NCBI GenBank assembly: GCA_002723155.1
Contig: PBNO01000002.1
Coordinates: 51,545 to 115,544, forward strand
Direction of reading: 5' to 3'
Source of the DNA: Ponticaulis sp.
GTDB taxonomy: Bacteria > Pseudomonadota > Alphaproteobacteria > Caulobacterales > Hyphomonadaceae
Length of the DNA stretch: 64,000 nucleotides
The position numbers and the translations under genes are program-made. Shown piece after piece: positions 1 through 64,000 of this stretch (position 1 is the stretch's first letter; each line of letters starts with the position of its first letter). The notes below the pieces were generated by a model. It was given only the letters and a program-made list of their open reading frames with translations, was not told the DNA's origin and searched no databases.

Positions 1-5
1 ACAAT

Positions 6-674
6 TTGCTGATCGTGTCTCTGGGGCTGATCGCAACATTCTACCTGATTTACAGACTTGGCGGCCGTGCCTGGGCGTTCCTGTACTTTGCGACCATCCC
101 TTTTCTGAACTGGTCTTTTGGCGTCATCGAAACCTGGTGCTTTGTGACGCCCGCATCAGGCGAACCCGGACGCGTCGCATTTGATGCTTGTCTGGCAGGC
201 CCCATGGGCCTGTTTGAAAAAGGTATAAGCTTCCACCCACTCGCCATGGTCACCGGATTTGTGTTCGTCCTGAGAGACTTCGTGCAGCGCCGCATGGGGC
301 AGCGCGTTCTTATGGTGATGGCGCTTGGTGTGGCGTGGGCCTTCTACTATGCATGGCCTGTCATCGCGATTGCCTCCGGCCTGGCCTTCGCGATTTCCGA
401 GCTGGCAGACTGGGCAATCTACACCTTCACAAAATACCGGCTCTCCACGCGAATTCTGGTGTCGTCAGCCGTCGCCTCTCCAGTGGACACGACCGTCTTC
501 CTGTTCGGCGCAGACCTTGCTGTTCAGATGCAGCTCGGAGAACCGGCAGGCACCATGTTGCACACGGCGAACTGGATCGCGTTTGTGATCGGCAAAATGG
601 TCGGCGCGCTGTTCGTTAGCCGCGCCATGCGCAAGCGTGAAGATGCCGGCCTCGTGGACCCGCAGGCAGTTTAG
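6..674 (+). CDS. VUT/DUF165-family integral membrane transporter (preQ0 transporter-like), possibly 5'-truncated
   Basis: Hydrophobic protein of about 222 residues with five or six membrane segments. The stretch ISELADWAIYTF followed by SSAVASPVDTTVFL matches the Vut_1 (DUF165/YhhQ) family, whose members import queuosine precursors such as preQ0. That function is inferred from the family; no queuosine gene is nearby. The first possible start in the window is a TTG at the very edge and the frame is still open to the left, so the true start may lie outside. It converges with the DHFR-like gene with no gap between the stop codons. A generic vitamin-uptake-type permease is the alternative. Confidence 0.7.
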   Translation: MLIVSLGLIATFYLIYRLGGRAWAFLYFATIPFLNWSFGVIETWCFVTPASGEPGRVAFDACLAGPMGLFEKGISFHPLAMVTGFVFVLRDFVQRRMGQRVLMVMALGVAWAFYYAWPVIAIASGLAFAISELADWAIYTFTKYRLSTRILVSSAVASPVDTTVFLFGADLAVQMQLGEPAGTMLHTANWIAFVIGKMVGALFVSRAMRKREDAGLVDPQAV

Positions 675-1241
675 TTATGGCGCAGGCGTCCAGCTAACCA
701 CATCGACGCCCTCATCCAACACCTGAAGAGGCCCCGGCTGATATCCGGCTTCTGCCAGTATAGCTTCTGCAGATTGTCCCCGGTTCACACCGGAGAACAC
801 ACCTGTACCACCGGGCAGTGTGACGCCGCGCACGCGGCTGAGGTGAAACGCCGTGAACCGCACCTCACCTGTCAGGAAGAAGTCAAAAATATCGCGCCCG
901 CCAGTAACGGCGAGATGCGAAACCGGCAATTCGAAGGCCTGCAGCGCGGCTGCCAGCGGACAGGCATCGGGATTCCAGAAAACGATCAGACCATCCACCT
1001 TCACAGCTTCGACGGAACGCGTCAGAACAAGCCGGTTCCGACGGGCATGGTTTGGCGTAGCATCATGGCTTCGGCGACCGAGTACGCTGACATCAGCTGC
1101 ATCCAGCCCCGCCTGAAAGAAATCCCACTCAGCATCATTCTTCAGGCTATCCGGCATATTACCGTCTGCATCTGCAATACAGTCATCATCACTGACGACA
1201 GCATAGCCCTCAATACGCAATTTCCCGGTACTCAACGACAT
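675..1241 (-). CDS. RibD C-terminal/dihydrofolate-reductase-like domain protein
   Basis: Protein of 188 residues with DHFR-fold signatures. There is an N-terminal strand (LRIEGYAVVSDDDCIAD), a GRRSHD motif in the position of the family's GRxTw motif, LVLTRSV, and the nucleotide-binding VTGGRDIFDFFL, which resembles the VxGG...y motif of RibD_C reductases. Such proteins bind NADPH and reduce pterin- or pyrimidine-like substrates; the substrate here is unknown. ATG 1241 is preferred over an in-frame GTG at 1250 because an AGG lies about eight bases upstream. The gene ends back to back with the transporter gene to its left and lies downstream of the chemoreceptor and its terminator, so it is probably transcribed on its own. 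Confidence 0.7.
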   Translation of the reverse strand: MSLSTGKLRIEGYAVVSDDDCIADADGNMPDSLKNDAEWDFFQAGLDAADVSVLGRRSHDATPNHARRNRLVLTRSVEAVKVDGLIVFWNPDACPLAAALQAFELPVSHLAVTGGRDIFDFFLTGEVRFTAFHLSRVRGVTLPGGTGVFSGVNRGQSAEAILAEAGYQPGPLQVLDEGVDVVSWTPAP

Positions 1242-1310
1242 CCGCCCCACCTGTTTGCTTTATGTGGCAGCTCTAATTGCGCTGTTCCTCCGCCCGATCA
1301 ATAGCCAAAC

Positions 1311-1344
1311 GAAAAACGCCGCCCCATTCAGGAGCGGCGTTTCC
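1311..1344 (-). terminator. Rho-independent terminator of the chemoreceptor gene
   Basis: Inverted repeat AAACGCCGC / GCGGCGTTT with a loop of about ten bases. Read on the minus strand it ends in GTTTTTC. It lies 22 bases beyond the stop codon of the methyl-accepting chemotaxis gene. Confidence 0.8.
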
Positions 1345-1365
1345 GGTATCTGCCTGAGAGGGACA

Positions 1366-3063
1366 TCAGGCAGCTGAGACTTCTCCGAGGAAACGGCGAA
1401 CTTCTTTGGCGACTTCATCGGTACGCATTTGAAGATCAGCAGCAGAGGACAGCACCGTTTCCGCTGCGGCGTTCGTTTCTGTCACCGCACTGGTGAGCTG
1501 GCCCATTTCTTCAGACACAGCAGACGTACCCATCGCCGCGCGCTGAGAGCTGCTGGAGATTTCGGCAGTCGCCGAGCCCTGCTGCTCAATCGCCGTTGCG
1601 ATCTGCGTCGTGTAACCTTCGACCACTTTGATGATCTCCGTCATGCCCTCAATTGCGCCGACCGAAAGTTTTGTGGCCTGCTGGATCTGGTCGATCTGTT
1701 CAGCAATGTCCTCGGTCGCCTTGGATGTCTGACTTGCGAGTTGTTTGACCTCAGATGCAACGACCGCAAAGCCCTTACCGGCGTCTCCTGCCCGCGCTGC
1801 TTCGATAGTCGCGTTTAGCGCAAGCAGATTGGTTTGCTCGGAAATGGACTGAATAAGAGAAACGATCTCGCCGATCTGTGACGCTGCTTCTGCGAGGTTT
1901 GCGACCTGTTGATTGCTGCGTATGCCTTCTTCGGTTGCCCGATGTACGCTGCCAGTTGTTTCGGCAACGCGTCCCGCAATCTCGGAGATGGACGCTGAGA
2001 GCTCTTCAGCAGCCGCCGCCACAGCATGCACGCTGTTTGTTGCGTCGTTCGATGAGTTCACCGTGTTTTCAGCACGCACAGAGCAGTTTTCAGCAACGTC
2101 GGTCAAACGAGACGCCGTTGTATCCAGACCGCCCGCTGTATCATTCAGCTGACCGAGCAAATCATCAATGCGTGCGCTGAACTGGGCCACCATCTGAGCG
2201 CTACGCTCTTCACGCTCGGCCGCACGGGCTTCAGCCTCTGCCACGCGGCGCTGAGAGAGATCTTTCAACGCAATTGCGGCACGCGCACTTTGACCGATTT
2301 CGTCCACGCGATCCGTATAAGGCACATCTATATTCAGATTGCCTCGCGCGAGCTCTTCGGTCACTGCCGCGAGTTCTGTCACCGGCTTCATCATCCTGTG
2401 CACGGCCATTCCAGCAATCCAGATGGCAAGCCCCATCACCGGAATGGCGGTGAGGCCACACTGGATAATAAGCGTCCATATGATCGCCGTAATCTGCGAC
2501 TTTTCGATGGCGACACAAACGATCCCGACAATGTCCCCAGCAAGATTTCTGACCGGCGTATAAACACCGTAATATTTCTCGCCCTGCACAAGCGACTCGC
2601 CCTGATAAGTCTCACCCCGGATCACCGCCTGATAGGCATCATTAGATGCACCAAGCGGTGACCCGGTTGCGCGGCCCCCGTCTTCCCCCGGGACATTGGT
2701 CGATCGACGAATGAAGTCCTGACGAGCTTCATCCCATTCAAACAGTGTGGCGACTTCCCCCGTCGCACGCACGATTTCATCTACGATGGCGTGATCGCTG
2801 ACGTCCGGAAACGCCTCAACCACAACACCCGTCACGCTTCCGTCTCGCCCCCAGCGAACTTCAGCGCCCTCAACACTCAATTCGAACATCTCTGCCGCAA
2901 CAGCGATGTTCATTGCCTGAGCTTTTGCAGCATCGTTCTCAACCTTGCCGGCGATGACCACCAGGCTGATAATCGAAATAATTCCTACAGCCGCAACAAC
3001 CAGAGAACTGGTCATCAGCGTTACAGCTTTCTGTACCGAAAGCGTTTTCAGCTTGCTGAGCAT
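1366..3063 (-). CDS. Methyl-accepting chemotaxis protein (Cache sensor, HAMP, MCP signalling domain)
   Basis: A 565-residue transmembrane chemoreceptor. Membrane helix 1 is at about 14-39. The periplasmic part (about 40-190) carries [15 protein letters not shown] and [16 protein letters not shown], typical of Cache_3-Cache_2 sensors. Helix 2 is at about 191-220 and HAMP follows to about 275. The cytoplasmic coiled coil contains the conserved hairpin tip ([20 protein letters not shown]) that contacts CheA/CheW. It would sense a small periplasmic ligand that cannot be predicted. No other che gene is in the window, so it must signal to an array encoded elsewhere. The start has GAGGGG just upstream, and a TATAAT hexamer at 3085-3090 (minus strand) is a plausible -10 box. 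Confidence 0.95.
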
Positions 3064-3488
3064 AACCCCTCACACTCCACACGTATTATATGAAGGGCAC
3101 TGTAATCATTAAATTATATTCTAATTATGAATAACCGTGTTTAGTTTTCGAAGTAAAAACAAGTTTGCCTCTCTTTTTTTATTACCAAAAAACAAACAGT
3201 CGTTTTTTCGCTTCCAAAAGTGGAAGCACTTAATACAGAGAAATGGTCATTTTATACTGAAATCAACTAAGACTCCGCTATACATGTTCAAAGCAACTCT
3301 CAGGGGAATTTTAGTTTTGTAACGACTTTCAGATCATCGAACGAGGTAGAGAAAACCACACAGCCGATCTGTCGCGCCGTGTTTATGCCCTTTAGACTTG
3401 ACGTTCGCGCCTAAAAAACGCACCCCTCCGCCATTAGATTTCCGGTGTAATAACGCCGAATGCCATCGCATCCAGACGGAGTATCCCA
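3064..3488. other. AT-rich divergent intergenic region between the chemoreceptor and ugd
   Basis: 425 bases without a credible gene. About 3080-3330 is much richer in A and T than the rest of the window and carries runs of T. An 18-base hairpin, GCTTCC-AAAAGT-GGAAGC, lies at 3210-3227 without a T tract that would fit a terminator for either flanking gene. Promoters for both flanking genes must lie here. The ugd ribosome-binding site GGAG (3478-3481) is seven bases before its ATG. Confidence 0.6.
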
Positions 3489-4793
3489 ATGCGTGTAACA
3501 ATGATCGGAACGGGCTATGTGGGCCTTGTCTCTGGCGCATGTTTTGCAGATTTCGGGCATGTTGTGACATGCGTGGATAAGGATGCTTCCAAGATCGACA
3601 AGCTGAAGGCGGGTGAGATCCCGATCTTCGAGCCGGGCCTTGATCAGCTGGTTGAGAAAAACGTCAAGGAAGAACGCCTCTTCTTCACGACAGACCCGAC
3701 TGACGCCATCAAAAACGCTGATGCTGTGTTCATCGCAGTTGGCACGCCGTCACGTCGCGGTGATGGTCACGCTGACCTCTCTTATGTTTATGGCGCGGCT
3801 GAAGAGATTGCCGGCCTGATGGACGGCTACACAGTTGTCGTGAACAAATCGACGGTTCCGGTTGGCACGGGTGATGAGGTTGAAGCGATCATCAAGAAGA
3901 CCAACCCTGAAGCTGACTTTGCCGTCGTCTCCAACCCGGAATTCCTGCGCGAAGGCGCAGCGATCAAAGACTTCAAAGTTCCAGACCGTGTTGTCGTCGG
4001 CACAGATGACGAGCGCGCCAAAGAGGTGATGACCGAGCTTTACCGCCCGCTCTATCTCAATGAGACGCCGATCCTCTTCACAAACCGCCGTACATCTGAG
4101 CTGATCAAATACGCAGCCAACGCCTTCCTCGCAGTGAAGATCACCTTCATCAACGAGATCGCCGACCTGTGTGAGAAGGTTGGCGCGAATGTTCAGGAAG
4201 TCTCACGCGGTATCGGGCTTGATAACCGCATCGGGAAGAAATTCCTCAATGCAGGTCCTGGCTATGGCGGCTCATGCTTCCCGAAAGACACGCTGGCGCT
4301 TTCCAAGACGGCCAATGATGTTGGCGCGCCGGTGCGCATTGTCGACACGGTTGTTGAAGTGAACGCCAACCGCAAGAAAGCTATGGCCACGAAGATTATC
4401 GACGCGATGGGCGGCGATGTCTCTGGCAAGACAATTGGAATTCTGGGGCTCGCCTTCAAGCCGAACACCGATGACATGCGCGACGCACCAAGCCTCGACA
4501 TTATTCCAGCCCTTCAGGAAGCTGGCGCAAAAGTCCGCGCCTATGACCCTGAGAGCATGGAAGAGGCGAGCCATTCGCTGAAAGACGTCATGTTCTGCGA
4601 TGGCCCGTATCACGCGCTGGAAGGCGCTGACGCGATGGTCATCATCACAGAGTGGGATCAGTTCCGCGCGCTGGATATGGAACGTGCCAAGTCCATCCTC
4701 AACGGCAATGTCGTCGTGGACCTGCGCAACATCTACACCAAGGCCGACATGACCAAGCGCGGCTTCGACTATACGAGCGTCGGCCGGCCTTAA
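3489..4793 (+). CDS. ugd: UDP-glucose 6-dehydrogenase
   Basis: A 434-residue cytoplasmic enzyme that oxidises UDP-glucose to UDP-glucuronate with two NAD+, supplying uronic acids for capsule, exopolysaccharide or LPS. The N-terminal Rossmann motif is GTGYVGLVSGACFA. The catalytic cysteine is Cys263 in GGSCFPKDT, preceded by the Lys/Asn-containing helix ELIKYAANAFLAVKITFINE. The C-terminal UDP-binding domain begins near GILGLAFKPNTDDMRDAPS. Length fits the family. It stands alone on the plus strand with a GGAG site, facing the histidine kinase gene; the two stop codons abut (4793/4794). ExoD at 13.6 kb is a second envelope-polysaccharide gene but is not linked in an operon. Confidence 0.97.
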   Translation: MRVTMIGTGYVGLVSGACFADFGHVVTCVDKDASKIDKLKAGEIPIFEPGLDQLVEKNVKEERLFFTTDPTDAIKNADAVFIAVGTPSRRGDGHADLSYVYGAAEEIAGLMDGYTVVVNKSTVPVGTGDEVEAIIKKTNPEADFAVVSNPEFLREGAAIKDFKVPDRVVVGTDDERAKEVMTELYRPLYLNETPILFTNRRTSELIKYAANAFLAVKITFINEIADLCEKVGANVQEVSRGIGLDNRIGKKFLNAGPGYGGSCFPKDTLALSKTANDVGAPVRIVDTVVEVNANRKKAMATKIIDAMGGDVSGKTIGILGLAFKPNTDDMRDAPSLDIIPALQEAGAKVRAYDPESMEEASHSLKDVMFCDGPYHALEGADAMVIITEWDQFRALDMERAKSILNGNVVVDLRNIYTKADMTKRGFDYTSVGRP

Positions 4794-5912
4794 TCAGTCG
4801 ACCGCGTCGGCTTTAGGCTCACGCAACTGAACGACGTCTTTCCATGGAACAGAAATTCTGAATTCGGCGCCCTCATCGGGGGCGCCGAACGCGTGGATCG
4901 TCCAGCCATGTTGGGCAATCAGCTCAGCACAGGTCGCAAGACCAATGCCTGCGCCTTCACGATCAGTACGAAGGCGGCCAAACAATTCGAAAATCTGCTC
5001 GGCCGCGTCTTCCGGAAAACCAATCCCGTTATCACGCACGACGATTTCCGCGCTTTCGCCCTCACCGGTCGCAAGGATCTCGACTTTCAAAGGCCGGTCA
5101 TCTGATTTGAACTTCAGCGCGTTCGAGAGAAGGTTTTGCAGAACGATCTCCATCAATGCTCGGTCAGCATGCACGATTGGCAAATCGCCTACTTCAAGCC
5201 AATCACCATCGCCAGGTGCCATCAGGCTTGCGCCAACACTTTGCACGATCTCTGAGACATTAACCTCCTGCCGCGCCAATCCGCGAGAAGAGCTTGTCGA
5301 ATAATTGAGAAGCCCGATAAGCAAGCGCTCGAGCTCACCGGCAGACGCCTCGGCCATCGCCAGCAGCTCTTCGCGGGTTTCCAGCTCCACGTGCTCTTCA
5401 TCATCACGGTACAATTCGAGCGCCATACGGATATTTCGCAAAGGGCCGCGCACATCATGTGCTACGCGGTGAGCAAATGATGTTAGTCGTTCATTGGTGG
5501 TCCGTAGCGTGCTGGACGCGCGCCGTTCTTGTTGAGCATTGATTTTCGCGCTTTCAAGATCGTCCTGAAGTCGCGTCACCGCGCGCCTCTCCAGCGTTTC
5601 GTGAGACAACTCCACTGAATACAGCGTGCTTTTGTCCGCAGGCCGCAATTTAATGGCCCTCATATCGGCCACTTCATCATTTGCGACGACACGCGTAACA
5701 AAAGAGTCCGTCCAGGCATCCTGCCTGTCGGCCATCCGGAACATGTCATCCAGAACTTCAGTTTCGAACAGATAATCCGCCGGCAATCCTGCGATCTCGT
5801 GTCGATCCTTTTTAAGGAACTGACAAGCCGAACGGTTCGCGTCGATGATGGATCCGCTCGCATCAATCAATAAGAACGCTTCCCGGGCGCGAAAGAAAAA
5901 AGACTCAAACAT
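4794..5912 (-). CDS. PAS-domain sensor histidine kinase (orphan)
   Basis: A 372-residue soluble kinase. A PAS-like sensor (about 5-115: FLLIDASGSIIDANRSACQFL) leads into a coiled linker, then an H-box with His152 (FAHRVAHDVRGPLRNIR), an N-box (LQNLLSNALKF), and G-boxes VRDNGIGFPED and GAGIGLATC. No membrane helix is visible, so it would read a cytoplasmic signal. No response regulator is adjacent, making it an orphan. ATG 5912 begins the PAS domain directly. An in-frame GTG at 5948 would add 12 residues and has only weak ribosome-binding support. It is divergent from the small-ORF/PIN module. Confidence 0.9.
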   Translation of the reverse strand: MFESFFFRAREAFLLIDASGSIIDANRSACQFLKKDRHEIAGLPADYLFETEVLDDMFRMADRQDAWTDSFVTRVVANDEVADMRAIKLRPADKSTLYSVELSHETLERRAVTRLQDDLESAKINAQQERRASSTLRTTNERLTSFAHRVAHDVRGPLRNIRMALELYRDDEEHVELETREELLAMAEASAGELERLLIGLLNYSTSSSRGLARQEVNVSEIVQSVGASLMAPGDGDWLEVGDLPIVHADRALMEIVLQNLLSNALKFKSDDRPLKVEILATGEGESAEIVVRDNGIGFPEDAAEQIFELFGRLRTDREGAGIGLATCAELIAQHGWTIHAFGAPDEGAEFRISVPWKDVVQLREPKADAVD

Positions 5913-5992
5913 TTTGCCAACCCGACGCGAAGATGCGGTTTGCAGCACTTCCGTTAAAAAGTAGTCTCACACCAAACTGCGGAGCAGAATGC

Positions 5993-6175
5993 ATGTCTGA
6001 AACAAACAAGAACAATAAAGGACCTGCTCTGAACGCCTCGGAAATCAAGAACGACAACCAAGGTTTCCCGAACAAAAAGCACAGCCTACCCAGTGCGACG
6101 ATTACAGGAAACACCACACTTATCAAGCTTATTAAGGCAGATTGCACGGCATGGTTGAAAGTCAGCCGGCAATGA
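5993..6175 (+). CDS. Unrecognised 60-residue protein upstream of, and overlapping, a PIN-domain gene; candidate antitoxin
   Basis: Begins MSETNKNNKGPALNASE and ends TAWLKVSRQ. It is rich in Asn, Lys and Thr, hydrophilic, and without a recognisable domain. GGAG at 5981-5984 lies eight bases before the ATG, which is good evidence of translation. Its TGA overlaps the ATG of the next gene as ATGA (6172-6175), the usual arrangement of coupled toxin-antitoxin genes. Base composition is more AT-rich than the neighbours. An antitoxin role is inferred from position and size only: I see no helix-turn-helix, ribbon-helix-helix or Phd/AbrB signature, unlike most known antitoxins of PIN toxins. A leader peptide that only couples translation is the alternative. 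Confidence 0.5.
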   Translation: MSETNKNNKGPALNASEIKNDNQGFPNKKHSLPSATITGNTTLIKLIKADCTAWLKVSRQ

Positions 6176-6735
6176 TCCGTGCAGTAATCGACGCCTGTAT
6201 TCTGGCAGGCACAATCCGGCGGCACATGGTGCTGCTGTTTGCCCAGGACGGGCTTCTGGAGCCAATCTGGTCGCCACGAATTTTGCAGGAAACTCAGCGC
6301 GCAATCCCGAAAACACTCAAGGCGAGCGATATGGATGAAGCAACGCTTACCTCGCATGCCGGGACAGTGTGTGACCTGATCCTCGCGAGCTTTCCCGAAG
6401 CGCTGCAGGAACCTCAATCCATGACACTTCCAGCGCCCCTTCCGGACCCTGATGACGAACATGTGCTACAACTCGCCTTATCAGCGGGAGCGTCTGTCGT
6501 TGTAACCGAGAACCTGCGTGACTTCCCGAAAAAAGCCCTATCGGGCACAGGCGTACGCGCCCTCAATACAGATCACTTCCTCACAGAACTGGCTGAACAG
6601 TCTCCGGATGCGGCGCAACGCGTCATGGCTAATCTCATCCAGATCATTGATAACCCCGTATTTGATGAAGCAGCCTGTCTTGCCCGTTTAAAACAAGTAG
6701 GTCTCAAGCGATTGGCAAAGACGTTAGCGGCCTAA
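6172..6735 (+). CDS. PIN-domain ribonuclease, PIN_3/VapC-like putative toxin
   Basis: 187 residues from the ATG that overlaps the upstream stop codon. The PIN core is visible. Asp7 lies in the first strand (MIRAVIDACIL) and Glu40 in SPRILQE, with acidic DPDDEH before the helix and the strand ASVVVTENLRDFP. These correspond to the four-acid Mg2+-binding centre of PIN RNases, with the usual TxD at the last strand here TEN. PIN_3 proteins are mostly toxins that cleave RNA when released from an antitoxin. A GTG ten codons upstream (6142) would add residues that precede the normal PIN start and is less likely. It is followed by a modest terminator and then ubiE. Confidence 0.8.
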   Translation: MIRAVIDACILAGTIRRHMVLLFAQDGLLEPIWSPRILQETQRAIPKTLKASDMDEATLTSHAGTVCDLILASFPEALQEPQSMTLPAPLPDPDDEHVLQLALSAGASVVVTENLRDFPKKALSGTGVRALNTDHFLTELAEQSPDAAQRVMANLIQIIDNPVFDEAACLARLKQVGLKRLAKTLAA

Positions 6736-6745
6736 ATTGCCACCC

Positions 6746-6764
6746 GCGCCAATCTGGCGCTTTT
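6746..6764 (+). terminator. Short terminator after the PIN gene
   Basis: GCGCCA-ATC-TGGCGC followed by TTTTC, eleven bases after the stop codon. The stem is only six base pairs, so termination may be partial. Confidence 0.5.
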
Positions 6765-6795
6765 CTCAATGGCCAACCGGGTTTAGAGGATAGTC

Positions 6796-7611
6796 ATGAC
6801 TGATCAGTTCAAAGACACCGCCGACACTGAAGCGCCAGCTGAAGAGAAAGTCTCTTTCGGTTTTGAAGACGTAAGCGCAGATGAAAAAGTCTCGCGCGTC
6901 AAAGGCGTGTTCCGCTCCGTCGCGGGCAAATACGATCTGATGAACGATCTCATGTCCGCCGGTGTTCACCGCGTCTGGAAGACCATGACAATGGATCGGC
7001 TGAACCCGCAACCGGGCGAGACCTTCCTTGATGTCGCCGGTGGCACGGGCGACCTGTCTCTTGCGTTTCTGAAACGCGCCCGCCTGCAGGGGGAGCGCCA
7101 TGGCCGCCATCATGTCCGCGCCAATGCCATTGTCTGCGATATAAACGACGCCATGCTCGCGGCAGGTCGCGAACGTGACGATGTGGCCCGCGTCGCAGAT
7201 CAGATGAGCTGGGTGTGCGGCGATGCGATGGCTCTGCCGTTTGAAGACAACACAATCGATGCGCTCGCTATTTCCTTTGGCATCCGTAACGTCGCTGACA
7301 TTGATAAAGCCTTCCGCGAATTCCGCCGTGTGCTGAAGCCGGGCGGGCGCTTTGCCTGTCTTGAGTTTTCTCACATGACAGCGACGCCGCTGCAGGAAGC
7401 TTACGACCTTTATTCCTTCAACGTGATCCCGAAGCTCGGCGACTGGGTGGCAGGCGATGCGCCGTCTTACCAGTACCTTGTTGAGTCCATCCGCCGCTTT
7501 CCGAAGCAGGATGAAGTGCTTCGCCGCATTGAAGAGGCGGGCTTCAGCAATGTGTCCTGCACCAACTTTACCGGCGGTATTGCGGCGCTTCACTTCGGCT
7601 GGGCTGTCTAG
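6796..7611 (+). CDS. ubiE: Demethylmenaquinone/2-methoxy-6-polyprenyl-1,4-benzoquinol methyltransferase
   Basis: 271-residue SAM-dependent C-methyltransferase of ubiquinone synthesis (UbiE/COQ5). Motif I is [14 protein letters not shown]. Other family marks are [16 protein letters not shown], the [15 protein letters not shown] post-motif, and the terminal IAALHFGW. The N-terminal region [20 protein letters not shown] is the UbiE signature. A roughly 30-residue hydrophilic N-terminal extension precedes it. GAGGA lies before the ATG. The TAG stop is immediately followed by the ubiB ATG, so the two are co-translated. Confidence 0.97.
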
Positions 7612-9174
7612 ATGTTTTCAGCGATTGCAGATTACTGGCGCCTCATGCGCGCGGGCGTCACGCTGGCACGTCATGATGTGATCCTACCTGCAGAATACGC
7701 CAGCCGTATGCCGCTTCCCGCCAAAGCGTTTGGCGGCTTTCTGCGTGCGATTGGCGGCAAACCGAAAGGCCGCCCTGGCGAACGTCTCGCTTCTGCCCTG
7801 GAATCGCTCGGCCCCGCCTATATCAAGCTTGGCCAGTTTCTCGCGACGCGCCCTGATGTATTCGGGGTGGAGACGACAACAGACCTGTCCCGCCTGAAAG
7901 ACAAGCTTCCGCCTTTCGGCGATGAGAAGGCGCGCACCCAGCTCAATCTGGAATTTGGCGAGGACGAAGCGAAACGTCTCTTCCCCGAAATCGGGCCTGC
8001 CATTGCTGCCGCGTCCATCGCGCAGGTTCACCGGATGGAAACGCCGGACGGCACGCGCGCGGTCAAAATCCTCCGCCCTGATGTCGAACGCCTGATCCTG
8101 ACCGAACTTCGCGCCATGAAGCGCGCGGCGCGCACTATCGAGACCGTCGATCGTAACTCCAGACGCATGGAGCCTGTGGCTTTCGTAGAGACGGTTGCGA
8201 CGTCTATGGAAAAAGAGCTCGACCTGCGTCTAGAAGCAGGCGGCGCATCTGAATTTGCAGACGTCTCTGCAAAGTCCGGAGGCTCTTTCCATGTTCCGGA
8301 AGTCGACTGGGAGCGTTCGGGCAAAACCGTCCTGACGACCGACTGGGTCACTGGCACCAGCCTGACCGACACCGAAGCCCTCGCAAAGCGTGAGTTCAGC
8401 CGTATCGAACTTGCAAACAAAGTCACACGCGGCTTCCTTCAGGCCGCGATCGGCCATGGCGTGTTCCATGCGGACATGCACGAAGGCAATATGATCCTCG
8501 GTGACGATGGCGAGCTTTATCTGATCGACTTTGGCATTGTCGGCCGTATCGGCATGGCCGAGCGCCGCTTCCTCGCTGAAATTCTGGATGGCTTTATCCG
8601 CCGCGACTATAAGCGTGTAGCCGAAGTCCACTTCGAAGCGGGCTATGTTCCGCCAGACCGGTCAGTTGGTGACTTTGCGCAGGCGCTCCGCTCCGTCGGC
8701 GAGCCGATCCATGGAAAATCCGCACAGGAAGTCTCCATGGGCAGGCTTCTGCTCCAGCTTCTGGACTTCACCCATACCTTCGGCATGCATTTGCGTCCGG
8801 AACTGGTCCTCCTTCAAAAGACCATGGTGCAGGTGGAAGGCGTCGCGCGCACGCTCGACCCGACACATAACATCTGGGACGCCGCCAAACCTGTAGTCCA
8901 GGAGTGGATCCGTCAGGAGTTCGGTCCTGCGGGCATTGCCAAGCAATCCGGCATCGCGCTTCGAAGCCTTGCACAGCGCGCGGTTCAGCTTCCGGAAATT
9001 CTGGACCGTGTCGACCGCGTTCTGGAAGCGCAAGATGCTCATGCGCGCCAGAGCAAATCTATGCGTCTGCCCGGCTATATCCGAAAGCCGGTGACCAGCC
9101 TGATTGTGCTCTCAGGAACGATCATTATCAGCGTCGTGGTTGGACTGTCTCTCTATGAGACGTTTTTCTCCTGA
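7612..9174 (+). CDS. ubiB: Ubiquinone biosynthesis atypical kinase/ATPase UbiB
   Basis: 520-residue protein of the ABC1/ADCK/UbiB family, needed for ubiquinone synthesis, probably by helping to move hydrophobic intermediates. It has the alanine-rich loop AAASIAQVHR, the lysine in VKILRPDV, the catalytic HADMHEGNM, and the DFG in LYLIDFGIVG. The C terminus has one or two membrane helices (TSLIVLSGTIIISVVVGLSL), as is typical. It starts on the base after the ubiE stop. In many alphaproteobacteria coaBC and dut follow directly; here a secreted UrcA-family gene lies between. Confidence 0.96.
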   Translation: MFSAIADYWRLMRAGVTLARHDVILPAEYASRMPLPAKAFGGFLRAIGGKPKGRPGERLASALESLGPAYIKLGQFLATRPDVFGVETTTDLSRLKDKLPPFGDEKARTQLNLEFGEDEAKRLFPEIGPAIAAASIAQVHRMETPDGTRAVKILRPDVERLILTELRAMKRAARTIETVDRNSRRMEPVAFVETVATSMEKELDLRLEAGGASEFADVSAKSGGSFHVPEVDWERSGKTVLTTDWVTGTSLTDTEALAKREFSRIELANKVTRGFLQAAIGHGVFHADMHEGNMILGDDGELYLIDFGIVGRIGMAERRFLAEILDGFIRRDYKRVAEVHFEAGYVPPDRSVGDFAQALRSVGEPIHGKSAQEVSMGRLLLQLLDFTHTFGMHLRPELVLLQKTMVQVEGVARTLDPTHNIWDAAKPVVQEWIRQEFGPAGIAKQSGIALRSLAQRAVQLPEILDRVDRVLEAQDAHARQSKSMRLPGYIRKPVTSLIVLSGTIIISVVVGLSLYETFFS

Positions 9175-9278
9175 TAGGCTCGTTGGAGAGCAGTCAGGTG
9201 CGTCTACTGGATTCTTAAGTTGCTGAACTTCCCCTTTCAGTGGTAACTTCTTGTTAACACTTTGGAGAGGGTGAATTG

Positions 9279-10187
9279 ATGCGCGCTGTAAAACTTATCT
9301 GCTCTGCTGTACTTGCAATGACTGCAGTCAGCCTGCCTGCACTGGCTGGCGAACCAGGACCAAACTTCCATCCGGCACCAGCGCCGCAACCTGCGCCAGC
9401 CCCGCATGGGCACAGCTATCACCAGTCTCAGCATGGATGGGGCCACTCTCAAGGCAGCGGCACCAATACGCGCGACCTGAACCTTCAGTCCATGCACTCC
9501 ATCCACACCGTGCAGCCTGCGCCCGTGACGACTTATAGCTACTCGTCAGGTCACGCATCCAGCTCCAGCTATTCGTCTGCGTCCAGCTCTTCCCATAGCT
9601 ACTCGTCTACGCCGACGCGCACCTACACGACAACAACATCCGGCTGCTACACACCAAATCCTTGCGCCAGCCACCACGCGGCGCCGACACGGACGACAAC
9701 GACCACCCGTACTTATGTGCGCAGCGTACCAACGGCGACACCATGCTACACGCCAAACCCGTGTGCAGCGCCACCCGCACCAGCCGTCGTCTACCACCAG
9801 CCTGCTCCGGCACCGCAACCTGCCCCGCAGATCGTTCGCTATGACTGGCTGGCGATCGAGCAATGCCGCGAGAACACAATTCGTCGTCTGTCCACCAGCC
9901 GTGATGGCGAGCGCTCTTACGCTGTCTGCTATGCAGACCTGATGCACCTGTCTGATTACGAACGTAACTCTGAACTTCTGGAGCGTATCGAGACAGCATC
10001 CCGCCGCGCCTGCCGCGATCAGGGTATCAGCTCTTTCTACTCGTCCCGTGCACGCCGCGAATGCCGCGACGAGGCAACTGAGGACGCGGTGTATGCTGCA
10101 AACCTTCCGGGTCTGGTTGATCTCTACAACCACCGCGAAGGCAACTATACGCCGAACGTGAATGTCGGCCGCCCGATCATGAACTGA
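9279..10187 (+). CDS. Exported UrcA-family protein with a low-complexity Ser/Thr/Pro/Tyr-rich N-terminal half
   Basis: 302 residues with a Sec signal peptide (VKLICSAVLAMTAVSLPALAG). Residues of about 25-195 are low complexity: PAPQPAPAPHGHSYHQSQHG, Ser/Tyr-rich tracts, and CYTPNPCA twice, a mucin-like exported linker. The C-terminal 100 residues fit the UrcA family: YAVCYADLMHLSDYERNSEL, LLERIETASRRACRD and RRECRDEATEDAV, a sDL..G...L..RI..AA..C layout. UrcA proteins are small periplasmic proteins of unknown function common in Caulobacterales and Sphingomonadales. The pair of Cys repeats may form disulphides. GGAGAGG is eight bases before the ATG, and a strong terminator follows, so it is a single-gene unit. 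Confidence 0.75.
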   Translation: MRAVKLICSAVLAMTAVSLPALAGEPGPNFHPAPAPQPAPAPHGHSYHQSQHGWGHSQGSGTNTRDLNLQSMHSIHTVQPAPVTTYSYSSGHASSSSYSSASSSSHSYSSTPTRTYTTTTSGCYTPNPCASHHAAPTRTTTTTRTYVRSVPTATPCYTPNPCAAPPAPAVVYHQPAPAPQPAPQIVRYDWLAIEQCRENTIRRLSTSRDGERSYAVCYADLMHLSDYERNSELLERIETASRRACRDQGISSFYSSRARRECRDEATEDAVYAANLPGLVDLYNHREGNYTPNVNVGRPIMN

Positions 10188-10214
10188 TCACGGCGGTTTT
10201 GGGGGCACGACAGG

Positions 10215-10245
10215 GGGAGCAGCCACGCGCTGCTCCCTTTTTGTT
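10215..10245 (+). terminator. Strong Rho-independent terminator
   Basis: GGGAGCAGC-CACGC-GCTGCTCCC followed by TTTTTGTTT, 27 bases after the UrcA-family gene. Confidence 0.93.
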
Positions 10246-10310
10246 TACGGTGCTTCCATTTCCCTTTTCTTCAGCTCCGCTTTATAGAAGCGAAGACGAA
10301 AGAGGTGTTC

Positions 10311-11501
10311 ATGTCAGATCGCAGCATTCTTCTCATAATCACGGGCGGTATCTCCGCGTTCAAAAGCCTGGAGCTGATCCGCGAGCTTGGCCGTGCGGGT
10401 GTGAAATCGCGCGTCATCCTGACAAAAGCCGCGCAGGAATTTGTAACACCGCTGTCTGTCTCTGCCCTGTCCGGTGAGAAGTGTTTTACAGAGCTGTTCG
10501 ACCTCGATGATGAAGCCGAGATGGGCCATATCGAGCTGTCACGTTCAACCGATCTCGTTGTCGTTTGCCCGGCCAGCGCAGACATAATGGGTAAGGCGGC
10601 GAACGGCCTCGCCAACGACCTTGCCTCCACTGCACTTCTGGCCACCGACAAGCGCGTCCTCTATGCACCAGCCATGAATGTGCGCATGTGGGATCATCCC
10701 GCCGTGAAGCGCAATGTCGAGACATTGCGCGCCGACGGGTCCATTGTTCTTGAACCGGATGAAGGTCTGATGGCATGTGGCGAGTTTGGCCCGGGCCGCC
10801 TGCCGGAAGTTGCGCGCCTCAAAGAAGAAATCCTCGCCGCGCTCAGCCCTGACCGCTCGCTCGAAGGTAAGCATATTCTCGTGACGGCTGGCCCGACGCG
10901 CGAGCCGATTGATCCTGTGCGCTATATCTCCAACCACTCTTCCGGCCGTCAGGGCTATGCGATCGCTGCCTCCCTGCGTGACCGCGGCGCGAAGGTGACC
11001 CTCGTCTCCGGCCCTGTCTCTATTCAACCGCCGAAAGGTGTTGAGCTAAAAAAGGTCGAAACGGCTCTGGAAATGCTGAACGCCGTAGAAACTGCCCTGC
11101 CCGCAGATGCCTTCATCTCTGTCGCAGCCGTGGCAGATTGGCGACCGGCTACGGCGTCAGACACCAAGCTGAAGCTCAAAGGCGGCGACGAGCCCGTCTC
11201 AATGACGTTTGCCGAGAACCCCGACATTCTCAAAACCATATCGAACCTCGCTGAGAACCGCCCGGGCCTCGTCATCGGCTTTGCTGCCGAAACCAATGAC
11301 GTGGCTGCCCATGCGCAAGGCAAACTTCAGCGCAAGGGTTGTGACTGGATCGTCGCCAATGATGTGTCCGGCGATGTGATGGGCGGCGAGAACAATGAGG
11401 TGAGCCTCTTTACGAAAGATGATATGGAGGCCTCGCCCCGCATGTCCAAGGCGCAGATTGCCGATTGGATCGCGGCGCGAATCGCGAAAGCCCTCTCATA
11501 A
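10311..11501 (+). CDS. coaBC: Bifunctional phosphopantothenoylcysteine decarboxylase / phosphopantothenate-cysteine ligase
   Basis: 396-residue CoA-biosynthesis enzyme (Dfp). The N-terminal FMN-dependent decarboxylase half shows the PAMNVRMW substrate clamp and the active-site Cys region [12 protein letters not shown]. The C-terminal ligase half starts at [19 protein letters not shown], with [10 protein letters not shown], and has the dimerisation/catalytic Lys region [19 protein letters not shown] 10311 is used: AGAGG lies five bases upstream, and the alternative GTG at 10305 overlaps that site. Followed 29 bases later by dut, a conserved pair in alphaproteobacteria. Confidence 0.97.
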
Positions 11502-11530
11502 ACAACACCGCCATTTCCGGGGGAAACCAC

Positions 11531-11995
11531 ATGTCCGCTGCCACCATTACACTCCACGTGCGCCCGCTTCCGCATTTTGAAGGTCTCAACCTGCCAAAAT
11601 ACGAAACCGCAGGTTCGGCTGGTATGGATGTACGCGCAGCGAACCCCGAAGATGAAGACATCATCCTGAAGCCTGGTCAGCGCGCTCTGGTGCCAACCGG
11701 CCTCTCAATGGCGATTCCTGACGGATATGAGATGCAGGTTCGTCCGCGTTCGGGCCTCGCTTTCAAGCATGGCATCACCTGCCTCAATACGCCGGGGACG
11801 ATTGATTCTGATTATCGCGGCGAGCTGAAAGTCCTTTTGATCAATCTTGGCGACCAGGCTTTCACCATTGAACGCGGTGAGCGCATCGCGCAGCTGGTCA
11901 TGGCTCCTGTGACACAAGGCCTCTGGGAGAGGGTAGACGTGCTGCCTGAAACAGATCGCGGCGAAGGCGGGTTTGGGTCCACCGGCAAGGGCTAA
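11531..11995 (+). CDS. dut: dUTP diphosphatase
   Basis: 154-residue trimeric dUTPase that hydrolyses dUTP to dUMP and PPi, keeping uracil out of DNA and feeding dTMP synthesis. All five motifs are present: [40 protein letters not shown] and [13 protein letters not shown] 11531 follows a GGGGGAAA site. An open frame continues 22 codons upstream into coaBC but precedes any family sequence. The last gene of the coaBC-dut unit. Confidence 0.97.
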
Positions 11996-12033
11996 TTGAA
12001 TTTAGCCTCTTCACAAACGCCTCGATATCCCTT

Positions 12034-12054
12034 ACTTATCGATTATCAATAAGT
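12034..12054. promoter_or_regulatory. AT-rich inverted repeat before the PspB-like gene, with a Fur-box-like core
   Basis: ACTTAT-N9-ATAAGT, ending 16 bases before the ATG at 12071. On the minus strand the centre reads TGATAATC, which matches the core of the classical Fur consensus; the outer arms do not. It could be an operator or a promoter-proximal hairpin. Confidence 0.3.
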
Positions 12055-12070
12055 TTAAGGACGAAGAAAA

Positions 12071-12307
12071 ATGTTTGAGATCGACTCCCCGTTCACGATG
12101 ATCGTACTGCTTGTGATCATTGGCGTTGGAGGCGGGGTCATCAACAACTGGCTCAAAATCAAGCGCGAGAGTGTGTCGGCTGTTGGCAGCGGCGAAGTCG
12201 ATAGCCTGCGCCGCGAAGTCGCCGACCTGCGTGAACGTGTGAAAACGCTGGAGCGCATCGCAACAGATACAGAGCACAACCTGTCTCGCGAAATTGAGCG
12301 CCTCTAA
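12071..12307 (+). CDS. Small membrane protein, PspB-like (one helix plus coiled coil)
   Basis: 78 residues. An N-terminal membrane helix (FTMIVLLVIIGVGGGVINNW) is followed by a basic stretch and a charged coiled coil (VDSLRREVADLRERVKTLER). This layout resembles phage-shock protein B, a regulator of the envelope stress response, but no pspA, pspC or pspF is in view, so the assignment rests on architecture. AAGGA lies ten bases before the ATG. Its stop codon overlaps the stop of the convergent hydrolase gene by four bases. Confidence 0.55.
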   Translation: MFEIDSPFTMIVLLVIIGVGGGVINNWLKIKRESVSAVGSGEVDSLRREVADLRERVKTLERIATDTEHNLSREIERL

Positions 12308-13446
12308 CCGAGGCAGTCATACACCGCATCAAACAGTCGTTGCGCGCGCGGGTCGCCCTGCAAATACGCCGACTGTTTGTTCATGACATATGCGCAGGAG
12401 AGCTGGTTATCCGGATCTCCGAAAGCGGCTGAACCACCCCAGCCCGAATGGCCCCAACTATTCGGGTTCGGTCCGTAAAAGCCGGAATTATTCCCCATCA
12501 CGCCCGCAGCGAACTTAATATTGAATGGCAGGACACGGTCCTGTCCTGTCGTGCGGACGGTCAGAAAATCATTCCAGCTATCGCTGCTCATGAGCGGTGA
12601 TTTCACCACACCCTGATTGGCAAAGGCCGAATAAAGCCGCGCCACGCTTTGCGCCGTGCCGTGACCATTCGCTGATGGAATTTCCACTTCCCGCCAGACT
12701 TTCGTACCGCGCTCCGGCGCTGACCATGCCGTCAGGAATGCCGCCTTGTTGTAGCGATTGAGATCACCAAGCTTCGGCATTTCTTTCGGACGCATGATCT
12801 CGCTAATCCGGTCATGCTGACTTTCCGGCGTGCCAACCCAGAAGTCGATCACATCATCGCCGCCCGCCGCTGTGCCGGTAATATCATCGGCCAGCACGGT
12901 GCCGAGCGAATGACCCGCAAGACGCTCGACGATCTCGCCCGCCAGATAGCCCCATGTCAGCGGATGATAGCCACTCGTGCCATCGGGAACCGGTGACCAA
13001 AGCGGGGCTGTTTCTGCAAGCTTTGCGCTCAGTTCACGTGGCTTCAGCCAGAGCGCCGGATCAATCCGGTCTTCAAAGCCGCAAAGCCCCGCCTGATGGC
13101 TTAGCAGATCTGCTATAGTGAGATCGTCTTTCCCTTCGGCAGCAAATTCCGGCCAGAACTCTGCGACACGCGTATCCAGCGTGATGCCGGGCGCCTGATC
13201 GACCACATGGCCGACAACCAGCGCGGCGATCGGCTTGGTCGTAGAATAGACCGGGGTCAGCGTATGCTCGTCGAAAGGTCTGGTTTTCGCACGGTCTGCA
13301 AAGCCGCCCTGCAGGCTGATAATGCATTCGCCATCCTGATAGGCAGAGAAGCCTGCGCCCAGCTCACCATCATCAGCGAAATTCTCTTCGAACACGCGAC
13401 GTACGTCTTCAAAACCGGTTTTCACATGTCCGCGAGAGAGTTCCAT
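12304..13446 (-). CDS. Serine hydrolase of the beta-lactamase/EstB family
   Basis: 380-residue class C beta-lactamase-fold hydrolase. The nucleophile motif SxxK is STTK (VYSTTKPIAALVV), the second motif is the Tyr of GYHPLTWGY, and the C-terminal GHSGWGGSAAFGDP corresponds to the KTG-equivalent HxG region. No signal peptide is visible, so it is probably a cytoplasmic esterase or peptidase (EstB-like) rather than a secreted resistance enzyme; the substrate is unknown. ATG 13446 has an AGG site and is preferred over a TTG at 13464. Monocistronic, convergent with the PspB-like gene. Confidence 0.85.
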   Translation of the reverse strand: MELSRGHVKTGFEDVRRVFEENFADDGELGAGFSAYQDGECIISLQGGFADRAKTRPFDEHTLTPVYSTTKPIAALVVGHVVDQAPGITLDTRVAEFWPEFAAEGKDDLTIADLLSHQAGLCGFEDRIDPALWLKPRELSAKLAETAPLWSPVPDGTSGYHPLTWGYLAGEIVERLAGHSLGTVLADDITGTAAGGDDVIDFWVGTPESQHDRISEIMRPKEMPKLGDLNRYNKAAFLTAWSAPERGTKVWREVEIPSANGHGTAQSVARLYSAFANQGVVKSPLMSSDSWNDFLTVRTTGQDRVLPFNIKFAAGVMGNNSGFYGPNPNSWGHSGWGGSAAFGDPDNQLSCAYVMNKQSAYLQGDPRAQRLFDAVYDCLG

Positions 13447-13591
13447 CTGACCTGCCTGTTCCAATCAATTGCTATAACGGGCTTAAATCCATTCCACCCA
13501 GCTTTCAAATGGTGTGCACGCTTAGTTTTTTAAGAAACGGCATCTATTTGGGAGATTCCCCTTTCTAACGGAAGAGCGTAAAACGAGACGC

Positions 13592-14233
13592 ATGACAGAC
13601 ACTGCCTCCATCGAAAACGAAGACACGTCGATCCTGACCGCCCTCGACCGTTTGAGCGAAAGCGCGCCGGAAGAAGGTCTGACACTGCGTGAAATTTTCG
13701 ATGCGCTGGATGAACGGGCGTTTGGCGCCATCCTCTTCGCCCTCGCCCTGCCTTGTTGCATTCCGTTCCTCTACGGCGTTCCGCAGGTAGTCGCTCTACC
13801 GATGGCCGCGATAGCCGTTCAGATGGTAATGGGCCGCAACGAACCATGGCTTCCCGAAAAATTTGCCGCCCGCCGGATCGACAAAGCGGGGCTGGAGCGA
13901 ATTTCGCGCTCAGGCCGGAAATTCTTTGGCTGGGCTGAAAAGATCGCCCGTCCGCGCCTTACTTTCCTTGTACATTCAGCGGCCGAGCGTTTCATCGGCG
14001 TATTCCTCTGTCTGTTCTGCGGGTCAATCCTTCTGCCACTACCTCTGACGAATACGCAGCCGGGTTTCGCTGTAGCGCTCGTTTCGTTCGGATTGATGGC
14101 ACGTGACGGAGCCATGATGATCGCAGGTCTGGTTCTCGGCGTCAGCTGGATTGGAATGTTGCTCATCCTCGGGCCCGTAGCTCTCAAAGAATTAATCAAA
14201 GGCGCGCTTGCCATGTTGGGAATTGGCGGCTGA
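13592..14233 (+). CDS. exoD: ExoD-family exopolysaccharide synthesis protein
   Basis: 213-residue integral membrane protein. The cytoplasmic N terminus with GLTLREIFDALDERAFGAIL leads into a helix beginning ALALPCCIPFLYGVPQ, which is the ExoD signature. Further helices follow around FIGVFLCLFCGSILLPLPLT and MIAGLVLGVSWIGMLLI. In rhizobia ExoD affects exopolysaccharide production and alkali tolerance; its biochemical role is not established. It is divergent from the serine hydrolase and 74 bases before dsbB on the same strand. Confidence 0.88.
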   Translation: MTDTASIENEDTSILTALDRLSESAPEEGLTLREIFDALDERAFGAILFALALPCCIPFLYGVPQVVALPMAAIAVQMVMGRNEPWLPEKFAARRIDKAGLERISRSGRKFFGWAEKIARPRLTFLVHSAAERFIGVFLCLFCGSILLPLPLTNTQPGFAVALVSFGLMARDGAMMIAGLVLGVSWIGMLLILGPVALKELIKGALAMLGIGG

Positions 14234-14307
14234 TAAAGTGATGCCTGCGGTCTCCGGTCGCAGTGTCACACTTGCAAATCACTGTCATTCTCTCAGGAAT
14301 GCCTGAA

Positions 14308-14850
14308 ATGAAACTAAAGCCCGAATCCTGGCCGGTACTGGCCTTCATCGCCTCTGCCGCCCTGATCGCAGGCGCGCACGCATTCGAGCGCTTCGGGCAC
14401 TATCTTCCTTGCGAGCTATGTCTTCGCCAGCGAGAAATTCACTGGGCAGCAATGACCATCGCCGCCATCGGCTTTGTCGTCGTAAAGCGCTGGTCCACAC
14501 CGCGTCTGCTCGGCGCCGTGAATGTGCTTCTATTCCTCATCTTCATGACGAGCCTCGTCGTAGCCGCCTATCATGCTGGCGTCGAATGGGAGATTTTTGA
14601 GGGACCGTCTGGTTGTTCATCTACGGCAGGTGGCGCAAGCGCCTCGAACATTCCGACGGGTATTCCGTCGTTTGAAGACCTCAACCGACCTATCGGAACC
14701 GTGTCTTGTGATGTAGCGGCATGGCGCCTGTTCGGCATTTCCATGGCCGGATACAATGCGCTCATCTCATTGGTGCTGGCGGGCGCATCAGCATTCTTCG
14801 CGACCAAAGCGCTCGCTCGCGCAGACAAGCCAAGCGACCCTGTCTACTAA
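14308..14850 (+). CDS. dsbB: Disulfide bond formation protein B
   Basis: 180-residue four-helix inner-membrane protein that reoxidises DsbA and passes electrons to quinone. The first periplasmic loop has the redox pair in YLPCELCLRQRE; the second has Cys in GPSGCSS and TVSCDVAAW. The cytoplasmic Arg after CxxC (QRE) is conserved. ATG 14308 has AGGA nine bases upstream. An earlier ATG (14299) sits directly on that site and a GTG (14263) is further up. No dsbA is present in the window. It ends two bases from the stop of the convergent lipoprotein gene. Confidence 0.92.
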   Translation: MKLKPESWPVLAFIASAALIAGAHAFERFGHYLPCELCLRQREIHWAAMTIAAIGFVVVKRWSTPRLLGAVNVLLFLIFMTSLVVAAYHAGVEWEIFEGPSGCSSTAGGASASNIPTGIPSFEDLNRPIGTVSCDVAAWRLFGISMAGYNALISLVLAGASAFFATKALARADKPSDPVY

Positions 14851-14852
14851 GA

Positions 14853-15716
14853 CTAGCGACACCCTTTCGGGTGGAACTGCCCAAGCGATGCATCCAGCGG
14901 CGAGCTGAGCTGGATATTGCAGCTTGTACCGCTATCTGCCCGCGCAAACATAACATCTCCGTCGAACCAGACTGCTGCCTGCTCGGATGAAACCGGATCA
15001 AAGAAGCCGAGTTCACCTGTATCGACTTCCGCTCCGCATTCTTCATAACGGCCCACCCCATCAACGAGGATCATGCCGACTGTGCCCTGCTCACGCGGAT
15101 AAAGCGCGCGTACAAACCGCGGTCCGTCCGCAGCTGCAAGACACGCATCAATCGCCTCAATCGAGCCCGGGACGAGTTGATACCATAACGGCAGGTCACC
15201 GCCGTCGCGAACCTCGGTCGTCTCCATTCCGGCGCACCCGACATACTCGGCATCCTCAAAGAGAACGGTGACGCTGAGCTCACTATCAGCCGCTTCGCAT
15301 CCACCCGTCGCAAGCGTGATATCGAGGCCCTCAGTGTTAAACCGCATGCGTCCGTTGCCCGCGTCTGGCAACTCAGGAATTGGCACTTCGATTAACGGAA
15401 GTCCCGGCCGGTCGAGCGTGATCCAGCCGCCTTCAAAACTACCTGACCAGAAAGGCTCTGTGCCCGACATGATGATGGGAAGTTCAACGCCGAGAATCTC
15501 ATCTGGCATATTGAGCACGACAGGTTCTTCAATGATCGGTGCGGTGACGCGTTCAGTCTCTGTCGCAATCACGACCGGGCGCTCTATATGACCTGTCTGC
15601 GTGGTTGAAGACGACGTGTCAGACCGCTCTTCTGTGTCCGTCCCGCCACATGATGTCAGTGCAGACGCCGCTAGAGCGCCGACTATGAACTTTGAAATAT
15701 GCCTGATGCCAGTCAT
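14853..15716 (-). CDS. Lipoprotein with a COG3650-like GTEPFW domain
   Basis: 287 residues. Signal sequence with lipobox LTSC followed by GG (residues near 23), then an acidic Ser/Thr linker. The segment IIMSGTEPFWSGSFEGGWITL resembles the GTEPFW domain of COG3650-type uncharacterised lipoproteins and repeats the idea of a small calyx-like beta domain. Six conserved-looking Cys residues lie in the C-terminal half. GGGGGAG is six bases before ATG 15716; the ATG at 15722 would overlap that site. Function unknown; probably anchored in the outer membrane facing the periplasm. Confidence 0.6.
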   Translation of the reverse strand: MTGIRHISKFIVGALAASALTSCGGTDTEERSDTSSSTTQTGHIERPVVIATETERVTAPIIEEPVVLNMPDEILGVELPIIMSGTEPFWSGSFEGGWITLDRPGLPLIEVPIPELPDAGNGRMRFNTEGLDITLATGGCEAADSELSVTVLFEDAEYVGCAGMETTEVRDGGDLPLWYQLVPGSIEAIDACLAAADGPRFVRALYPREQGTVGMILVDGVGRYEECGAEVDTGELGFFDPVSSEQAAVWFDGDVMFARADSGTSCNIQLSSPLDASLGQFHPKGCR

Positions 15717-16040
15717 ATCCATCTCCCCCGGTGAGACTCAAAGTTTACCACGTTTCGCGTGATCGAACAGATAGATCGCTATGCATTGTCGCTGAGCCCC
15801 TATGCTCCGTACACGACGCATCTGGCGCGCCCGGAATCGGCCTCAGATTGTGACGCGAAAAGCACGATGTGGCTCAATAAACACATTAATGCCGCTCACC
15901 CTGCATTTCAGTCTTGCTCTGATGAAACAGTTTATGACTTAGACAGCGCAAGGCTGGAGGAAGCCCCATTTTACATAGAAGTCATCCGGAACTGTTTCGA
16001 GATGACCGGTCTCACCCACTTCTCAAACAGGAACGTGAAA
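15717..16040. other. Intergenic region upstream of the TonB-dependent receptor
   Basis: 324 bases. The receptor frame is open back to 15759, but the translation of that stretch has no signal peptide or family similarity and precedes a well-placed start, so it is leader DNA. A small CACG-TTTCG-CGTG inverted repeat lies near 15750. I saw no convincing promoter hexamers, riboswitch or Fur-type box. Confidence 0.5.
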
Positions 16041-18281
16041 ATGACCTCGATCAAATCTCTTTGCAGTACATCCGCTATCGCCCTTCTCGCACTCGCCGTG
16101 TCTCCAATGGCAACTGCGCAGGAAGAAGAATCCCGCCTCGACACCGTTACGGTTTCAGCCCAGCGCCTTGAAGAAAGCCTTCAGGACGTTCCGCTTTCCG
16201 TAAGCCAGGTTTCCGGCGAGCGCCTCGACGTGATCTCGTCTGGTGGCGCTGACATCCGCTTCCTGTCTGCGCGCGTTCCTAGCGTCATCGCAGAGAGCTC
16301 TTTCGGTCGTGCATTCCCGCGCTTCTACATTCGCGGCATCGGCAACACAGACTTCGACCTGAATGCATCCCAGCCAGTGTCTCTGGTTTATGACGATGTT
16401 CCTTACGAAAACCCGATCCTCAAAGGCTATCCGGTTTTCGACATTGAAGACATCGAAGTTCTGCGCGGCCCGCAAGGCACGCTGTTTGGCCGCAACACAC
16501 CAGGTGGCATCATCAAATTCGACTCAGTTGCACCAACTGACGAGTTCGACGCCTACCTCGACGTGACATACGGGTCTTACAACACCGCCGAAATCGAAGG
16601 CGCTGTCGGTGGCCGCGTTCACGAAGCCCTCGCTGTTCGCCTGTCCGGCCTCTACCAGTACCGCGACGACTATGTCGACAACGCGTTCACTGGCTATGAC
16701 GACGTCTATGAAGGCTTCCAGGAATATGCTGTCCGTGGTCAGGCACTCTTCACGCCATTCGACAACGACTTCGAAGCCCTCTTCAACGTTCATGCACGCT
16801 CTAACCGCTCTTCAGCGCGTCTGTTCCGTGCGAACATTATTGATCCGGGCACAAACGGTGTCGGCTCAAACTTCGACCGCGACACGGTTTACTTCGACGG
16901 TCAGAACGGTCTCTCCCAGAACGCCTGGGGCTCAACGATCACGCTGACGAAATCTCTGTCTGATGCGATCGACGCAACTTACATCTTCAGCTTCGAAACT
17001 GCAGACGTTGAGTCTGTCGGCGACATTGACGGCGGCTTTGGCGCAGCCTTCCTCGGCGCTGGCAATTTCGGCCCGGGCTTCATCCCGTTCCCGTCTGAGA
17101 GCGGTGGCCGCGTCAACAATATCGACCAGTACACAAACGAGCTTCGCCTTGCCTATGACAATGGCGGCCGTCTGACAGGTCAGGCTGGTTTCTTCCTGTT
17201 CGACGAAACGGTCGACATCACGTCTACAAGCTTCGACACCCTCGCACCGGGCAACCCGCTCAATGGTGAAGCTGTCCGTACTGGCGACACAGAGTCTTCA
17301 GCTCTATTCGCGTCTCTGACTTATGATCTGACTGAACGTCTCTCCGTTCAGGCTGGTGCGCGCTACACGCAAGAAGACAAGACCTTCTCTGTTGCGCGTA
17401 CGCTTAGCCCGTTCGGCGCAGGCTCGCTCGGTCCGATTGAAGGCTCTACCGGCGATGACTTCATCAGCTGGGACCTCACAGCGATGTACGACCTGAACGA
17501 AGACACAAACGTTTACGGCCGTGTCGCACGTGGCTTCCGTGGCCCGTCCATTCAGGGTCGTCTCGTATTCGGTGACCTTGTCTCTATCGCTGACACTGAG
17601 TCCGTTATTTCTTACGAAGCGGGCGTGAAGTCTGACATTCTGCCTAACGTTCGCGGTAGCGCGTCTGTCTTCTACTACACTCTGGAAGACCAGCAGCTGA
17701 CAATCGTTGGCGGCCTGAACAACACAGTTGCTCTGTTCAACGCTGACGAAGGCCGTGGCTACGGTTTCGAGGCTGAAGTTGAAGCAGCACCGATTGAGAA
17801 CCTGCTTCTCACAGGTGGCCTGTCTTACAACAACACTGAGATCCTTGATGACGTACTGATCGCACCGGGCTGCGGCGCGCCATGTACAGTCCTCGATCCG
17901 GAAGTTTACGACAGCAACAACAACTTCCTCGGCTACAACATCTCCGGCAACCCGTTCCCGAACTCTCCGGAGTGGATTGCTAACTTCACAGCACGCTATG
18001 CGATCCCGTTCCGTGAAGGCGAGTTCTTCGCTTACACAGACTGGGCTTACAAAGGCGACACTAACTTCTTCCTCTATGAGAGCGTCGAGTTCTCTGAAGA
18101 CGGTTACTGGGAAGGCGGCCTGCGCGCAGGTTATGCAAGTGATGCCGGCTGGGAAGCTTCTGTGTTTGCACGCAACATCACCGATGTTGAAGTGCTCGAA
18201 GGCGCAATCGACTTCAACAACCTGACAGGCTTTGTGAACGAGCCACGCATTGTTGGCGTGTCCTTCTCGATCCACAACTAA
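16041..18281 (+). CDS. TonB-dependent outer-membrane receptor
   Basis: 746 residues. Signal peptide ending SPMATAQ, then a TonB box (DTVTVSAQR) and plug domain with FYIRGIGNTDF and EVLRGPQGTLFGRNTPGG, then a long 22-strand barrel rich in aromatic and acidic residues ending VGVSFSIHN with the usual final aromatic/hydrophobic pattern. It resembles receptors of Caulobacterales/Sphingomonadales for carbohydrates or other organics rather than siderophores, but the ligand cannot be told. AGGAA lies seven bases before ATG 16041. Monocistronic, closed by a strong hairpin terminator. Confidence 0.95.
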   Translation: MTSIKSLCSTSAIALLALAVSPMATAQEEESRLDTVTVSAQRLEESLQDVPLSVSQVSGERLDVISSGGADIRFLSARVPSVIAESSFGRAFPRFYIRGIGNTDFDLNASQPVSLVYDDVPYENPILKGYPVFDIEDIEVLRGPQGTLFGRNTPGGIIKFDSVAPTDEFDAYLDVTYGSYNTAEIEGAVGGRVHEALAVRLSGLYQYRDDYVDNAFTGYDDVYEGFQEYAVRGQALFTPFDNDFEALFNVHARSNRSSARLFRANIIDPGTNGVGSNFDRDTVYFDGQNGLSQNAWGSTITLTKSLSDAIDATYIFSFETADVESVGDIDGGFGAAFLGAGNFGPGFIPFPSESGGRVNNIDQYTNELRLAYDNGGRLTGQAGFFLFDETVDITSTSFDTLAPGNPLNGEAVRTGDTESSALFASLTYDLTERLSVQAGARYTQEDKTFSVARTLSPFGAGSLGPIEGSTGDDFISWDLTAMYDLNEDTNVYGRVARGFRGPSIQGRLVFGDLVSIADTESVISYEAGVKSDILPNVRGSASVFYYTLEDQQLTIVGGLNNTVALFNADEGRGYGFEAEVEAAPIENLLLTGGLSYNNTEILDDVLIAPGCGAPCTVLDPEVYDSNNNFLGYNISGNPFPNSPEWIANFTARYAIPFREGEFFAYTDWAYKGDTNFFLYESVEFSEDGYWEGGLRAGYASDAGWEASVFARNITDVEVLEGAIDFNNLTGFVNEPRIVGVSFSIHN

Positions 18282-18304
18282 GCGTCAGCGATGACCTGAT
18301 ACGA

Positions 18305-18336
18305 AAAGCCCGCTCACTCGAGCGGGCTTTTTTTAT
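18305..18336. terminator. Bidirectional terminator between the TonB receptor and the XRE regulator
   Basis: AAAGCCCGCTC-ACTC-GAGCGGGCTTT, followed by TTTT on the plus strand and by TTTTC when read on the minus strand. The genes on both sides converge on it. Confidence 0.93.
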
Positions 18337-18812
18337 TTCTGACGCATGCGCTTTTCAAACTCGCGCTGTTCCCACTCCCGACCAAAAACGAAGCCGTCTC
18401 CGAAGACAGACCACGCATGCACGGCGACGCCGAAAATCCATGGCAGAGTCATATAGATCACCCAGATTTCGTCCGGCGTAGTAAGCAGGTTGAAGCCCAG
18501 CATACCGACATTGAAAATGAGAAAGCAGCCGAGATGGACATAAAACCATTTCAGCGCTTCGACTTGTTCGATCACTTCCTGCTCGCGGTCGGTTCGCGGT
18601 GTTTCGGGCATAGTTTGGACAGGCATGGGTTGCTGCTCCTCAATGAGAGTGCTGACACTCGTTTCCAGTACAGCAGCCAGACATTTCAGAGATTCCAGAC
18701 CGATCTTGTTCCCGCTTTCCGCACGCTGGATTGTGCGCACGCTCACGCCGGAAATCTGAGCAAGGTCTTCCTGTGACCATCCTTTTTCCGTGCGTCGTGT
18801 AGCAAGGCTCAT
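18333..18812 (-). CDS. XRE-type helix-turn-helix regulator fused to a 2TM domain
   Basis: 159 residues. An N-terminal Cro/C1 HTH (KGWSQEDLAQISGVSVRTIQ, RAESG) at about 7-60 is followed by a Pro/Met linker, then two membrane helices (FYVHLGCFLIFNVGMLGFNL and YMTLPWIFGVAVHAWSVFG) and a basic tail REWEQREFEKRM, the 2TM domain pattern. A membrane-held regulator could couple membrane state or a small ligand to DNA binding. Start ATG 18812 has AGGG about nine bases upstream; the frame runs further to 18890 without family sequence. Target unknown; divergent neighbours on both sides. Confidence 0.85.
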   Translation of the reverse strand: MSLATRRTEKGWSQEDLAQISGVSVRTIQRAESGNKIGLESLKCLAAVLETSVSTLIEEQQPMPVQTMPETPRTDREQEVIEQVEALKWFYVHLGCFLIFNVGMLGFNLLTTPDEIWVIYMTLPWIFGVAVHAWSVFGDGFVFGREWEQREFEKRMRQK

Positions 18813-18887
18813 CGCCGGTTTCCCTTTTCGTCTGCTGCCAGACTGACATCGTGCGAGGATGCACAAGGCGCCACGACAGAAACCCGA

Positions 18888-18916
18888 CAAAAACCCGCCA
18901 AACAGCTTTGGCGGGT
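18888..18916 (-). terminator. Terminator of the TauD-type dioxygenase gene
   Basis: ACCCGCCAAA-CAGC-TTTGGCGGGT followed on the minus strand by TTTTTG, eleven bases beyond the stop codon. Confidence 0.9.
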
Positions 18917-18926
18917 CCCTGTTAGC

Positions 18927-19787
18927 CTATCTTTCCGGATCGAAGAAAGGCCTGTCACCGGCGATTGTCACACGCTCCATAACGCGGCGCTGCGGGAAGT
19001 AGTCACTCGCAGCGTAATGCTGGCAGGCACGGTTATCCCAGAAGGCGAGGCTACCAGCTTCCCACCGGAACCGGCATTGATGCTCAGGAACAGCCGCAAA
19101 GGTGTAGAGATGCGCAAGCAGCCAGTCGCTCTCCTTCTTTGAGAGGCCCACAATCTGGTCTGTGAAGGCCGTATTCACATAAAGTGCGCGACGTCCTGTT
19201 TCAGGATGTGTCCGTACGACCGGATGTTCCAGTACCGGGTATTGCGCGTGAAGCTCTTCGATGGACTTGTTGAGCCGTCCTGCAAACACCCGAGCAATGT
19301 CATGGCGAGCCGTAAGGCCACTCACCCACTCTTTCATGGCAGGCGACAACCCATCATAGGCGGCATACATGCACGAAAACAACGTATCACCGCCAAAGGG
19401 GGGAACTTCGCGTGCCCGCAAGATGGACCCGAGCGACGGCTCCGGTCGCCATGTCACATCCGAGTGCCAGGCATTCTCGCGGCCTTTAGACGTCTCATCA
19501 TGCGTGATGCGAAGGATTTCCGGGTCCTCCTGCCCTTTCGGGGTGGCAGGGTGAATTTCCAGATCACCGAACCGGCGCGCGAAAGCGATATGCTCTGCAG
19601 CCGTCAGCTCATGCTGGTCGCGGAAAAAGACGACCTTGAACTCCAGAAGTGCGCGGCGAATTTCCGAGATTGCCGCATCAGGCAGGTCACCTGACAGTTT
19701 CAGACCTGAGAGCTCGGCGCCGATCATGGGCGACAGCTGTTTAATCTCAAAAAAGGTGAAGTCCGCCGGATTGACGTTCACGGTCAT
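18927..19787 (-). CDS. TauD/TfdA-family Fe(II)/2-oxoglutarate-dependent dioxygenase
   Basis: 286 residues. The Fe-binding HxD is HSDVTW, the distal His is in RACQHYAASDYF, and the 2-oxoglutarate-binding Arg follows in RRVMERVTI. FRDQHELTAAEHIAFARRFG is the family's N-terminal signature. Family members oxidise taurine, alkyl sulfates, 2,4-D or similar acids; the substrate cannot be fixed from sequence, and no taurine transporter is adjacent. GGGAGG lies eight bases before ATG 19787. Monocistronic with its own terminator. Confidence 0.9.
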   Translation of the reverse strand: MTVNVNPADFTFFEIKQLSPMIGAELSGLKLSGDLPDAAISEIRRALLEFKVVFFRDQHELTAAEHIAFARRFGDLEIHPATPKGQEDPEILRITHDETSKGRENAWHSDVTWRPEPSLGSILRAREVPPFGGDTLFSCMYAAYDGLSPAMKEWVSGLTARHDIARVFAGRLNKSIEELHAQYPVLEHPVVRTHPETGRRALYVNTAFTDQIVGLSKKESDWLLAHLYTFAAVPEHQCRFRWEAGSLAFWDNRACQHYAASDYFPQRRVMERVTIAGDRPFFDPER

Positions 19788-19856
19788 GCTTTTTCCTCCC
19801 GATATATTATTTTTCAGGGAGCGTAACGCCAAAGCCGGAAATCGCGAAACGACACA

Positions 19857-19886
19857 AAAAAAATCGGGGCGGATTGCTCCGCCCCG
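19857..19886 (-). terminator. Terminator downstream of ompW
   Basis: CGGGGCGGA-TTGC-TCCGCCCCG; on the minus strand it ends in ATTTTTTT. It lies about 90 bases past the ompW stop codon. Confidence 0.88.
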
Positions 19887-19975
19887 TATCGGGTCCAGTT
19901 AGTTGCTGACCTGTAGAATGGACCCAAGTTCAAAACTGCTGGGAGGATGTTGCAGTTTAAACTTTGTGTCCGTTC

Positions 19976-20638
19976 CTAGTAGCGATAGCCAAAGCCTACG
20001 CCGACCACGAGCGGATTGATGTCCACGTCAGCGTCAACCGTTGCGCCGAGCGCAGTTGTGAAGTCGACGGTCACGTCTGTGTTGATCCAGATTTTTTTCA
20101 CATCGACGTTGAACAGCCAGCCACCTGGCTCACCGTCGAGGTCGTAATCGAGACCAGCCTGCAGAGCGAGGCCGAAGCTTGGGTCATAGTCGATGTCATC
20201 AGCGACTGGACCTGCATTCTCGTTGAAGAAAAGCGTGTAGTTGAGGCCAACACCTGCATAAGGCGTAATGTTGGTTTCGTTGTTGAAGTGATATTGCAGC
20301 GTCAGAGTTGGCGGCAGAAGTGTCACGTCGCCAAGGTCAACGTTTGCACCACCAACAGCCGCTACGTTTGTTGCTGTCACATCGTGTGGTGTCACACCGA
20401 GGATCAGCTCAGCTGCGATATTGTCTGAGAAGAAGTATGTGATGTCGAGCTCAGGAACGTATCCTGCATCGATATCAGCGTCACCGCCGAGAGGTGCACC
20501 ACCTACGCTGAGGTCAGCACTTTCGGACGGGAAAACACCGAGTACGCGACCACGAATCTGCCATGGGCTTTCTGCCATTGCAGAAGTTCCCAGAAGGGCT
20601 GTTGTGAGTGCGAGAAGGGCATATTTAGATTTAGACAT
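19976..20638 (-). CDS. ompW: OmpW/AlkL-family outer-membrane protein
   Basis: 220 residues, signal peptide ending AMAES, then an eight-stranded barrel. WQIRGRVLGVFPSES, YVPELDITYFFSDNIAAELI, LLPPTLTLQYHF and ITPYAGVGLNYTLFF are the OmpW signature strands, and it ends in the barrel-closing GFGYRY. OmpW/AlkL proteins let small hydrophobic molecules pass the outer membrane laterally. Start ATG 20638 has GGAG eight bases upstream; the frame opens 15 codons earlier without a site. A palindrome 76 bases upstream may control it. Confidence 0.95.
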   Translation of the reverse strand: MSKSKYALLALTTALLGTSAMAESPWQIRGRVLGVFPSESADLSVGGAPLGGDADIDAGYVPELDITYFFSDNIAAELILGVTPHDVTATNVAAVGGANVDLGDVTLLPPTLTLQYHFNNETNITPYAGVGLNYTLFFNENAGPVADDIDYDPSFGLALQAGLDYDLDGEPGGWLFNVDVKKIWINTDVTVDFTTALGATVDADVDINPLVVGVGFGYRY

Positions 20639-20684
20639 GAAGCGCTCTCCGTCTGCGCGTTTTGTAGATGCCCCCTTGTGCACC

Positions 20685-20726
20685 CATATAACCCGTATAA
20701 AAAGTGCGTGTTTTGACGCGCGTCAT
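20685..20726 (-). promoter_or_regulatory. Candidate ompW promoter with a TGACGC-GCGTCA palindrome (FNR/FixK-like)
   Basis: Perfect 12-base palindrome TGACGCGCGTCA at 20714-20725. Read as TTGAC-GCGC-GTCAT it resembles an FNR/FixK box (TTGAY-N4-RTCAA) with one mismatch to the FixK form. If its centre is at -41.5, the start point falls near 20678 and TATATG at 20685-20690 occupies the -10 position, the geometry of a class II FNR promoter. A TetR-type operator is the main alternative. Confidence 0.45.
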
Positions 20727-20833
20727 CCTGTCACTCAGACGACTGAATTACTTGACTTTCTAATTAATACCTGTAAGGTTATTGTGGGTAATTTGCGCAT
20801 TTTTTAAGGCAACGCGCACGATCCCCTGGCCTG

Positions 20834-22138
20834 CTAGTCAGACTGAACTTCTTCCAATTTTACAGCCATCACCGCAGCCCCGACACACATCAGCGCGAAG
20901 ATGCCTAGCACGCTCAACGCACCACCAAATGATGCGATAACGCCAAACACGCCGCCTGCTAAAAGCACAACACCGATAATCGTATTTGAAAGTGCCGTAT
21001 AAGCTGCGCGCGTATCTTCGTTTGCCATGTCGACAAGATGGGTAGACCGGCCAAGACGAACGCCCTGATAGGCAATCATCAGTCCGAACAACAGCACCGG
21101 AAGAAGAAGCGGCACGCCCAGATAGCCCAGAGCGCCCGCAACCGATGTCGCGATGAGCGCAATCGCCCCTGCCACCGCGGAGAACATCAGAACCTTCCGG
21201 CTCGACCTGTCTGCGAGATAGCCCCAGACCGCGCTGGAGACGAGAGAGGCAATAGCCGAGGCCAGAACAAGAAATCCAAGACCGCCATAGCCATCGGCTC
21301 CGCCCTCACCTGCCGCAGTAATCATGAAAGGCGGCGCAAGTGCGGTCGCAGTCAGCAGACCGCGCGTGATAATGAAAAGCCTTAGCTGGCGGTCTTCTTT
21401 GAGCAGCGTGATGTTGGAAACGGCCGCTTCCAGAGAATTCTTACCGCCTTCCGTCGCGCCTTTTTCCTCGCGAAGTCCGGTGAAGTTCAGCGCGGCAATC
21501 ATCCAGAACAGGCCTGCGAGACTGATAGCGCAGAGCACAAGCAACTCACGCTCTACCAGATCAAAGGTCAGGATCAGCGCAAATATAATGACCGCGCCCG
21601 CAGAGAGCGATCCTGCAAGCCCCGTCGCCGTGCCCCTATGGGATTTATCGACCGTCTTACCAAGCACATCCTTATAGCTCACCGAGCAGACGCTACGCGC
21701 GACGGCCAGAACGGCAAGCGAACCGACAATTGCCAGCCCCGCCTGCAACCCTGACAGGAACAGCGCCGAAAGCGCGATGGCCAGCGCAGAGAGCCCTTGC
21801 ACAAGAGCGCCAAGCGCCCACGCCAATTTACGGCGCGGCAGTTCGCGGATTTTCTTAGCTGTCAGAAGCTGGGGAAGCAGAGCACCCGCCTCACGCACAG
21901 GCACCAGCGCGCCGATCAGATAGGCAGGCGCGCCAAGATGAGTAAGAAGCCAGCTAAGGACAAGCTTCGGATCAATCAGGCCATCTGAGCTTTTAGACAG
22001 GGTGAGCGACACGACATGGCGGAGGAAGTTGTTTCCTTCCTCCTTGCAGGCGCTTTCTGGAATATCCCGGCAGGCGCGTCCGGCATCATCAATTTCAATC
22101 GCCTGCATGGCCGGTTTCAGCCAATCGGGAGTGCTCAT
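20834..22138 (-). CDS. MFS-type multi-spanning membrane transporter
   Basis: 434 residues with about twelve hydrophobic segments. A roughly 45-residue N-terminal cytoplasmic segment precedes the first. GYLADRSSRKVLMFSAVAGA is an MFS loop motif (GxLaDRxGRR-like), in the second half. YLIGALVPVREAGALLPQLL and AVARSVCSVSYKDVLGKTVD mark an uncharacterised MFS branch. Substrate unknown. It lies 57 bases downstream of the acyl-CoA ligase on the same strand, separated by an intercistronic hairpin, so the two may be co-transcribed. Confidence 0.75.
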   Translation of the reverse strand: MSTPDWLKPAMQAIEIDDAGRACRDIPESACKEEGNNFLRHVVSLTLSKSSDGLIDPKLVLSWLLTHLGAPAYLIGALVPVREAGALLPQLLTAKKIRELPRRKLAWALGALVQGLSALAIALSALFLSGLQAGLAIVGSLAVLAVARSVCSVSYKDVLGKTVDKSHRGTATGLAGSLSAGAVIIFALILTFDLVERELLVLCAISLAGLFWMIAALNFTGLREEKGATEGGKNSLEAAVSNITLLKEDRQLRLFIITRGLLTATALAPPFMITAAGEGGADGYGGLGFLVLASAIASLVSSAVWGYLADRSSRKVLMFSAVAGAIALIATSVAGALGYLGVPLLLPVLLFGLMIAYQGVRLGRSTHLVDMANEDTRAAYTALSNTIIGVVLLAGGVFGVIASFGGALSVLGIFALMCVGAAVMAVKLEEVQSD

Positions 22139-22152
22139 CCTGTCGTCCTTTC

Positions 22153-22184
22153 GTCTTCCCTCACGGTGTATATGCAGGGAAGAC
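22153..22184 (-). other. Intercistronic hairpin between the acyl-CoA ligase and MFS genes
   Basis: GTCTTCCCT-N14-AGGGAAGAC, a perfect nine-base-pair stem in the 57-base gap. No T tract follows on the minus strand, so it is more likely an mRNA-processing or stability element than a terminator. Confidence 0.5.
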
Positions 22185-22195
22185 AGAAGAACGCA

Positions 22196-23764
22196 TCAGC
22201 TGACGCGACGTTCCCGTCCTTCCCAATAAGGTTCCCGCAAATCTTTACGCAGGATCTTACCGGACGGATTGCGCGGTAGAGCCTCAATGAAATCAACCGA
22301 TTTTGGCGCCTTGTAAGCTGCGATGCGTTCGCGCGTGAAAGCAATAATGTCTTCCGGTGTCGGCTCCTGGCCCGGTGCTTTCACGACAATGGCTTTGACC
22401 TCCTCACCCCATTGATCAGACGGGATGCCGATCACCGCAACATCGGCCACACCCGGATGGCTGAAGATCGCATTCTCTACCTCTGCCGGATACACATTCT
22501 CACCGCCGGAGACGATCATGTCTTTCACGCGGTCATGGATATAGAGAAAGCCGTCCTCATCAAAATAACCCGCATCACCAGTATAGAACCAGCCATCACG
22601 AACGGAATCGACGGTCGCATCCGGTTTGTTCCAATAGCCTTTCATGACAAAGTTCGACTTGATGACGATCTCGCCGACTTCATGCGGCTGGGTCGGGTTA
22701 CCATCACCATCGACAGTACGAACCATTGCGCCCGGCCATGGCACGCCACATGAGCGAAGCTTACCCCAGCTTGGGTCATGCGCCTCGCTTGGTAGATAGG
22801 TCGCCGCGCCCGCGGTTTCCGTCAGGCCGTAAAGCTGGGTGAATTTACAGCCCATAATGTCGATAGCCTGTTTCAGAAGATCTTCGGCAATCGGAGATGC
22901 CCCATAGGATACACGTTTCAGGCTGGAGAAGTCTGTTGAATGGACTTCCGGCAATTGCGTCAGCATCAGAATGACGGCCGGCACCCAGAAGGCATGATTG
23001 ATCTTCTTCTCTTCAACGAGCTTCAGGATTTCCTGCGGAATAATCTCACGCAGGATGACCACCTCAGCGCCCTGCACCATGCCGAAAATGCCGAAATTCA
23101 CACCCGCGACATGGAAGAGCGGCATGGCATTCATCACCGCTTCGCCCGCATCATAATGGGCCCAGTCAACAAAGTTCAGCTGACCGAACATGCCCATATA
23201 ATTGCTGCCCGTCAGCTGCACGCCTTTCGGGAAACCGGTCGTGCCGGATGTATAAAGCTGGACGACATCATCATCTGCCGGATGCGGCAGATCGAGCGGC
23301 GCATCAGAGCCTTCGGCGACCATACGGTCATAGCTCAGCCAGCCTTCGCGTTCGCCTTCAACGCAGACAATGTTTTTCAGCTTCGGGCATTCAGACTGGA
23401 TTTGCGCGATCACATCGAAGAATTCGGGCGTTACAAACATCGTAGATGCACCGCTATCATTGATCGCGTAGACAAACTCCGGCGCAGCGAGGCGGTTATT
23501 GATACCGGTCATCGCGCCACGCACTTTCACAGTGCCCCAGAGGATCATATAGAAATAATCGGTGTTCTTACCGAGATAACAGACCCGCTCGCCCGGCTGC
23601 ACACCAAGTTCCAACAAGGAATTCGCAATTTTGTTTGAGATCGCCTCAGTCTGGTTGAAGCTGGTTTCGCGCCCTTCAAACCAGAAGGCTGTCGCGTCTC
23701 CCCAGGTTTCGGCGGCATAGCGGGGAATATTGGCGAAGTGGCCAATCTTCTCGATATCAATCAT
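22196..23764 (-). CDS. AMP-dependent acyl-CoA synthetase (fatty-acyl-CoA ligase family)
   Basis: 522-residue adenylate-forming enzyme that activates a carboxylic acid with ATP and CoA. The P-loop-like motif is YTSGTTGFPKGV, the A5 motif YGLTETAG, the A7/A8 hinge GWFYTGDAGYFDEDGFLYI then DRVKDMIVSGGENVYPAEVE, and the A10 catalytic lysine PSGKILRKDLRE. The overall pattern is that of medium/long-chain fatty-acid or steroid-acid CoA ligases; the chain length specificity is not readable. No FadE/FadB genes are near. It is the first gene of a probable two-gene unit with the MFS gene. Confidence 0.94.
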   Translation of the reverse strand: MIDIEKIGHFANIPRYAAETWGDATAFWFEGRETSFNQTEAISNKIANSLLELGVQPGERVCYLGKNTDYFYMILWGTVKVRGAMTGINNRLAAPEFVYAINDSGASTMFVTPEFFDVIAQIQSECPKLKNIVCVEGEREGWLSYDRMVAEGSDAPLDLPHPADDDVVQLYTSGTTGFPKGVQLTGSNYMGMFGQLNFVDWAHYDAGEAVMNAMPLFHVAGVNFGIFGMVQGAEVVILREIIPQEILKLVEEKKINHAFWVPAVILMLTQLPEVHSTDFSSLKRVSYGASPIAEDLLKQAIDIMGCKFTQLYGLTETAGAATYLPSEAHDPSWGKLRSCGVPWPGAMVRTVDGDGNPTQPHEVGEIVIKSNFVMKGYWNKPDATVDSVRDGWFYTGDAGYFDEDGFLYIHDRVKDMIVSGGENVYPAEVENAIFSHPGVADVAVIGIPSDQWGEEVKAIVVKAPGQEPTPEDIIAFTRERIAAYKAPKSVDFIEALPRNPSGKILRKDLREPYWEGRERRVS

Positions 23765-23876
23765 TGTGTCCTCCCAGACGAACGGCGGTGCGACGAAGGC
23801 ACTCTTTTTTGTTTCGCGTTTCGCCGCCTATACAAGACCGACTGCACGACATGATCAATACTGAAACAGAGCTCTT

Positions 23877-24467
23877 ATGACTGACCAGATCGACCGTTTC
23901 GACAAAACGCCCAGCCTGATGCCTCTTAGGCGTGATTTATTGCGCCGGCTCGCCCATGCTGCGGATGAGGCAGGCTCTCCATTGCGACTGACATCATTTG
24001 CCAGCGTATCTCCCGACGGCACGCCTCAGGTACGCACGCTGGTGCTGCGTCACTTTGACCCTGAAACGATGACGCTGCGGTTTTATACAGACGCGCGTTC
24101 ACCCAAGGTCGCTGATCTGGAAACACACCCGGAGGTTCAGGTTCTGATGTGGGACCCGGACCATAAAGAGCAGATCCGTATTACCGGCACAGCCGAACTA
24201 CATATCGGCGACGAACTAGCCGACCAGCTCTGGTCTACAGTCCCGGAATACGGTCGTGGTGATTATCTCACACGTCTTCCACCGGGTTCACCCCTCAATG
24301 ATCCTGAGGAACACGGCCAGGACGAAACGTTTGGTGGCCGGAATTTCACGGTGATTTGCGTGAAGGTAAGCTGCATTGACTGGCTGAAACTGTCTGCACA
24401 AGGCCATCGCCGTGCACAGCTGCGCTGGGTTGGTGACGAGGTCGCCGGAGAATGGCGCACGCCTTAA
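23877..24467 (+). CDS. Pyridoxamine 5'-phosphate oxidase-like FMN-binding protein (Alr4036 type)
   Basis: 196 residues. The split-barrel FMN-binding domain has SFASVSPDGTPQVRTLVLR, LRFYTDARSPKVADLETHPE and VQVLMWDPDHKEQIRITGTA, the pattern of the PNPOx-like Alr4036 FMN family, including the Arg and Ser that hold FMN phosphate. It is probably a flavin-dependent oxidase or reductase; true PdxH activity is unlikely because the C-terminal substrate region is different. Divergent from the acyl-CoA ligase, upstream of the GST gene on the same strand. Confidence 0.8.
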   Translation: MTDQIDRFDKTPSLMPLRRDLLRRLAHAADEAGSPLRLTSFASVSPDGTPQVRTLVLRHFDPETMTLRFYTDARSPKVADLETHPEVQVLMWDPDHKEQIRITGTAELHIGDELADQLWSTVPEYGRGDYLTRLPPGSPLNDPEEHGQDETFGGRNFTVICVKVSCIDWLKLSAQGHRRAQLRWVGDEVAGEWRTP

Positions 24468-24557
24468 TCCACGCTTTCCGGCGGAACGGGCCTTTCCACG
24501 CATCCAAAACCAAGCTTAACTGAGCGAAACACAAAATCGCACGGAGGCTTCTCGGTC

Positions 24558-25511
24558 ATGGCAAATGCGCAATCAATATTGCTGCATCAATACGGAAACT
24601 CTCCTTTTTCAGAGAAAGTCCGCCTCGCACTGCGCCTGAAAAATCTGGCATGGGGCAAGGTAGAAATTCCGACCATTATGCCAAAACCGGACCTCATGCC
24701 GCTGACAGGTGGCTATCGCCGCACGCCAGTTATGCAGATCGGCGGCGATATTTATTGCGATACCGCCCTCATTCTTCGCATGATTGAAGCTCGCTTTCCT
24801 GAACGCGCGCTCGGGTTTGGCGGCCATGAAGGCGTCCAGTCCATGGTTGCGTCCTGGACGGACAAGCAATGGTTTCAGACGACTGTCGGCCTCGTGTTCG
24901 GCTCTCTGGGCGAACACATTTCAGAGGAATTCAAGGCAGATCGTTCCGCAATGAGCGGACGTAAATTCGACACCGAAAAGATGAAGCTGTCTGTGCCGCT
25001 CCTCATGGATCAGTGGCGCGCTCAGCTTTCATGGGTGGAAGAACGCCTTCAGGCCTCCAAAAGCTCTGGCATTGGTGACTGGCTACTCGGCTCCAAGCCG
25101 GGCCTGACGGACATTCACGCGCATATGAACATCTGGTTCCTCAACAAGAACCTGCCTCAGATGACGCGCGAATTCCTGCGCGATGCGCCGCGCACAGAGG
25201 ACTGGTTTGACCGGCTGAACGCAATTTCAGGTCCTGAACCGGAAGAGGTCTCTTCTGCTGATGCGCTTGAGATTGCTAAAAACTCAGCCCCACGTCTTCT
25301 CGCTGCAACCGTTGGAACAGAACCTCAGGGACTTGCGCCAGGTGATCATGTCAGCGTCGCACCTGACGATTATGGTCAGGTCTGGGTGACAGGTGAGCTC
25401 GTCTCAGCCCAGCCGAATAAGATTACACTTTTTAAAGTAGAAAACGCGATTGAGAGCCTGCACATTCATTTCCCACGGGCGGGGTATCTCGTCCGCAAAG
25501 TGGAGAGCTGA
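24558..25511 (+). CDS. Glutathione S-transferase family protein with C-terminal extension
   Basis: 317 residues. The N-terminal thioredoxin-fold GST domain is at about 1-85 (LHQYGNSPFSEKVRLALRLK, then cis-Pro TPVMQIGGDIYCDT and ALILRMIEARFP). An all-helical GST_C domain follows to about 215. The last 80 residues (GLAPGDHVSVAPDDYGQVWV to the end) form an additional beta-rich domain not present in standard GSTs of about 200-230 residues. Ser in SPFS is the likely glutathione-activating residue. GGAGG precedes the ATG by ten bases. Substrate unknown; followed 27 bases later by a small lipoprotein gene. Confidence 0.88.
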   Translation: MANAQSILLHQYGNSPFSEKVRLALRLKNLAWGKVEIPTIMPKPDLMPLTGGYRRTPVMQIGGDIYCDTALILRMIEARFPERALGFGGHEGVQSMVASWTDKQWFQTTVGLVFGSLGEHISEEFKADRSAMSGRKFDTEKMKLSVPLLMDQWRAQLSWVEERLQASKSSGIGDWLLGSKPGLTDIHAHMNIWFLNKNLPQMTREFLRDAPRTEDWFDRLNAISGPEPEEVSSADALEIAKNSAPRLLAATVGTEPQGLAPGDHVSVAPDDYGQVWVTGELVSAQPNKITLFKVENAIESLHIHFPRAGYLVRKVES

Positions 25512-25538
25512 TCTCTCCCCTGTGGCAAGGGGCTGGAA

Positions 25539-25832
25539 ATGAAACACGTAAAACCAATAATTGCAGCGACCTGCGCGCTGACGATGGCGGGCTGTATCTC
25601 AACAGAAAGCTATAGCCGTGATCAGGCCTATTCGGCCTGCCGCAGCGAAGGCGTGACCGACATGAATGAGTGTATTCGTGATCGCATGGCCCAATATTCC
25701 GAAGAACGCATGGCGGCCGTTGAGGAGCGCCAACGCCGCGAAAACGAATGCAATCAACGCCGCGCCGAGGCTGGAGCGCGCGGCGTACCTCATGATCAGG
25801 TCCGCTGCGATGGCGAAGTGTTTACGGACTGA
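25539..25832 (+). CDS. Small Cys-rich lipoprotein of unknown function
   Basis: 97 residues, lipobox TMAGC with Cys at about 19, so it should be a lipoprotein anchored in the membrane. The mature part is charged and helical (MAAVEERQRRENECNQRRAE) with four Cys residues spaced as two pairs. No recognised domain. It is close behind the GST gene and ends at a bidirectional terminator. Confidence 0.65.
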   Translation: MKHVKPIIAATCALTMAGCISTESYSRDQAYSACRSEGVTDMNECIRDRMAQYSEERMAAVEERQRRENECNQRRAEAGARGVPHDQVRCDGEVFTD

Positions 25833-25840
25833 ACAATAAA

Positions 25841-25867
25841 AAACGGGGAGCCTGGAGCTCCCCGTTT
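25841..25867. terminator. Bidirectional hairpin terminator
   Basis: AAACGGGGAGC-CTGGA-GCTCCCCGTTT, eight bases after the small lipoprotein gene and 25 bases past the stop of the convergent 650-residue gene; A tract on one side and TTTCTGATTTT on the other. Confidence 0.85.
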
Positions 25868-25892
25868 CTGATTTTCGTTTCTGAACCAGCGC

Positions 25893-27845
25893 TTATGGCG
25901 CTGTGTATTCAAACTCGAAGCCAAGAAAATCGAGAATAGCCTGCGGGTCATCACCCAGCTGCATCAACTGCGCTTCAGACTGAGCACCAAGTGGCTCGTC
26001 CGGGTTCAGCGCGACGCGTAGTGCGCCACCATTCATGACGAAGTCAGCAATACCGTTGATATAGCCAACCGCTGGCGGGAAGACCTGAGCCGCTTCCATA
26101 CCACCCATGCGTGTCAGACCACTAACGAGCGCACGAAGCTCTGCAGGTGATGCGTTGCGGATCATTGCCGCTTCGGAGCTGTCTTCCGGCATAAGCTGGG
26201 CAATCGCGATTGCCAGGCCGAAGACTTTGTCCATACCGCCATCATCAGCGATTTCGAAGTCGAAGTCTGTCAGGGCCATTTCAGACGCCATCAGTTCTTC
26301 AAGAGCCGCATCGAACGGGTCTTCAGACATACCGTCCTTATCGCTGTCATCTGCGCCCTTGCCTGCGTCTTCGTAAGCTGTGACGAACTCGCTATAGCTC
26401 GGCATGTAACCGGCAAAGCCCATATTCAGCGTGCCGAACCCTTCTGCGTCAGTCGCAAAGTCGAAGCCTGTCATGCCCGTATCGGCATCCCAGTCGAGGC
26501 TCATGCCCATGTCCATATTGATGACATCCATGTCGAGGTCGACAAGCGCCTCACGGACAGAGCCGAACATTGCGAAGACTTCGCTTGCTTCCGGATCTTC
26601 AGCAACTTCTGGCATGTCAGCCATAAAGTTGGTCATGAAATCCAGATAACCGCCAAGATTGTAGCTGATGTCCTGACCTTCAAAAGCGATACGCTCCGGC
26701 ACGAACCAGTTCCACTCGGACAGATCAACCAGCGTACGGCCAACTGTAGAGATCGTCACGCCATTGAGAGTGCTGACAGAGTCAAAGCTCTCGAACTGAC
26801 CAAAGCTCATCAGCTCCTGAACGCCGGCATCCGGCACTTCCTGACGCTCGAGATAGCCCATCAGAACACCAAGGTTCATGCCAGACATTGTGCTGAGGCC
26901 AACAGAACCACCTGATGCGAACTGAATCGGCTGTGACAGCTCTTCTGCCGCGACGCTCATAGACAGATCGTAAGATGTGCCCTCAGACAGTGCGAAGCCG
27001 AAATCGCCGCGGTCGATGTCTGAACCAGCAGACAGAGCAATTGTCATGTCCATGGCCATGTTCTGCTCGGTCTGACCGTCGTCGATATCCATGTCGAGAG
27101 ACATGTCCATGTCATACATGGCGTATTCGTCGATCTCGACTGAACGATAGAAACGGGCTAATGGCGCGAACAGAGGCCACGCATTGTCTTCACCAGTTTC
27201 AGATGCAAACAGCGCATCAATGCCCGCATTTACTTCGTCAGACGCGGCATGCCAGACGAACCCGTCCAGCACGATCTGGTCATAGGTCAGCGCGTATGAG
27301 TTGATCGCGAAATCAGCGCCTTCGAGTTCTGCTTCTACTGCATCTTCCGGGATCAGACCGGTCGCAGTTTCAGACATCTCGCTCGCAATAGCGTCGACGA
27401 TGGATTCAATACCGACCAAGCTTACATTTCGCAGGTCGATACGCGAGCCAAGCTCAGCTGTTTCGTTGGCTGCGAGTTTCGCAACTTCGCTATCCTCGAG
27501 ACCGTAGACACGGAACTCGCCAATATTGACGCCGAAGCTGATATCTTCGGACAGGCTGAACGAGATCGTCACGTCAGTTGCGACATCGCCGCCACTCTCG
27601 GACTCGAAACCACCATAGCTGACCTGCAGCATGTCTGGCAGGTTTGAGAGAAGCGCCTGAACAGACGCCTGCCCTGCAAGACGGCCGCCCGGAGCTTCCG
27701 TGCGCAGCGCCTGATAATTGGCAAGCTGACCGGAAACTTCATAGCCCCAGGACGCTTCCTGCGCGAGCACAGAAGGCGCACCAACTGTTGTCGCAACACT
27801 TGCGCCCATTAGAGCCAGGCCAGCTGAGAGAGATTTCAATTGCAT
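25893..27845 (-). CDS. Large acidic, Met-rich exported protein of unknown function
   Basis: 650 residues with a Sec signal peptide ending in SVLAQ. The mature protein is strongly acidic and full of short Asp/Met strings such as MYDMDMSLDMDIDDG and DMDVINMDMGMSLDWDADTG, interleaved with beta-like amphipathic strands. No known domain, catalytic motif, Cys or C-terminal barrel signature is visible. The repeated strands suggest an extended periplasmic or surface beta structure, perhaps lipid- or calcium-binding, which is conjecture. GGGG lies six bases before ATG 27845. The MBL hydrolase gene is 67 bases upstream on the same strand. Confidence 0.6.
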   Translation of the reverse strand: MQLKSLSAGLALMGASVATTVGAPSVLAQEASWGYEVSGQLANYQALRTEAPGGRLAGQASVQALLSNLPDMLQVSYGGFESESGGDVATDVTISFSLSEDISFGVNIGEFRVYGLEDSEVAKLAANETAELGSRIDLRNVSLVGIESIVDAIASEMSETATGLIPEDAVEAELEGADFAINSYALTYDQIVLDGFVWHAASDEVNAGIDALFASETGEDNAWPLFAPLARFYRSVEIDEYAMYDMDMSLDMDIDDGQTEQNMAMDMTIALSAGSDIDRGDFGFALSEGTSYDLSMSVAAEELSQPIQFASGGSVGLSTMSGMNLGVLMGYLERQEVPDAGVQELMSFGQFESFDSVSTLNGVTISTVGRTLVDLSEWNWFVPERIAFEGQDISYNLGGYLDFMTNFMADMPEVAEDPEASEVFAMFGSVREALVDLDMDVINMDMGMSLDWDADTGMTGFDFATDAEGFGTLNMGFAGYMPSYSEFVTAYEDAGKGADDSDKDGMSEDPFDAALEELMASEMALTDFDFEIADDGGMDKVFGLAIAIAQLMPEDSSEAAMIRNASPAELRALVSGLTRMGGMEAAQVFPPAVGYINGIADFVMNGGALRVALNPDEPLGAQSEAQLMQLGDDPQAILDFLGFEFEYTAP

Positions 27846-27912
27846 CATATTCCCCTTGTAACTTTGCGTCCCTTCTAAACGACATTTATCGTTTTGGCAA
27901 CAATAATTATCG

Positions 27913-28812
27913 TTATTCGGTAAGTCCCGTCATGTCCCGATAAAATGTCCACACCATACGCTCGGTTGTAATAAAGCCCCAATTCCAATCCGAATGATAG
28001 TCTGCGAGCGGCATAGCTGCCTGAATTTCCTCAAGGGTTTTCCCCTCAGACACGAGTGCCATCACAGCCGCCTGACCGGCGTTCAGCATATCCACGCTGG
28101 CCTGCAGGTCGGCGATACTCGCCATCGGACCATGGCCTGAAATGATGACAGTATCCTCATCGGCCTGCGCGATAATTTTCTCCATGCCGCGGATATAGCC
28201 TTGCACCGAACCGCCATTATCGAGGTCAATGAACGGGAAGCGGCGGTTGAAGAGAAGGTCACCGGCATGGATGACGTTAGCCTCTTCAAACACCACAAAC
28301 AAATCACCATCGGTATGGGCGTTAGGCGCATGATAGAAGCGCGCGGTCTGGCCATTCATCGTGACCGTGTCGCCTTCATCGACATTCATGGTCGGCAGCG
28401 CCAGCCCTGACAGGGCATCAGGCGTACGACCGGAAAGCGCCATAAAGTTCGGCTCGATCAGGCCCGGTCTGACATTCGGGTGCGCCATAACGGTCGCGCC
28501 GCGTTCTGCGAAATACGAATTGCCGAGAACATGGTCGCCATGAAGGTGAGTGTTCAGAACAAGGTCGACGTCATCACCGTCAGATACAGCATGGATCGCG
28601 TCTTCCAGCGAAGGCGCGAAGATTTCCATCTGCGTATCAATCATGAAGACGCCATCCGGACCTGCCAGAATGCCGACATTGCCCGCGCGATCATTTGTAA
28701 GCGCGTAGATGCCATCGCCCAGATCATGGGTTGTGACCGGCGGAACATCCTGCGCGAAAGCCGGCGCAGCGCAGAGCGCGATAGATGAAAGTGCGTAAGT
28801 GATCGGGCGCAT
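27913..28812 (-). CDS. Exported metallo-beta-lactamase-fold hydrolase
   Basis: 299 residues. Signal peptide ending APAFAQ. The zinc motif is HLHGDH (HxHxDH), with further ligands in HTDGDL, HAGDLLF and the final SGHGPM. The layout matches periplasmic class B-like MBL proteins such as SoxH/quinoprotein-relay hydrolases rather than a clinical carbapenemase, and the substrate is not known. GGAGG lies seven bases before ATG 28812; a longer frame to 28866 lacks a site and would hide the signal peptide. It may share a transcript with the downstream 650-residue exported protein. Confidence 0.88.
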   Translation of the reverse strand: MRPITYALSSIALCAAPAFAQDVPPVTTHDLGDGIYALTNDRAGNVGILAGPDGVFMIDTQMEIFAPSLEDAIHAVSDGDDVDLVLNTHLHGDHVLGNSYFAERGATVMAHPNVRPGLIEPNFMALSGRTPDALSGLALPTMNVDEGDTVTMNGQTARFYHAPNAHTDGDLFVVFEEANVIHAGDLLFNRRFPFIDLDNGGSVQGYIRGMEKIIAQADEDTVIISGHGPMASIADLQASVDMLNAGQAAVMALVSEGKTLEEIQAAMPLADYHSDWNWGFITTERMVWTFYRDMTGLTE

Positions 28813-28883
28813 GGTAAATCCTCCAAAGTTAAACACATTAAGTGCGGCGTTCAGAGGATTGGGCAAGTCAGTTCAAGCGAATG

Positions 28884-29405
28884 TCATGAGTTCCGGATGT
28901 AGAGATATTCCGGATCATAGTGCGTTCCCACCCGGTATTTATACTCTTTGAGCAGGCCAAAGCCGTAGCGGTGATAAAAACGCTGGGCACCTTCATTGAA
29001 TTTATAGACGCTGAGATAGAGCGGCGCCCGCCCGTTCCTGTCGATCCAGGCAAGCATCTGGTCCATGAGCTTGCGGCCCGTACCCTGCCCGTGAAAGGCT
29101 TCATCCACGTAGAGCCGCGCAATCTCCATCGCCCCATCAGGGCAATCGTCTACCGGCAGCGTGCACGGACCGGCAACAGCATATCCAGCCAGCGCGCCGT
29201 CATTTGCCACTGCAACCCAGATCCGCGTTTGCGGATCGTTGAGCGCTCGCTGATAGGCTTCGACGCTATGGCTTTCATCCAGAAACTGCTGAAGGTCTTC
29301 AGGCTTGTAGAGATGAGCAAACTTGTCAGAAAACGTCTTTGCGCCTAGCGCGGATAGCGCTTCAGCGTCAGAGGCCACTGCCGTGCGGATGGTAAGATCA
29401 GACAT
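28884..29405 (-). CDS. GNAT-family N-acetyltransferase
   Basis: 173 residues. Motif A for acetyl-CoA is LYVDEAFHGQGTGRKLMDQM (Q/RxxGxG/A), followed by YLSVYKFNEGAQRFYHRYGF, typical of GNAT motif B. Similar proteins acetylate small amines or protein N termini; specificity is unknown. It lies on the minus strand between the coiled-coil protein and the MBL hydrolase with gaps of about 60 and 70 bases, so a loose operon is possible. Confidence 0.88.
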   Translation of the reverse strand: MSDLTIRTAVASDAEALSALGAKTFSDKFAHLYKPEDLQQFLDESHSVEAYQRALNDPQTRIWVAVANDGALAGYAVAGPCTLPVDDCPDGAMEIARLYVDEAFHGQGTGRKLMDQMLAWIDRNGRAPLYLSVYKFNEGAQRFYHRYGFGLLKEYKYRVGTHYDPEYLYIRNS

Positions 29406-29465
29406 GTCAGCCTCTTAGCGAGTGCGCTGCATCAATTGAACCCCATTTCTGAGGCAGGCCGTCAA

Positions 29466-30383
29466 TTATGCCTGAACTGGCTGGGATACCCAGATGGAGG
29501 GCGGCATGGCGCGGCGCAGATCATCCTCGAACTGGCCGAGCTCTTTCTCCAGCTGTTTCAGCTCTTTATCGGTATTATCGTAGAGCTTTTCGCTGTCTTT
29601 GTCGTTTTGCTTGAAGCCAATCGCCCAACGTTTCACATCCCGAAACGCATCGCGCAGCTCTGACGTGAGCCCTTTTACAAAGTTCGTAAATTCCAGATCG
29701 CCGCGAAGTTCCATGGCCTCCGGCGTCTGATCCAGCCTCACACGTTCATACTGCATCACAGCTTCCTGTCGCTGCGTGTCCGGTAGAGTGTCTGCCTCGG
29801 CAACAGCATCAGGATCAATGTCGTCTGGCTCATTGATGTCAGAGTGCGCTGCGGCTTCATCTTCAGAAGCATCCTCGCCATCGCCAGACGTTTCAGTCGC
29901 CATAGATGCCCCCAGACTACCGACATCAGGCATAACCATTCCGCCACCGGCTGCGCTGCCCTGCAAGTCGGCGAGTGCTTTCTGGACCTTCTTATAGTCG
30001 TTCAGAACCTCTTTCAGCTCTTTGGCGAGACGCGCAATCTGCTTAGCCATTTCGCGAGGCTGGAATTGCCAGACCTTTCGCATGAGTTTGATTTCTTCTC
30101 TGATACGCAAGAGCGCTTCGCGCGCACGTCCCTTCTCCTGCGAGAGCGCCTCTATTCGGGCATCATCTGGTGAGGACTTTTTCGCGTCACTGTCCGCAGC
30201 GGTTTGAGCAAGCGGCGAAAAATTCACCTCATCACGGACGAAAGACACTGCAGACCGGTTCGGTTCAGAAGGGACCGTTTTGGCCGCCTGATAGGCCGAT
30301 ATGCCAGCACGGCGCACGCGAGTCTCGTCGGTATCACTTCGCAAGGATACGCGCGGCATTAGCTGGTCAACGGTCAGGCTCAT
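29466..30383 (-). CDS. Coiled-coil protein of unknown function
   Basis: 305 soluble residues without signal peptide. The disordered N terminus contains EVNFSPLAQTAAD. The first coiled coil at about 85-140 (EALLRIREEIKLMRKVWQFQ, AKQIARLAKELKEVLNDYKK) is followed by a Gly-rich, then very acidic linker (DEAAAHSDINEPDDIDPDA). A second helical region (GDLEFTNFVKGLTSELRDAF to QLEKELGQFEDDLRRAM) ends the protein. The N-terminal VNFSPLA resembles the short S-x-x-A stretch found in FlgM-like and other flagellum-associated proteins, a weak hint only. GGGAG lies eight bases before the ATG. No function assigned. Confidence 0.55.
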   Translation of the reverse strand: MSLTVDQLMPRVSLRSDTDETRVRRAGISAYQAAKTVPSEPNRSAVSFVRDEVNFSPLAQTAADSDAKKSSPDDARIEALSQEKGRAREALLRIREEIKLMRKVWQFQPREMAKQIARLAKELKEVLNDYKKVQKALADLQGSAAGGGMVMPDVGSLGASMATETSGDGEDASEDEAAAHSDINEPDDIDPDAVAEADTLPDTQRQEAVMQYERVRLDQTPEAMELRGDLEFTNFVKGLTSELRDAFRDVKRWAIGFKQNDKDSEKLYDNTDKELKQLEKELGQFEDDLRRAMPPSIWVSQPVQA

Positions 30384-30400
30384 TTTCTGAGCTCCCTTTT

Positions 30401-30433
30401 ATGGTCCGCATTCTGCGACAATGGTCCGACCAT
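30401..30433. promoter_or_regulatory. GntR/FadR-type operator candidate upstream of the carboxylesterase
   Basis: ATGGTCCGACCAT at 30421-30433 is a perfect 6+1+6 palindrome containing TGGTC-C-GACCA, identical to the TGGTC-N-GACCA core bound by FadR-subfamily GntR repressors. A direct copy of its left half, ATGGTCCG, lies exactly 20 bases upstream (30401-30408), on the same helix face. It lies between the divergent coiled-coil and esterase genes. Confidence 0.5.
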
Positions 30434-30462
30434 AAATCAAAGCCTGTTAAGGCCCACCCTGC

Positions 30463-30502
30463 GCAATCTCACAAGTTTGCGTAAAATTATACGTGAGATT
30501 GC
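30463..30502. promoter_or_regulatory. Long inverted repeat in the esterase upstream region
   Basis: GCAATCTCAC and GTGAGATTGC, ten perfect base pairs, separated by a 20-base AT-rich spacer; the arms' centres are 30 bases apart, about three helical turns. It ends 70 bases before the esterase ATG. It could be a pair of operator half-sites flanking the promoter, or an RNA hairpin if transcribed. Confidence 0.5.
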
Positions 30503-30572
30503 ACCGAACACGCTGGACAAAATAGTCAGCTACACTGACACTCCCACCAATAAGAAAAGGGAGGACATATCC

Positions 30573-32198
30573 ATGAAATCAGCTCTGAGATCGGGCATCG
30601 CCTTTGCCTGCCTCATCGGCGCGGCGTGCGCCCCCGCCAACCTGTCAGCCCAGGAAGCCGTTTCAGCCGAAACATCCATGCCGGCTGAACGCCCTGTCGC
30701 AATGACGCAATACGGCGCGGTACGCGGCACAGTCGAGGCAGGCATCAATGTCTTTCGCGGCATTCCGTACGGCGCAGACACGCGCGACACCCGTTTCCAG
30801 CCTGCAAACCCACCAGAACCATGGGATGGCGTACGCGACACGGTAGACTTCCCTGACAGCATTGTTCAGCTCGGCAACAGCAATGGTCTATTCCGCTCAT
30901 GGGCACCTGATCCAACGCCGGGCATGAGCGAAAATGCGCTCGGTCTGAACATCTGGACACCCGCGCTGGATGATCATCAAAGACCCGTCATGGTCTGGCT
31001 TCATGGCGGCGGCTTCCAGAACGGCAACGGATCGAGCGCGGCCTATGAAGGTATCAACCTTGCGACGCGCGGGGATGTCGTCGTCGTCACAATCAATCAC
31101 CGCCTCAACGCATTCGGCCATCTCTATCTGGCTGGGCTGACAGATGACCCCGCCTATGCAGATAGCGGCAATGTCGGCAGCCTCGACATGGTCATGGCGC
31201 TGGAATGGCTGCGCGACAATATCGAACAATTTGGTGGTAATCCGGACAATGTGACGATTTTCGGCGAATCCGGTGGCGGTCGCAAAGTCTCAACCATGCT
31301 CGCAATGCCGCGTGCGGAAGGCTTGTTCCACCGCGCGATTGTTCAATCAGGCTCGCATCTGCGGTTTCGCGAACCGGAAGAGGCAACTGAGCACACTCTG
31401 AGCTTCCTCAACATTCTGGGCATTTCACCGGACAATCTGGATGCTCTGCATGATGTGCCTGCGGAGACTTTTATGGAGGCGCTCCGCACAGCAGCGGGCG
31501 AGCAAACAACCTCGCTTTACTGGAGCCCGGTGCGTGACGGAAATTCTCTACCGCACCACCCGTTTGAAGCCGAAGAGAACGAACCGAGCCAGTCTGTTCC
31601 GATGCTCGTTGGCTCCAACAAGGATGAACTCTCGCTCTGGCTGGTGCGCCCAGGCAATATGCCAACGCTCGACTATGCGAATGCTGAGGGGCTGATCGGC
31701 GCCTATGCGACTGAGGACGAATTCAACGAGTTCGTGGCCGGGTATCGCGAAATTTATCCGGACTACACAGACGCCGATCTCATGGTCGCGATTGCTTCAG
31801 ACCTTCGCTATTCGGGCAATGCCTATCGTCAGGCGCGCCTGCGCGCTGCACAGGATGGCGCTGCTCCTATCTGGGTCTACCAATTTGACTGGGAAACACC
31901 GGTTGCTGGCGGCGTGTTCGGTGCACCGCATGCGCTCGAAATTCCATTCGCCTTCGATACGCTCGGCAATTCTGAATCCATGGTCGGCGATCCGGCTGCG
32001 GCTCAACCGGTCGCAGATCAGGTGAGCGAAGCGTGGATTTCCTTTGCCCGCCATGGCGACCCGAATGCACGCGGCCTGCCTTACTGGCCTCCGGTTTCGA
32101 TCGATCAGACGCCAGCCATGCGCTTCAACATGGAATCAGAAGTCGATGAAAATTACTTCTGGGACGAGATGAATGTGATCTACCGCTACGACCGGTAG
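30573..32198 (+). CDS. Exported type B carboxylesterase/lipase
   Basis: 541 residues, alpha/beta-hydrolase of the COesterase family. A signal peptide ends near NLSAQ. Family motifs are VFRGIPYGADTRDTRFQPA, the oxyanion hole VWLHGGGFQNGNGSS, nucleophile Ser233 in FGESGGG, the acid in GSNKDELSLW and catalytic His in GAPHALEIPFAF. It would cleave carboxylic esters in the periplasm or outside the cell. AGGGAGGA is seven bases before ATG 30573, whereas an open frame back to 30477 is leader. Two palindromic sites upstream suggest tight regulation. Closed by a bidirectional terminator. Confidence 0.94.
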   Translation: MKSALRSGIAFACLIGAACAPANLSAQEAVSAETSMPAERPVAMTQYGAVRGTVEAGINVFRGIPYGADTRDTRFQPANPPEPWDGVRDTVDFPDSIVQLGNSNGLFRSWAPDPTPGMSENALGLNIWTPALDDHQRPVMVWLHGGGFQNGNGSSAAYEGINLATRGDVVVVTINHRLNAFGHLYLAGLTDDPAYADSGNVGSLDMVMALEWLRDNIEQFGGNPDNVTIFGESGGGRKVSTMLAMPRAEGLFHRAIVQSGSHLRFREPEEATEHTLSFLNILGISPDNLDALHDVPAETFMEALRTAAGEQTTSLYWSPVRDGNSLPHHPFEAEENEPSQSVPMLVGSNKDELSLWLVRPGNMPTLDYANAEGLIGAYATEDEFNEFVAGYREIYPDYTDADLMVAIASDLRYSGNAYRQARLRAAQDGAAPIWVYQFDWETPVAGGVFGAPHALEIPFAFDTLGNSESMVGDPAAAQPVADQVSEAWISFARHGDPNARGLPYWPPVSIDQTPAMRFNMESEVDENYFWDEMNVIYRYDR

Positions 32199-32220
32199 GT
32201 CGGTCCTGGTCCTCATAGAA

Positions 32221-32248
32221 AAGGCGGCTCTTGCGGGCCGCCTTTTTC
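32221..32248. terminator. Bidirectional terminator
   Basis: AAGGCGGC-N8-GCCGCCTT followed by TTT on the plus strand, 23 bases after the esterase and just before the stop of the convergent MFS gene. Confidence 0.85.
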
Positions 32249-32255
32249 ATATCCG

Positions 32256-33752
32256 TCAGTCTTTCTTGCCGGGCATGGAGAGCATATCCCGCTGCAGCGT
32301 GCGCCCTGCGAGCAGGTAATGCACCGATGCCCAAAGATAGAGGCAAGCAAAGATCACGATGGCATATTGCAGCCCTTTGGCGTCTGTACGCTCACACATA
32401 GCGGCCTGCGCTTCGGTGAGATTTACCGCTGCTGTGCACACTTCAAGTGAAAGCCCGAGGTCAGAGGTCGAAAGCATCAACCCCTTCAATGTGGTCGACA
32501 GAATGCCTGAAGCGGGCGGGCCGAGGGCAAGACCCACAAGGTTCACCACGAACAGAGCAACAGCGACGGATGTCGCCCGCATACGGCTATCCACCACACC
32601 ACCAAAGACTGCATACATCGGGCCGAGATAGAAATAGTGGAGCAGCGCCGCGGCACAGAGCGGTATCAGTGCGATGAATAGCTCCGGCACGAGGAAGCCA
32701 ATCACATAAAGCGGTACAGAAACCGACATGCCCAGCGCTGGTAACCAGGACAGCGCATTCGGGTGACGTTTGGAAATCCTGTCAGAAATCCAGCCAGACG
32801 AGAACACGCCGATCGCCGCAAAGAGGCCCATGACGAGGCTATAATAAATCGCTGCTTCGGTAAGCGAGAGGCCATGCACGCGGCGCAGGAAGGCTGTTAC
32901 AAAATGGCCAATGCCATAGCCGACAAAGGACGCGATAGCCGCGCCGAGAACCACGTGAATATAAGCCGGCTTGCTTTTCAGAATGCGCAGAACTTCGGCG
33001 AGTTTCGCAGTTTCTTTATTCTGCGCCGACACCGGATCAGTATAACCGCGCGGCGGCTCTTTCAGTGTAAAGATCAGAACAAAGCCAAGCAAAAGCCCCG
33101 GCAAGCCAACCGCGGCAAAGGCGATCCGCCATCCCTCAAGAGCAACCACATTCAGGCTGTCAGCAAGGCTTTCCAGCCCCATCGACGCCATCAGATTATA
33201 AACGTTCTGGCCTGTCACATAGTCGTTGATCGGGCCACCGGCGACGCCTGCAAACATAGCGCCCAGAGGTACACCCAGAGCGTAAATCGACACCGCAGTC
33301 GCGCGGCTGGACGGCTTGAAATAGTCAGCAATCATGGACTGGGCAGGAGGCGTGCATCCGGCCTCACCAATGCCAACACCTACACGCAGAAGAAAGAGCA
33401 TCAGAAAGCTTGTCGCAAAGCCGCAAAAGACGGTCATGAGACTCCAAAGCGTCAGTGCCGCGAGGATGATCCATTTGCGGCTACGCGTCTCGGATATGCG
33501 GGCAATCGGAATACCGAGCGTGACGTAGAAGAGCGCAAACGCCGTGCCGCCGATCATGCCCATATGCCAGTCTTCAAGCCCGAGCGAGATTTTGATCGGG
33601 TCGTTCAGAACCGCCAGAATGGCGCGATCAATGAAGTTGAAAATATAAACGAGAAGAAGGGATCCGAGCACATAGGCGCGATAACCGCGCGATCCATAGC
33701 CTTCATTAATATCGGACGCCACCGCCTCTCCAGGCGTTGCCAGACTTGCCAT
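32256..33752 (-). CDS. Spinster-type MFS transporter
   Basis: 498 residues, twelve membrane segments. YIFNFIDRAILAVLNDPIKI and GGTAFALFYVTLGIPIARIS are the spinster-like MFS signature of helices 1-2. RVGVGIGEAGCTPPAQSMIADYF is helix 4 with the conserved Arg and GEAG. A long extracytoplasmic insert with two Cys (VCTAAVNLTEAQAAMC) lies before the last helix. Bacterial members move small organic acids, lipids or aromatic metabolites; the substrate is unknown. ATG 33752 is nine bases from GAGGGA and is preferred over the GTG at 33761. Confidence 0.92.
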   Translation of the reverse strand: MASLATPGEAVASDINEGYGSRGYRAYVLGSLLLVYIFNFIDRAILAVLNDPIKISLGLEDWHMGMIGGTAFALFYVTLGIPIARISETRSRKWIILAALTLWSLMTVFCGFATSFLMLFLLRVGVGIGEAGCTPPAQSMIADYFKPSSRATAVSIYALGVPLGAMFAGVAGGPINDYVTGQNVYNLMASMGLESLADSLNVVALEGWRIAFAAVGLPGLLLGFVLIFTLKEPPRGYTDPVSAQNKETAKLAEVLRILKSKPAYIHVVLGAAIASFVGYGIGHFVTAFLRRVHGLSLTEAAIYYSLVMGLFAAIGVFSSGWISDRISKRHPNALSWLPALGMSVSVPLYVIGFLVPELFIALIPLCAAALLHYFYLGPMYAVFGGVVDSRMRATSVAVALFVVNLVGLALGPPASGILSTTLKGLMLSTSDLGLSLEVCTAAVNLTEAQAAMCERTDAKGLQYAIVIFACLYLWASVHYLLAGRTLQRDMLSMPGKKD

Positions 33753-33832
33753 TTTTTTCACTCCCTCGAATGGGACAAGGTCTGCCGTTCAGCCCCGGCG
33801 CCCGTCCTCATTTTTCTACCCACAGGTAATCA

Positions 33833-33854
33833 TCTGGCGCCATGAAGCGCCAGA
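33833..33854. promoter_or_regulatory. Inverted repeat upstream of the MFS gene
   Basis: TCTGGCGC-CATGAA-GCGCCAGA. A T tract follows only on the plus strand (CTTAGTTTTT), but both flanking genes are on the minus strand, so a plain terminator role does not fit. It lies 80 bases upstream of the MFS start and could be an operator. A second repeat, CAGTCGC-N10-GCGACTG, lies at 33886-33909, directly downstream of the Kazal gene, and could be that gene's weak terminator. Confidence 0.4.
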
Positions 33855-33914
33855 CTTAGTTTTTATACGGGTGGGTGAACATATTCAGTCGCAGGAAGTG
33901 GCGCGACTGGAACT

Positions 33915-34253
33915 CTATTCGCAAGCGCCCTGAGACGCGACGCTCACACCGGCCGCAGCCGCGCCGCAAGCGTTGGAATAAGTGCGTCCGTCACAACCGC
34001 ACACAGGCGCATATTCCATGGTGCAGATTTCCGGACGCGGTGTGCATGTGCCCGCTGCATCAGCGATGGCCATGCAGGTATTTGCCTCCATTGCGCAGTA
34101 ATCGGTAGCAGAAGCACATTGGAAGCCTGCGATCCCGCCGCAAATACCGCCCGTCTCGCCCGGCCCCGGACCAGCAGGCGGCGCTGGCTCGGTCGCGCAA
34201 CCGACCAGAAGCAGAGCGAACAGAGAAAGCGAGAATGTGCGAAAAAAAGTCAT
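33915..34253 (-). CDS. Lipoprotein with Kazal-type protease-inhibitor domain
   Basis: 112 residues. Lipobox LLVGC at about 19, a Pro/Gly linker, then GGIAGFQCASATDYCAMEAN with further Cys, the eight-cysteine cluster often fused to Kazal domains. The C-terminal Kazal domain reads CTMEYAPVCGCDGRTYSNAC to the final Cys, with the signature VCGCDGxTYxNxC. Kazal domains inhibit serine proteases, so this may protect the cell surface from host or competitor enzymes. Its ATG overlaps the LacI-type regulator's TGA as ATGA, and there is no independent ribosome-binding site, so translation depends on the regulator gene. Confidence 0.85.
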   Translation of the reverse strand: MTFFRTFSLSLFALLLVGCATEPAPPAGPGPGETGGICGGIAGFQCASATDYCAMEANTCMAIADAAGTCTPRPEICTMEYAPVCGCDGRTYSNACGAAAAGVSVASQGACE

Positions 34254-35299
34254 TTCGGAGGTGCCACCGTACTACGCTCGACGATCTCGATTGTCTGAAC
34301 CTGCAAATGCTTATCTGACAGGAACCGGACAGCCGGATCATCTTCGCGGATTTCAACATTAGAGATCAGCTTTACCGCAAGATTGGCCATGAGTGAAATC
34401 GGCTGGCGCACAGTGGTCAGGCCCGGAAACGCAATCCACGATATTTCAGAATCATCAAAGCCGGTTACGGACAGATCGTCCGGCACAACCATTCCGCGCC
34501 TGTTGGCTGTCGCCATAACGCCTGTTGCCATATCGTCATTGGCGCAGAAGATTGCGGTTGGCGGATCATCAAGATCGAGAAGTTTATTTGCCAGCTGCGC
34601 ACCCGACAGGAGCGAATAATCGCCCTCAATGTAGAGCTCAGGCATCAGCGGCAGATCATGATCGGTCAGGGCCAGATCAAACCCCATTTTACGCGCACGG
34701 CTCGCCGGGCATGAAGCAGGACCAGACATAAATGCGATCCGCTTATGGCCTTTCTCAATCAGATAGCGCGTCATCGCCCGCGCACCGCCGCGATCATCAA
34801 AACTGACCCGGCTGATATCTGGGCTGCCATCCATATCGCCCAACATGACGAGCTTGGTATTCAATTTAGAGAGGTGATCAATCAGCCCTGCCTGCTGCGT
34901 TTGCAGCGGCGGCACGATCAGACCATCCAGAGAGAGCACATTCAGGCGGGTGGTCGTCGTTTCACCGTCAAACGTGCCGTCCGGCAACTCATCAATGTCT
35001 TCCACGACGAGGTGATGCCCAAGCTGGCGGCTTGTACGCAGCGCCGAGACCAGAAGCTGGCTCAGATAGGCAGAGCTGGTATTGTGATACAAAAGCCCGA
35101 GCAAGAGCGACTGACCGCGCGCAAGGCTTCGCGCCATCGGGTTCGGGCGGTAATTCAGTTCGGCAATCGCGGCCTGAACACGCTCGCGCGTGTCCGGCTT
35201 CACAGACGCGGACAGGTTCAGCACACGCGAAACCGTCATCTGTGAAACGCCAGCCAGATCGGCTACGTCTTTGATTGTTATGGCGCGTCGTTTAGGCAC
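34250..35299 (-). CDS. LacI/GalR-family transcriptional regulator
   Basis: 349 residues. An N-terminal HTH and hinge (ITIKDVADLAGVSQMTVSRV, then a LNLSASVKPDTRERV segment) are followed by a periplasmic-binding-protein-like effector domain (VLSLDGLIVPPLQT, PTAIFCANDDMATGVM, VTGFDDSEISWIAFPGLTTV, RQPISLM). Start GTG 35299 follows GGGGGAG; the frame to 35347 is open but precedes the HTH. LacI regulators usually answer to sugars and sit beside catabolic genes. Here the only co-transcribed gene is the Kazal lipoprotein, with the spinster MFS beyond it. The effector is unknown. Confidence 0.93.
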   Translation of the reverse strand: MPKRRAITIKDVADLAGVSQMTVSRVLNLSASVKPDTRERVQAAIAELNYRPNPMARSLARGQSLLLGLLYHNTSSAYLSQLLVSALRTSRQLGHHLVVEDIDELPDGTFDGETTTTRLNVLSLDGLIVPPLQTQQAGLIDHLSKLNTKLVMLGDMDGSPDISRVSFDDRGGARAMTRYLIEKGHKRIAFMSGPASCPASRARKMGFDLALTDHDLPLMPELYIEGDYSLLSGAQLANKLLDLDDPPTAIFCANDDMATGVMATANRRGMVVPDDLSVTGFDDSEISWIAFPGLTTVRQPISLMANLAVKLISNVEIREDDPAVRFLSDKHLQVQTIEIVERSTVAPPK

Positions 35300-35371
35300 G
35301 CTCTCCCCCTGGCCATGTTGTCGCTGATACCCGCCCCGCGACAGCACGCCGATCCTTACTGCACAGCGTAT

Positions 35372-35402
35372 AGCCGCCGGTCAACAAGCCTGTCCGGCGG
35401 CT
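35372..35402. terminator. Hairpin downstream of the ferredoxin gene
   Basis: AGCCGCCGG-N13-CCGGCGGCT, 28 bases past the ferredoxin stop codon on the minus strand, with no clear T tract. A terminator without a U-run, or an operator near the LacI-type gene. Confidence 0.45.
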
Positions 35403-35429
35403 TACATAATAATCCTGTGAGCAAAAAGC

Positions 35430-35750
35430 CTAGTGCTGGCTTTCCGGGGTCGTGACCTTCATGCCTTCCAGCTCTGCACTTACAGAGATCTGACAAGAAA
35501 GGCGGGAGTTTTCCTGAACGCCGTCAGCGAAATCAAGCATGGATTGTTCCATAGCTTCCTGTTCGCCCGTTTTAGGCAGAAACTCAGGGTCCACATAAAC
35601 ATGGCATGTCGCGCACGCGCACGCGCCGCCACAGTCAGCATCAATGCCTGGAATATTGTTGCGTACTGCCGCTTCCATCACGCTCTCGCCAATATTGGCG
35701 TCGACTTCGCGCTCAGTACCTGAGTGGTCGGCATAGATGATTTTTACCAT
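35430..35750 (-). CDS. [2Fe-2S] ferredoxin, adrenodoxin/putidaredoxin type
   Basis: 106 residues. Cluster ligands: [13 protein letters not shown] gives C-x5-C-x2-C, with the fourth Cys in SRLSCQISV. Family marks [16 protein letters not shown] and the acidic interaction helix [16 protein letters not shown] are present. Such ferredoxins pass electrons from an FAD reductase to a cytochrome P450 or other oxygenase. The reductase gene lies 14 bases upstream on the same strand; no P450 is in the window. It could alternatively serve Fe-S assembly, but the hscBA context is absent. Confidence 0.94.
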
Positions 35751-35764
35751 TGGGGTTTGCTCCT

Positions 35765-37012
35765 CTATTTCTGGCCAGCCATGGCTTCAGCCAGAATGTC
35801 CTTCATTGTTTTTGTCTGATCAACAACCAGTTCCGGTGAGATGTCAGCATTCGCGGCGATCAGCCTCTTTGCCGTCAGAAACTCTGCCGGAGCGTTAACA
35901 GCATCCACAGAGATCAACCGTCCAGAGCGGAAATAGAACACTGCGAAACTGTTTGTAGTTGGTTCGCCGCGAACAACGGCTTCGTCATAGTCCTGAGACA
36001 GACCTGCAATCTGCAGCTTCACGTCATACTGGTCAGACCAGAACCATGGAACGTCTTCAACCGGACGCTTGGCGTCCATGATATGCGCAGCGACGATCTT
36101 GCCCTGCTCGATGGCGTTATGAACGCTCTCAAGGCGTCCGTCGCGACCATAATGGACCAGTGGACGGTGCGCGCAGTCACCAATCGCGTAAACACTCGGG
36201 TCGTTCGTGCGTGCATCGCGGTCGACCAGAATACCATTCTTGCAGGCAATACCGGCTTCAGAGGCAATTTCTTCATTCGGCAGAATGCCGATGCCGACGA
36301 GCACCAGATCACATGGGATGACGTCACCGGACTTCAGAACACCGGCCGTAACCGCCCCGTCCTGCGTTTGCAGTTCAGCGAGCATAGCGCCCGTCTTGAT
36401 CGTAACGCCGTGGGTTTCGTGCAGTTTCTCGTAAAACTCGGACATAACCGGCGAGGTAACACGCGCCAGAACGCGGTCCGCCATCTCAAGCACAGTGACT
36501 TCCAGACCAAGTTCACGCGCTGCCGCAGCCGCTTCAAGGCCGATATAGCCTGCGCCAACAATCAGAAGGCGGCGACCTTCCTGAACATTCGGCTTCAGCA
36601 CATCAATGTCTGAAAGCGTACGCAGGTCGAACACGTTAGAGGATTCTGCACCCGGCAGCGGAAGCGCGCGCGGGCGAGACCCTGTCGCAATGATCAGTGT
36701 GTCATAGTCGAGTGTCTCACCATCGCTCAGCGCAACGGTTTTAGCGGCGCGATCAATCTTTTGCGCGCTGACGCCTGTCTGCAGCGTGATATTGCTGTCT
36801 TCATAGAATTGAAGCGGCTTCAGGAAGAGACGCTCCCGGTCGAGCTTGCCTTTCAGATAGGCTTTGGACAGCGGCGGACGCTGATATGGCGGCGCTGGTT
36901 CGTCACCAACCATGGTGATCGTACCCTCAAAACCGGCCTGACGCAGTGAGACGGCAGCCTGACCACCAGCCTGTCCAGCGCCAATAATGACGATCTTTTG
37001 ATCCGCAGACAT
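35765..37012 (-). CDS. NAD(P)H-dependent ferredoxin reductase (FAD), putidaredoxin-reductase type
   Basis: 415 residues. The FAD-binding Rossmann motif is [20 protein letters not shown], the NAD-binding one [20 protein letters not shown], then a second FAD motif [16 protein letters not shown]. The C-terminal interface domain contains [15 protein letters not shown]. It reduces the adjacent [2Fe-2S] ferredoxin with NADH. The two genes form a compact unit preceded by a perfect palindrome at 37041-37056. Their terminal oxygenase must be elsewhere in the genome. Confidence 0.93.
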
Positions 37013-37040
37013 TTTCCAACCCTATACTTCACCGCGATTT

Positions 37041-37056
37041 ATGACGCCTGCGTCAT
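37041..37056. promoter_or_regulatory. Perfect palindrome in the ferredoxin reductase/tsaE divergent region
   Basis: ATGACGC-CT-GCGTCAT followed by seven T. It lies 29 bases upstream of the reductase start and 50 bases before tsaE. The half-site TGACGC is the one found in the ompW palindrome. A TetR-type operator is the simplest reading. The T tract also allows a small plus-strand terminator, although no gene needs one there. Confidence 0.5.
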
Positions 37057-37105
37057 TTTTTTGCAAGTGCTTGATTGCCTTTTATCTTCACCCTAATCAG
37101 ATCAG

Positions 37106-37579
37106 ATGCGACAGAACCCTGATATTGAAATTTCCCTCGTCGGGGAAGAAGCCACCATCGATTTGGGGGCAAAGCTCGCATTGAATTTACGAGCGGGTGA
37201 TTGCATTTCGCTAATTGGCGACCTTGGCGCGGGTAAAACCACCCTGTCTCGCGGGTTGATTCAGGCGATTCTGGGCGCTGATACCGAAGTGCCCAGCCCG
37301 ACCTACACCATCGTTCAGACCTACGAAACAGACCCTGCGCCGATCTGGCATTTCGATCTCTACCGGATCGAAAGCCCTCACGAACTGATCGAGCTGGGGT
37401 TTGAAGACGCAGAAGACGACATCATGGTCATTGAATGGCCTGAAAACGCAGGCAGCCTTCTACCGTCACAGCGACTCATCGTAGAGCTGATTTTCACGGA
37501 TAACGGGCGGTCTGCCCGCCTGACCGGCACCACGCCAGAATGGAAGCAAAGACTGAATGACATCTTCGACCGGAGCTGA
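37106..37579 (+). CDS. tsaE: tRNA threonylcarbamoyladenosine biosynthesis ATPase TsaE
   Basis: 157-residue ATPase needed with TsaB, TsaC and TsaD for t6A at position 37 of ANN-decoding tRNAs. The Walker A motif is GDLGAGKTTLSRGL, the Walker B-like region HFDLYRIESPHELIELGFED, and the terminal VIEWPENAG is the family signature. No strong ribosome-binding site precedes the ATG. It overlaps the next gene by 23 bases. The pairing with amgK-murU is conserved in alphaproteobacteria. Confidence 0.95.
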   Translation: MRQNPDIEISLVGEEATIDLGAKLALNLRAGDCISLIGDLGAGKTTLSRGLIQAILGADTEVPSPTYTIVQTYETDPAPIWHFDLYRIESPHELIELGFEDAEDDIMVIEWPENAGSLLPSQRLIVELIFTDNGRSARLTGTTPEWKQRLNDIFDRS

Positions 37580-38654
37580 CCGCGACGCGGCCATTAAAGC
37601 GTTTCTGGCAGAAGCCGGATGGGGCGGTGCCGAGCGTCGCTCGCTGGGTGAAGATGCGTCCACGCGCCGATATGAGCGCGTCTATCAGGGAAGCGATGTC
37701 GCCGTTCTTATGGACGCCCCGCCCGCCGCCGAAGGCAAACCGTGCGGGCCTGATGCGAGCGCCCAGGAGCGTATCCTGGCAGGCTGGAATGGCCGGACAC
37801 GTCTCGCTGCCTGTCGCGTGGATGCCTTTGTCGGCGTTGGCGAGCATTTGCGCTCACTTGGGCTGTCAGCGCCTGAAGTCATCGCTTTTGACGTGGAACA
37901 AGGCTTTGCGCTCCTCGAAGACCTTGGCGACACGATCTACAAAATCGAGATCGAAAATGGTGCCAGCGAGCGCGAGCTTTATCTCGCCGCCACCGCTGCG
38001 CTGGCGCATGTCCATAATGCACCGGCACCGGAAATCGTCAGCGCTGCTGAATGGCGCTGGCCAATCTTGGAATACGACACACTGGCACTGACCACGGGCG
38101 CAGACCTCTTCCCGAAATGGTATCCTGCCTATGATGAAGGCGTGAAGTTTTCTGGCAGCCTGCAGCTGGAATTTGACGGCATCATCCGTGCACTGAGCGA
38201 CCATCTGGCGAGCCTGCCGCAAGTCCTCATGCTGCGCGACTACCATGCTGAAAACCTTCTCTGGCTTCCGGAACGCGACGGACTGAAGAAGGTCGGCATG
38301 CTCGATTATCAGGACGCGGTTCGCGGCCCTGCGGCGTGGGATCTCGCCATGTTCATTCAGGATGCCCGCCGCGATGTGTCACCGGCTGTCGCCCGCGAAG
38401 TGTTTCGCGGCTATCTGGCGCTTACCGGCAATGAAGAAGAAAGCTTCAAACGCGATTTCGATATTGCAGGGGCCATCAACGCGCTTCGCATTATCGGCGT
38501 GTTTGCCCGCCTCGTTCGCCGCGACAACAAGCCGAAATATGAAGCCTTTCTGCCGCGCGAATGGGGGCATCTGAAATCCAGCCTTCAAAATCCTGCCCTG
38601 AAAGATTTGAAGCGCGTCCTTGAGATCGCTGCGCCGCAGCTGAAAGACGCCTGA
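37557..38654 (+). CDS. amgK: N-acetylmuramate/N-acetylglucosamine anomeric kinase
   Basis: 365 residues of the aminoglycoside-phosphotransferase (APH) kinase-like family. The catalytic motif is LMLRDYHAENLLWLP (HxDxxxxN variant with RDYHxxN), followed by the metal-binding VGMLDYQDAVRGPAAWDLA. LLEDLGDTIY lies in the hinge. Position directly before a MurU-type nucleotidyltransferase identifies it as AmgK, which phosphorylates MurNAc/GlcNAc at C1 in peptidoglycan recycling. Overlaps tsaE; stop TGA is one base from the murU ATG. Confidence 0.88.
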   Translation: MTSSTGADRDAAIKAFLAEAGWGGAERRSLGEDASTRRYERVYQGSDVAVLMDAPPAAEGKPCGPDASAQERILAGWNGRTRLAACRVDAFVGVGEHLRSLGLSAPEVIAFDVEQGFALLEDLGDTIYKIEIENGASERELYLAATAALAHVHNAPAPEIVSAAEWRWPILEYDTLALTTGADLFPKWYPAYDEGVKFSGSLQLEFDGIIRALSDHLASLPQVLMLRDYHAENLLWLPERDGLKKVGMLDYQDAVRGPAAWDLAMFIQDARRDVSPAVAREVFRGYLALTGNEEESFKRDFDIAGAINALRIIGVFARLVRRDNKPKYEAFLPREWGHLKSSLQNPALKDLKRVLEIAAPQLKDA

Positions 38655-38655
38655 T

Positions 38656-39381
38656 ATGGGACAACCTGTTCGCACCGCCATGTTTCTTGCTGCGGGTCTT
38701 GGTACGCGCATGCGCCCGCTCTCGAACGAGACGCCAAAGCCGCTGATCAAAGTCGCAGGCAAAGCGCTGATGGATTACTATCTTGATCAGGCTGTTGAGG
38801 CTGGCGTCGAGTGCGTCGTGGTGAATGTGCACTGGCTGCCCGAGCAGGTCGAAGCGCACATGGCGGCCCGCACCGATGTTGAAGTCCTCCTGTCTGATGA
38901 ACGTGAGGAACTTCTGGAAACGGGCGGCGCCATCGTTAAAGCGCGGAAGCTGCTCGGCGATGATCCAATCTTCATGGTGAACACAGACGCGTTCTTTGCG
39001 AGCGGCGACGGAAATCCGTTTGCCGCGCTGGCCGCCGCTTATGATCCGATACGCATGGATGACCTGCTTCTGCTGGCAGACCGCACAACCAGTATTGGAT
39101 TTCCGGGCCCCGGTGATTTCTATCTGAATAACGACGGCCAGTTGGAGCGCCGCGGCGAGCGCGAAACTGCGCCATGGGCCTATGCTGGCGCGCGCATCAC
39201 AAAGGCCAGCCTGTATGACGGCGAGGCCCTTCGTCCGTTCTCGGCCAATATTATCTGGAATAGAATCCTCACAGAAAATCGCCTCTTCGGCCTACCCTTC
39301 AAAGGTCAATGGATGCATGTTGGTGAGCCGGCCACCATTCAGGAGGTTGAGGACTGGATGAGGACGCACCCGACAGCATGA
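38656..39381 (+). CDS. murU: N-acetylmuramate alpha-1-phosphate uridylyltransferase
   Basis: 241-residue nucleotidyltransferase. The N-terminal NTP-binding loop is AAGLGTRMRPLSNETPKPLI with the Lys in KPLIKVAGKALMDYYLD; MVNTDAFF is the Mg2+-binding motif. With AmgK it converts MurNAc-1-P to UDP-MurNAc, a recycling bypass of de novo UDP-MurNAc synthesis and so of the fosfomycin target MurA. Stop TGA overlaps the addB ATG. Confidence 0.9.
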   Translation: MGQPVRTAMFLAAGLGTRMRPLSNETPKPLIKVAGKALMDYYLDQAVEAGVECVVVNVHWLPEQVEAHMAARTDVEVLLSDEREELLETGGAIVKARKLLGDDPIFMVNTDAFFASGDGNPFAALAAAYDPIRMDDLLLLADRTTSIGFPGPGDFYLNNDGQLERRGERETAPWAYAGARITKASLYDGEALRPFSANIIWNRILTENRLFGLPFKGQWMHVGEPATIQEVEDWMRTHPTA

Positions 39382-42300
39382 CATCACATCTCTCAGACGC
39401 GCTTTTTGGTGATACCCGCGTATTCACCCTGCCTGCGGGGGCAGACTTTCTGGGAGACCTCGCAAAAACGCTGATTGATGTGACCGGTGCGCGCGAGCAT
39501 CCCGAACAGCTTTCAGATGCGCTTGTCTTTGTGCCAAACCGGCGGTCGGCACGTGCGCTCGCCGCACGTCTGTTTTCTGAACTAAACTCACCCGGTTTTC
39601 TTCCGCCGGACATCCGCCCGCTTGGCGATGCAGGTGATAACGACCCTGCCCTTCTCGGTGAACTTACCGACGTGGATGTACGCCCGCCAATGCCCAAAGG
39701 CTCCCGCCTTGGCGCGCTGACGCTGCTGGTCAATCAGTGGCATGACGCGCGCGGCGACCACATCACGCTCGCCTCAGCCATGTCCGTTGCGCGCGATCTC
39801 GCTCGCCTTCTGGATCAGGCCGCACTTGCCGGTGATGTTCGCTGGGAAGAGCTTCCAAATCAGGTCGAGAATGCAGAGCTTGCGAAGCACTGGGAAATCT
39901 CGGTCGAGTTCCTCTCCATTCTGACGTCTGTCTGGCCCGATTTTCTGGAAGAGAAAGGCTTCTCTGACAGTAATGCGCGCGACCGTATGGCGGCAGAAGC
40001 GCTCTGCCAGCGCTGGGAACGCGAGCCGCCTAACTCTCCGGTTATCGTCGCTGGCTCCACCGGTTCCAGCCCGTCCACACGACTTTTAATGGCCGCAGCG
40101 ATGAAACTGCCGCGAGGGGCCGTCCTTTTTCCAGGCCTCGAACACGACGTCGATGCCCAGACATGGCATGCCATCTCCAATGCGCCGAGCCACCCGCAAT
40201 TTGCCTTTGCTGAAACACTGTCTGCTCTGCAGAGCCATCCGGATATGGTCCGCCTCTGGCCGGGCTATACCGAACGCCCTGCCCTTCAGCCGCGTCGCCA
40301 GATCATTCAGGAATCGCTTGCGCCTGCTGACACGACAGCCGACTGGGTGACCCGCCTTAAACAACGCGCAGCGCCAGCTTCACCGCAAAGCCTCACCACG
40401 AATGGCCTGAAAGGTCTCTCGCTTATTGAGGCAGCGAGTGAAGCTGAAGAAGCAAACGCAATCGCCCTGTTGATGCGAGAGGTTCTGGAGACGCCGGAAC
40501 GCACAGCCGCGCTGGTCACTCCTGACGCCACGCTGGCACGCCGCGTTTCGTCGCTTATGGAGCGCTGGGATGTGCATGTCTCGCCATCAGCGGGCTGGCC
40601 CATCCTGCAAACACGCGCAGGCCGGTTTATGATTGCCGCGCTCGACTGGGCGCTTGATCCCGGCGGTCCACTGGCGCTTGCGCGCCTTCTCAAACATGAG
40701 CTGACCGTCCTCTCTGACGACACAGCACGCGACGCGTCTATCTCTGCATTGGAGCGCGGGCTTCTGCGTGATCTGCGCAGCTGGAAAAGCCTGTCAGAGC
40801 TTGGCGACAAAGCCGTCTCGCAGGCCGAGCGCGCAAAGCAAAAGCCAAAGCATGCTCTGGTGACCGAAGACGAGTACGACCTCGCAAACCACCTGATCGA
40901 AGACCTGTGCACGCGTGCTGAAGGCAAGATCGAACCGATCCTCGAAATGATCGAGGACAAATTCGAGCTTCGCGCCTTCATTGAAGCCTTTGCCGAGCTT
41001 TGTGACACACTTACGCGCCATCCGGACGATGAAGGCCCGTCTCTCCTCTGGTCTGGCCAGGACGGCTCGAGCCTTGCCCGCTTCCTTGAAGAGATAGCCC
41101 AGATGGGCGACTTCCTGCCGCCAATCGAACAGGATGATCTGCGTCCTCTGATCACCCAGCTGGCGGGCGACCTACGCGTGGTGGACGATCTGCCATCCCA
41201 TCCGCGGCTCAACATTTGGGGCCCTTTGGAAGCGCGTCTGCAGAGCTGTGATCTGATGATCCTTGCAAGCCTCAATGAAGGCTCGTGGCCAGAAGCGCCG
41301 AGTACGGACGGTTTCCTGCCGCGTAACTTCAGAGCCAATATCGGTCTGCCTGACACCGAAGCCCGCGTTGGCCTCGCCGCGCACGACTTTGCCCAGCTTG
41401 CCTGTTCTCCGGAAGTGGTTCTGACGCGCTCGGAACGCGTGGATGACAAGCCCGCCGTCGCCTCGCGCTGGCTCTGGCGACTACGCATTCTGGCAAGCGG
41501 CGCGCTTGAAAGCCTTGAGGAAACAGACGCCCTTCTGCACGCGCCAACCGCTCACATTCTGGATTGGGTGGCCCATCAGCACGACGCCAAGGATGCCCCA
41601 GCCGTCACCTCTCCGGCACCCAAGCCGCCTGCCGACAAACGCACAGACACAATCAGCGTAACGGAAGTCGAAACGTTGATCCGCGATCCATACGGATTCT
41701 ACGCGAAGAACCTGCTCGCGCTTGAACCGCTGGAGCAAATCGATCCGGACCTCAGCCCGATGTCGATTGGTATCGCCATGCACAAAGCGCTTGAGAGATT
41801 CGACACTCTGAAAGCGCCTTATGTGACCGTAGACAGCATGGTTGCCAGCTTCGGAGACGAACTTACCGCCGTTGGCGCGGATGACCTCTTCATCGCCGAG
41901 CGGGAAATACTCTGGCAAAAGGCTGCAAATGAGTATCTGGACTGGATGCGAAGCCGTGATGAGATCGTCGCCACGCGCAATATGGAAGTGAATTACTCAG
42001 TCGATCTCACCGTCAAAGGTCGCAGCGTTTACATGTCCGGCCGGGCAGACATGGTTGAAACCCTGCAGGACGGGAAGATCACCATCACCGACTTTAAAAC
42101 CGGTAGTCCGCCGTCGGCAGCGCAGGTTGCATCCGGTCTCGCCCCTCAGCTTCCATTACTGGCAGCGATGGCACGCATCAACGAAGATGACGCCAAACCG
42201 AAAGGTGAACCTACGGACCTGTTCTATGTCGGCTTCGGGTCCAGGAATGGCGTGACACAGATCGCAGACAGAAAGGGCAAACGCCCAATCCCTGAGCTGG

Positions 42301-42476
42301 TGGATGATGCCTTTGCTGGTCTGAAAGATTTGCTTTCTGTCTTTGCCGATCCGGACACGCCTTATCTGTCTGGCCCGCGCATCCAGTTCCTCTCAAAATA
42401 TAGCGATTATGATGGTCTCTCGCGCAAAGCCGAATGGGCTGACCCCGGCCATGAAGGCATGGAGGACGCACGATGA
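39378..42476 (+). CDS. addB: Double-strand break repair protein AddB (alphaproteobacterial type)
   Basis: 1032-residue subunit of the AddAB helicase-nuclease that processes double-strand breaks for RecA loading. N-terminal inactivated helicase-like part (LVFVPNRRSARALAARLFS), middle region with LLARLL-like helicase remnants, and a C-terminal PD-(D/E)xK nuclease domain (AMHKALERF ... ITITDFKTGSPPSAAQ). Overlaps both neighbours by four bases (ATGA), so murU-addB-addA are translationally coupled. Confidence 0.95.
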   Translation: MTSHLSDALFGDTRVFTLPAGADFLGDLAKTLIDVTGAREHPEQLSDALVFVPNRRSARALAARLFSELNSPGFLPPDIRPLGDAGDNDPALLGELTDVDVRPPMPKGSRLGALTLLVNQWHDARGDHITLASAMSVARDLARLLDQAALAGDVRWEELPNQVENAELAKHWEISVEFLSILTSVWPDFLEEKGFSDSNARDRMAAEALCQRWEREPPNSPVIVAGSTGSSPSTRLLMAAAMKLPRGAVLFPGLEHDVDAQTWHAISNAPSHPQFAFAETLSALQSHPDMVRLWPGYTERPALQPRRQIIQESLAPADTTADWVTRLKQRAAPASPQSLTTNGLKGLSLIEAASEAEEANAIALLMREVLETPERTAALVTPDATLARRVSSLMERWDVHVSPSAGWPILQTRAGRFMIAALDWALDPGGPLALARLLKHELTVLSDDTARDASISALERGLLRDLRSWKSLSELGDKAVSQAERAKQKPKHALVTEDEYDLANHLIEDLCTRAEGKIEPILEMIEDKFELRAFIEAFAELCDTLTRHPDDEGPSLLWSGQDGSSLARFLEEIAQMGDFLPPIEQDDLRPLITQLAGDLRVVDDLPSHPRLNIWGPLEARLQSCDLMILASLNEGSWPEAPSTDGFLPRNFRANIGLPDTEARVGLAAHDFAQLACSPEVVLTRSERVDDKPAVASRWLWRLRILASGALESLEETDALLHAPTAHILDWVAHQHDAKDAPAVTSPAPKPPADKRTDTISVTEVETLIRDPYGFYAKNLLALEPLEQIDPDLSPMSIGIAMHKALERFDTLKAPYVTVDSMVASFGDELTAVGADDLFIAEREILWQKAANEYLDWMRSRDEIVATRNMEVNYSVDLTVKGRSVYMSGRADMVETLQDGKITITDFKTGSPPSAAQVASGLAPQLPLLAAMARINEDDAKPKGEPTDLFYVGFGSRNGVTQIADRKGKRPIPELVDDAFAGLKDLLSVFADPDTPYLSGPRIQFLSKYSDYDGLSRKAEWADPGHEGMEDAR

Positions 42477-45400
42477 GCGAACAGATGTCAGCTTATGACC
42501 GCGTCGTTGCGGCCCAGAAGCAAGCTGCCCTGCCAGAAGCTTCTATCTGGGTTTCCGCCAATGCCGGTTCGGGCAAAACCAAGGTTCTCATCGACCGCGT
42601 TGCGCGCCTCCTGCTGACGGGTGTTCAGCCGGATAGCATTCTCTGTATTACCTATACCAAAGCCGCCGCGAGCGAGATGCAGCAGCGTCTCTTCAAGCGT
42701 CTCGGCGCATGGTCGGTCATGGGGAATGACGAACTCGCAAGAGACCTGAAAGACCTTCAGGGCATGGACTATTCCGGCGACGGCGAAGCTCTGAAAGCGG
42801 CACGTGCCCTATTTGCTAAAGCCCTTGAAACGCCAGGTGGGCTTCGCATTGAAACGCTTCACGCGTTTGCTGGCCGCGTGCTGCGCCGTTTCCCGCTGGA
42901 AGCACGTGTTCCACCCGGCTTTAAAGAGCTGGACGAGGTAGACAATAAAACGCTCTGGACAAAGGCTGCCCGTAAATCCTTCGACAAGTTGAAAGCCAAT
43001 CCGCACCGCTGGCCACTCTTCACCGACCTCATGAAAGAGATTGGCGGTAAGCGCTATGATGGCGCCATTGAGGTGATCACAGGCAGCGCATCCAAGTTGC
43101 ACCGCTTTCTTCATGGCGCACGCACACCGGAGCGGCGCTTCGAAGCGATCAGCACGACATTGGCCGCGCCTCTTGTCCCTGCCGGTGAGGTACTCCGTGA
43201 GCTGATGGATACCGGCCTGCCGCGTCAGGAGCTAACAGCCGCGATCAACGAACTACGCACCCTCGGCAGTACGAATGATATCAAGTTCAGCGACCAGCTC
43301 CTGTCCGTCATGGATACCGCTGACCTGAAAGCCGCGATGGAGGTCTATCGGAAGGCCTTTTACGACTCCAAAGGCAATCAGCGCGAAAAGCCGCCATATA
43401 CCAAGAAACTTGAAGGCACGATTGTCGAAGACCTGTTTGCACCGGGCACAGGCCGCGAAGTTGATCGTTTTCTGCGTCTGGAGAATGACGTCAAAGCCGC
43501 AATTCTGCGCGACCGCACCGTTACCCTTCTGGAAATCGCCGCAGATGTCATGGCGGAGCACGACCATGAAAAGCGCATACGTGCCGGCCTCGACTTTGAT
43601 GACCTGATCGCCAATACGCGCGACCTCCTAACCGGCCCCGGCCTTGCCGAATGGGTGCTCTACAAACTTGATGGCGGCATTAGTCACGTCCTTCTCGACG
43701 AGGCGCAGGACACAAGCCCCGACCAATGGGTGATTGTGAACTCGCTCGTGGAAGAGTTCTTCTCCGGCGCCAGCGGTCATGATCTGATCCGTACACTGTT
43801 TGTCGTCGGCGATGAGAAGCAATCTATCTACTCATTTCAGGGCGCAGACACCGCAAAGTTCCAGTCCGAACGTCAGCGTTTTGCATCTCGCCAGACCGAC
43901 GACACGATTGGCGGTAAGATACACCTCCCGCAGGTGGAGATGTCCTTCCGTTCGACCCAGCAAGTCCTGAGCTTTGTCGACGAGGTGTTTAACGGGCCCG
44001 CATCATTTGGCTCTGCGCCATTTTCGACCGCGCCCCCAAGTGAAGCAGATAAAATCTCTCACCAAGCCTTCCGCGAACCGCATAGAGGGCTCGTCGAATT
44101 CTGGCCTCTTGATGAACCTGAAGCCGTGCCTACCGGCGTGCCATGGCACGCGCCTATGGATATGGAGCGGCAGGAATCCGCACCATTCCGCCTTGCTGAA
44201 AAGTTAGCGAAGTGGATTGACGCACGGCTCGCACCTGGCGCGCCAGCGGTCTATGAGGAAGGCAAGGATGGAAAACCCCGCCCTGCGCGGCCAGGCGATA
44301 TCCTCATCCTTGTCCGTTCCCGCAAAGCGCTCTTCCATTCCATTATTCAGAGGCTGAAAGCCAAGGGGCTGCCCGTGGCAGGCGCCGACCGCCTCAACAT
44401 TCAGGAAACGCTGGCGGTTCAGGATGTTCTAAATCTTGTGCGCTTTGCCCTGCTTCAGGAAGATGATCTGACGCTTGCCGAAATCCTGAAAGGCCCATTC
44501 CTTGGCCTTCTGGATGATGACACCCATCTCTTCCCGCTGGCTTATGATCGTGGACAAAGCAGCCTCTGGCAACGCCTGCAGGAGAGTGGCCATCCGGACC
44601 ATAAAAAGGCGGCCGCGTTCCTGAAAACGGTGCTCGAACGTCGCCGCTTGCCAGCTTTTGAATTCCTGAGCTGGGTAATGAATACGCGACATGCAGAGCT
44701 CGGCCAGACAGGCTGGCAGATGATCAATGCGCGTTTCGGGTCGCCTGCGCACGACCCGCTTGAGGCCCTGATCTCCATCTCCGCCAATCTGGAAGATGCA
44801 GAAAGCGCCAGCCTGCAGACCTTCCTTGCCGCTGTTGAAGCGCAGGATAGCGAGATCAAACGCGAACAGTCCGGTCCTGCCGACGAAATTCGCGTTATGA
44901 CCGTGCACGGATCAAAGGGTCTGGAAGCGCCTATCGTTATCCTGCCGGACACCACAGGTGTCGGCAATAATACGCTCTCCGGCAATCTCAGCTTCACCGA
45001 AGACGGCGTACCCGTCTGGATGGTGAAGAAGGATGAAGACTGCCCCGCCAGTGCGGCCATTCGTGCGCAGGAAGAGGCTAAATCCCGCGCCGAGGCGAAC
45101 CGTCTTCTCTATGTGGCACTCACACGCGCGAAGGATCAGCTTCTCATTTGCGGCGCGTGGAATGGCGTAAAAACCGGTCAGGGTTATAAAGACGGAAGCT
45201 GGTATGACCTCTGCCAGCAGACCATTGCGACATGGGCACTGGGCGACGCAGAACACGATGGACATGGCATCTGGCGATTTGGCGGCCTGCCACAGCCTGA
45301 AAGCGATGCGCCTGTTGTTCGCGAAGAAAAGCCTGTTGCCCCGCTGCCGGACTGGATTTTCAAGCCGCGCCCTGTCAGCACATCCGAACATCAGGACCAG

Positions 45401-45994
45401 TTGCGCGCGCCAAGCTCGCTTCTACCTGGCGACACACCTGTGCTTCCGCCATTCGGCAAAGACCATGTGCGCCGCTTCCAGCGCGGCCGGCTCATTCACG
45501 CGCTTCTCGAGATCCTGCCGGACACACCATATGAGGACCGCCGCGCGCGGGCCTCCCGCTTTATTGATACCTGTCTCGATGCTGATCAGGCGCATCTCAA
45601 AGAAGATATCATTGATGTGACCTTCTCGGTTCTGGAAGCACCTGAACTTGCGCCGGTCTTCGGGCCGGGCGGACGCCCCGAAGCGCCCGTGGTGGGGCGC
45701 GGACCGAACATTCCAAAGGGTGTTATCATCAACGGACGTGTGGACCGGCTGCGCGTTACCGAGGATGAAGTCTGGGTGATTGATTATAAAACCGACAGGC
45801 CGCCCCCCAAGCGCGCTGAAGACGTGGCAATGCCATATCTCGCCCAGCTTGGTGCCTATAAGGATGTCCTGTCTGTTACTTATCCTGACAAGTGCGTTAA
45901 ATGCGCTTTATTGTGGACTGACGGTCCCCACTTTATGGTCCTTGACGAATCCGCCATGCTGGCGGCGCTCGTGAAAGCGAAAGAAACAGATTGA
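42473..45994 (+). CDS. addA: Double-strand break repair helicase-nuclease AddA
   Basis: 1173-residue UvrD-like 3'-5' helicase with a C-terminal nuclease. Walker A ANAGSGKTKVLIDRVARL, motif Ia ITYTKAAASEM, motif II LLDEAQDTSPDQW, motif III VVGDEKQSIYSFQGAD, motif V VMTVHGSKGLEAPIVIL, motif VI RLLYVALTRAKDQLLI; nuclease core VWVIDYKTDRPPP. Forms AddAB with the preceding gene. Length and all motifs are intact. A hairpin and trxA follow. Confidence 0.97.
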   Translation: MSEQMSAYDRVVAAQKQAALPEASIWVSANAGSGKTKVLIDRVARLLLTGVQPDSILCITYTKAAASEMQQRLFKRLGAWSVMGNDELARDLKDLQGMDYSGDGEALKAARALFAKALETPGGLRIETLHAFAGRVLRRFPLEARVPPGFKELDEVDNKTLWTKAARKSFDKLKANPHRWPLFTDLMKEIGGKRYDGAIEVITGSASKLHRFLHGARTPERRFEAISTTLAAPLVPAGEVLRELMDTGLPRQELTAAINELRTLGSTNDIKFSDQLLSVMDTADLKAAMEVYRKAFYDSKGNQREKPPYTKKLEGTIVEDLFAPGTGREVDRFLRLENDVKAAILRDRTVTLLEIAADVMAEHDHEKRIRAGLDFDDLIANTRDLLTGPGLAEWVLYKLDGGISHVLLDEAQDTSPDQWVIVNSLVEEFFSGASGHDLIRTLFVVGDEKQSIYSFQGADTAKFQSERQRFASRQTDDTIGGKIHLPQVEMSFRSTQQVLSFVDEVFNGPASFGSAPFSTAPPSEADKISHQAFREPHRGLVEFWPLDEPEAVPTGVPWHAPMDMERQESAPFRLAEKLAKWIDARLAPGAPAVYEEGKDGKPRPARPGDILILVRSRKALFHSIIQRLKAKGLPVAGADRLNIQETLAVQDVLNLVRFALLQEDDLTLAEILKGPFLGLLDDDTHLFPLAYDRGQSSLWQRLQESGHPDHKKAAAFLKTVLERRRLPAFEFLSWVMNTRHAELGQTGWQMINARFGSPAHDPLEALISISANLEDAESASLQTFLAAVEAQDSEIKREQSGPADEIRVMTVHGSKGLEAPIVILPDTTGVGNNTLSGNLSFTEDGVPVWMVKKDEDCPASAAIRAQEEAKSRAEANRLLYVALTRAKDQLLICGAWNGVKTGQGYKDGSWYDLCQQTIATWALGDAEHDGHGIWRFGGLPQPESDAPVVREEKPVAPLPDWIFKPRPVSTSEHQDQLRAPSSLLPGDTPVLPPFGKDHVRRFQRGRLIHALLEILPDTPYEDRRARASRFIDTCLDADQAHLKEDIIDVTFSVLEAPELAPVFGPGGRPEAPVVGRGPNIPKGVIINGRVDRLRVTEDEVWVIDYKTDRPPPKRAEDVAMPYLAQLGAYKDVLSVTYPDKCVKCALLWTDGPHFMVLDESAMLAALVKAKETD

Positions 45995-45995
45995 C

Positions 45996-46025
45996 GCGAT
46001 GCGGGAGACGATTAACTCCCATCGC
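45996..46025 (+). other. Hairpin between addA and trxA
   Basis: GCGAT-gc-GGGAG / CTCCC-ATCGC with an eight-base loop and a two-base bulge, beginning one base after the addA stop. No T tract, so partial termination or mRNA processing is more likely than full termination. Confidence 0.4.
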
Positions 46026-46047
46026 AAATTAGATGACGGAGACGCAA

Positions 46048-46371
46048 ATGGCGGCCCTTGAGATTAACGACGATACTTTTGACACCGAAGTGCTGGCTTC
46101 AGACGTTCCTGTAGTAGTGGACTTCTGGGCGGAATGGTGTGTGCCTTGTAAAAAGCTCTCACCAAACGTTGAGCGCGTTGCAGAAGAAATGTCTGGCAAA
46201 GTTAAAGTTGCCAAGCTGAACGTGGACGAGAACCCGATCACAATGACGAAGTTCGGTGTGCGCGGTCTGCCAACACTCATCCTGTTCAAGAACGGCAAGG
46301 TTACAGCTACGCACCTTGGCGACATGAGCAAAGACAAGCTGGAAGAGTGGATCAAATCTGAAACCACTTAG
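46048..46371 (+). CDS. trxA: Thioredoxin with WCVPC active site
   Basis: 107 residues. The thioredoxin fold is complete: VVVDFWAEWCVPCKKLSPNV, KLNVDENPITMTKFGVRGLPTLILFKNG (cis-Pro in LPT) and a final helix. The active site is WCVPC, not the near-universal WCGPC, which may shift redox potential or partner choice. ATG 46048 is six bases after GGAG; a longer frame from 46033 starts with an ATG that overlaps that site. The gene follows addA and converges with folC. Confidence 0.93.
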   Translation: MAALEINDDTFDTEVLASDVPVVVDFWAEWCVPCKKLSPNVERVAEEMSGKVKVAKLNVDENPITMTKFGVRGLPTLILFKNGKVTATHLGDMSKDKLEEWIKSETT

Positions 46372-46381
46372 TCGGCAGGTT

Positions 46382-47659
46382 TCAGTCGATCACTTCGCCG
46401 TTCAGGCGCAGAACATCACCGGCAAGATAAAGCGATCCGCAGATTAATGCGTGGTCGCTTTTTTCTTGGGCGAGACGGGCAAGCGCCTCATCAATGCTCG
46501 TGTAGGCCGTCGCCGGAATACCGAGCGATGTCGCGATCTCGCACAGTGTGTTCGGGTCCGCGCCATTCTGGCTTGTCTGCATAGGAATGCAGGCCAGATG
46601 GCTGATCATAGGCGCCAGGTCCGCAAGGTAGGATCTGGCATCCTTATTCTTCAGCATGCCAAATGCCACCGGCATGGGCGCATGGGGCGCGATGGATTTT
46701 GCGACTGCTGCTGCGGCGTGCGGGTTATGCCCGCCATCCAGAATAACCGTTTTGCCCGGAAGCTGGCGCGTTAGTGGGCCATCCGCCAGCGTCTGCATAC
46801 GCGCAGGCCATTCTACGGCTTTGAGGCCTTTCAGCGTGTTCTCAGGCGTCAGTTCAAACACGCCCGCACGCTTCAGGCCCAGCAAAGCGAGCATGGAGTT
46901 TGAAACCTGATGCGGGCCTTTCAGACCAAGCTCGACGCCCTGAAGCATCAGGTCATCGATTTGCATGGTGAGACGATCACCGTTGAAACCCGCCTCACCG
47001 GCCTCAGCCACTGTATGCAATGGCGCGCCTTTATAGATCGCTTCGGCTTTCAGCGTGCGCAGAACATCAGGCGCCTGCCCCCCCGTACAAACCGGCGCGT
47101 CTTTCTTGATGATCCCAGCCTTTTCCCAGGCGATCTGGCAGATATGGCGCCCCAGAAATTCCTTATGGTCGATGTCGATCGGCGTGATCACGCAAGCGGC
47201 AGGATGATCGATCACATTGGTGGAATCGAACCGGCCACCAAGCCCGACTTCAACCAGTGTGAGGTCCGCCGGATTCTCGGCGAAGGCCAGATAGGCCACG
47301 CAGGTCATGCCTTCAAAGAAGGATAATGGCTCACCAGCGTTCGCCTCAAGCACACGTTTTGAAAGCTCCATCAGATACGCATCAGAGATGAGCTCGCCCG
47401 CAATCCGGATACGCTCATTCACGCGCACCAGATGGGGCGACGTATCGACATGCACTTTCAGCCCATGCGCTTCGGCAATGGCGCGCATAAAGGCTGTGGT
47501 GGAGCCTTTGCCATTCGTACCTGCGACATGGATCGCAGGCGGCATTTTATCTTGCGGACGGCCAAGCCGTTCCAGAACCCGCTGTACGGGCTCTGTCGTC
47601 AGTTTGAAAACGCTCGGTTTTGGGAGTGCATCATAGGCTGACAGAATATCTGTCAGCAC
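46382..47659 (-). CDS. folC: Bifunctional dihydrofolate synthase/folylpolyglutamate synthase
   Basis: 425 residues. The ATP loop is HVAGTNGKGSTTAFMRAI; TSPHLVRVNERIRI and the C-terminal VILDGGHNPHAAAAVA are Mur-ligase-like FolC signatures. It makes dihydrofolate from dihydropteroate and glutamate and adds glutamates to folates. The start is GTG 47659; there is no good ATG upstream before the accD stop 35 bases away. A GGGGG lies upstream but is distant, so the precise start is uncertain. Last gene of the trpB-cutA-trpA-accD-folC unit. Confidence 0.95.
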   Translation of the reverse strand: MLTDILSAYDALPKPSVFKLTTEPVQRVLERLGRPQDKMPPAIHVAGTNGKGSTTAFMRAIAEAHGLKVHVDTSPHLVRVNERIRIAGELISDAYLMELSKRVLEANAGEPLSFFEGMTCVAYLAFAENPADLTLVEVGLGGRFDSTNVIDHPAACVITPIDIDHKEFLGRHICQIAWEKAGIIKKDAPVCTGGQAPDVLRTLKAEAIYKGAPLHTVAEAGEAGFNGDRLTMQIDDLMLQGVELGLKGPHQVSNSMLALLGLKRAGVFELTPENTLKGLKAVEWPARMQTLADGPLTRQLPGKTVILDGGHNPHAAAAVAKSIAPHAPMPVAFGMLKNKDARSYLADLAPMISHLACIPMQTSQNGADPNTLCEIATSLGIPATAYTSIDEALARLAQEKSDHALICGSLYLAGDVLRLNGEVID

Positions 47660-47694
47660 ACTGGATGTATCAGTCAGGGCTTTGCCCCCAATAG

Positions 47695-48639
47695 CTACTC
47701 GACGACGTCTACGCGCGGCTGGGATACAGGCGGCACGCCTTTGGACGAGCTTTTCCGGCGAGACATAAGGTGGCCCAGAATGCTGCCAATGACCTTACCC
47801 ATTTCGCGGCGGTCAACGACCATATCCACGACGCCCTTATCCTTCAGGAACTCAGAACGCTGGAAGCCTTCCGGAAGTTTCTGACGGATTGTCTGCTCGA
47901 TCACGCGCGGACCGGAAAACGCAATCATGGCTTCCGGCTCTGCAAGGTGAACATCACCCAGCATCGCGTAAGACGCAGAAACACCGCCTGATGTCGGGTC
48001 GGTCAGAACCACGAGATATGGCAGGCCAGCCTCGCGAACATCTTCGATAGCAAGCGTTGTGCGCGGCATCTGCATGAGAGACAGCGTGCCCTCTTGCATA
48101 CGCGCTCCACCAGACGCTGTGCAGACAATCAGCGCTGCATCGCGGGCAACGGCTGTTTCAGCCGCTTTGATGAAAGCCTCACCGGCAGCCATGCCGAGCG
48201 AGCCGCCCATGAATGCAAAATCCTGCACCAGAACCACTGCCGGCTTGCCGCCGATCAGGCCGATCGCAGCGGCCATACAGTCATCCTGAATGATGTTCTC
48301 GCCGTTCGGGTCTGCCTTGTTGCGGTCAGCAATCTTGGCTTTTGCGCCCTTCAGACGGTCGACATAACGCTTGTCGTCTTTGAACTTGAGCGGATCACGT
48401 GGGACCTCCGGCAGTTCGATCGCTTCCCATTTCTGGTCGTCGAACATGGCGCGAAAACGGACCAGAGGTCCGACGCGCAGGTGTGCGCCTGAAGGTGTTA
48501 CCCAGAAGCTCGCTTCGAGGTCTGGTTTAAAGATAAGCTCACCTGATTTCGGGCATTTTACCCAGAGATTGTCAGGTGTTTCACGCTTACCAAATACCGA
48601 TTTGAGGCCCGGTGGGCTGATATTGGAAAGCCAGTTCAT
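47695..48639 (-). CDS. accD: Acetyl-CoA carboxylase carboxyltransferase subunit beta
   Basis: 314 residues. The carboxyltransferase core is intact: GASGGARMQ-type ASGGARMQEGTLSLMQM, and LTDPTSGGVSASYAMLGDV. The N-terminal zinc ribbon seen in E. coli AccD is degenerate: of the four Cys only one remains (LWVKCPKSGELIF, then FWVTPSGAHLRV), as in other alphaproteobacteria. Start ATG 48639 has GGAG six bases upstream; the ATG at 48654 overlaps the trpA stop and precedes family sequence. With AccA (not here) it forms malonyl-CoA. Confidence 0.95.
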   Translation of the reverse strand: MNWLSNISPPGLKSVFGKRETPDNLWVKCPKSGELIFKPDLEASFWVTPSGAHLRVGPLVRFRAMFDDQKWEAIELPEVPRDPLKFKDDKRYVDRLKGAKAKIADRNKADPNGENIIQDDCMAAAIGLIGGKPAVVLVQDFAFMGGSLGMAAGEAFIKAAETAVARDAALIVCTASGGARMQEGTLSLMQMPRTTLAIEDVREAGLPYLVVLTDPTSGGVSASYAMLGDVHLAEPEAMIAFSGPRVIEQTIRQKLPEGFQRSEFLKDKGVVDMVVDRREMGKVIGSILGHLMSRRKSSSKGVPPVSQPRVDVVE

Positions 48640-48650
48640 GCGTTTCTCCG

Positions 48651-49481
48651 TCAAGCGACGCCGCCATTTCTGTTTAGACCAGAGCTCAGATCACGTGTGA
48701 GACGGGCAACCGACTCAACAATCTCTTCGCGTGACTTACCCTGCGCCATCTCAGATATAATATCAACGAAGGCCGATCCAACGACAACGCCATCACTGAT
48801 CGCTGCCATTTCACGAGCCTGCTCACCTGTTTTTATACCAAAACCAACGCATACGGGAAGGCCGGAGATGCGTTGAGCCATCTGGACGCCCGGCGCAATG
48901 TCGCTGGCGACAGGTTTTTTCGCGCCCGTCACGCCCGTAACAGACACGTAATAGAGGAAGCCGCTGGCGCCATCCGCAACGGTTTTCATACGGCCTTCAT
49001 GCGTGGTTGGTGTGGCCAGACGGATGACCGCCAGTTCATGCGGCGCATACGCCTCGCGCAGAGGCATGTCTTCTTCAGGTGGCAGATCGACAATGATTGT
49101 ACCATCAATGCCAGCATCTCCTGCGGCTTCAGCAAAAGCCTCGTAGCCCATCAGATGAACCGGGTTTGCATAGCCCATAAGGATGAGCGGCGTTGTCTGG
49201 TTCGTTTCGCGAAAGCGCTTGGCCAGCGCCAGAACGTCTTTCAGCGTTGTGCCTGCTTTCAGGCTGCGCTGACCGGCACGCTGGATAGACGGGCCATCCG
49301 CCATCGGGTCTGTAAACGGGGCACCAAGCTCGATCACATCAGCGCCGTTCTCGACGAGCGCGTTCAGCACCTGATAGCTGGTTTCCAGATCAGGGTCGCC
49401 AGCCATGACGTAAGAGACCAGCGCAGAGCGGCCGTCAGACCGGGCTTTGTCGAATGCAGCGGAAATACGGGAAACTGGCAT
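48651..49481 (-). CDS. trpA: Tryptophan synthase subunit alpha
   Basis: 276-residue TIM barrel that releases indole from indole-3-glycerol phosphate. Catalytic Glu is in VIELGAPFTDPMADGPSIQ and Asp in the same stretch (DPMADG). The loop-6 region is VSVTGVTGAKKP and phosphate binding is VCVGFGIKTGEQ and VVVGSAFVD. Ala/Thr replace the usual Val/Ser in LGVPFSDP. The start overlaps the cutA stop as TAATG; an alternative start would extend 10 codons into cutA. Followed by accD. Confidence 0.96.
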   Translation of the reverse strand: MPVSRISAAFDKARSDGRSALVSYVMAGDPDLETSYQVLNALVENGADVIELGAPFTDPMADGPSIQRAGQRSLKAGTTLKDVLALAKRFRETNQTTPLILMGYANPVHLMGYEAFAEAAGDAGIDGTIIVDLPPEEDMPLREAYAPHELAVIRLATPTTHEGRMKTVADGASGFLYYVSVTGVTGAKKPVASDIAPGVQMAQRISGLPVCVGFGIKTGEQAREMAAISDGVVVGSAFVDIISEMAQGKSREEIVESVARLTRDLSSGLNRNGGVA

Positions 49482-49804
49482 TAATTGGACCTGGTGTTTT
49501 CTAGAAGCCACGCTTCATAACGGGGATTTGCTGATACGCAAGGCGTAGCAAGAATGGCGGGGGTGTCAGACGGGTGAAGCGCCGTCACCAATTCATGGAC
49601 AGCGTTCCACTGGTCTTTGCGGGTTTTAAGCACCAGCACGAACTCTTCATCCTGTTGGACGACACCGTCCCAGCGATAGACCGAGCGGACCGGCCCCTCA
49701 ATATTGGCGCAGGCCACAAGGCGGCCATCCACACAGGATGACGCCAGCTTGTGTGCCAGCTCCTGAGAGGGGCAGTTCACACGTATGAGAATAATATCAG
49801 TCAT
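49481..49804 (-). CDS. cutA: CutA-family divalent-cation tolerance protein
   Basis: 107-residue trimeric ferredoxin-fold protein. Family marks: VNCPSQELAHKLASSCVDGRL, ACANIEGPVRSVYRWDG and EEFVLVLKTRKDQW, with a final HPSDTPAILATPC. CutA is linked to copper/divalent ion tolerance in E. coli, although its molecular role is debated. Unusually it lies between trpB (22 bases upstream) and trpA (overlap TAATG), splitting the two tryptophan synthase genes. Confidence 0.93.
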   Translation of the reverse strand: MTDIILIRVNCPSQELAHKLASSCVDGRLVACANIEGPVRSVYRWDGVVQQDEEFVLVLKTRKDQWNAVHELVTALHPSDTPAILATPCVSANPRYEAWLLENTRSN

Positions 49805-49826
49805 GATCGCTCCAGACGGGGCGGCG

Positions 49827-51038
49827 TTACATATCGATGCCAAGATGACCGGCAACAGAAAAGATATCCTTATCGCCGCGACCGCAGAGGTTCATGATGA
49901 TAATCTGGTCAGACCCCATCTCTTTGGCGACCTCGCCGATACGGGCAAGCGCGTGAGATGGTTCGAGCGCCGGAATAATACCTTCAAGTCGCGTGCAGAG
50001 CTGGAAGGCTTCAAGCGCTTCATCATCGGTACAGGTCAGATATTCGGCGCGCCCAGAATCCCGCAGGAAAGCGTGCTCAGGGCCAATACCCGGATAGTCA
50101 AGACCAGCCGAAATCGAGTGCGCATCAATAATCTGGCCGTCATCATCCTGAAGAAGATATGTGCGGTTGCCATGCAGAATGCCCGGCTTGCCACCGTTCA
50201 GCGCAGCTGCGTGCATGCCGGTTTCAACGCCGTGACCTGAGGCTTCAACACCGATAAGTCGAACGCCTTCATCTTCCACAAACGGGTGGAACAGACCGAT
50301 CGCGTTAGATCCGCCACCGATACACGCCATAACAGCGTCCGGCAGACGGCCTTCACGTTCCAGAATCTGCTCCTTAGCTTCGCGGCCAATGATGGACTGG
50401 AAGTCGCGGACGAGTTCCGGATACGGGTGCGGACCAGCCGCCGTACCGATGCAATAGAAGGTGTCGTCGACATTGGTCACCCAGTCGCGCAGCGCTTCGT
50501 TCATCGCATCTTTCAGCGTGCCCGTGCCACTTTCAACCGGAACGATCTCAGCGCCAAGCAGGCGCATACGGAAGACATTCGGCTTTTGGCGTTCAACATC
50601 TGTCGCGCCCATGAAGACAACACATTGCAGGCCAAAGCGCGCGCAGACAGTCGCTGTCGCAACGCCATGCTGGCCGGCACCGGTTTCCGCGATGATGCGC
50701 TTTTTACCCATACGCATCGCAAGCAGGACCTGCCCGAGGCAGTTATTGATCTTGTGCGCGCCGGTATGGTTCAGCTCGTCGCGTTTGAAGTAGATCTTCG
50801 CGCCGCCGAAATGATCGGTCAGACGTTCTGCGAAATAGAGCGGAGACGGACGACCGACATAATGCTTCCAGAGGTCATCCATCTGAGCCTGAAATTCCGG
50901 ATCCTTCTGAGCGGCCCGGTATTCTTTTTCCAAATCCAGAATGAGCGGCATCAGCGTTTCAGCAACATAACGCCCGCCGAATTCACCGAAGCGGCCATTC
51001 GCGTCCGGCCATTTATCCCAGGTATTGCGTAGATCCAT
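49827..51038 (-). CDS. trpB: Tryptophan synthase subunit beta
   Basis: 403-residue PLP enzyme that joins indole and serine. The PLP lysine is in [16 protein letters not shown], the phosphate loop is [15 protein letters not shown], and the [13 protein letters not shown] glycine-rich loop is intact. Start ATG 51038 begins [20 protein letters not shown], the family start. A frame open from GTG 51083 has no family sequence. A 39-base hairpin lies just upstream. Works with TrpA as alpha2beta2. Confidence 0.97.
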
Positions 51039-51057
51039 CTTCAGACATGTCCTCTGT

Positions 51058-51096
51058 ACGTCAGGGGCCTTTAGTCCTCCCACATAGCCCCGACGT
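51058..51096 (-). promoter_or_regulatory. Hairpin leader upstream of trpB containing a four-codon ORF
   Basis: ACGTC-A-GGGGC / GCCCC-GACGT (ten base pairs, one bulged A) with an 18-base loop, starting 20 bases from the trpB ATG. On the minus strand the loop holds ATG TGG GAG GAC TAA, a possible peptide M-W-E-D with a Trp codon. No T tract follows the stem, so classical attenuation is not shown. Confidence 0.35.
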
Positions 51097-51105
51097 CAAG
51101 ACAGA

Positions 51106-51483
51106 CTAGGCCTCGTAGAAGAATTCCTCGCGAGTTATTTTACCATCAAGCTCGGAATAAAGCGCAATTTCACGTGCCTGGGTGCGTTCTCCGCTCTCTT
51201 TGTCGGTAAAATCCATATTGAAAATAACCGTGAACTGATTGTCCCCGAAGCAGAACGGCCCTTCGGCTTTCGTCTCGTGAACCTCATGAGCGTTGTTCCA
51301 CCAGTCATGTTTGGCTTTCAGGTCTTCGAGGCCATACGTTTCACGCTCCATGCCGGGCATGGCCGCAGCCTCGACGGACACCACCCCTTCATCATAGAGC
51401 GTGGCGAGCGCCTCGGCTTCTTCACCCTTATTGCAGAAATCGATCAGTTGATTGGCAACCGTCACCAGTACCGGATTGAACAT
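51106..51483 (-). CDS. SnoaL-like (NTF2-fold) protein
   Basis: 125 residues, cone-shaped NTF2/SnoaL fold. VANQLIDFCNKGEEAEALAT and LYDEGVVSVEA mark the first helix and strand. GLEDLKAKHDWWNNAHEVHE and the sheet VIFNMDFTDKESGERTQARE to ITREEFFYEA follow. Such proteins are ligand-binding or small-molecule isomerase-like; the ligand is unknown. GGGG lies six bases before ATG 51483. It precedes trpB by 67 bases with no clear terminator, so some co-transcription with trpB is possible. Confidence 0.78.
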   Translation of the reverse strand: MFNPVLVTVANQLIDFCNKGEEAEALATLYDEGVVSVEAAAMPGMERETYGLEDLKAKHDWWNNAHEVHETKAEGPFCFGDNQFTVIFNMDFTDKESGERTQAREIALYSELDGKITREEFFYEA

Positions 51484-51653
51484 GTGCGTGCGCCCCTTAG
51501 CAGCCTGTGTTGAGGCTTCATCCTGACTCCAATGCAAGAACAAAACAAGAACATAAATTCGCGTATGCGACGTTACTCACAAGAGTCAGCTGCGCGGCTT
51601 TTCCGGAACTCTGCCCCGCCCCTTCGCGTTGAAAGGGCAGATACACGCAAAAA

Positions 51654-52340
51654 ATGGAGCAAGATTTGACCCACCAGATCACGCTGAAATCAATCGAACC
51701 CGTAACGCACGACACCCATCATCTGGTCTTCACCCGTCCGGACAATTTTGATTTTGAGCCGGGTCAGGCGACAGATTTTGCACTCGACAAAGACGGCTGG
51801 CGCGATGAGCAGCGCCCCTTCACGTTCACCAGCCTGCCTGAAAAGGACACTCTGGAATTCGTCATCAAATCCTATCCGGACCATAACGGCGTGACAGAAC
51901 AGATCGCCAAAATGGAGCCCGGCGATAAAGCCCTCATCGAGGACCCTTGGGGCGCGATCGAAGATGAAGGCCCGGGCACATTCATCGCAGGCGGTGCAGG
52001 CATCACACCCTTCATCGCGATCCTGCGCGAACGCCTTGAGAAAAAGGGTACACTTGCGGGCTGCACGCTGATTTTCTCAAACTCCACGGAGAAGGACATC
52101 ATCCTCCGGAAAGAGTTTGAGAGCATGCAGGGGCTGAAAACCATCTTCACCGTGACCGATCAGGACGATGCCTCAGTGCATACAGAATTCGTCGATAAAG
52201 ACTTTCTGAAAGATCATATCGATCCGACGCTCGGCAAATTCTACATTTGCGGACCGGATAAAATGGTGGACGAGATTTCCGAGACGCTGAAAAGCTTCGG
52301 CATTGAGGATGAGCGCATCATCCACGAAGATTTCGAATAA
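51654..52340 (+). CDS. FAD/NAD-dependent ferredoxin (flavodoxin) reductase-like protein
   Basis: 228 residues. Ferredoxin-NADP reductase fold with the FAD motif RPFTFTS, the phosphate-binding GGAGITPFIAILRE, and the C-terminal FYICGPDKMVDEISETL. No Fe-S or globin domain is fused, so it is a stand-alone electron-transfer module; its partner is unknown. GG(A)G-like ribosome binding is weak; ATG 51654 is the first in frame. Single plus-strand gene between minus-strand genes. Confidence 0.88.
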   Translation: MEQDLTHQITLKSIEPVTHDTHHLVFTRPDNFDFEPGQATDFALDKDGWRDEQRPFTFTSLPEKDTLEFVIKSYPDHNGVTEQIAKMEPGDKALIEDPWGAIEDEGPGTFIAGGAGITPFIAILRERLEKKGTLAGCTLIFSNSTEKDIILRKEFESMQGLKTIFTVTDQDDASVHTEFVDKDFLKDHIDPTLGKFYICGPDKMVDEISETLKSFGIEDERIIHEDFE

Positions 52341-52358
52341 ACGATATCGCCGCGTTGG

Positions 52359-53285
52359 TTATGCCAGCGCGGCGATTTTCTGATAGCTCGCCGCTGCTGT
52401 CTGGATTTGCTGCTGTAAAATAGTGTTCAGCTCGCGCCCGTTCTCACGAACCTCATCGGAGCGGGCGTCTGCGCTGTCGCGATCATCATCGCGTGGCGGC
52501 TCGCCAGACCTCTGAGCAGACGCCGTATCAAGGCCAGATGGCTTATCCTGACCGGGTGCCTCACCGTCATTCTCTGCTGCAGGGCTAACGTCTGCCGGCA
52601 GCGCAGCACCCAACGGCTCCGCTCCTTCAACCGGCTCACCCTCCCCTGCCTCTCCAGTACGTTCAGCACGCGATTCCGCAGCGAGTTCTGATTGCGCTTC
52701 ACGCAAAGCCGCAGCGGCGGCCTGAGCGACCTTACGATCCTGATCTGATGGTTCTGCTGGCGCGAGCGCGGCGGCCTGAACCTGCTGCAGTTTATCAATC
52801 GTCGCCTGCGGATCGCCTTCAATAGGTGCCGTATCAATCTTCACTTCGCCGCCAATGGCGTAGCGCTTCCCGTCCGGCCCGACCTGATATTCATAAGACG
52901 GGGAACCGGCAAAGCTGCCACCTGTTGCGGCGTGCGCTGCCTCGTGCGCGCGGACTTCTGCGTCGCGTTCTTTCAGCTCTTTGACCTGAGCCTGCTCTTC
53001 ATCACTCAATTCGTTCTTGGCTTTGGTGCTTTTGTCGCCGCAGCTATTGCAGATACCAGCGGCACACTCAGGACATTCTTCGGCTTTCACCGTTGTCTGC
53101 GTCTCGGTGACTTTGGTCACTTGCACCTGCGTGGATTCAGCAGCCTGGAGCGCCGCATCAGAGATTTCGACACGGTCAACCGGATTAATTGCGGATGGAG
53201 ACGGCGTAGACGCAGGTGTCTGCGCGGCAGGGTATCCTGTCGGCAGAGGAATAAAGGCTGTCTGCGGCGAACTGCTGATCTGCAT
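52359..53285 (-). CDS. Putative metalloprotease, SprA-related/CJM1_0395 family
   Basis: 308 residues. The conserved core runs ELSDEEQAQVKELKERDAEV, RAHEAAHAATGGSFAGSPSY, then EYQVGPDGKRYAIGGEVKID and PIEGDPQATIDKLQQVQAAA, which is the SprA-related family. HEAAH (HExxH) is the presumed zinc-binding catalytic motif. Just before it lies CPECAAGICNSCG, a four-Cys knuckle that may bind another metal. The N terminus (PVDRVEISDAALQAAES) and the C-terminal third (EPVEGAEPLGAALPADVSPA) are disordered and acidic. No signal peptide. Actual protease activity is not demonstrated for most members. Confidence 0.8.
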   Translation of the reverse strand: MQISSSPQTAFIPLPTGYPAAQTPASTPSPSAINPVDRVEISDAALQAAESTQVQVTKVTETQTTVKAEECPECAAGICNSCGDKSTKAKNELSDEEQAQVKELKERDAEVRAHEAAHAATGGSFAGSPSYEYQVGPDGKRYAIGGEVKIDTAPIEGDPQATIDKLQQVQAAALAPAEPSDQDRKVAQAAAAALREAQSELAAESRAERTGEAGEGEPVEGAEPLGAALPADVSPAAENDGEAPGQDKPSGLDTASAQRSGEPPRDDDRDSADARSDEVRENGRELNTILQQQIQTAAASYQKIAALA

Positions 53286-53396
53286 GGCAATCCCGAACGT
53301 CGAACGAGCGCCAAGTATACATGTTCAGTCTTCATCAGCCCTGACCGGCTGAAGACGATTTTGGACCAATTGATTCACTGGCCCGTAACCATAAAT

Positions 53397-53801
53397 CTAT
53401 GGAGTTGATGCTTCCGCTACCCCGCGCCCGGCCTCCAGTATCGGAATGCCTGCTTCGGTTGGCACATAGATGACATCCTGCTGGTTAGAACCGAGCTTCT
53501 GGATCCAGAGATATCTGAGATACCCATCAGGTCCGCCCAGACCATTGGCGATGATCTCATTGGCTTCAGCCACACCGCGCGCCCGCTCGATTTCCGCCTC
53601 ACGAAGGAAAACCGCGGCTTCAGCCTGTGCACGCGCTTCTTCAATCAGAACACGGCGTTCGTTTTCTGCCTGTGCCAGCGCAGCCTTACCGCTCATTTCA
53701 GCGCGCCAGACATTCCATGTCGGCAAAATCCACATCACTGCAGCGAGCGCGAGGATGATCATCACCGCACCGCCCACGAGCGAAAGCATCGGGGTTCTCA
53801 T
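53397..53801 (-). CDS. SPFH/prohibitin-like membrane-anchored coiled-coil protein lacking the band-7 core
   Basis: 134 residues. An N-terminal membrane helix (LVGGAVMIILALAAVMWILP) is followed by a long charged helix (AALAQAENERRVLIEEARAQ, FLREAEIERARGVAEANEII) and GYLRYLWIQKLGSNQQDVIY, then VPTEAGIPILEAGR. This is the C-terminal part of a stomatin/HflK-type protein; the band-7 domain that normally comes first is absent. It may be an accessory subunit or scaffold of membrane proteases. It looks complete, with its own signal anchor, not a broken gene. Located between the SprA-like and a lipoprotein gene. Confidence 0.7.
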   Translation of the reverse strand: MRTPMLSLVGGAVMIILALAAVMWILPTWNVWRAEMSGKAALAQAENERRVLIEEARAQAEAAVFLREAEIERARGVAEANEIIANGLGGPDGYLRYLWIQKLGSNQQDVIYVPTEAGIPILEAGRGVAEASTP

Positions 53802-53874
53802 AAACTGTCTCCTGACCTTATCCGGCCAGTTTACCCGTGCATGCTGGAAGCGAAAGCATTAATCAACACAACGT

Positions 53875-54741
53875 TTACCACCTGCTATCGGGACCAATGG
53901 TCAACAAGGCGTCGATTTCGTCTTCGCTAAGTGAAACACCGCGCTGCAGAGCATAAAACTCCATCATTGAAGCCATGAGCAGGTCATGATCTTCGGAGCT
54001 AACATCACCGGAGACATCCAACTGCAGCGCAAGAAACCAGCCGTCCCGCTCATCCAGAAAGACATACATGTGCTGTCGTAATCCTGGCGCATACAACATT
54101 AAGCAGCGCCCTCGCTCGACAGTCTCATAATCCAAACCATCGAGTGCCGGCTCTTGCGTTATCAGCTCCCTGCGTTCCCCGACCGCCGCGTCCCCAAACG
54201 CAACCAATGCTCTCAGCTGGCGGTCACACGCGTCAACTTGCGGCAATGGCTCGACCCGCGTGACGGCTGACGCCGTCATCACCGTGTCGCCCATTTGTTC
54301 CAGCAGAGTACCAAACGGCGAACGATAAAACGCTGTACCCAGCCTTCCTTCGAAACCTTCAAGCCGATAGCTGCAGACGGGGATATACGAAAACACTCCG
54401 GGTGCATCTGCCTGAAGGGCGTGTGTCGTGTCCTGAAACTCGAAGATGCCGACTTGAGACGGACAGATGCCACCAGATGGCTCATGCCGCACCTGACCGT
54501 TGGAATCCGTCTCCCATTCCTGTTCAGCGAGCTCCATGCCGCGATAAACCAACTCGGTCTGACTGCGGCTTAAACCAGGTATCGGAGGAATCTGCTCGTC
54601 TGCTGACACAGGCGCCGTTGTTCCCATCGGTGGTGTCGCCGGTCTGACATTATATGTTGCCAGCGCAGCAGCCATACAGCCCGAAAGCAGAAAGGGTGAT
54701 GCTAAAAGCGCGAGAAGATATTTGCGATTCTGATGTTTCAT
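53875..54741 (-). CDS. Lipoprotein of unknown function
   Basis: 288 residues. Lipobox LLSGC (Cys at about 22) after a basic start KHQNRKYLLALLASPF. The mature protein has mixed beta/helix content with four Cys residues in the middle third and DERDGWFLALQLDVSGDVSS near the end. No recognised domain. The first gene downstream of trpF on the minus strand (48 bases), so perhaps co-transcribed with it. No other clue to function. Confidence 0.6.
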   Translation of the reverse strand: MKHQNRKYLLALLASPFLLSGCMAAALATYNVRPATPPMGTTAPVSADEQIPPIPGLSRSQTELVYRGMELAEQEWETDSNGQVRHEPSGGICPSQVGIFEFQDTTHALQADAPGVFSYIPVCSYRLEGFEGRLGTAFYRSPFGTLLEQMGDTVMTASAVTRVEPLPQVDACDRQLRALVAFGDAAVGERRELITQEPALDGLDYETVERGRCLMLYAPGLRQHMYVFLDERDGWFLALQLDVSGDVSSEDHDLLMASMMEFYALQRGVSLSEDEIDALLTIGPDSRW

Positions 54742-54789
54742 AAGGCCCCAATCAGCACAACCTGACCGCGACCACCAGACAATATCAAC

Positions 54790-55440
54790 TCATTTTCGGA
54801 GGACGCCCGCAAATGCTGCGATTTTGCCTGCATCCTTCACGCCCTTTTCGGACTCCACGCCGGAAGAGACATCCACCGCTTTCGCGCCCGAAATCTCTAC
54901 GGCCTCTGCAACATTGTCAGGGTTGAGCCCGCCAGCCAGCAACCATGGCCGGTCACAGGAAAAGTCTTTCAATATGATCCAGTCAAAGCTGTGGCCCCAA
55001 CCGCCTGGTCTGTCTGCATCTTTTGGTGGTTTGGCATCAAACAGAAACCGGTCAGCGGCCGTAAAGTCGGCAACAGCCTCAAGGTCAACGGGCGCAGAGA
55101 CCGGCAGCGCCTTCCAAATCTCACCGCTTTTGCGTCGTGCCCGAATATCTAAAATCAACTGGTTGTCCTCAGAACCATGAAGCTGGATGTGATCCACACC
55201 CCATTCGTCGGCAAGACTGACAGCCTCGTCCACCGTCGGATTAACGAGCAGGATGACCGTCTCAACGTCTGGATTGATCGACTTGACGGAGGCCACAAGT
55301 TCAGCCCCCTCACTACGCAGCACGTGGCGCGGGCTTTTTTCAAAATGGACGAAGCCGACCCAGCGCGCTCCGGCTTTGATTGCCTCACGCACACTGCCCC
55401 GCTCTTTCAGGCCACAGATTTTGATATCAGTCTCACTCAT
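54790..55440 (-). CDS. trpF: Phosphoribosylanthranilate isomerase
   Basis: 216-residue TIM barrel of tryptophan synthesis. The catalytic Cys is in IKICGLKERGSV and Asp in GAKAVDVSSGVESEKGVKD; VGFVHFEKSPRHV is the typical first loop. In related genomes trpF directly precedes trpB; here about 3.8 kb with five unrelated genes, one on the opposite strand, separates them. Divergent from bioB. Confidence 0.96.
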   Translation of the reverse strand: MSETDIKICGLKERGSVREAIKAGARWVGFVHFEKSPRHVLRSEGAELVASVKSINPDVETVILLVNPTVDEAVSLADEWGVDHIQLHGSEDNQLILDIRARRKSGEIWKALPVSAPVDLEAVADFTAADRFLFDAKPPKDADRPGGWGHSFDWIILKDFSCDRPWLLAGGLNPDNVAEAVEISGAKAVDVSSGVESEKGVKDAGKIAAFAGVLRK

Positions 55441-55510
55441 GGCCCTTCATGTGCGTGAGAAGTGATGAAGGTCAATCCGTCTGGGTCTTGCTTTTAGCGA
55501 TGCCTCACGC

Positions 55511-55535
55511 AAAACATGCCCGCTGAACATGTTTT
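55511..55535. promoter_or_regulatory. AAAACATG-N9-CATGTTTT inverted repeat upstream of bioB
   Basis: Eight perfect base pairs in each arm, spacer of nine. It ends seven bases before the bioB ribosome-binding site AGGA (55542-55545). It does not match the usual BioR (TTATMKATAA) or BirA operator. It may be an operator or an RNA hairpin masking translation. Confidence 0.55.
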
Positions 55536-55553
55536 GAGTACAGGATTTGAGCC

Positions 55554-56525
55554 ATGCCTTTTGATATGCCCCGCCATGACTGGAGCCGCGACGAGATTAA
55601 AGCGCTTTACGAGCTGCCTCTCGACACGCTGATCGGCAGAGCGCTGGCTGTGAAACAAGCCAACTGGGCTGATGGCAAAATCCAGAAGTCCCAGCTTCTC
55701 TCTATCAAGACCGGCGGCTGCGCGGAAAACTGTGGCTATTGCAGCCAGTCAGCTCATTTCGATACCGGCCTTGAAGCCTCCAAACTGATGCCCCTCGACG
55801 AAGTTGTCGAAGCCGCACGCGAAGCCAAAGCCGGCGGCGCAGACCGCTTCTGCATGGGCGCAGCCTGGCGTGAGCTTAAAGATCGCGATCTACCGAAAGT
55901 CGCGGACATGATCCGCGCGGTGAAAGCCGAAGGCATGGAAACCTGCGTAACGCTAGGTATGCTGGGCGAAGGTCAGGCTGAAAAGCTCGCTGAGGCCGGC
56001 CTCGATTATTACAACCACAATCTCGATACCTCGCGCGAATATTACGACAAGGTCGTCACCACGCGCACCTATGAGGACCGTATCGATACGCTCGGCAAAG
56101 CCCGTGAGGCTGGCCTGAACCTCTGCGTTGGCGGTATTCTCGGCATGGGCGAAAGCCGTGAGGACCGCATCGGCCTCATCCATGAGCTGGCACAACTCAC
56201 GCCGCATCCGGAGAGCGTTCCGATCAACATGCTCGTACCGATCGACGGTACGCCGCTTGGCGATTCTCCTGAAATCTCGGTTACCGAAATGGCGCGTGCG
56301 ATTGCCGTTTGCCGCGTCGTCTTCCCGAAAAGCTGGGTGCGCCTCTCCGCAGGCCGTGAAGGCATGACAGAGGGCGAACAGGCGCTCTGCCTTCTGGCTG
56401 GCGCAAACTCCATCTTCGTGGGCGCGCGCCTTCTGACTACAGACAATCCGGGCGAGGACCGCGACGCGTCACTTCTCAAGAACACAGGCTTTGAAGCCGT
56501 CGCCCGCGACGTGATGCAAGTTTAA
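55554..56525 (+). CDS. bioB: Biotin synthase
   Basis: 323-residue radical-SAM enzyme that inserts sulfur into dethiobiotin. The [4Fe-4S]-SAM motif is CAENCGYCSQSA (C-x3-C-x2-C). The second-cluster ligands are in the expected places (ETCVTLGML, DYYNHNLDTS and NLCVGGILGMGE). RLSAGREGM and FVGARLLTT are also typical. It stands alone; bioA, bioD and bioF are not in the window. Converges with the deiminase gene on a shared hairpin. Confidence 0.97.
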   Translation: MPFDMPRHDWSRDEIKALYELPLDTLIGRALAVKQANWADGKIQKSQLLSIKTGGCAENCGYCSQSAHFDTGLEASKLMPLDEVVEAAREAKAGGADRFCMGAAWRELKDRDLPKVADMIRAVKAEGMETCVTLGMLGEGQAEKLAEAGLDYYNHNLDTSREYYDKVVTTRTYEDRIDTLGKAREAGLNLCVGGILGMGESREDRIGLIHELAQLTPHPESVPINMLVPIDGTPLGDSPEISVTEMARAIAVCRVVFPKSWVRLSAGREGMTEGEQALCLLAGANSIFVGARLLTTDNPGEDRDASLLKNTGFEAVARDVMQV

Positions 56526-56569
56526 GAAAAACAGCGGGCCTCTGGTGGGCTAGTCCCACCAGAGGCCCG
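56526..56569 (-). terminator. Terminator of the deiminase gene, with the stop codon inside its loop
   Basis: CGGGCCTCTGGTGGG-CTAGT-CCCACCAGAGGCCCG, a perfect 15-base-pair stem, followed on the minus strand by CTGTTTTTC. The deiminase stop TAG (56550-56552) is in the loop and its last codons form one arm. No T tract follows on the plus strand, so it probably serves bioB only weakly. Confidence 0.85.
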
Positions 56570-58376
56570 TCATATTGCGCGTAACATTGGTTCCGCAGTG
56601 CACCTCTCCGCCCCATGAGTGGTGGGATAGCCAGTCATCAATCGACCAGACAGTAATGCCTGCTTCGGCATAGGCCTCGGTGACGGCGGCCTCCATAATA
56701 TCGACGCCATCAATCACCGGCCCCCATTGCTTGGGCGGGATATAGTTTTCACGATCCAGCAACAGCCCGTTCACAGCCGCCGGATAGAAGGCGATCATAT
56801 TGCCCTGCGAATAGGTGATGTATTCGCGCGGGGTAACATCAGCGTCCGCCATACTGTCTTCTGACGGGCGGATAGGCTGCTCTTCACGCACCCCCGGATG
56901 CGGCACGAAATCTGAAAAATCTGAATATTCGAACAGGCCCGGAATACGCACGACCTGACTTTCAGGCAGACCGGTTTCGGCAAGCAGGATTTGCAGGTTC
57001 AGCTCAACACGGCGGCGTGCCAACTCGTTATCCTCAAGAAAGGCTTCGTCCGCGAGCAGTTCATCAATTGTCATTTGAGGCGCATCAGGTCGAGAGAACA
57101 CCTGCGCATCGCCATGACCTGCCGCCTGCGCCTCGCGCAAAACCTCGAATGCTGACGGCACGTCTTTGATCGCAATCGTCCAGCCATAGGCGTTGTCGGC
57201 AGGCAGGAACTGAATGAACTCGTCCACATGCGCGATGATCAGCCAGGAGGTGTCGAGCACGACAGGGTCCTGCACCCATTGTGCGTCAAAGAAGCTCGTA
57301 AAATCAGAATGCGGCGCGTAACCATCGCCCGCATCGCCATAAATCACACGGCCTGCCGGATAGGACGTTCCATCCAGCTCGTATGGCGGGATCGTCTCCA
57401 GATTACCGAATGAGTCGGCCTGATGGTAATTATCGCCGCCTGTCTGAACCACGCCAAAGCCCGGCCCTTTCAGCGCAAAGAGAGAGCGACCGGCAGAGCG
57501 TGTAGGCTGAGGCGAGCGGATCGCTACGCGGATAATCTTCGCCTCACCATCAGGTGCAGGCATGCTCATATAGCCGAACTCGACAAAGTCCTGCGCCCAG
57601 TTGTCGATGGTGTCGAAACGGGCAAGCGGCGCGGTGAAGCCCGCTTCTGTAAGCGCACCGGCGAGATCATCAACGAACTCACGATGCACAGGGCGGTCGC
57701 TTTGCGGCACATAGACCTCGTTCGCCCGCTCCAGATGGTTATGAATAATCACCGGCGCGACGCGCATGGTGACACGATCAGTCAGCACGTCAGCGCCGTC
57801 TGTCACGGTGAACTCGAGCGTGGCCACGCCATTCCAGATGTCCTCGCTTCGAATAATGTCACGCGAATCGACACCAAATGTCAGGCCCGTATTCAGCTCT
57901 TCAGCGGAGAGCTGCATGTCGCGCGTGAAATACTCCCAGCTCTCTTCGCGGCGAATGAATATACGGATGTTTTCATAACCGACGCCAACCGCCGCGACGG
58001 TTCCGAAGGCATCATCGCTCAACCCGTTGACGGGCAGCGTTCGCACGGGCGCGAAATAGTCTGGCGCATGGGGTAAATCATCTGATGCATCATGACAGGC
58101 TTCCAGCTCGTCATCGCTCTGGCTCTCATCATCCGGCCCTGCGCAGCGCCCTGCCGTGTCACCGATATTGGCCAGAATGATGGCGCCGCGTTCAGCAGAC
58201 CAGTCCGTCTTATCGTCGGCATCAAGATCGTTGACGCGACCATCCCGGTTTGTATCGGCAAGAATGGTGGCAACGGGTTCAACAGGCGCAGCCGTTAAAG
58301 GCTCATCGGACGAACAGGCCGCAAGAAGAATGGTGAGCGTGCCCATGAGCGCAGTAGCTGAGCGAAGAGAAGTCAT
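56550..58376 (-). CDS. Protein-arginine deiminase family lipoprotein (animal PAD-type)
   Basis: 608 residues. Lipobox LLAAC at about 21. At 40-60 lies an acidic DTNRDGRVNDLDADDK, a dockerin-like calcium loop. The C-terminal half has the four PAD active-site residues: Asp263 (NWAQDFVEFGYM), His383 and Asp385 (IIAHVDEFIQFLPA) and Cys594 (EVHCGTNVTR). Further matches to PAD are YPAGRVIYGDAG, AAGHGDAQVF and KQWGPVIDG. The family converts peptidyl-arginine to citrulline with calcium. A secreted, lipid-anchored enzyme would act on periplasmic or external proteins. Similar genes occur in actinomycetes and cyanobacteria; transfer is possible but not shown. ATG 58376 has GGGGC six bases upstream. Confidence 0.93.
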   Translation of the reverse strand: MTSLRSATALMGTLTILLAACSSDEPLTAAPVEPVATILADTNRDGRVNDLDADDKTDWSAERGAIILANIGDTAGRCAGPDDESQSDDELEACHDASDDLPHAPDYFAPVRTLPVNGLSDDAFGTVAAVGVGYENIRIFIRREESWEYFTRDMQLSAEELNTGLTFGVDSRDIIRSEDIWNGVATLEFTVTDGADVLTDRVTMRVAPVIIHNHLERANEVYVPQSDRPVHREFVDDLAGALTEAGFTAPLARFDTIDNWAQDFVEFGYMSMPAPDGEAKIIRVAIRSPQPTRSAGRSLFALKGPGFGVVQTGGDNYHQADSFGNLETIPPYELDGTSYPAGRVIYGDAGDGYAPHSDFTSFFDAQWVQDPVVLDTSWLIIAHVDEFIQFLPADNAYGWTIAIKDVPSAFEVLREAQAAGHGDAQVFSRPDAPQMTIDELLADEAFLEDNELARRRVELNLQILLAETGLPESQVVRIPGLFEYSDFSDFVPHPGVREEQPIRPSEDSMADADVTPREYITYSQGNMIAFYPAAVNGLLLDRENYIPPKQWGPVIDGVDIMEAAVTEAYAEAGITVWSIDDWLSHHSWGGEVHCGTNVTRNMTGLWWD

Positions 58377-58449
58377 GAATGCCCCGAAGCAGAGTGTTAT
58401 GTTTTGAAAGCACTAAGTGATGCCATTCTTCTTCCTGCAAGTCACTGAG

Positions 58450-58464
58450 AACAGAATTTCTGTT
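58450..58464. promoter_or_regulatory. Odd palindrome AACAGAA-T-TTCTGTT in the deiminase/redoxin divergent region
   Basis: Perfect 7+1+7 palindrome 73 bases upstream of the deiminase start and 160 bases before the redoxin gene. It resembles operators of dimeric regulators, though it matches none that I recognise. Confidence 0.4.
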
Positions 58465-58625
58465 TCCAGCGTCGCGCCGCCCGGTCGCCAACATGTATTG
58501 CCTGTCCAAAGCGCAGCACATCACTTGGCCCTCACACCTCTGTCATTGCCCGTCAGTGTGAGTTTATTCGCGCTGGCGGCTGGCATCACCTAGGGTCAGG
58601 GCTCCAAACACACCGGAGTTTTCAT

Positions 58626-59228
58626 ATGATCCGCACATTCCTCGCCGCATCCCTGATCGCGGCTTCCGCCCCAACAGCCCTCGCACAACAGGCGATGGCT
58701 GACCAAGCCCCGATGGCCGACGACGACCAGATGATGATGCATGTCGGTCCATCTGTTGGTGACACATTCGCGGACTTCACCGCGCTCTCTACAACGGGCG
58801 AAGCGCAAACACTCGCAAACCTTTCAGGTGAGGCAGGTGCGGTCATCGTCTTTTCCCGCTCGCTGGACTGGTGCCCGTTCTGCAAACGTCAGGCGATTGA
58901 TCTGAAAGATGCCGCGGCGCCGCTTGCTGAGCTTGGCTGGGATCTAAACCTCATCACGTATGATGATCCTGATACGCTGGCTGAATATGCGGGCGACAAT
59001 GAAATCCCGTACACGCTGCTCTCCGACAAGGATTCAGCGATGATCAACGCGTTCCACCTTCGCAACACCGAAGTACCTGCAGGTAGCCGTTATGACGGCA
59101 TTCCGCATCCAGCCATCATCTTCCTCTCTCCGGAAGGCGAAGTACTCGCCATGCTCCGAGAGGAAGGTTACCAGAACCGTCCGCCAGTAGATGTGGTTCT
59201 GGAAACCGCCGGCGAACTGGCGAGCTGA
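58626..59228 (+). CDS. Exported redoxin/AhpC-TSA-family protein
   Basis: 200 residues, signal peptide ending ALAQQ and a short Met/Asp-rich spacer. A thioredoxin-like redoxin domain follows: VGDTFADFTALSTTGEAQTL, AVIVFSRSLDWCPFCKRQAI with CPFC at the active site, YTLLSDKDSAMINAF and HPAIIFLSPEGEV. A periplasmic thiol reductase or peroxiredoxin is likely. CPFC resembles DsbA-type dithiol sites more than single-Cys peroxiredoxins. Divergent from the deiminase. Confidence 0.85.
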   Translation: MIRTFLAASLIAASAPTALAQQAMADQAPMADDDQMMMHVGPSVGDTFADFTALSTTGEAQTLANLSGEAGAVIVFSRSLDWCPFCKRQAIDLKDAAAPLAELGWDLNLITYDDPDTLAEYAGDNEIPYTLLSDKDSAMINAFHLRNTEVPAGSRYDGIPHPAIIFLSPEGEVLAMLREEGYQNRPPVDVVLETAGELAS

Positions 59229-59238
59229 CGCAGAAACA

Positions 59239-59262
59239 GGGAAGCGGCGAAATCGCCGCTTC
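59239..59262 (+). terminator. Hairpin after the redoxin gene
   Basis: GGAAGCGGCG-AAAT-CGCCGCTTCC, ten bases after the stop codon, without a T tract. Either a weak terminator or a 3' stability hairpin. Confidence 0.5.
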
Positions 59263-59328
59263 CTGCGTTGACTTGAGAGCGCCACCGGATGAAGTTTCCT
59301 CCCGATCCAAATCATTTCGGGGGCTCTC

Positions 59329-60126
59329 TTGGACACGATCTACACTCTTCACCATTTTGCGTGTTCTGGCGGCACTGTGTTGTCACGCATTATCGGCGGT
59401 ATTGATCGCGCAGTCGTTCTGAGTGAAATCCATCCGGATCGACACCTGCCGCAGGTGTTCAACCCGATCTTCCAGTTTCGCAAATCCTATGGCCTCGAAA
59501 CGCCCGAAGATCAGGCGGCGTTCGACAATGTATTCGTCGAAGAAATCCGCGCCATTCAGGACATCTGTAAGCGCGAAAACCGCGTCCTCTTCGTGCGTGA
59601 CCATTATCACCGGGACATTATCGTCAACCGCCGATCAGAGAGCCGGCTGACTGAAGTTCTGCTGCCGCATTTCAACATCAAACGCATCTACACTTTCCGC
59701 GACCCGCTGGAAGTCTGGACGAGCATGAAGCTGAAAAACTGGCTCGAAGGTGCGAGTGTCGATGAATTCCTCGACCTTCAGGTAAAAGCCCTCGACGAAT
59801 TCAGAGGCGATCTGAACCTGAATTACCATGACGCCTGCGTGCGGCCCGGTAAGTTCAAACGCGCCGTATTTGATTATGCCGGCATGTCTGAAGCTGAGGG
59901 TGATTTCGGCGGGCCAATGGATGACCGCCAGCACTATACCGGCCAGAGCGGACGCTTTGGCAAAGAGATGGCGCCGCGCCCGACACGCTGGGGCGCATTG
60001 TCAGACGGTGACATTCTCGCCTTCGCGAACTCTCCGATTTACGCCGAATTATGCCAGAGGACGGGCCTGAAACTGATCCCTGCCCGCGATATTCCACCTC
60101 GCGTCCAGCGACTTCTGAACAGCTAG
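59329..60126 (+). CDS. Sulfotransferase-family protein
   Basis: 265 residues, cytoplasmic. HFACSGGTVLSRIIGGI is the PAPS phosphate-binding loop at the N terminus; FRDPLEVWTSMKLKNWLEG resembles the 3'-phosphate-binding (PSB) region RDPxxxxxS. It may sulfate a polysaccharide or lipid. The start is TTG 59329, preceded by GGGGG; no ATG lies before the P-loop. Its stop overlaps the stop of the convergent glycosyltransferase gene by four bases, which hints at a linked surface-glycan role. Confidence 0.75.
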   Translation: MDTIYTLHHFACSGGTVLSRIIGGIDRAVVLSEIHPDRHLPQVFNPIFQFRKSYGLETPEDQAAFDNVFVEEIRAIQDICKRENRVLFVRDHYHRDIIVNRRSESRLTEVLLPHFNIKRIYTFRDPLEVWTSMKLKNWLEGASVDEFLDLQVKALDEFRGDLNLNYHDACVRPGKFKRAVFDYAGMSEAEGDFGGPMDDRQHYTGQSGRFGKEMAPRPTRWGALSDGDILAFANSPIYAELCQRTGLKLIPARDIPPRVQRLLNS

Positions 60127-62069
60127 TCCGAAGCAATCAAACCTTCGCGCTTCAAAAAGTCCGTCATCGGCGCCTCAACATAGAAGGCGGACAGATCGGA
60201 TGTGTCCCACATTGCGAGAAGGTCCTCGGCATCGATAAAATACTGCTTGAGCGCGGCGAAGATAGCTTCTGGTGTGACTTCGTCGATGGAGAGATACGGC
60301 GCACCGGCGGCAAGGGCGATTTCTTCCATTGTGCTTCCGCGAGGTACGACAGGCAGAACATTCAGCTCGATCGCTTCTATGATGATGCCCGATGAGGAAG
60401 ATCGATACCGGTCACTATATGGCAGAAGCACCACATCGAGCCCTGCGAAGGCGCGATAGTACTCATCCTGCGTCGCAAAGCCGGAGCGGATCGTGACATT
60501 GGGATCCTGCTCCAGCCTGTCGATGTCAGCCTGCATAAAGGGCTTTTCACGAAAACCGCGGGCCTGAACCTTATCGAACTGTAACCGCCATTCGACCGGA
60601 AAATTGCTGTCATCCGCCAGCGATATGAGGTCGGGCAGCACGCCATAGCCTTTATCCTCGCGGGTCGCGCCCATCATACCGACGCGAATTTTTCGTGGCC
60701 CGTCTTCGACGCCCCGCGGGCGCCTGTGAGCCCGCGCCGTCGACGCCACCGGATAGACCGCTTTTTTGAACACCTGTCCGCGCGGATCACGTTCGCTGAG
60801 TTGCTCAGAAACTGCACTGAACTCTGAATGCATAAGCACATTGATCGTTCTTAGTTCGGCAAGTTTATCGAAGGGCTGAAGCACCAGCTCGGCCATCCGC
60901 GCATTGGCTTCCCGATTAAGCTCGCGCGGTGCGTATGCTACAGGCAGAAAATCGATGATAACACTGAACGATCGCTTCCCATCCTGTTCGGCCAGCCAGT
61001 TATAGACAGCCTTCAGCATGTTAGGTGTAACAGTCTTGAATATGATCAGATCGACATTCTCAACATCAAGCCGGTCGAGATCCTGCCTCAGCCATTTATT
61101 CTTTCGGTTCGGAAAGCGACCAAGGCTATTTCCGTGCGGCACTCCGGCATACGTCCGAAATGTCAGCGCATTGCTTTGAGCAACGCCGAGCCCTTCAACC
61201 GGCCGACTTTCCAAAGAAGTCAGAACACCAACCTCATCTAGTGCAAACCCTGCATCCTTCAGATATCCGAGCATATGCTGCAAAGAGTTATAATGGTGGG
61301 AATTCTGATAATGGATTGCACCCGTATCAATAATCCTGACGCGTTTTTTGCTGACGTCTTCCAGTTCAGATGAAAAAGTTACCCTCGTCTCCAGATATTC
61401 CGGAACGAGCCCTGACATGCCTATTGCAAACTCGGCAGCCAGATTTCTGTCATCCTGCTGCGCAGCACCCGACGCCAGCCATTTACGCATCAGCCTTTCG
61501 GCTGCATGCCATTCCCGAAACCGGATCATTATTTGAGCAAGAGCAACCAGCATATCCGGTGCCAGTGCCTCACCGAGACGGCTCAGATAAACATCGTATA
61601 CGCCTGAATTTTCTTCCGCGGCCGCAATACCAAAATGGTCAGCTACCCAAAGCGCCAGAAGCGGACAATCATGCGGTGCCTCATTCGCATAATTAAAGAA
61701 GTCGCGCACGACCTCGTTCTCGATAAAAATAATCCGGTTGGTCGTTAGCTCACGCAACAGCGTGAAGCGTAGTGAAACGGACAGGGCATTATAAATGTCA
61801 AAGAACCGCTCCGGCGCGCCAGCTTTCATTGCTGCTCGTAGCAAGCCGAGCAAAGGAGCCGGATTAGCAGGTTTTCGAGTATGTGCAGCGAGCCAGGCAT
61901 TCATCGCGCCCTCCCACCTGCCCTGAAGCTGCGCCTCCCAGGCCAGGGCACGGAACGTATGAAGGCTGTCCGGCTCCAGGTCTTCCAGTCGCGCCCTGAC
62001 CGCTGAAATCTCAGCAAGATCACGCGACCTGATTGCATGCCCGAGACGCTGCTTTAACTCGCTTTCCAA
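60123..62069 (-). CDS. TPR-like protein with GT4-type glycosyltransferase domain
   Basis: 648 residues. The N-terminal 230 residues are helical repeats (LHTFRALAWEAQLQGRWEGA, GLLRAAMKAGAPERFF, ALAQIMIRFREWHAAERLMR). A GT-B-type glycosyltransferase follows (about 240-648): VRIIDTGAIHYQNSHHYNSL, KIRVGMMGATREDKGYGVLP, then GLDVVLLPYSDRYRSSSSGI and EAIELNVLPVVPRGSTMEEI, the GT4 nucleotide-sugar motif (E-x7-E-like). Donor and acceptor are unknown. It converges with the sulfotransferase gene and is about 90 bases downstream of hemN on the same strand. Confidence 0.8.
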   Translation of the reverse strand: MESELKQRLGHAIRSRDLAEISAVRARLEDLEPDSLHTFRALAWEAQLQGRWEGAMNAWLAAHTRKPANPAPLLGLLRAAMKAGAPERFFDIYNALSVSLRFTLLRELTTNRIIFIENEVVRDFFNYANEAPHDCPLLALWVADHFGIAAAEENSGVYDVYLSRLGEALAPDMLVALAQIMIRFREWHAAERLMRKWLASGAAQQDDRNLAAEFAIGMSGLVPEYLETRVTFSSELEDVSKKRVRIIDTGAIHYQNSHHYNSLQHMLGYLKDAGFALDEVGVLTSLESRPVEGLGVAQSNALTFRTYAGVPHGNSLGRFPNRKNKWLRQDLDRLDVENVDLIIFKTVTPNMLKAVYNWLAEQDGKRSFSVIIDFLPVAYAPRELNREANARMAELVLQPFDKLAELRTINVLMHSEFSAVSEQLSERDPRGQVFKKAVYPVASTARAHRRPRGVEDGPRKIRVGMMGATREDKGYGVLPDLISLADDSNFPVEWRLQFDKVQARGFREKPFMQADIDRLEQDPNVTIRSGFATQDEYYRAFAGLDVVLLPYSDRYRSSSSGIIIEAIELNVLPVVPRGSTMEEIALAAGAPYLSIDEVTPEAIFAALKQYFIDAEDLLAMWDTSDLSAFYVEAPMTDFLKREGLIASD

Positions 62070-62156
62070 AAGCCAACTCCTGATTCACGGAGTTGATCAC
62101 ACTGTAATTCGAGAGATTTGTCAGCGCCGTAGCTGAATAGAGCTGTGAGCTAGTCG

Positions 62157-63515
62157 CTAAACTGCTTTTGCATGGCGGTTGGCAGGCACAGCATTGGGCG
62201 AAGAATAGGCGTCAAAACACTGAGCCACACTGCGCAACAAAACGCGCGCTTCGACAGGCACCTGAACAACGCTGCCTGTGACATCACAAATGCCCAGACG
62301 CTCCAGCCCGCGCAAAAGTTCAAACGCGTCTGCAAAGTGAGAGAGTGGTACGTCGAATCGCTGGCAGACCTTCGCCACGTCAACTTGCATGTCGCACATC
62401 AGACGCTCGATCACAGCGCTGCGCAGGCTGTCTTCATCGGTGCGTCGTACGCCGCGGCGATGCGGAATGTCACCCGCCATCACGCTCTCGGAATAGTCGC
62501 GAATGTCCTTGGCGTTCTGAACGAAGCCGCCCGGAAACTCCGAAATGCCTGACGGACCGAGCGCGATCAGCGTCCGGCAGGTATCCGTGGTATAGCCTTG
62601 AAAGTTGCGATGCAGCGCACCTGTTTTCAGCGCGCCCGCAAGTGCGTCTTCTTCACGCGCAAAGTGGTCGAGACCAATCTGCACATAGCCGAAATCTACC
62701 AGCGTCTCAGACAGGGCTTCGAACTGGTCAAAACGGGCTTTGGTGTCCGGAAGGGTTTTCTCATCAATTGCGCGCTGGTGTTTTGCAAACCATGGCACAT
62801 GGGCATAGCCGAACGCAGAGATGCGATCCGGCTTCAGGCTGGCAGCCATTTCTGCAGAATGCGCAACGCTCTCAGCTGTCTGATGCGGCAGGCCGTAAAG
62901 AAGATCAAAATTGATAGCCGTAATATCGGCGGCACGCAGCGCCTCAACAGCCCCCTTCACGAGGAGGAAGGGCTGAATTCGATTGATCGCTTCCTGAACC
63001 GTGCGATTAAAATCCTGCACGCCAAGGCTGGCACGCGTCACACCGCCAGCAGCCAGCGACTGAATCATTTCAGGGTTCAGTGTCCGTGGATCAAGCTCAA
63101 TAGAAATTTCAGCATCATCATCAATGCAGAAGGCATCGCGCAGCGCATCCAGCACGCGCAGCATGTCTTTTGGGTTCAGCGCGTTAGGCGTGCCGCCGCC
63201 AAAATGAAGATGCACGCCGCCGCCATGCTGGGGCAGCTTTGCCTTCCAGAGTTCAATCTCTTTAAGAAGAACATCAACGAAGCGCCCGATACGTGTATAG
63301 CCGTTTGGAACCGTGGTGTGGCAGCCGCAATACCAGCAAAGCTGTTCGCAGAATGGCACATGCACATAAACAGAGATCGGCTCACTTGGCCCGATACCGG
63401 CAATCCAGCTCGAAACAGCATCCGCATCCGGATTATCCTCAAACTGCGCGGCAGTCGGATAACTGGTGTAGCGAGGGACGGGCTTCTGAGCGAGATCGAA
63501 CCATTCCGGGCGCAT
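62157..63515 (-). CDS. hemN: Oxygen-independent coproporphyrinogen III oxidase
   Basis: 452-residue radical-SAM enzyme that makes protoporphyrinogen IX without oxygen. The cluster motif is FCEQLCWYCGCHT (C-x3-C-x2-C-x-C). VHLHFGGGTPNAL, SIELDPRTL, GVQDFNRTVQEAINRIQPF, INFDLLYGLPHQT and RISAFGYAHVPWF are HemN-specific. PRYTSYPTAAQFE opens the family region. Start ATG 63515 has GGAG six bases upstream; a TTG at 63560 would extend it by 15 residues. HemN often answers to FNR, but no convincing box is visible here. Confidence 0.96.
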   Translation of the reverse strand: MRPEWFDLAQKPVPRYTSYPTAAQFEDNPDADAVSSWIAGIGPSEPISVYVHVPFCEQLCWYCGCHTTVPNGYTRIGRFVDVLLKEIELWKAKLPQHGGGVHLHFGGGTPNALNPKDMLRVLDALRDAFCIDDDAEISIELDPRTLNPEMIQSLAAGGVTRASLGVQDFNRTVQEAINRIQPFLLVKGAVEALRAADITAINFDLLYGLPHQTAESVAHSAEMAASLKPDRISAFGYAHVPWFAKHQRAIDEKTLPDTKARFDQFEALSETLVDFGYVQIGLDHFAREEDALAGALKTGALHRNFQGYTTDTCRTLIALGPSGISEFPGGFVQNAKDIRDYSESVMAGDIPHRRGVRRTDEDSLRSAVIERLMCDMQVDVAKVCQRFDVPLSHFADAFELLRGLERLGICDVTGSVVQVPVEARVLLRSVAQCFDAYSSPNAVPANRHAKAV

Positions 63516-63718
63516 GCTGAACTCCATGAGTGTCTGGGGAGTTGCAATATCTACGTGCAATTACCCCTTCTTAGAATGTGGCCATCTGGCACTGAGACAG
63601 TTTGAAGCGCTTAATAGGGCTTTTCATCCGATGAGAAGGTGATCTGCGGATAGACATTCATGACAAATTTTGGTCTACAGCCTTCAACAAAAATCTCTTC
63701 AGTGCGGAGCGCATCAGC

Positions 63719-64000
63719 ATGTCAGGTGAATTGATCACGGTATTCGGCGGGTCAGGTTTTCTCGGTCGCTATGTTGTGCGCAATCTGTGCCGCGCCGGTT
63801 ACCGCGTTCGCGTCGCGGTTCGCAAGCCGCATCTGGCAGGTGATCAGCGCCTCGCAGGCGATGTCGGTCAGGTCCAGATCGTTCAGGCCAATGTCCGCAA
63901 CCGCCCGAGCATCCAGCGCGCTCTTGAAGGCGCGTCCGGCGTCATCAACCTTGTCGGTATTCTTTTCGAGCGCGGTCAGCAAACCTTTGAAGGCACTCAA
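63719..64000 (+). CDS. NDUFA9-like/NAD-dependent epimerase-dehydratase, partial at the window edge
   Basis: The first 94 codons only; the frame is open at the window end. It begins MSGELITVFGGSGFLGRYVV, a GxxGxxG Rossmann dinucleotide loop, followed by VRVAVRKPH and GVINLVGILFE, typical of the complex-I NDUFA9-like atypical short-chain dehydrogenases. GGAG (63706-63709) is nine bases before the ATG. In alphaproteobacteria such proteins are a complex-I accessory subunit; this is inferred from the N terminus alone. The gene is absent from tracks that require a stop codon in the window. Confidence 0.8.
   Translation, partial: MSGELITVFGGSGFLGRYVVRNLCRAGYRVRVAVRKPHLAGDQRLAGDVGQVQIVQANVRNRPSIQRALEGASGVINLVGILFERGQQTFEGTQ

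Follow-up and report, generated by a model that had tools for sequence, protein, structure and literature searches.

A protein-arginine deiminase of Ponticaulis sp. with a putative lipoprotein anchor groups with Streptomycetaceae enzymes

Citrullination outside animals has been the subject of few studies so far, and the genome of an alphaproteobacterium, Ponticaulis sp. (Hyphomonadaceae; assembly GCA_002723155.1), raises the question of what kind of protein-arginine deiminase (PAD) it encodes and where such an enzyme might act. The window analysed here is the whole stretch of 64,000 nucleotides of contig PBNO01000002.1 (positions 51,545 to 115,544), and coordinates are given as positions of this window (Table 1). 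A preliminary description, made from the sequence alone, had read one of its open reading frames (ORFs) as an animal-type PAD exported as a lipoprotein. Membership of the family was borne out, including the expected profile match of the C-terminal part: residues 197-608 match positions 2-395 of the 395 positions of the Pfam PAD family PF03068 (E 8.9e-109), which is the sole Pfam family above cut-off, and a PF03068 search of the window's own genome identified a single copy. Among PDB sequences, human PAD4 was the best phmmer match (E=2.7e-50) and 27 of 27 distinct matches were PADs. A profile of six sequences, comprising the window protein, its counterpart L003 from a congener and four Streptomycetaceae PADs, matched PAD4 at 3.8e-69; 27 of its 28 PDB matches were PADs, and the other, 2ob5_A (0.0007), looks unrelated. 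The window protein matched no PAD model in NCBIfam (tand_rpt_95, at E 0.019, lay under the cut-off) and showed no Pfam match to the agmatine-deiminase family at E 1. The PPAD of Porphyromonas gingivalis, described in excerpts of PMC8826395 and PMC12369334 as a secreted, citrullinating bacterial enzyme, is comparable with the properties predicted for the window protein, but is an extended agmatine deiminase according to the former source, whereas the window protein matches PF03068 instead.

Table 1. Features of the PAD gene and its 3' end, with positions in the window.
Feature	Position	Strand	Basis
PAD gene, 608 aa, ATG start	56550..58376	-	ORF and Pfam profile match
Putative lipoprotein signal peptide, lipobox LAAC21, residues 1-21	58314..58376	-	Pattern match; kept in L003
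Divergent PAD_M-like domain, residues 36-195	57792..58271	-	Profile alignment to PAD4, hhalign
Calcium loop DTNRDGRVNDLD, residues 41-52, PAD site-6 type	58221..58256	-	Alignments
Inserted loop with Cys78 and Cys94	58095..58145	-	16-row alignment
PAD_C catalytic domain, residues 197-608	56553..57788	-	PF03068, 8.9e-109
Asp263 (PAD4 Asp350)	57588..57590	-	16-row alignment
His383-Val-Asp385 (PAD4 His471/Asp473)	57222..57230	-	16-row alignment
Cys594, nucleophile (PAD4 Cys645)	56595..56597	-	16-row alignment
Terminator-like hairpin, 15-bp stem and T tail, formed partly by the last PAD codons and stop	56535..56569	-	Scan, folding

The catalytic positions proposed in the preliminary description proved exact, as Asp263, His383, Asp385 and Cys594 are aligned with their PAD4 counterparts in 16 of 16 rows and are invariant in the alignments A1 (10 rows) and A3 (13 rows). 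PAD4 residue numbers equal the printed chain index minus 3. Family membership together with these intact residues makes the deimination of peptidyl-arginine the likely reaction of this protein. Ala382, which adjoins the catalytic His, is found in two of 16 rows (both Hyphomonadaceae) with Gly in the other 14, and would speak against activity.

The six-sequence profile and PAD4 form one continuous alignment (profile 36-617, PAD4 from printed index 119), which identifies the region preceding PAD_C as a divergent PAD_M. In hhalign, the PAD_M region of the window clade also aligned with those of seven further PADs (Prob 95.8, E 7e-09); five of these seven (L019, L022, L040, L041 and L042) were scanned and lie above the Pfam PAD_M cut-off. 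Against the window protein alone, Pfam PAD_M reached E 0.34 over residues 40-98, which is under the cut-off, and no PAD_N match was obtained for it in Pfam at E 1. A calcium loop previously described as dockerin-like, DTNRDG, is indeed present at residues 41-46, but aligns with the first calcium loop of PAD_M, and its residues D41, R44 and G46 are invariant in 10/10 rows of A1 and 13/13 rows of A3, which together identify the loop as part of the PAD rather than as a dockerin. Dockerins contain two F-hand repeats of about 22 residues, and a dockerin assignment was rejected with only one loop in the window protein, aligned to PAD_M. When the PAD_M-region profile was searched alone, 4fl4_A, a glycoside-hydrolase chain that we take to be a dockerin, scored slightly better (E 0.14) than PAD1 (0.18), both matches being weak. 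The spacing between Cys21 and the PAD_M loop is only 15-20 residues. An insert containing Cys78 and Cys94 is present in all six rows of the window clade and in none of the 10 other rows, and a Cys78-Cys94 disulfide is possible. An AlphaFold model based on A3 (13 rows) was poor (mean pLDDT 49.3, pTM 0.43). It yielded 94 Foldseek matches in the PDB at E 0.001 or better, and 49 of the best 50 are titled as PADs, the 50th listed being a cytoplasmic-lattice entry (12dl) that contains PAD6 chains; with TM-scores of 0.36-0.41 (query length) and rmsd of 19-22, these matches add nothing beyond the sequence result.

The designation as animal-type did not hold. In a midpoint-rooted IQ-TREE phylogeny of the 16 rows, 10 of which were flagged for odd letter composition and which comprise neither cyanobacterial nor fungal sequences, the window protein and L003 grouped with the four Streptomycetaceae PADs (support 100/100), apart from human PAD4, which grouped with a PAD that is gammaproteobacterial by our reading (L040; 100/97). 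PADs of an alphaproteobacterial genus (g241) and of the family f426 formed a third group (100/99). Using calcium-ligand lists from PAD4 and PAD2 structures, and an alignment that is uncertain in the loops, we take the window protein to have kept 5/5 site-1 residues, 1/4 site-2 residues (S288 retained; F264, R287 and T292 changed) and 3/9 ligands of sites 3-5, with G72, T74 and Y107 at lost positions. The PADI2 switch residue Asp389 is replaced by G306 and PAD4 Arg372 by Q290. Asp occupies the switch column in 8/16 rows, including two of the four Streptomycetaceae rows, so that this column alone is not diagnostic; Arg at the Arg372 column is absent from all six rows of the window clade and present in 10/10 other rows, and of the 16 rows, PAD4 and L040 alone contain the site-2 residue Asp369. 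Compared with human PAD4 and PAD2, the window protein shares a predicted PAD_C chemistry, the site-1 residues and a PAD_M homologue, but lacks PAD_N, site 2, the switch Asp and Arg372, and carries a putative lipoprotein signal. A link between the loss of site 2 and export was considered and rejected, as the g241 and f426 PADs, which by eye have no signal peptide, also lack site 2.

The PAD encoded on a plasmid of Streptomyces sp. KN37 (WP_320592483.1, L014) shows 41.6% identity over 99% of the window query and shares the Cys pair and the domain order, but has no lipobox and retains Asp at the positions of PAD4 D155, D157, D176 and D388. At the PAD_M/PAD_C junction, the window protein and L003 contain the motif HNH, L014 HHH, L015 HND, and L016 and L017 QHD. 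A citrulassin PAD of Streptomyces was reportedly described by Harris et al. in 2020. Excerpts of PMC9266682 and PMC12971885 indicate that this bacterial PAD is likewise encoded apart from its partner genes but, in a comparison by description only, differs in having a lasso peptide as substrate. Excerpts of Cummings et al. (2021, PMC8826395) describe a two-domain PADI branch of actinobacteria, fungi and some proteobacteria, and place proteobacterial PADIs (69 species, 0.43%) in a branch outside the animal/cyanobacterial one. Like the two-domain PADIs described therein, the window protein keeps all PAD_C catalytic residues, has a divergent PAD_M and no PAD_N, has lost site 2 and contains Gly at the PADI2 Asp389 position, a change reported for actinobacterial and fungal PADIs; its insert near sites 3-5 recalls a conserved fungal/actinobacterial region (155-180) known to us by description only. 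In contrast to these PADIs, it features a predicted lipobox anchor and Ala382, and it appears to lose more site 3-5 ligands. At the PAD_M/PAD_C junction, for which the excerpts describe a triple-His motif, it reads HNH. The same excerpts consider site 3 to be fully and site 5 to be likely conserved across all PADIs, which G72, T74 and Y107 would contradict if the alignment is correct there. The word 'deiminase' was not found in excerpts of a polymorphic-toxin review (PMC3482391).

Two further kinds of bacterial PAD were observed among the searched genomes. L040 (1715-3649, minus strand, contig 42 of G1138) is a much more animal-like PAD, matching human PAD1 at 2.1e-115 and Pfam PAD_M at 2.3e-16, containing Glu351, Asp369, Asp388 and Arg372 as in PAD4, and reaching towards PAD_N (67-639 aligned with PAD2 108-686). 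By our own reading of the class of genome G620, its host belongs to the Gammaproteobacteria, and L040 may run counter to the published confinement of such PADs to cyanobacteria or animals. In genus g241, a PAD of ~770 aa with no evident signal peptide lies between two conserved genes (~285 and 205-223 aa) at five of five loci (L034-L038), the L036 copies of these neighbours having no Pfam match above cut-off, and a three-gene PAD module is possible in this genus. In family f426, locus L042 contains a weak match to one g241 neighbour (E 7e-6) and L041 none.

The N-terminus of the window protein, MTSLRSATALMGTLTILLAAC, fits a PROSITE-type lipobox pattern, with MGTLTILLAAC ending at C21 and Arg5 as basic residue. 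The criterion applied was a lipobox within 15-35 residues and a basic residue close to the start, and the pattern occurs in 5 of 142 window ORFs of at least 100 aa, so that the lipobox alone is only suggestive; by reading, three of the other four matching ORFs also encode plausible lipoproteins. The lipobox proposed in the preliminary description nevertheless held up, with LAAC retained in the sister copy L003 despite differing n- and h-regions and hence present in both Hyphomonadaceae PADs. The protein would sit outside the cytoplasm, apparently anchored as a lipoprotein. According to the Lol rule, Ser at position +2 suggests the outer membrane. The protein may then lie at the cell surface and citrullinate there, as the preliminary description had proposed. 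By eye, the four Streptomycetaceae relatives have export-signal-like N-termini with basic followed by hydrophobic stretches, that of L014 being judged from a start codon further upstream than the annotated one. Searches of open-licence papers brought up no account of PAD as a lipoprotein.

PF03068 matches were counted in genome sets that overlap and include the centre genome where it is part of the set. Among 101 relatives, two have a match, namely the window's genome and that of one congener. The window's genome recurs in the class sample (2/385, with the sub-threshold L004) and in the phylum sample (3/398, with G794 and the sub-threshold L006). L004 and L006 were dropped as candidates, being under the Pfam cut-off; by eye, the frame of L004 reads as a pseudouridine synthase and that of L006 as an isochorismate-synthase-like protein. 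Furthermore, PF03068 was identified in 17/29 genomes of G794's family (all within one genus), 20/248 genomes of its order, 1/369 genomes of G620's class and 1/24 genomes of G1138's family. All four plasmid records with PAD matches are from Streptomycetaceae, phages yielded no PAD match, three viral-contig stretches fit a pattern but none is a PAD relative, and among 12 stretches matched in genome contigs the one relative was L003, the PAD locus of congener G004. The rarity claimed earlier is upheld among close relatives and in the class sample, with a single genome above cut-off among the 385 of the class, but proteobacterial PADs have been published (excerpts of PMC8826395); the ORF is an intact PAD gene, uncommon yet with precedent among bacterial relatives of a known family.

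A synteny comparison of the window's genome (G000) with six congeners (G001-G006) showed a flanking gene order common to congeners around a PAD gene that is present only in G000 and G004. The genes that we read as trpF and hemN, and an AhpC/TSA-type gene, occur in the same order in G002, G003, G005 and G006, where neither PAD nor bioB was found by tblastn between trpF and the AhpC/TSA gene. This gap is narrowest in G002 and G003 (~0.15 kb), wider in G006 (0.5 kb) and widest in G005, where its 1.5 kb contain other ORFs. The bioB-like gene (55554-56525) lies between trpF and the AhpC/TSA gene in G000, G001 and G004, has no match at E 1e-60 in the other four congeners, and is adjoined by PAD in G000 and G004. 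In G001, the alignment with the window breaks off after 56566 and resumes at 58530, 1963 bases being replaced by 24, but G001 retains the hairpin holding the last PAD codons, including a conserved Trp-Trp. Since a pre-existing terminator that spells the conserved PAD tail is unlikely, PAD was apparently deleted in G001, leaving a scar of its last codons. Most simply, PAD is a dispensable accessory gene that was gained in one subclade with or next to bioB and later lost in one genome.

Between G000 and G004, the PAD gene is under purifying selection, with dN/dS of 0.076 (NG86) or 0.090 (YN00). Its dS of 0.41 (NG86) or 0.35 (YN00) is close to that of bioB (0.39 or 0.38), which together with the low dN/dS indicates that PAD was kept functional and vertically inherited since the split of the two genomes, under weaker constraint than bioB (dN/dS 0.007-0.016). 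The hairpin at the 3' end folds far better than shuffled sequences (z -6.33; z -3.13 for the shorter G001 form). A terminator scan of the region gave two sites compared with a shuffle mean of 2.2, a count not above chance, and a promoter scan gave two sites compared with a mean of 1.0, neither of them upstream of the PAD gene.

Other parts of the locus also vary. A 1.4-kb stretch (53394-54833) with a lipoprotein-like ORF of 288 aa (53875-54741, minus strand; no Pfam match at E 0.1) is absent from G001 and G004. In G000, G001 and G004, hemN is separated from the AhpC/TSA gene by two genes (59329-60126, plus strand; 60123-62069, minus strand), neither of which was found by tblastn in the fetched stretches of G002, G003, G005 and G006. 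Gene turnover seems to affect both flanks of the AhpC/TSA gene.

We consider the protein to be probably an envelope-tethered, citrullinating PAD of the calcium type that consists of a divergent PAD_M and PAD_C, lacks PAD_N, belongs to the two-domain branch and is devoid of the animal calcium relay. The Sec route would export it, Cys21 would carry the lipid, and this anchor would hold it in the envelope, most likely at the outer membrane. Acting through Cys594, His383 and Asp263/Asp385, it would hydrolyse the guanidinium group of protein- or peptide-bound arginine to give citrulline. Two places would bind calcium, site 1 at the active site and the EF-type loop near the N-terminus. As the animal relay from PAD_M to the active site is missing, the enzyme might be constitutively loaded by ambient calcium outside the cytoplasm and not switched by calcium pulses, a suggestion weakened by the g241 and f426 PADs, which lack an evident signal peptide as well as site 2. 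Its likeliest use would be to modify peptides or proteins rich in arginine that it encounters at the envelope, removing their positive charge. A more far-reaching version, which we put forward only tentatively, is that a Cys78-Cys94 disulfide loop replaces the scaffold of sites 3-5 and that the tethered, relay-free PAD is permanently active in calcium-rich surroundings, with the outer envelope or cationic peptides of foreign origin as its substrates, which would make it the first lipoprotein PAD of its branch.

A specific defence against antimicrobial peptides rich in arginine, through removal of their positive charge at the envelope, is conceivable but rather unlikely. It fits the predicted extracytoplasmic location and the patchy distribution, and excerpts of PMC12369334 report that the secreted PPAD of P. 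gingivalis, an enzyme of another family, citrullinates LP9 and lowers its potency; the neighbouring genes, however, offer no hint of such a function. We consider it improbable that the protein tailors ribosomal peptides like the PAD of Streptomyces citrulassin biosynthesis, although its nearest kin among the compared sequences are from Streptomycetaceae and the citrulassin pad gene likewise lies away from its pathway genes (excerpts of PMC9266682 and PMC12971885). A lasso B2 protease (PF13471) was above cut-off in none of the seven genomes searched, the sole trace being sub-threshold in G000 (E 3.3e-5), and the predicted envelope tether also argues against this role. Slightly less probable again is a catalytically dead or binding-only PAD, for which PAD6 (labelled 'Inactive protein-arginine deiminase type-6' in the PDB) sets a precedent and which could account for the Gly-to-Ala change at 382 and the loss of Arg372 and many calcium ligands, but the retention of 4/4 catalytic and 5/5 site-1 residues and a PAD_C dN/dS of 0.066-0.070 between G000 and G004 speak against it. 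A true animal/cyanobacterial-type PAD (clade Ai) acquired by transfer together with the animal calcium switch is very hard to reconcile, despite active-site motifs strongly similar to those of human PAD4, with the position in the Streptomycetaceae clade, the missing PAD_N match, the 1/4 site-2 residues and Q290, whereas L040 keeps Glu351, Asp369, Asp388 and Arg372.

If the PAD of Ponticaulis is exported with site 1 kept and the allosteric sites gone, it would reveal which calcium sites are needed by the chemistry itself, and could potentially serve as a small natural model of PAD regulation. G000 and G004, which carry the gene, and G001, which carries its scar, form a natural comparison set for studying the function of this enzyme.
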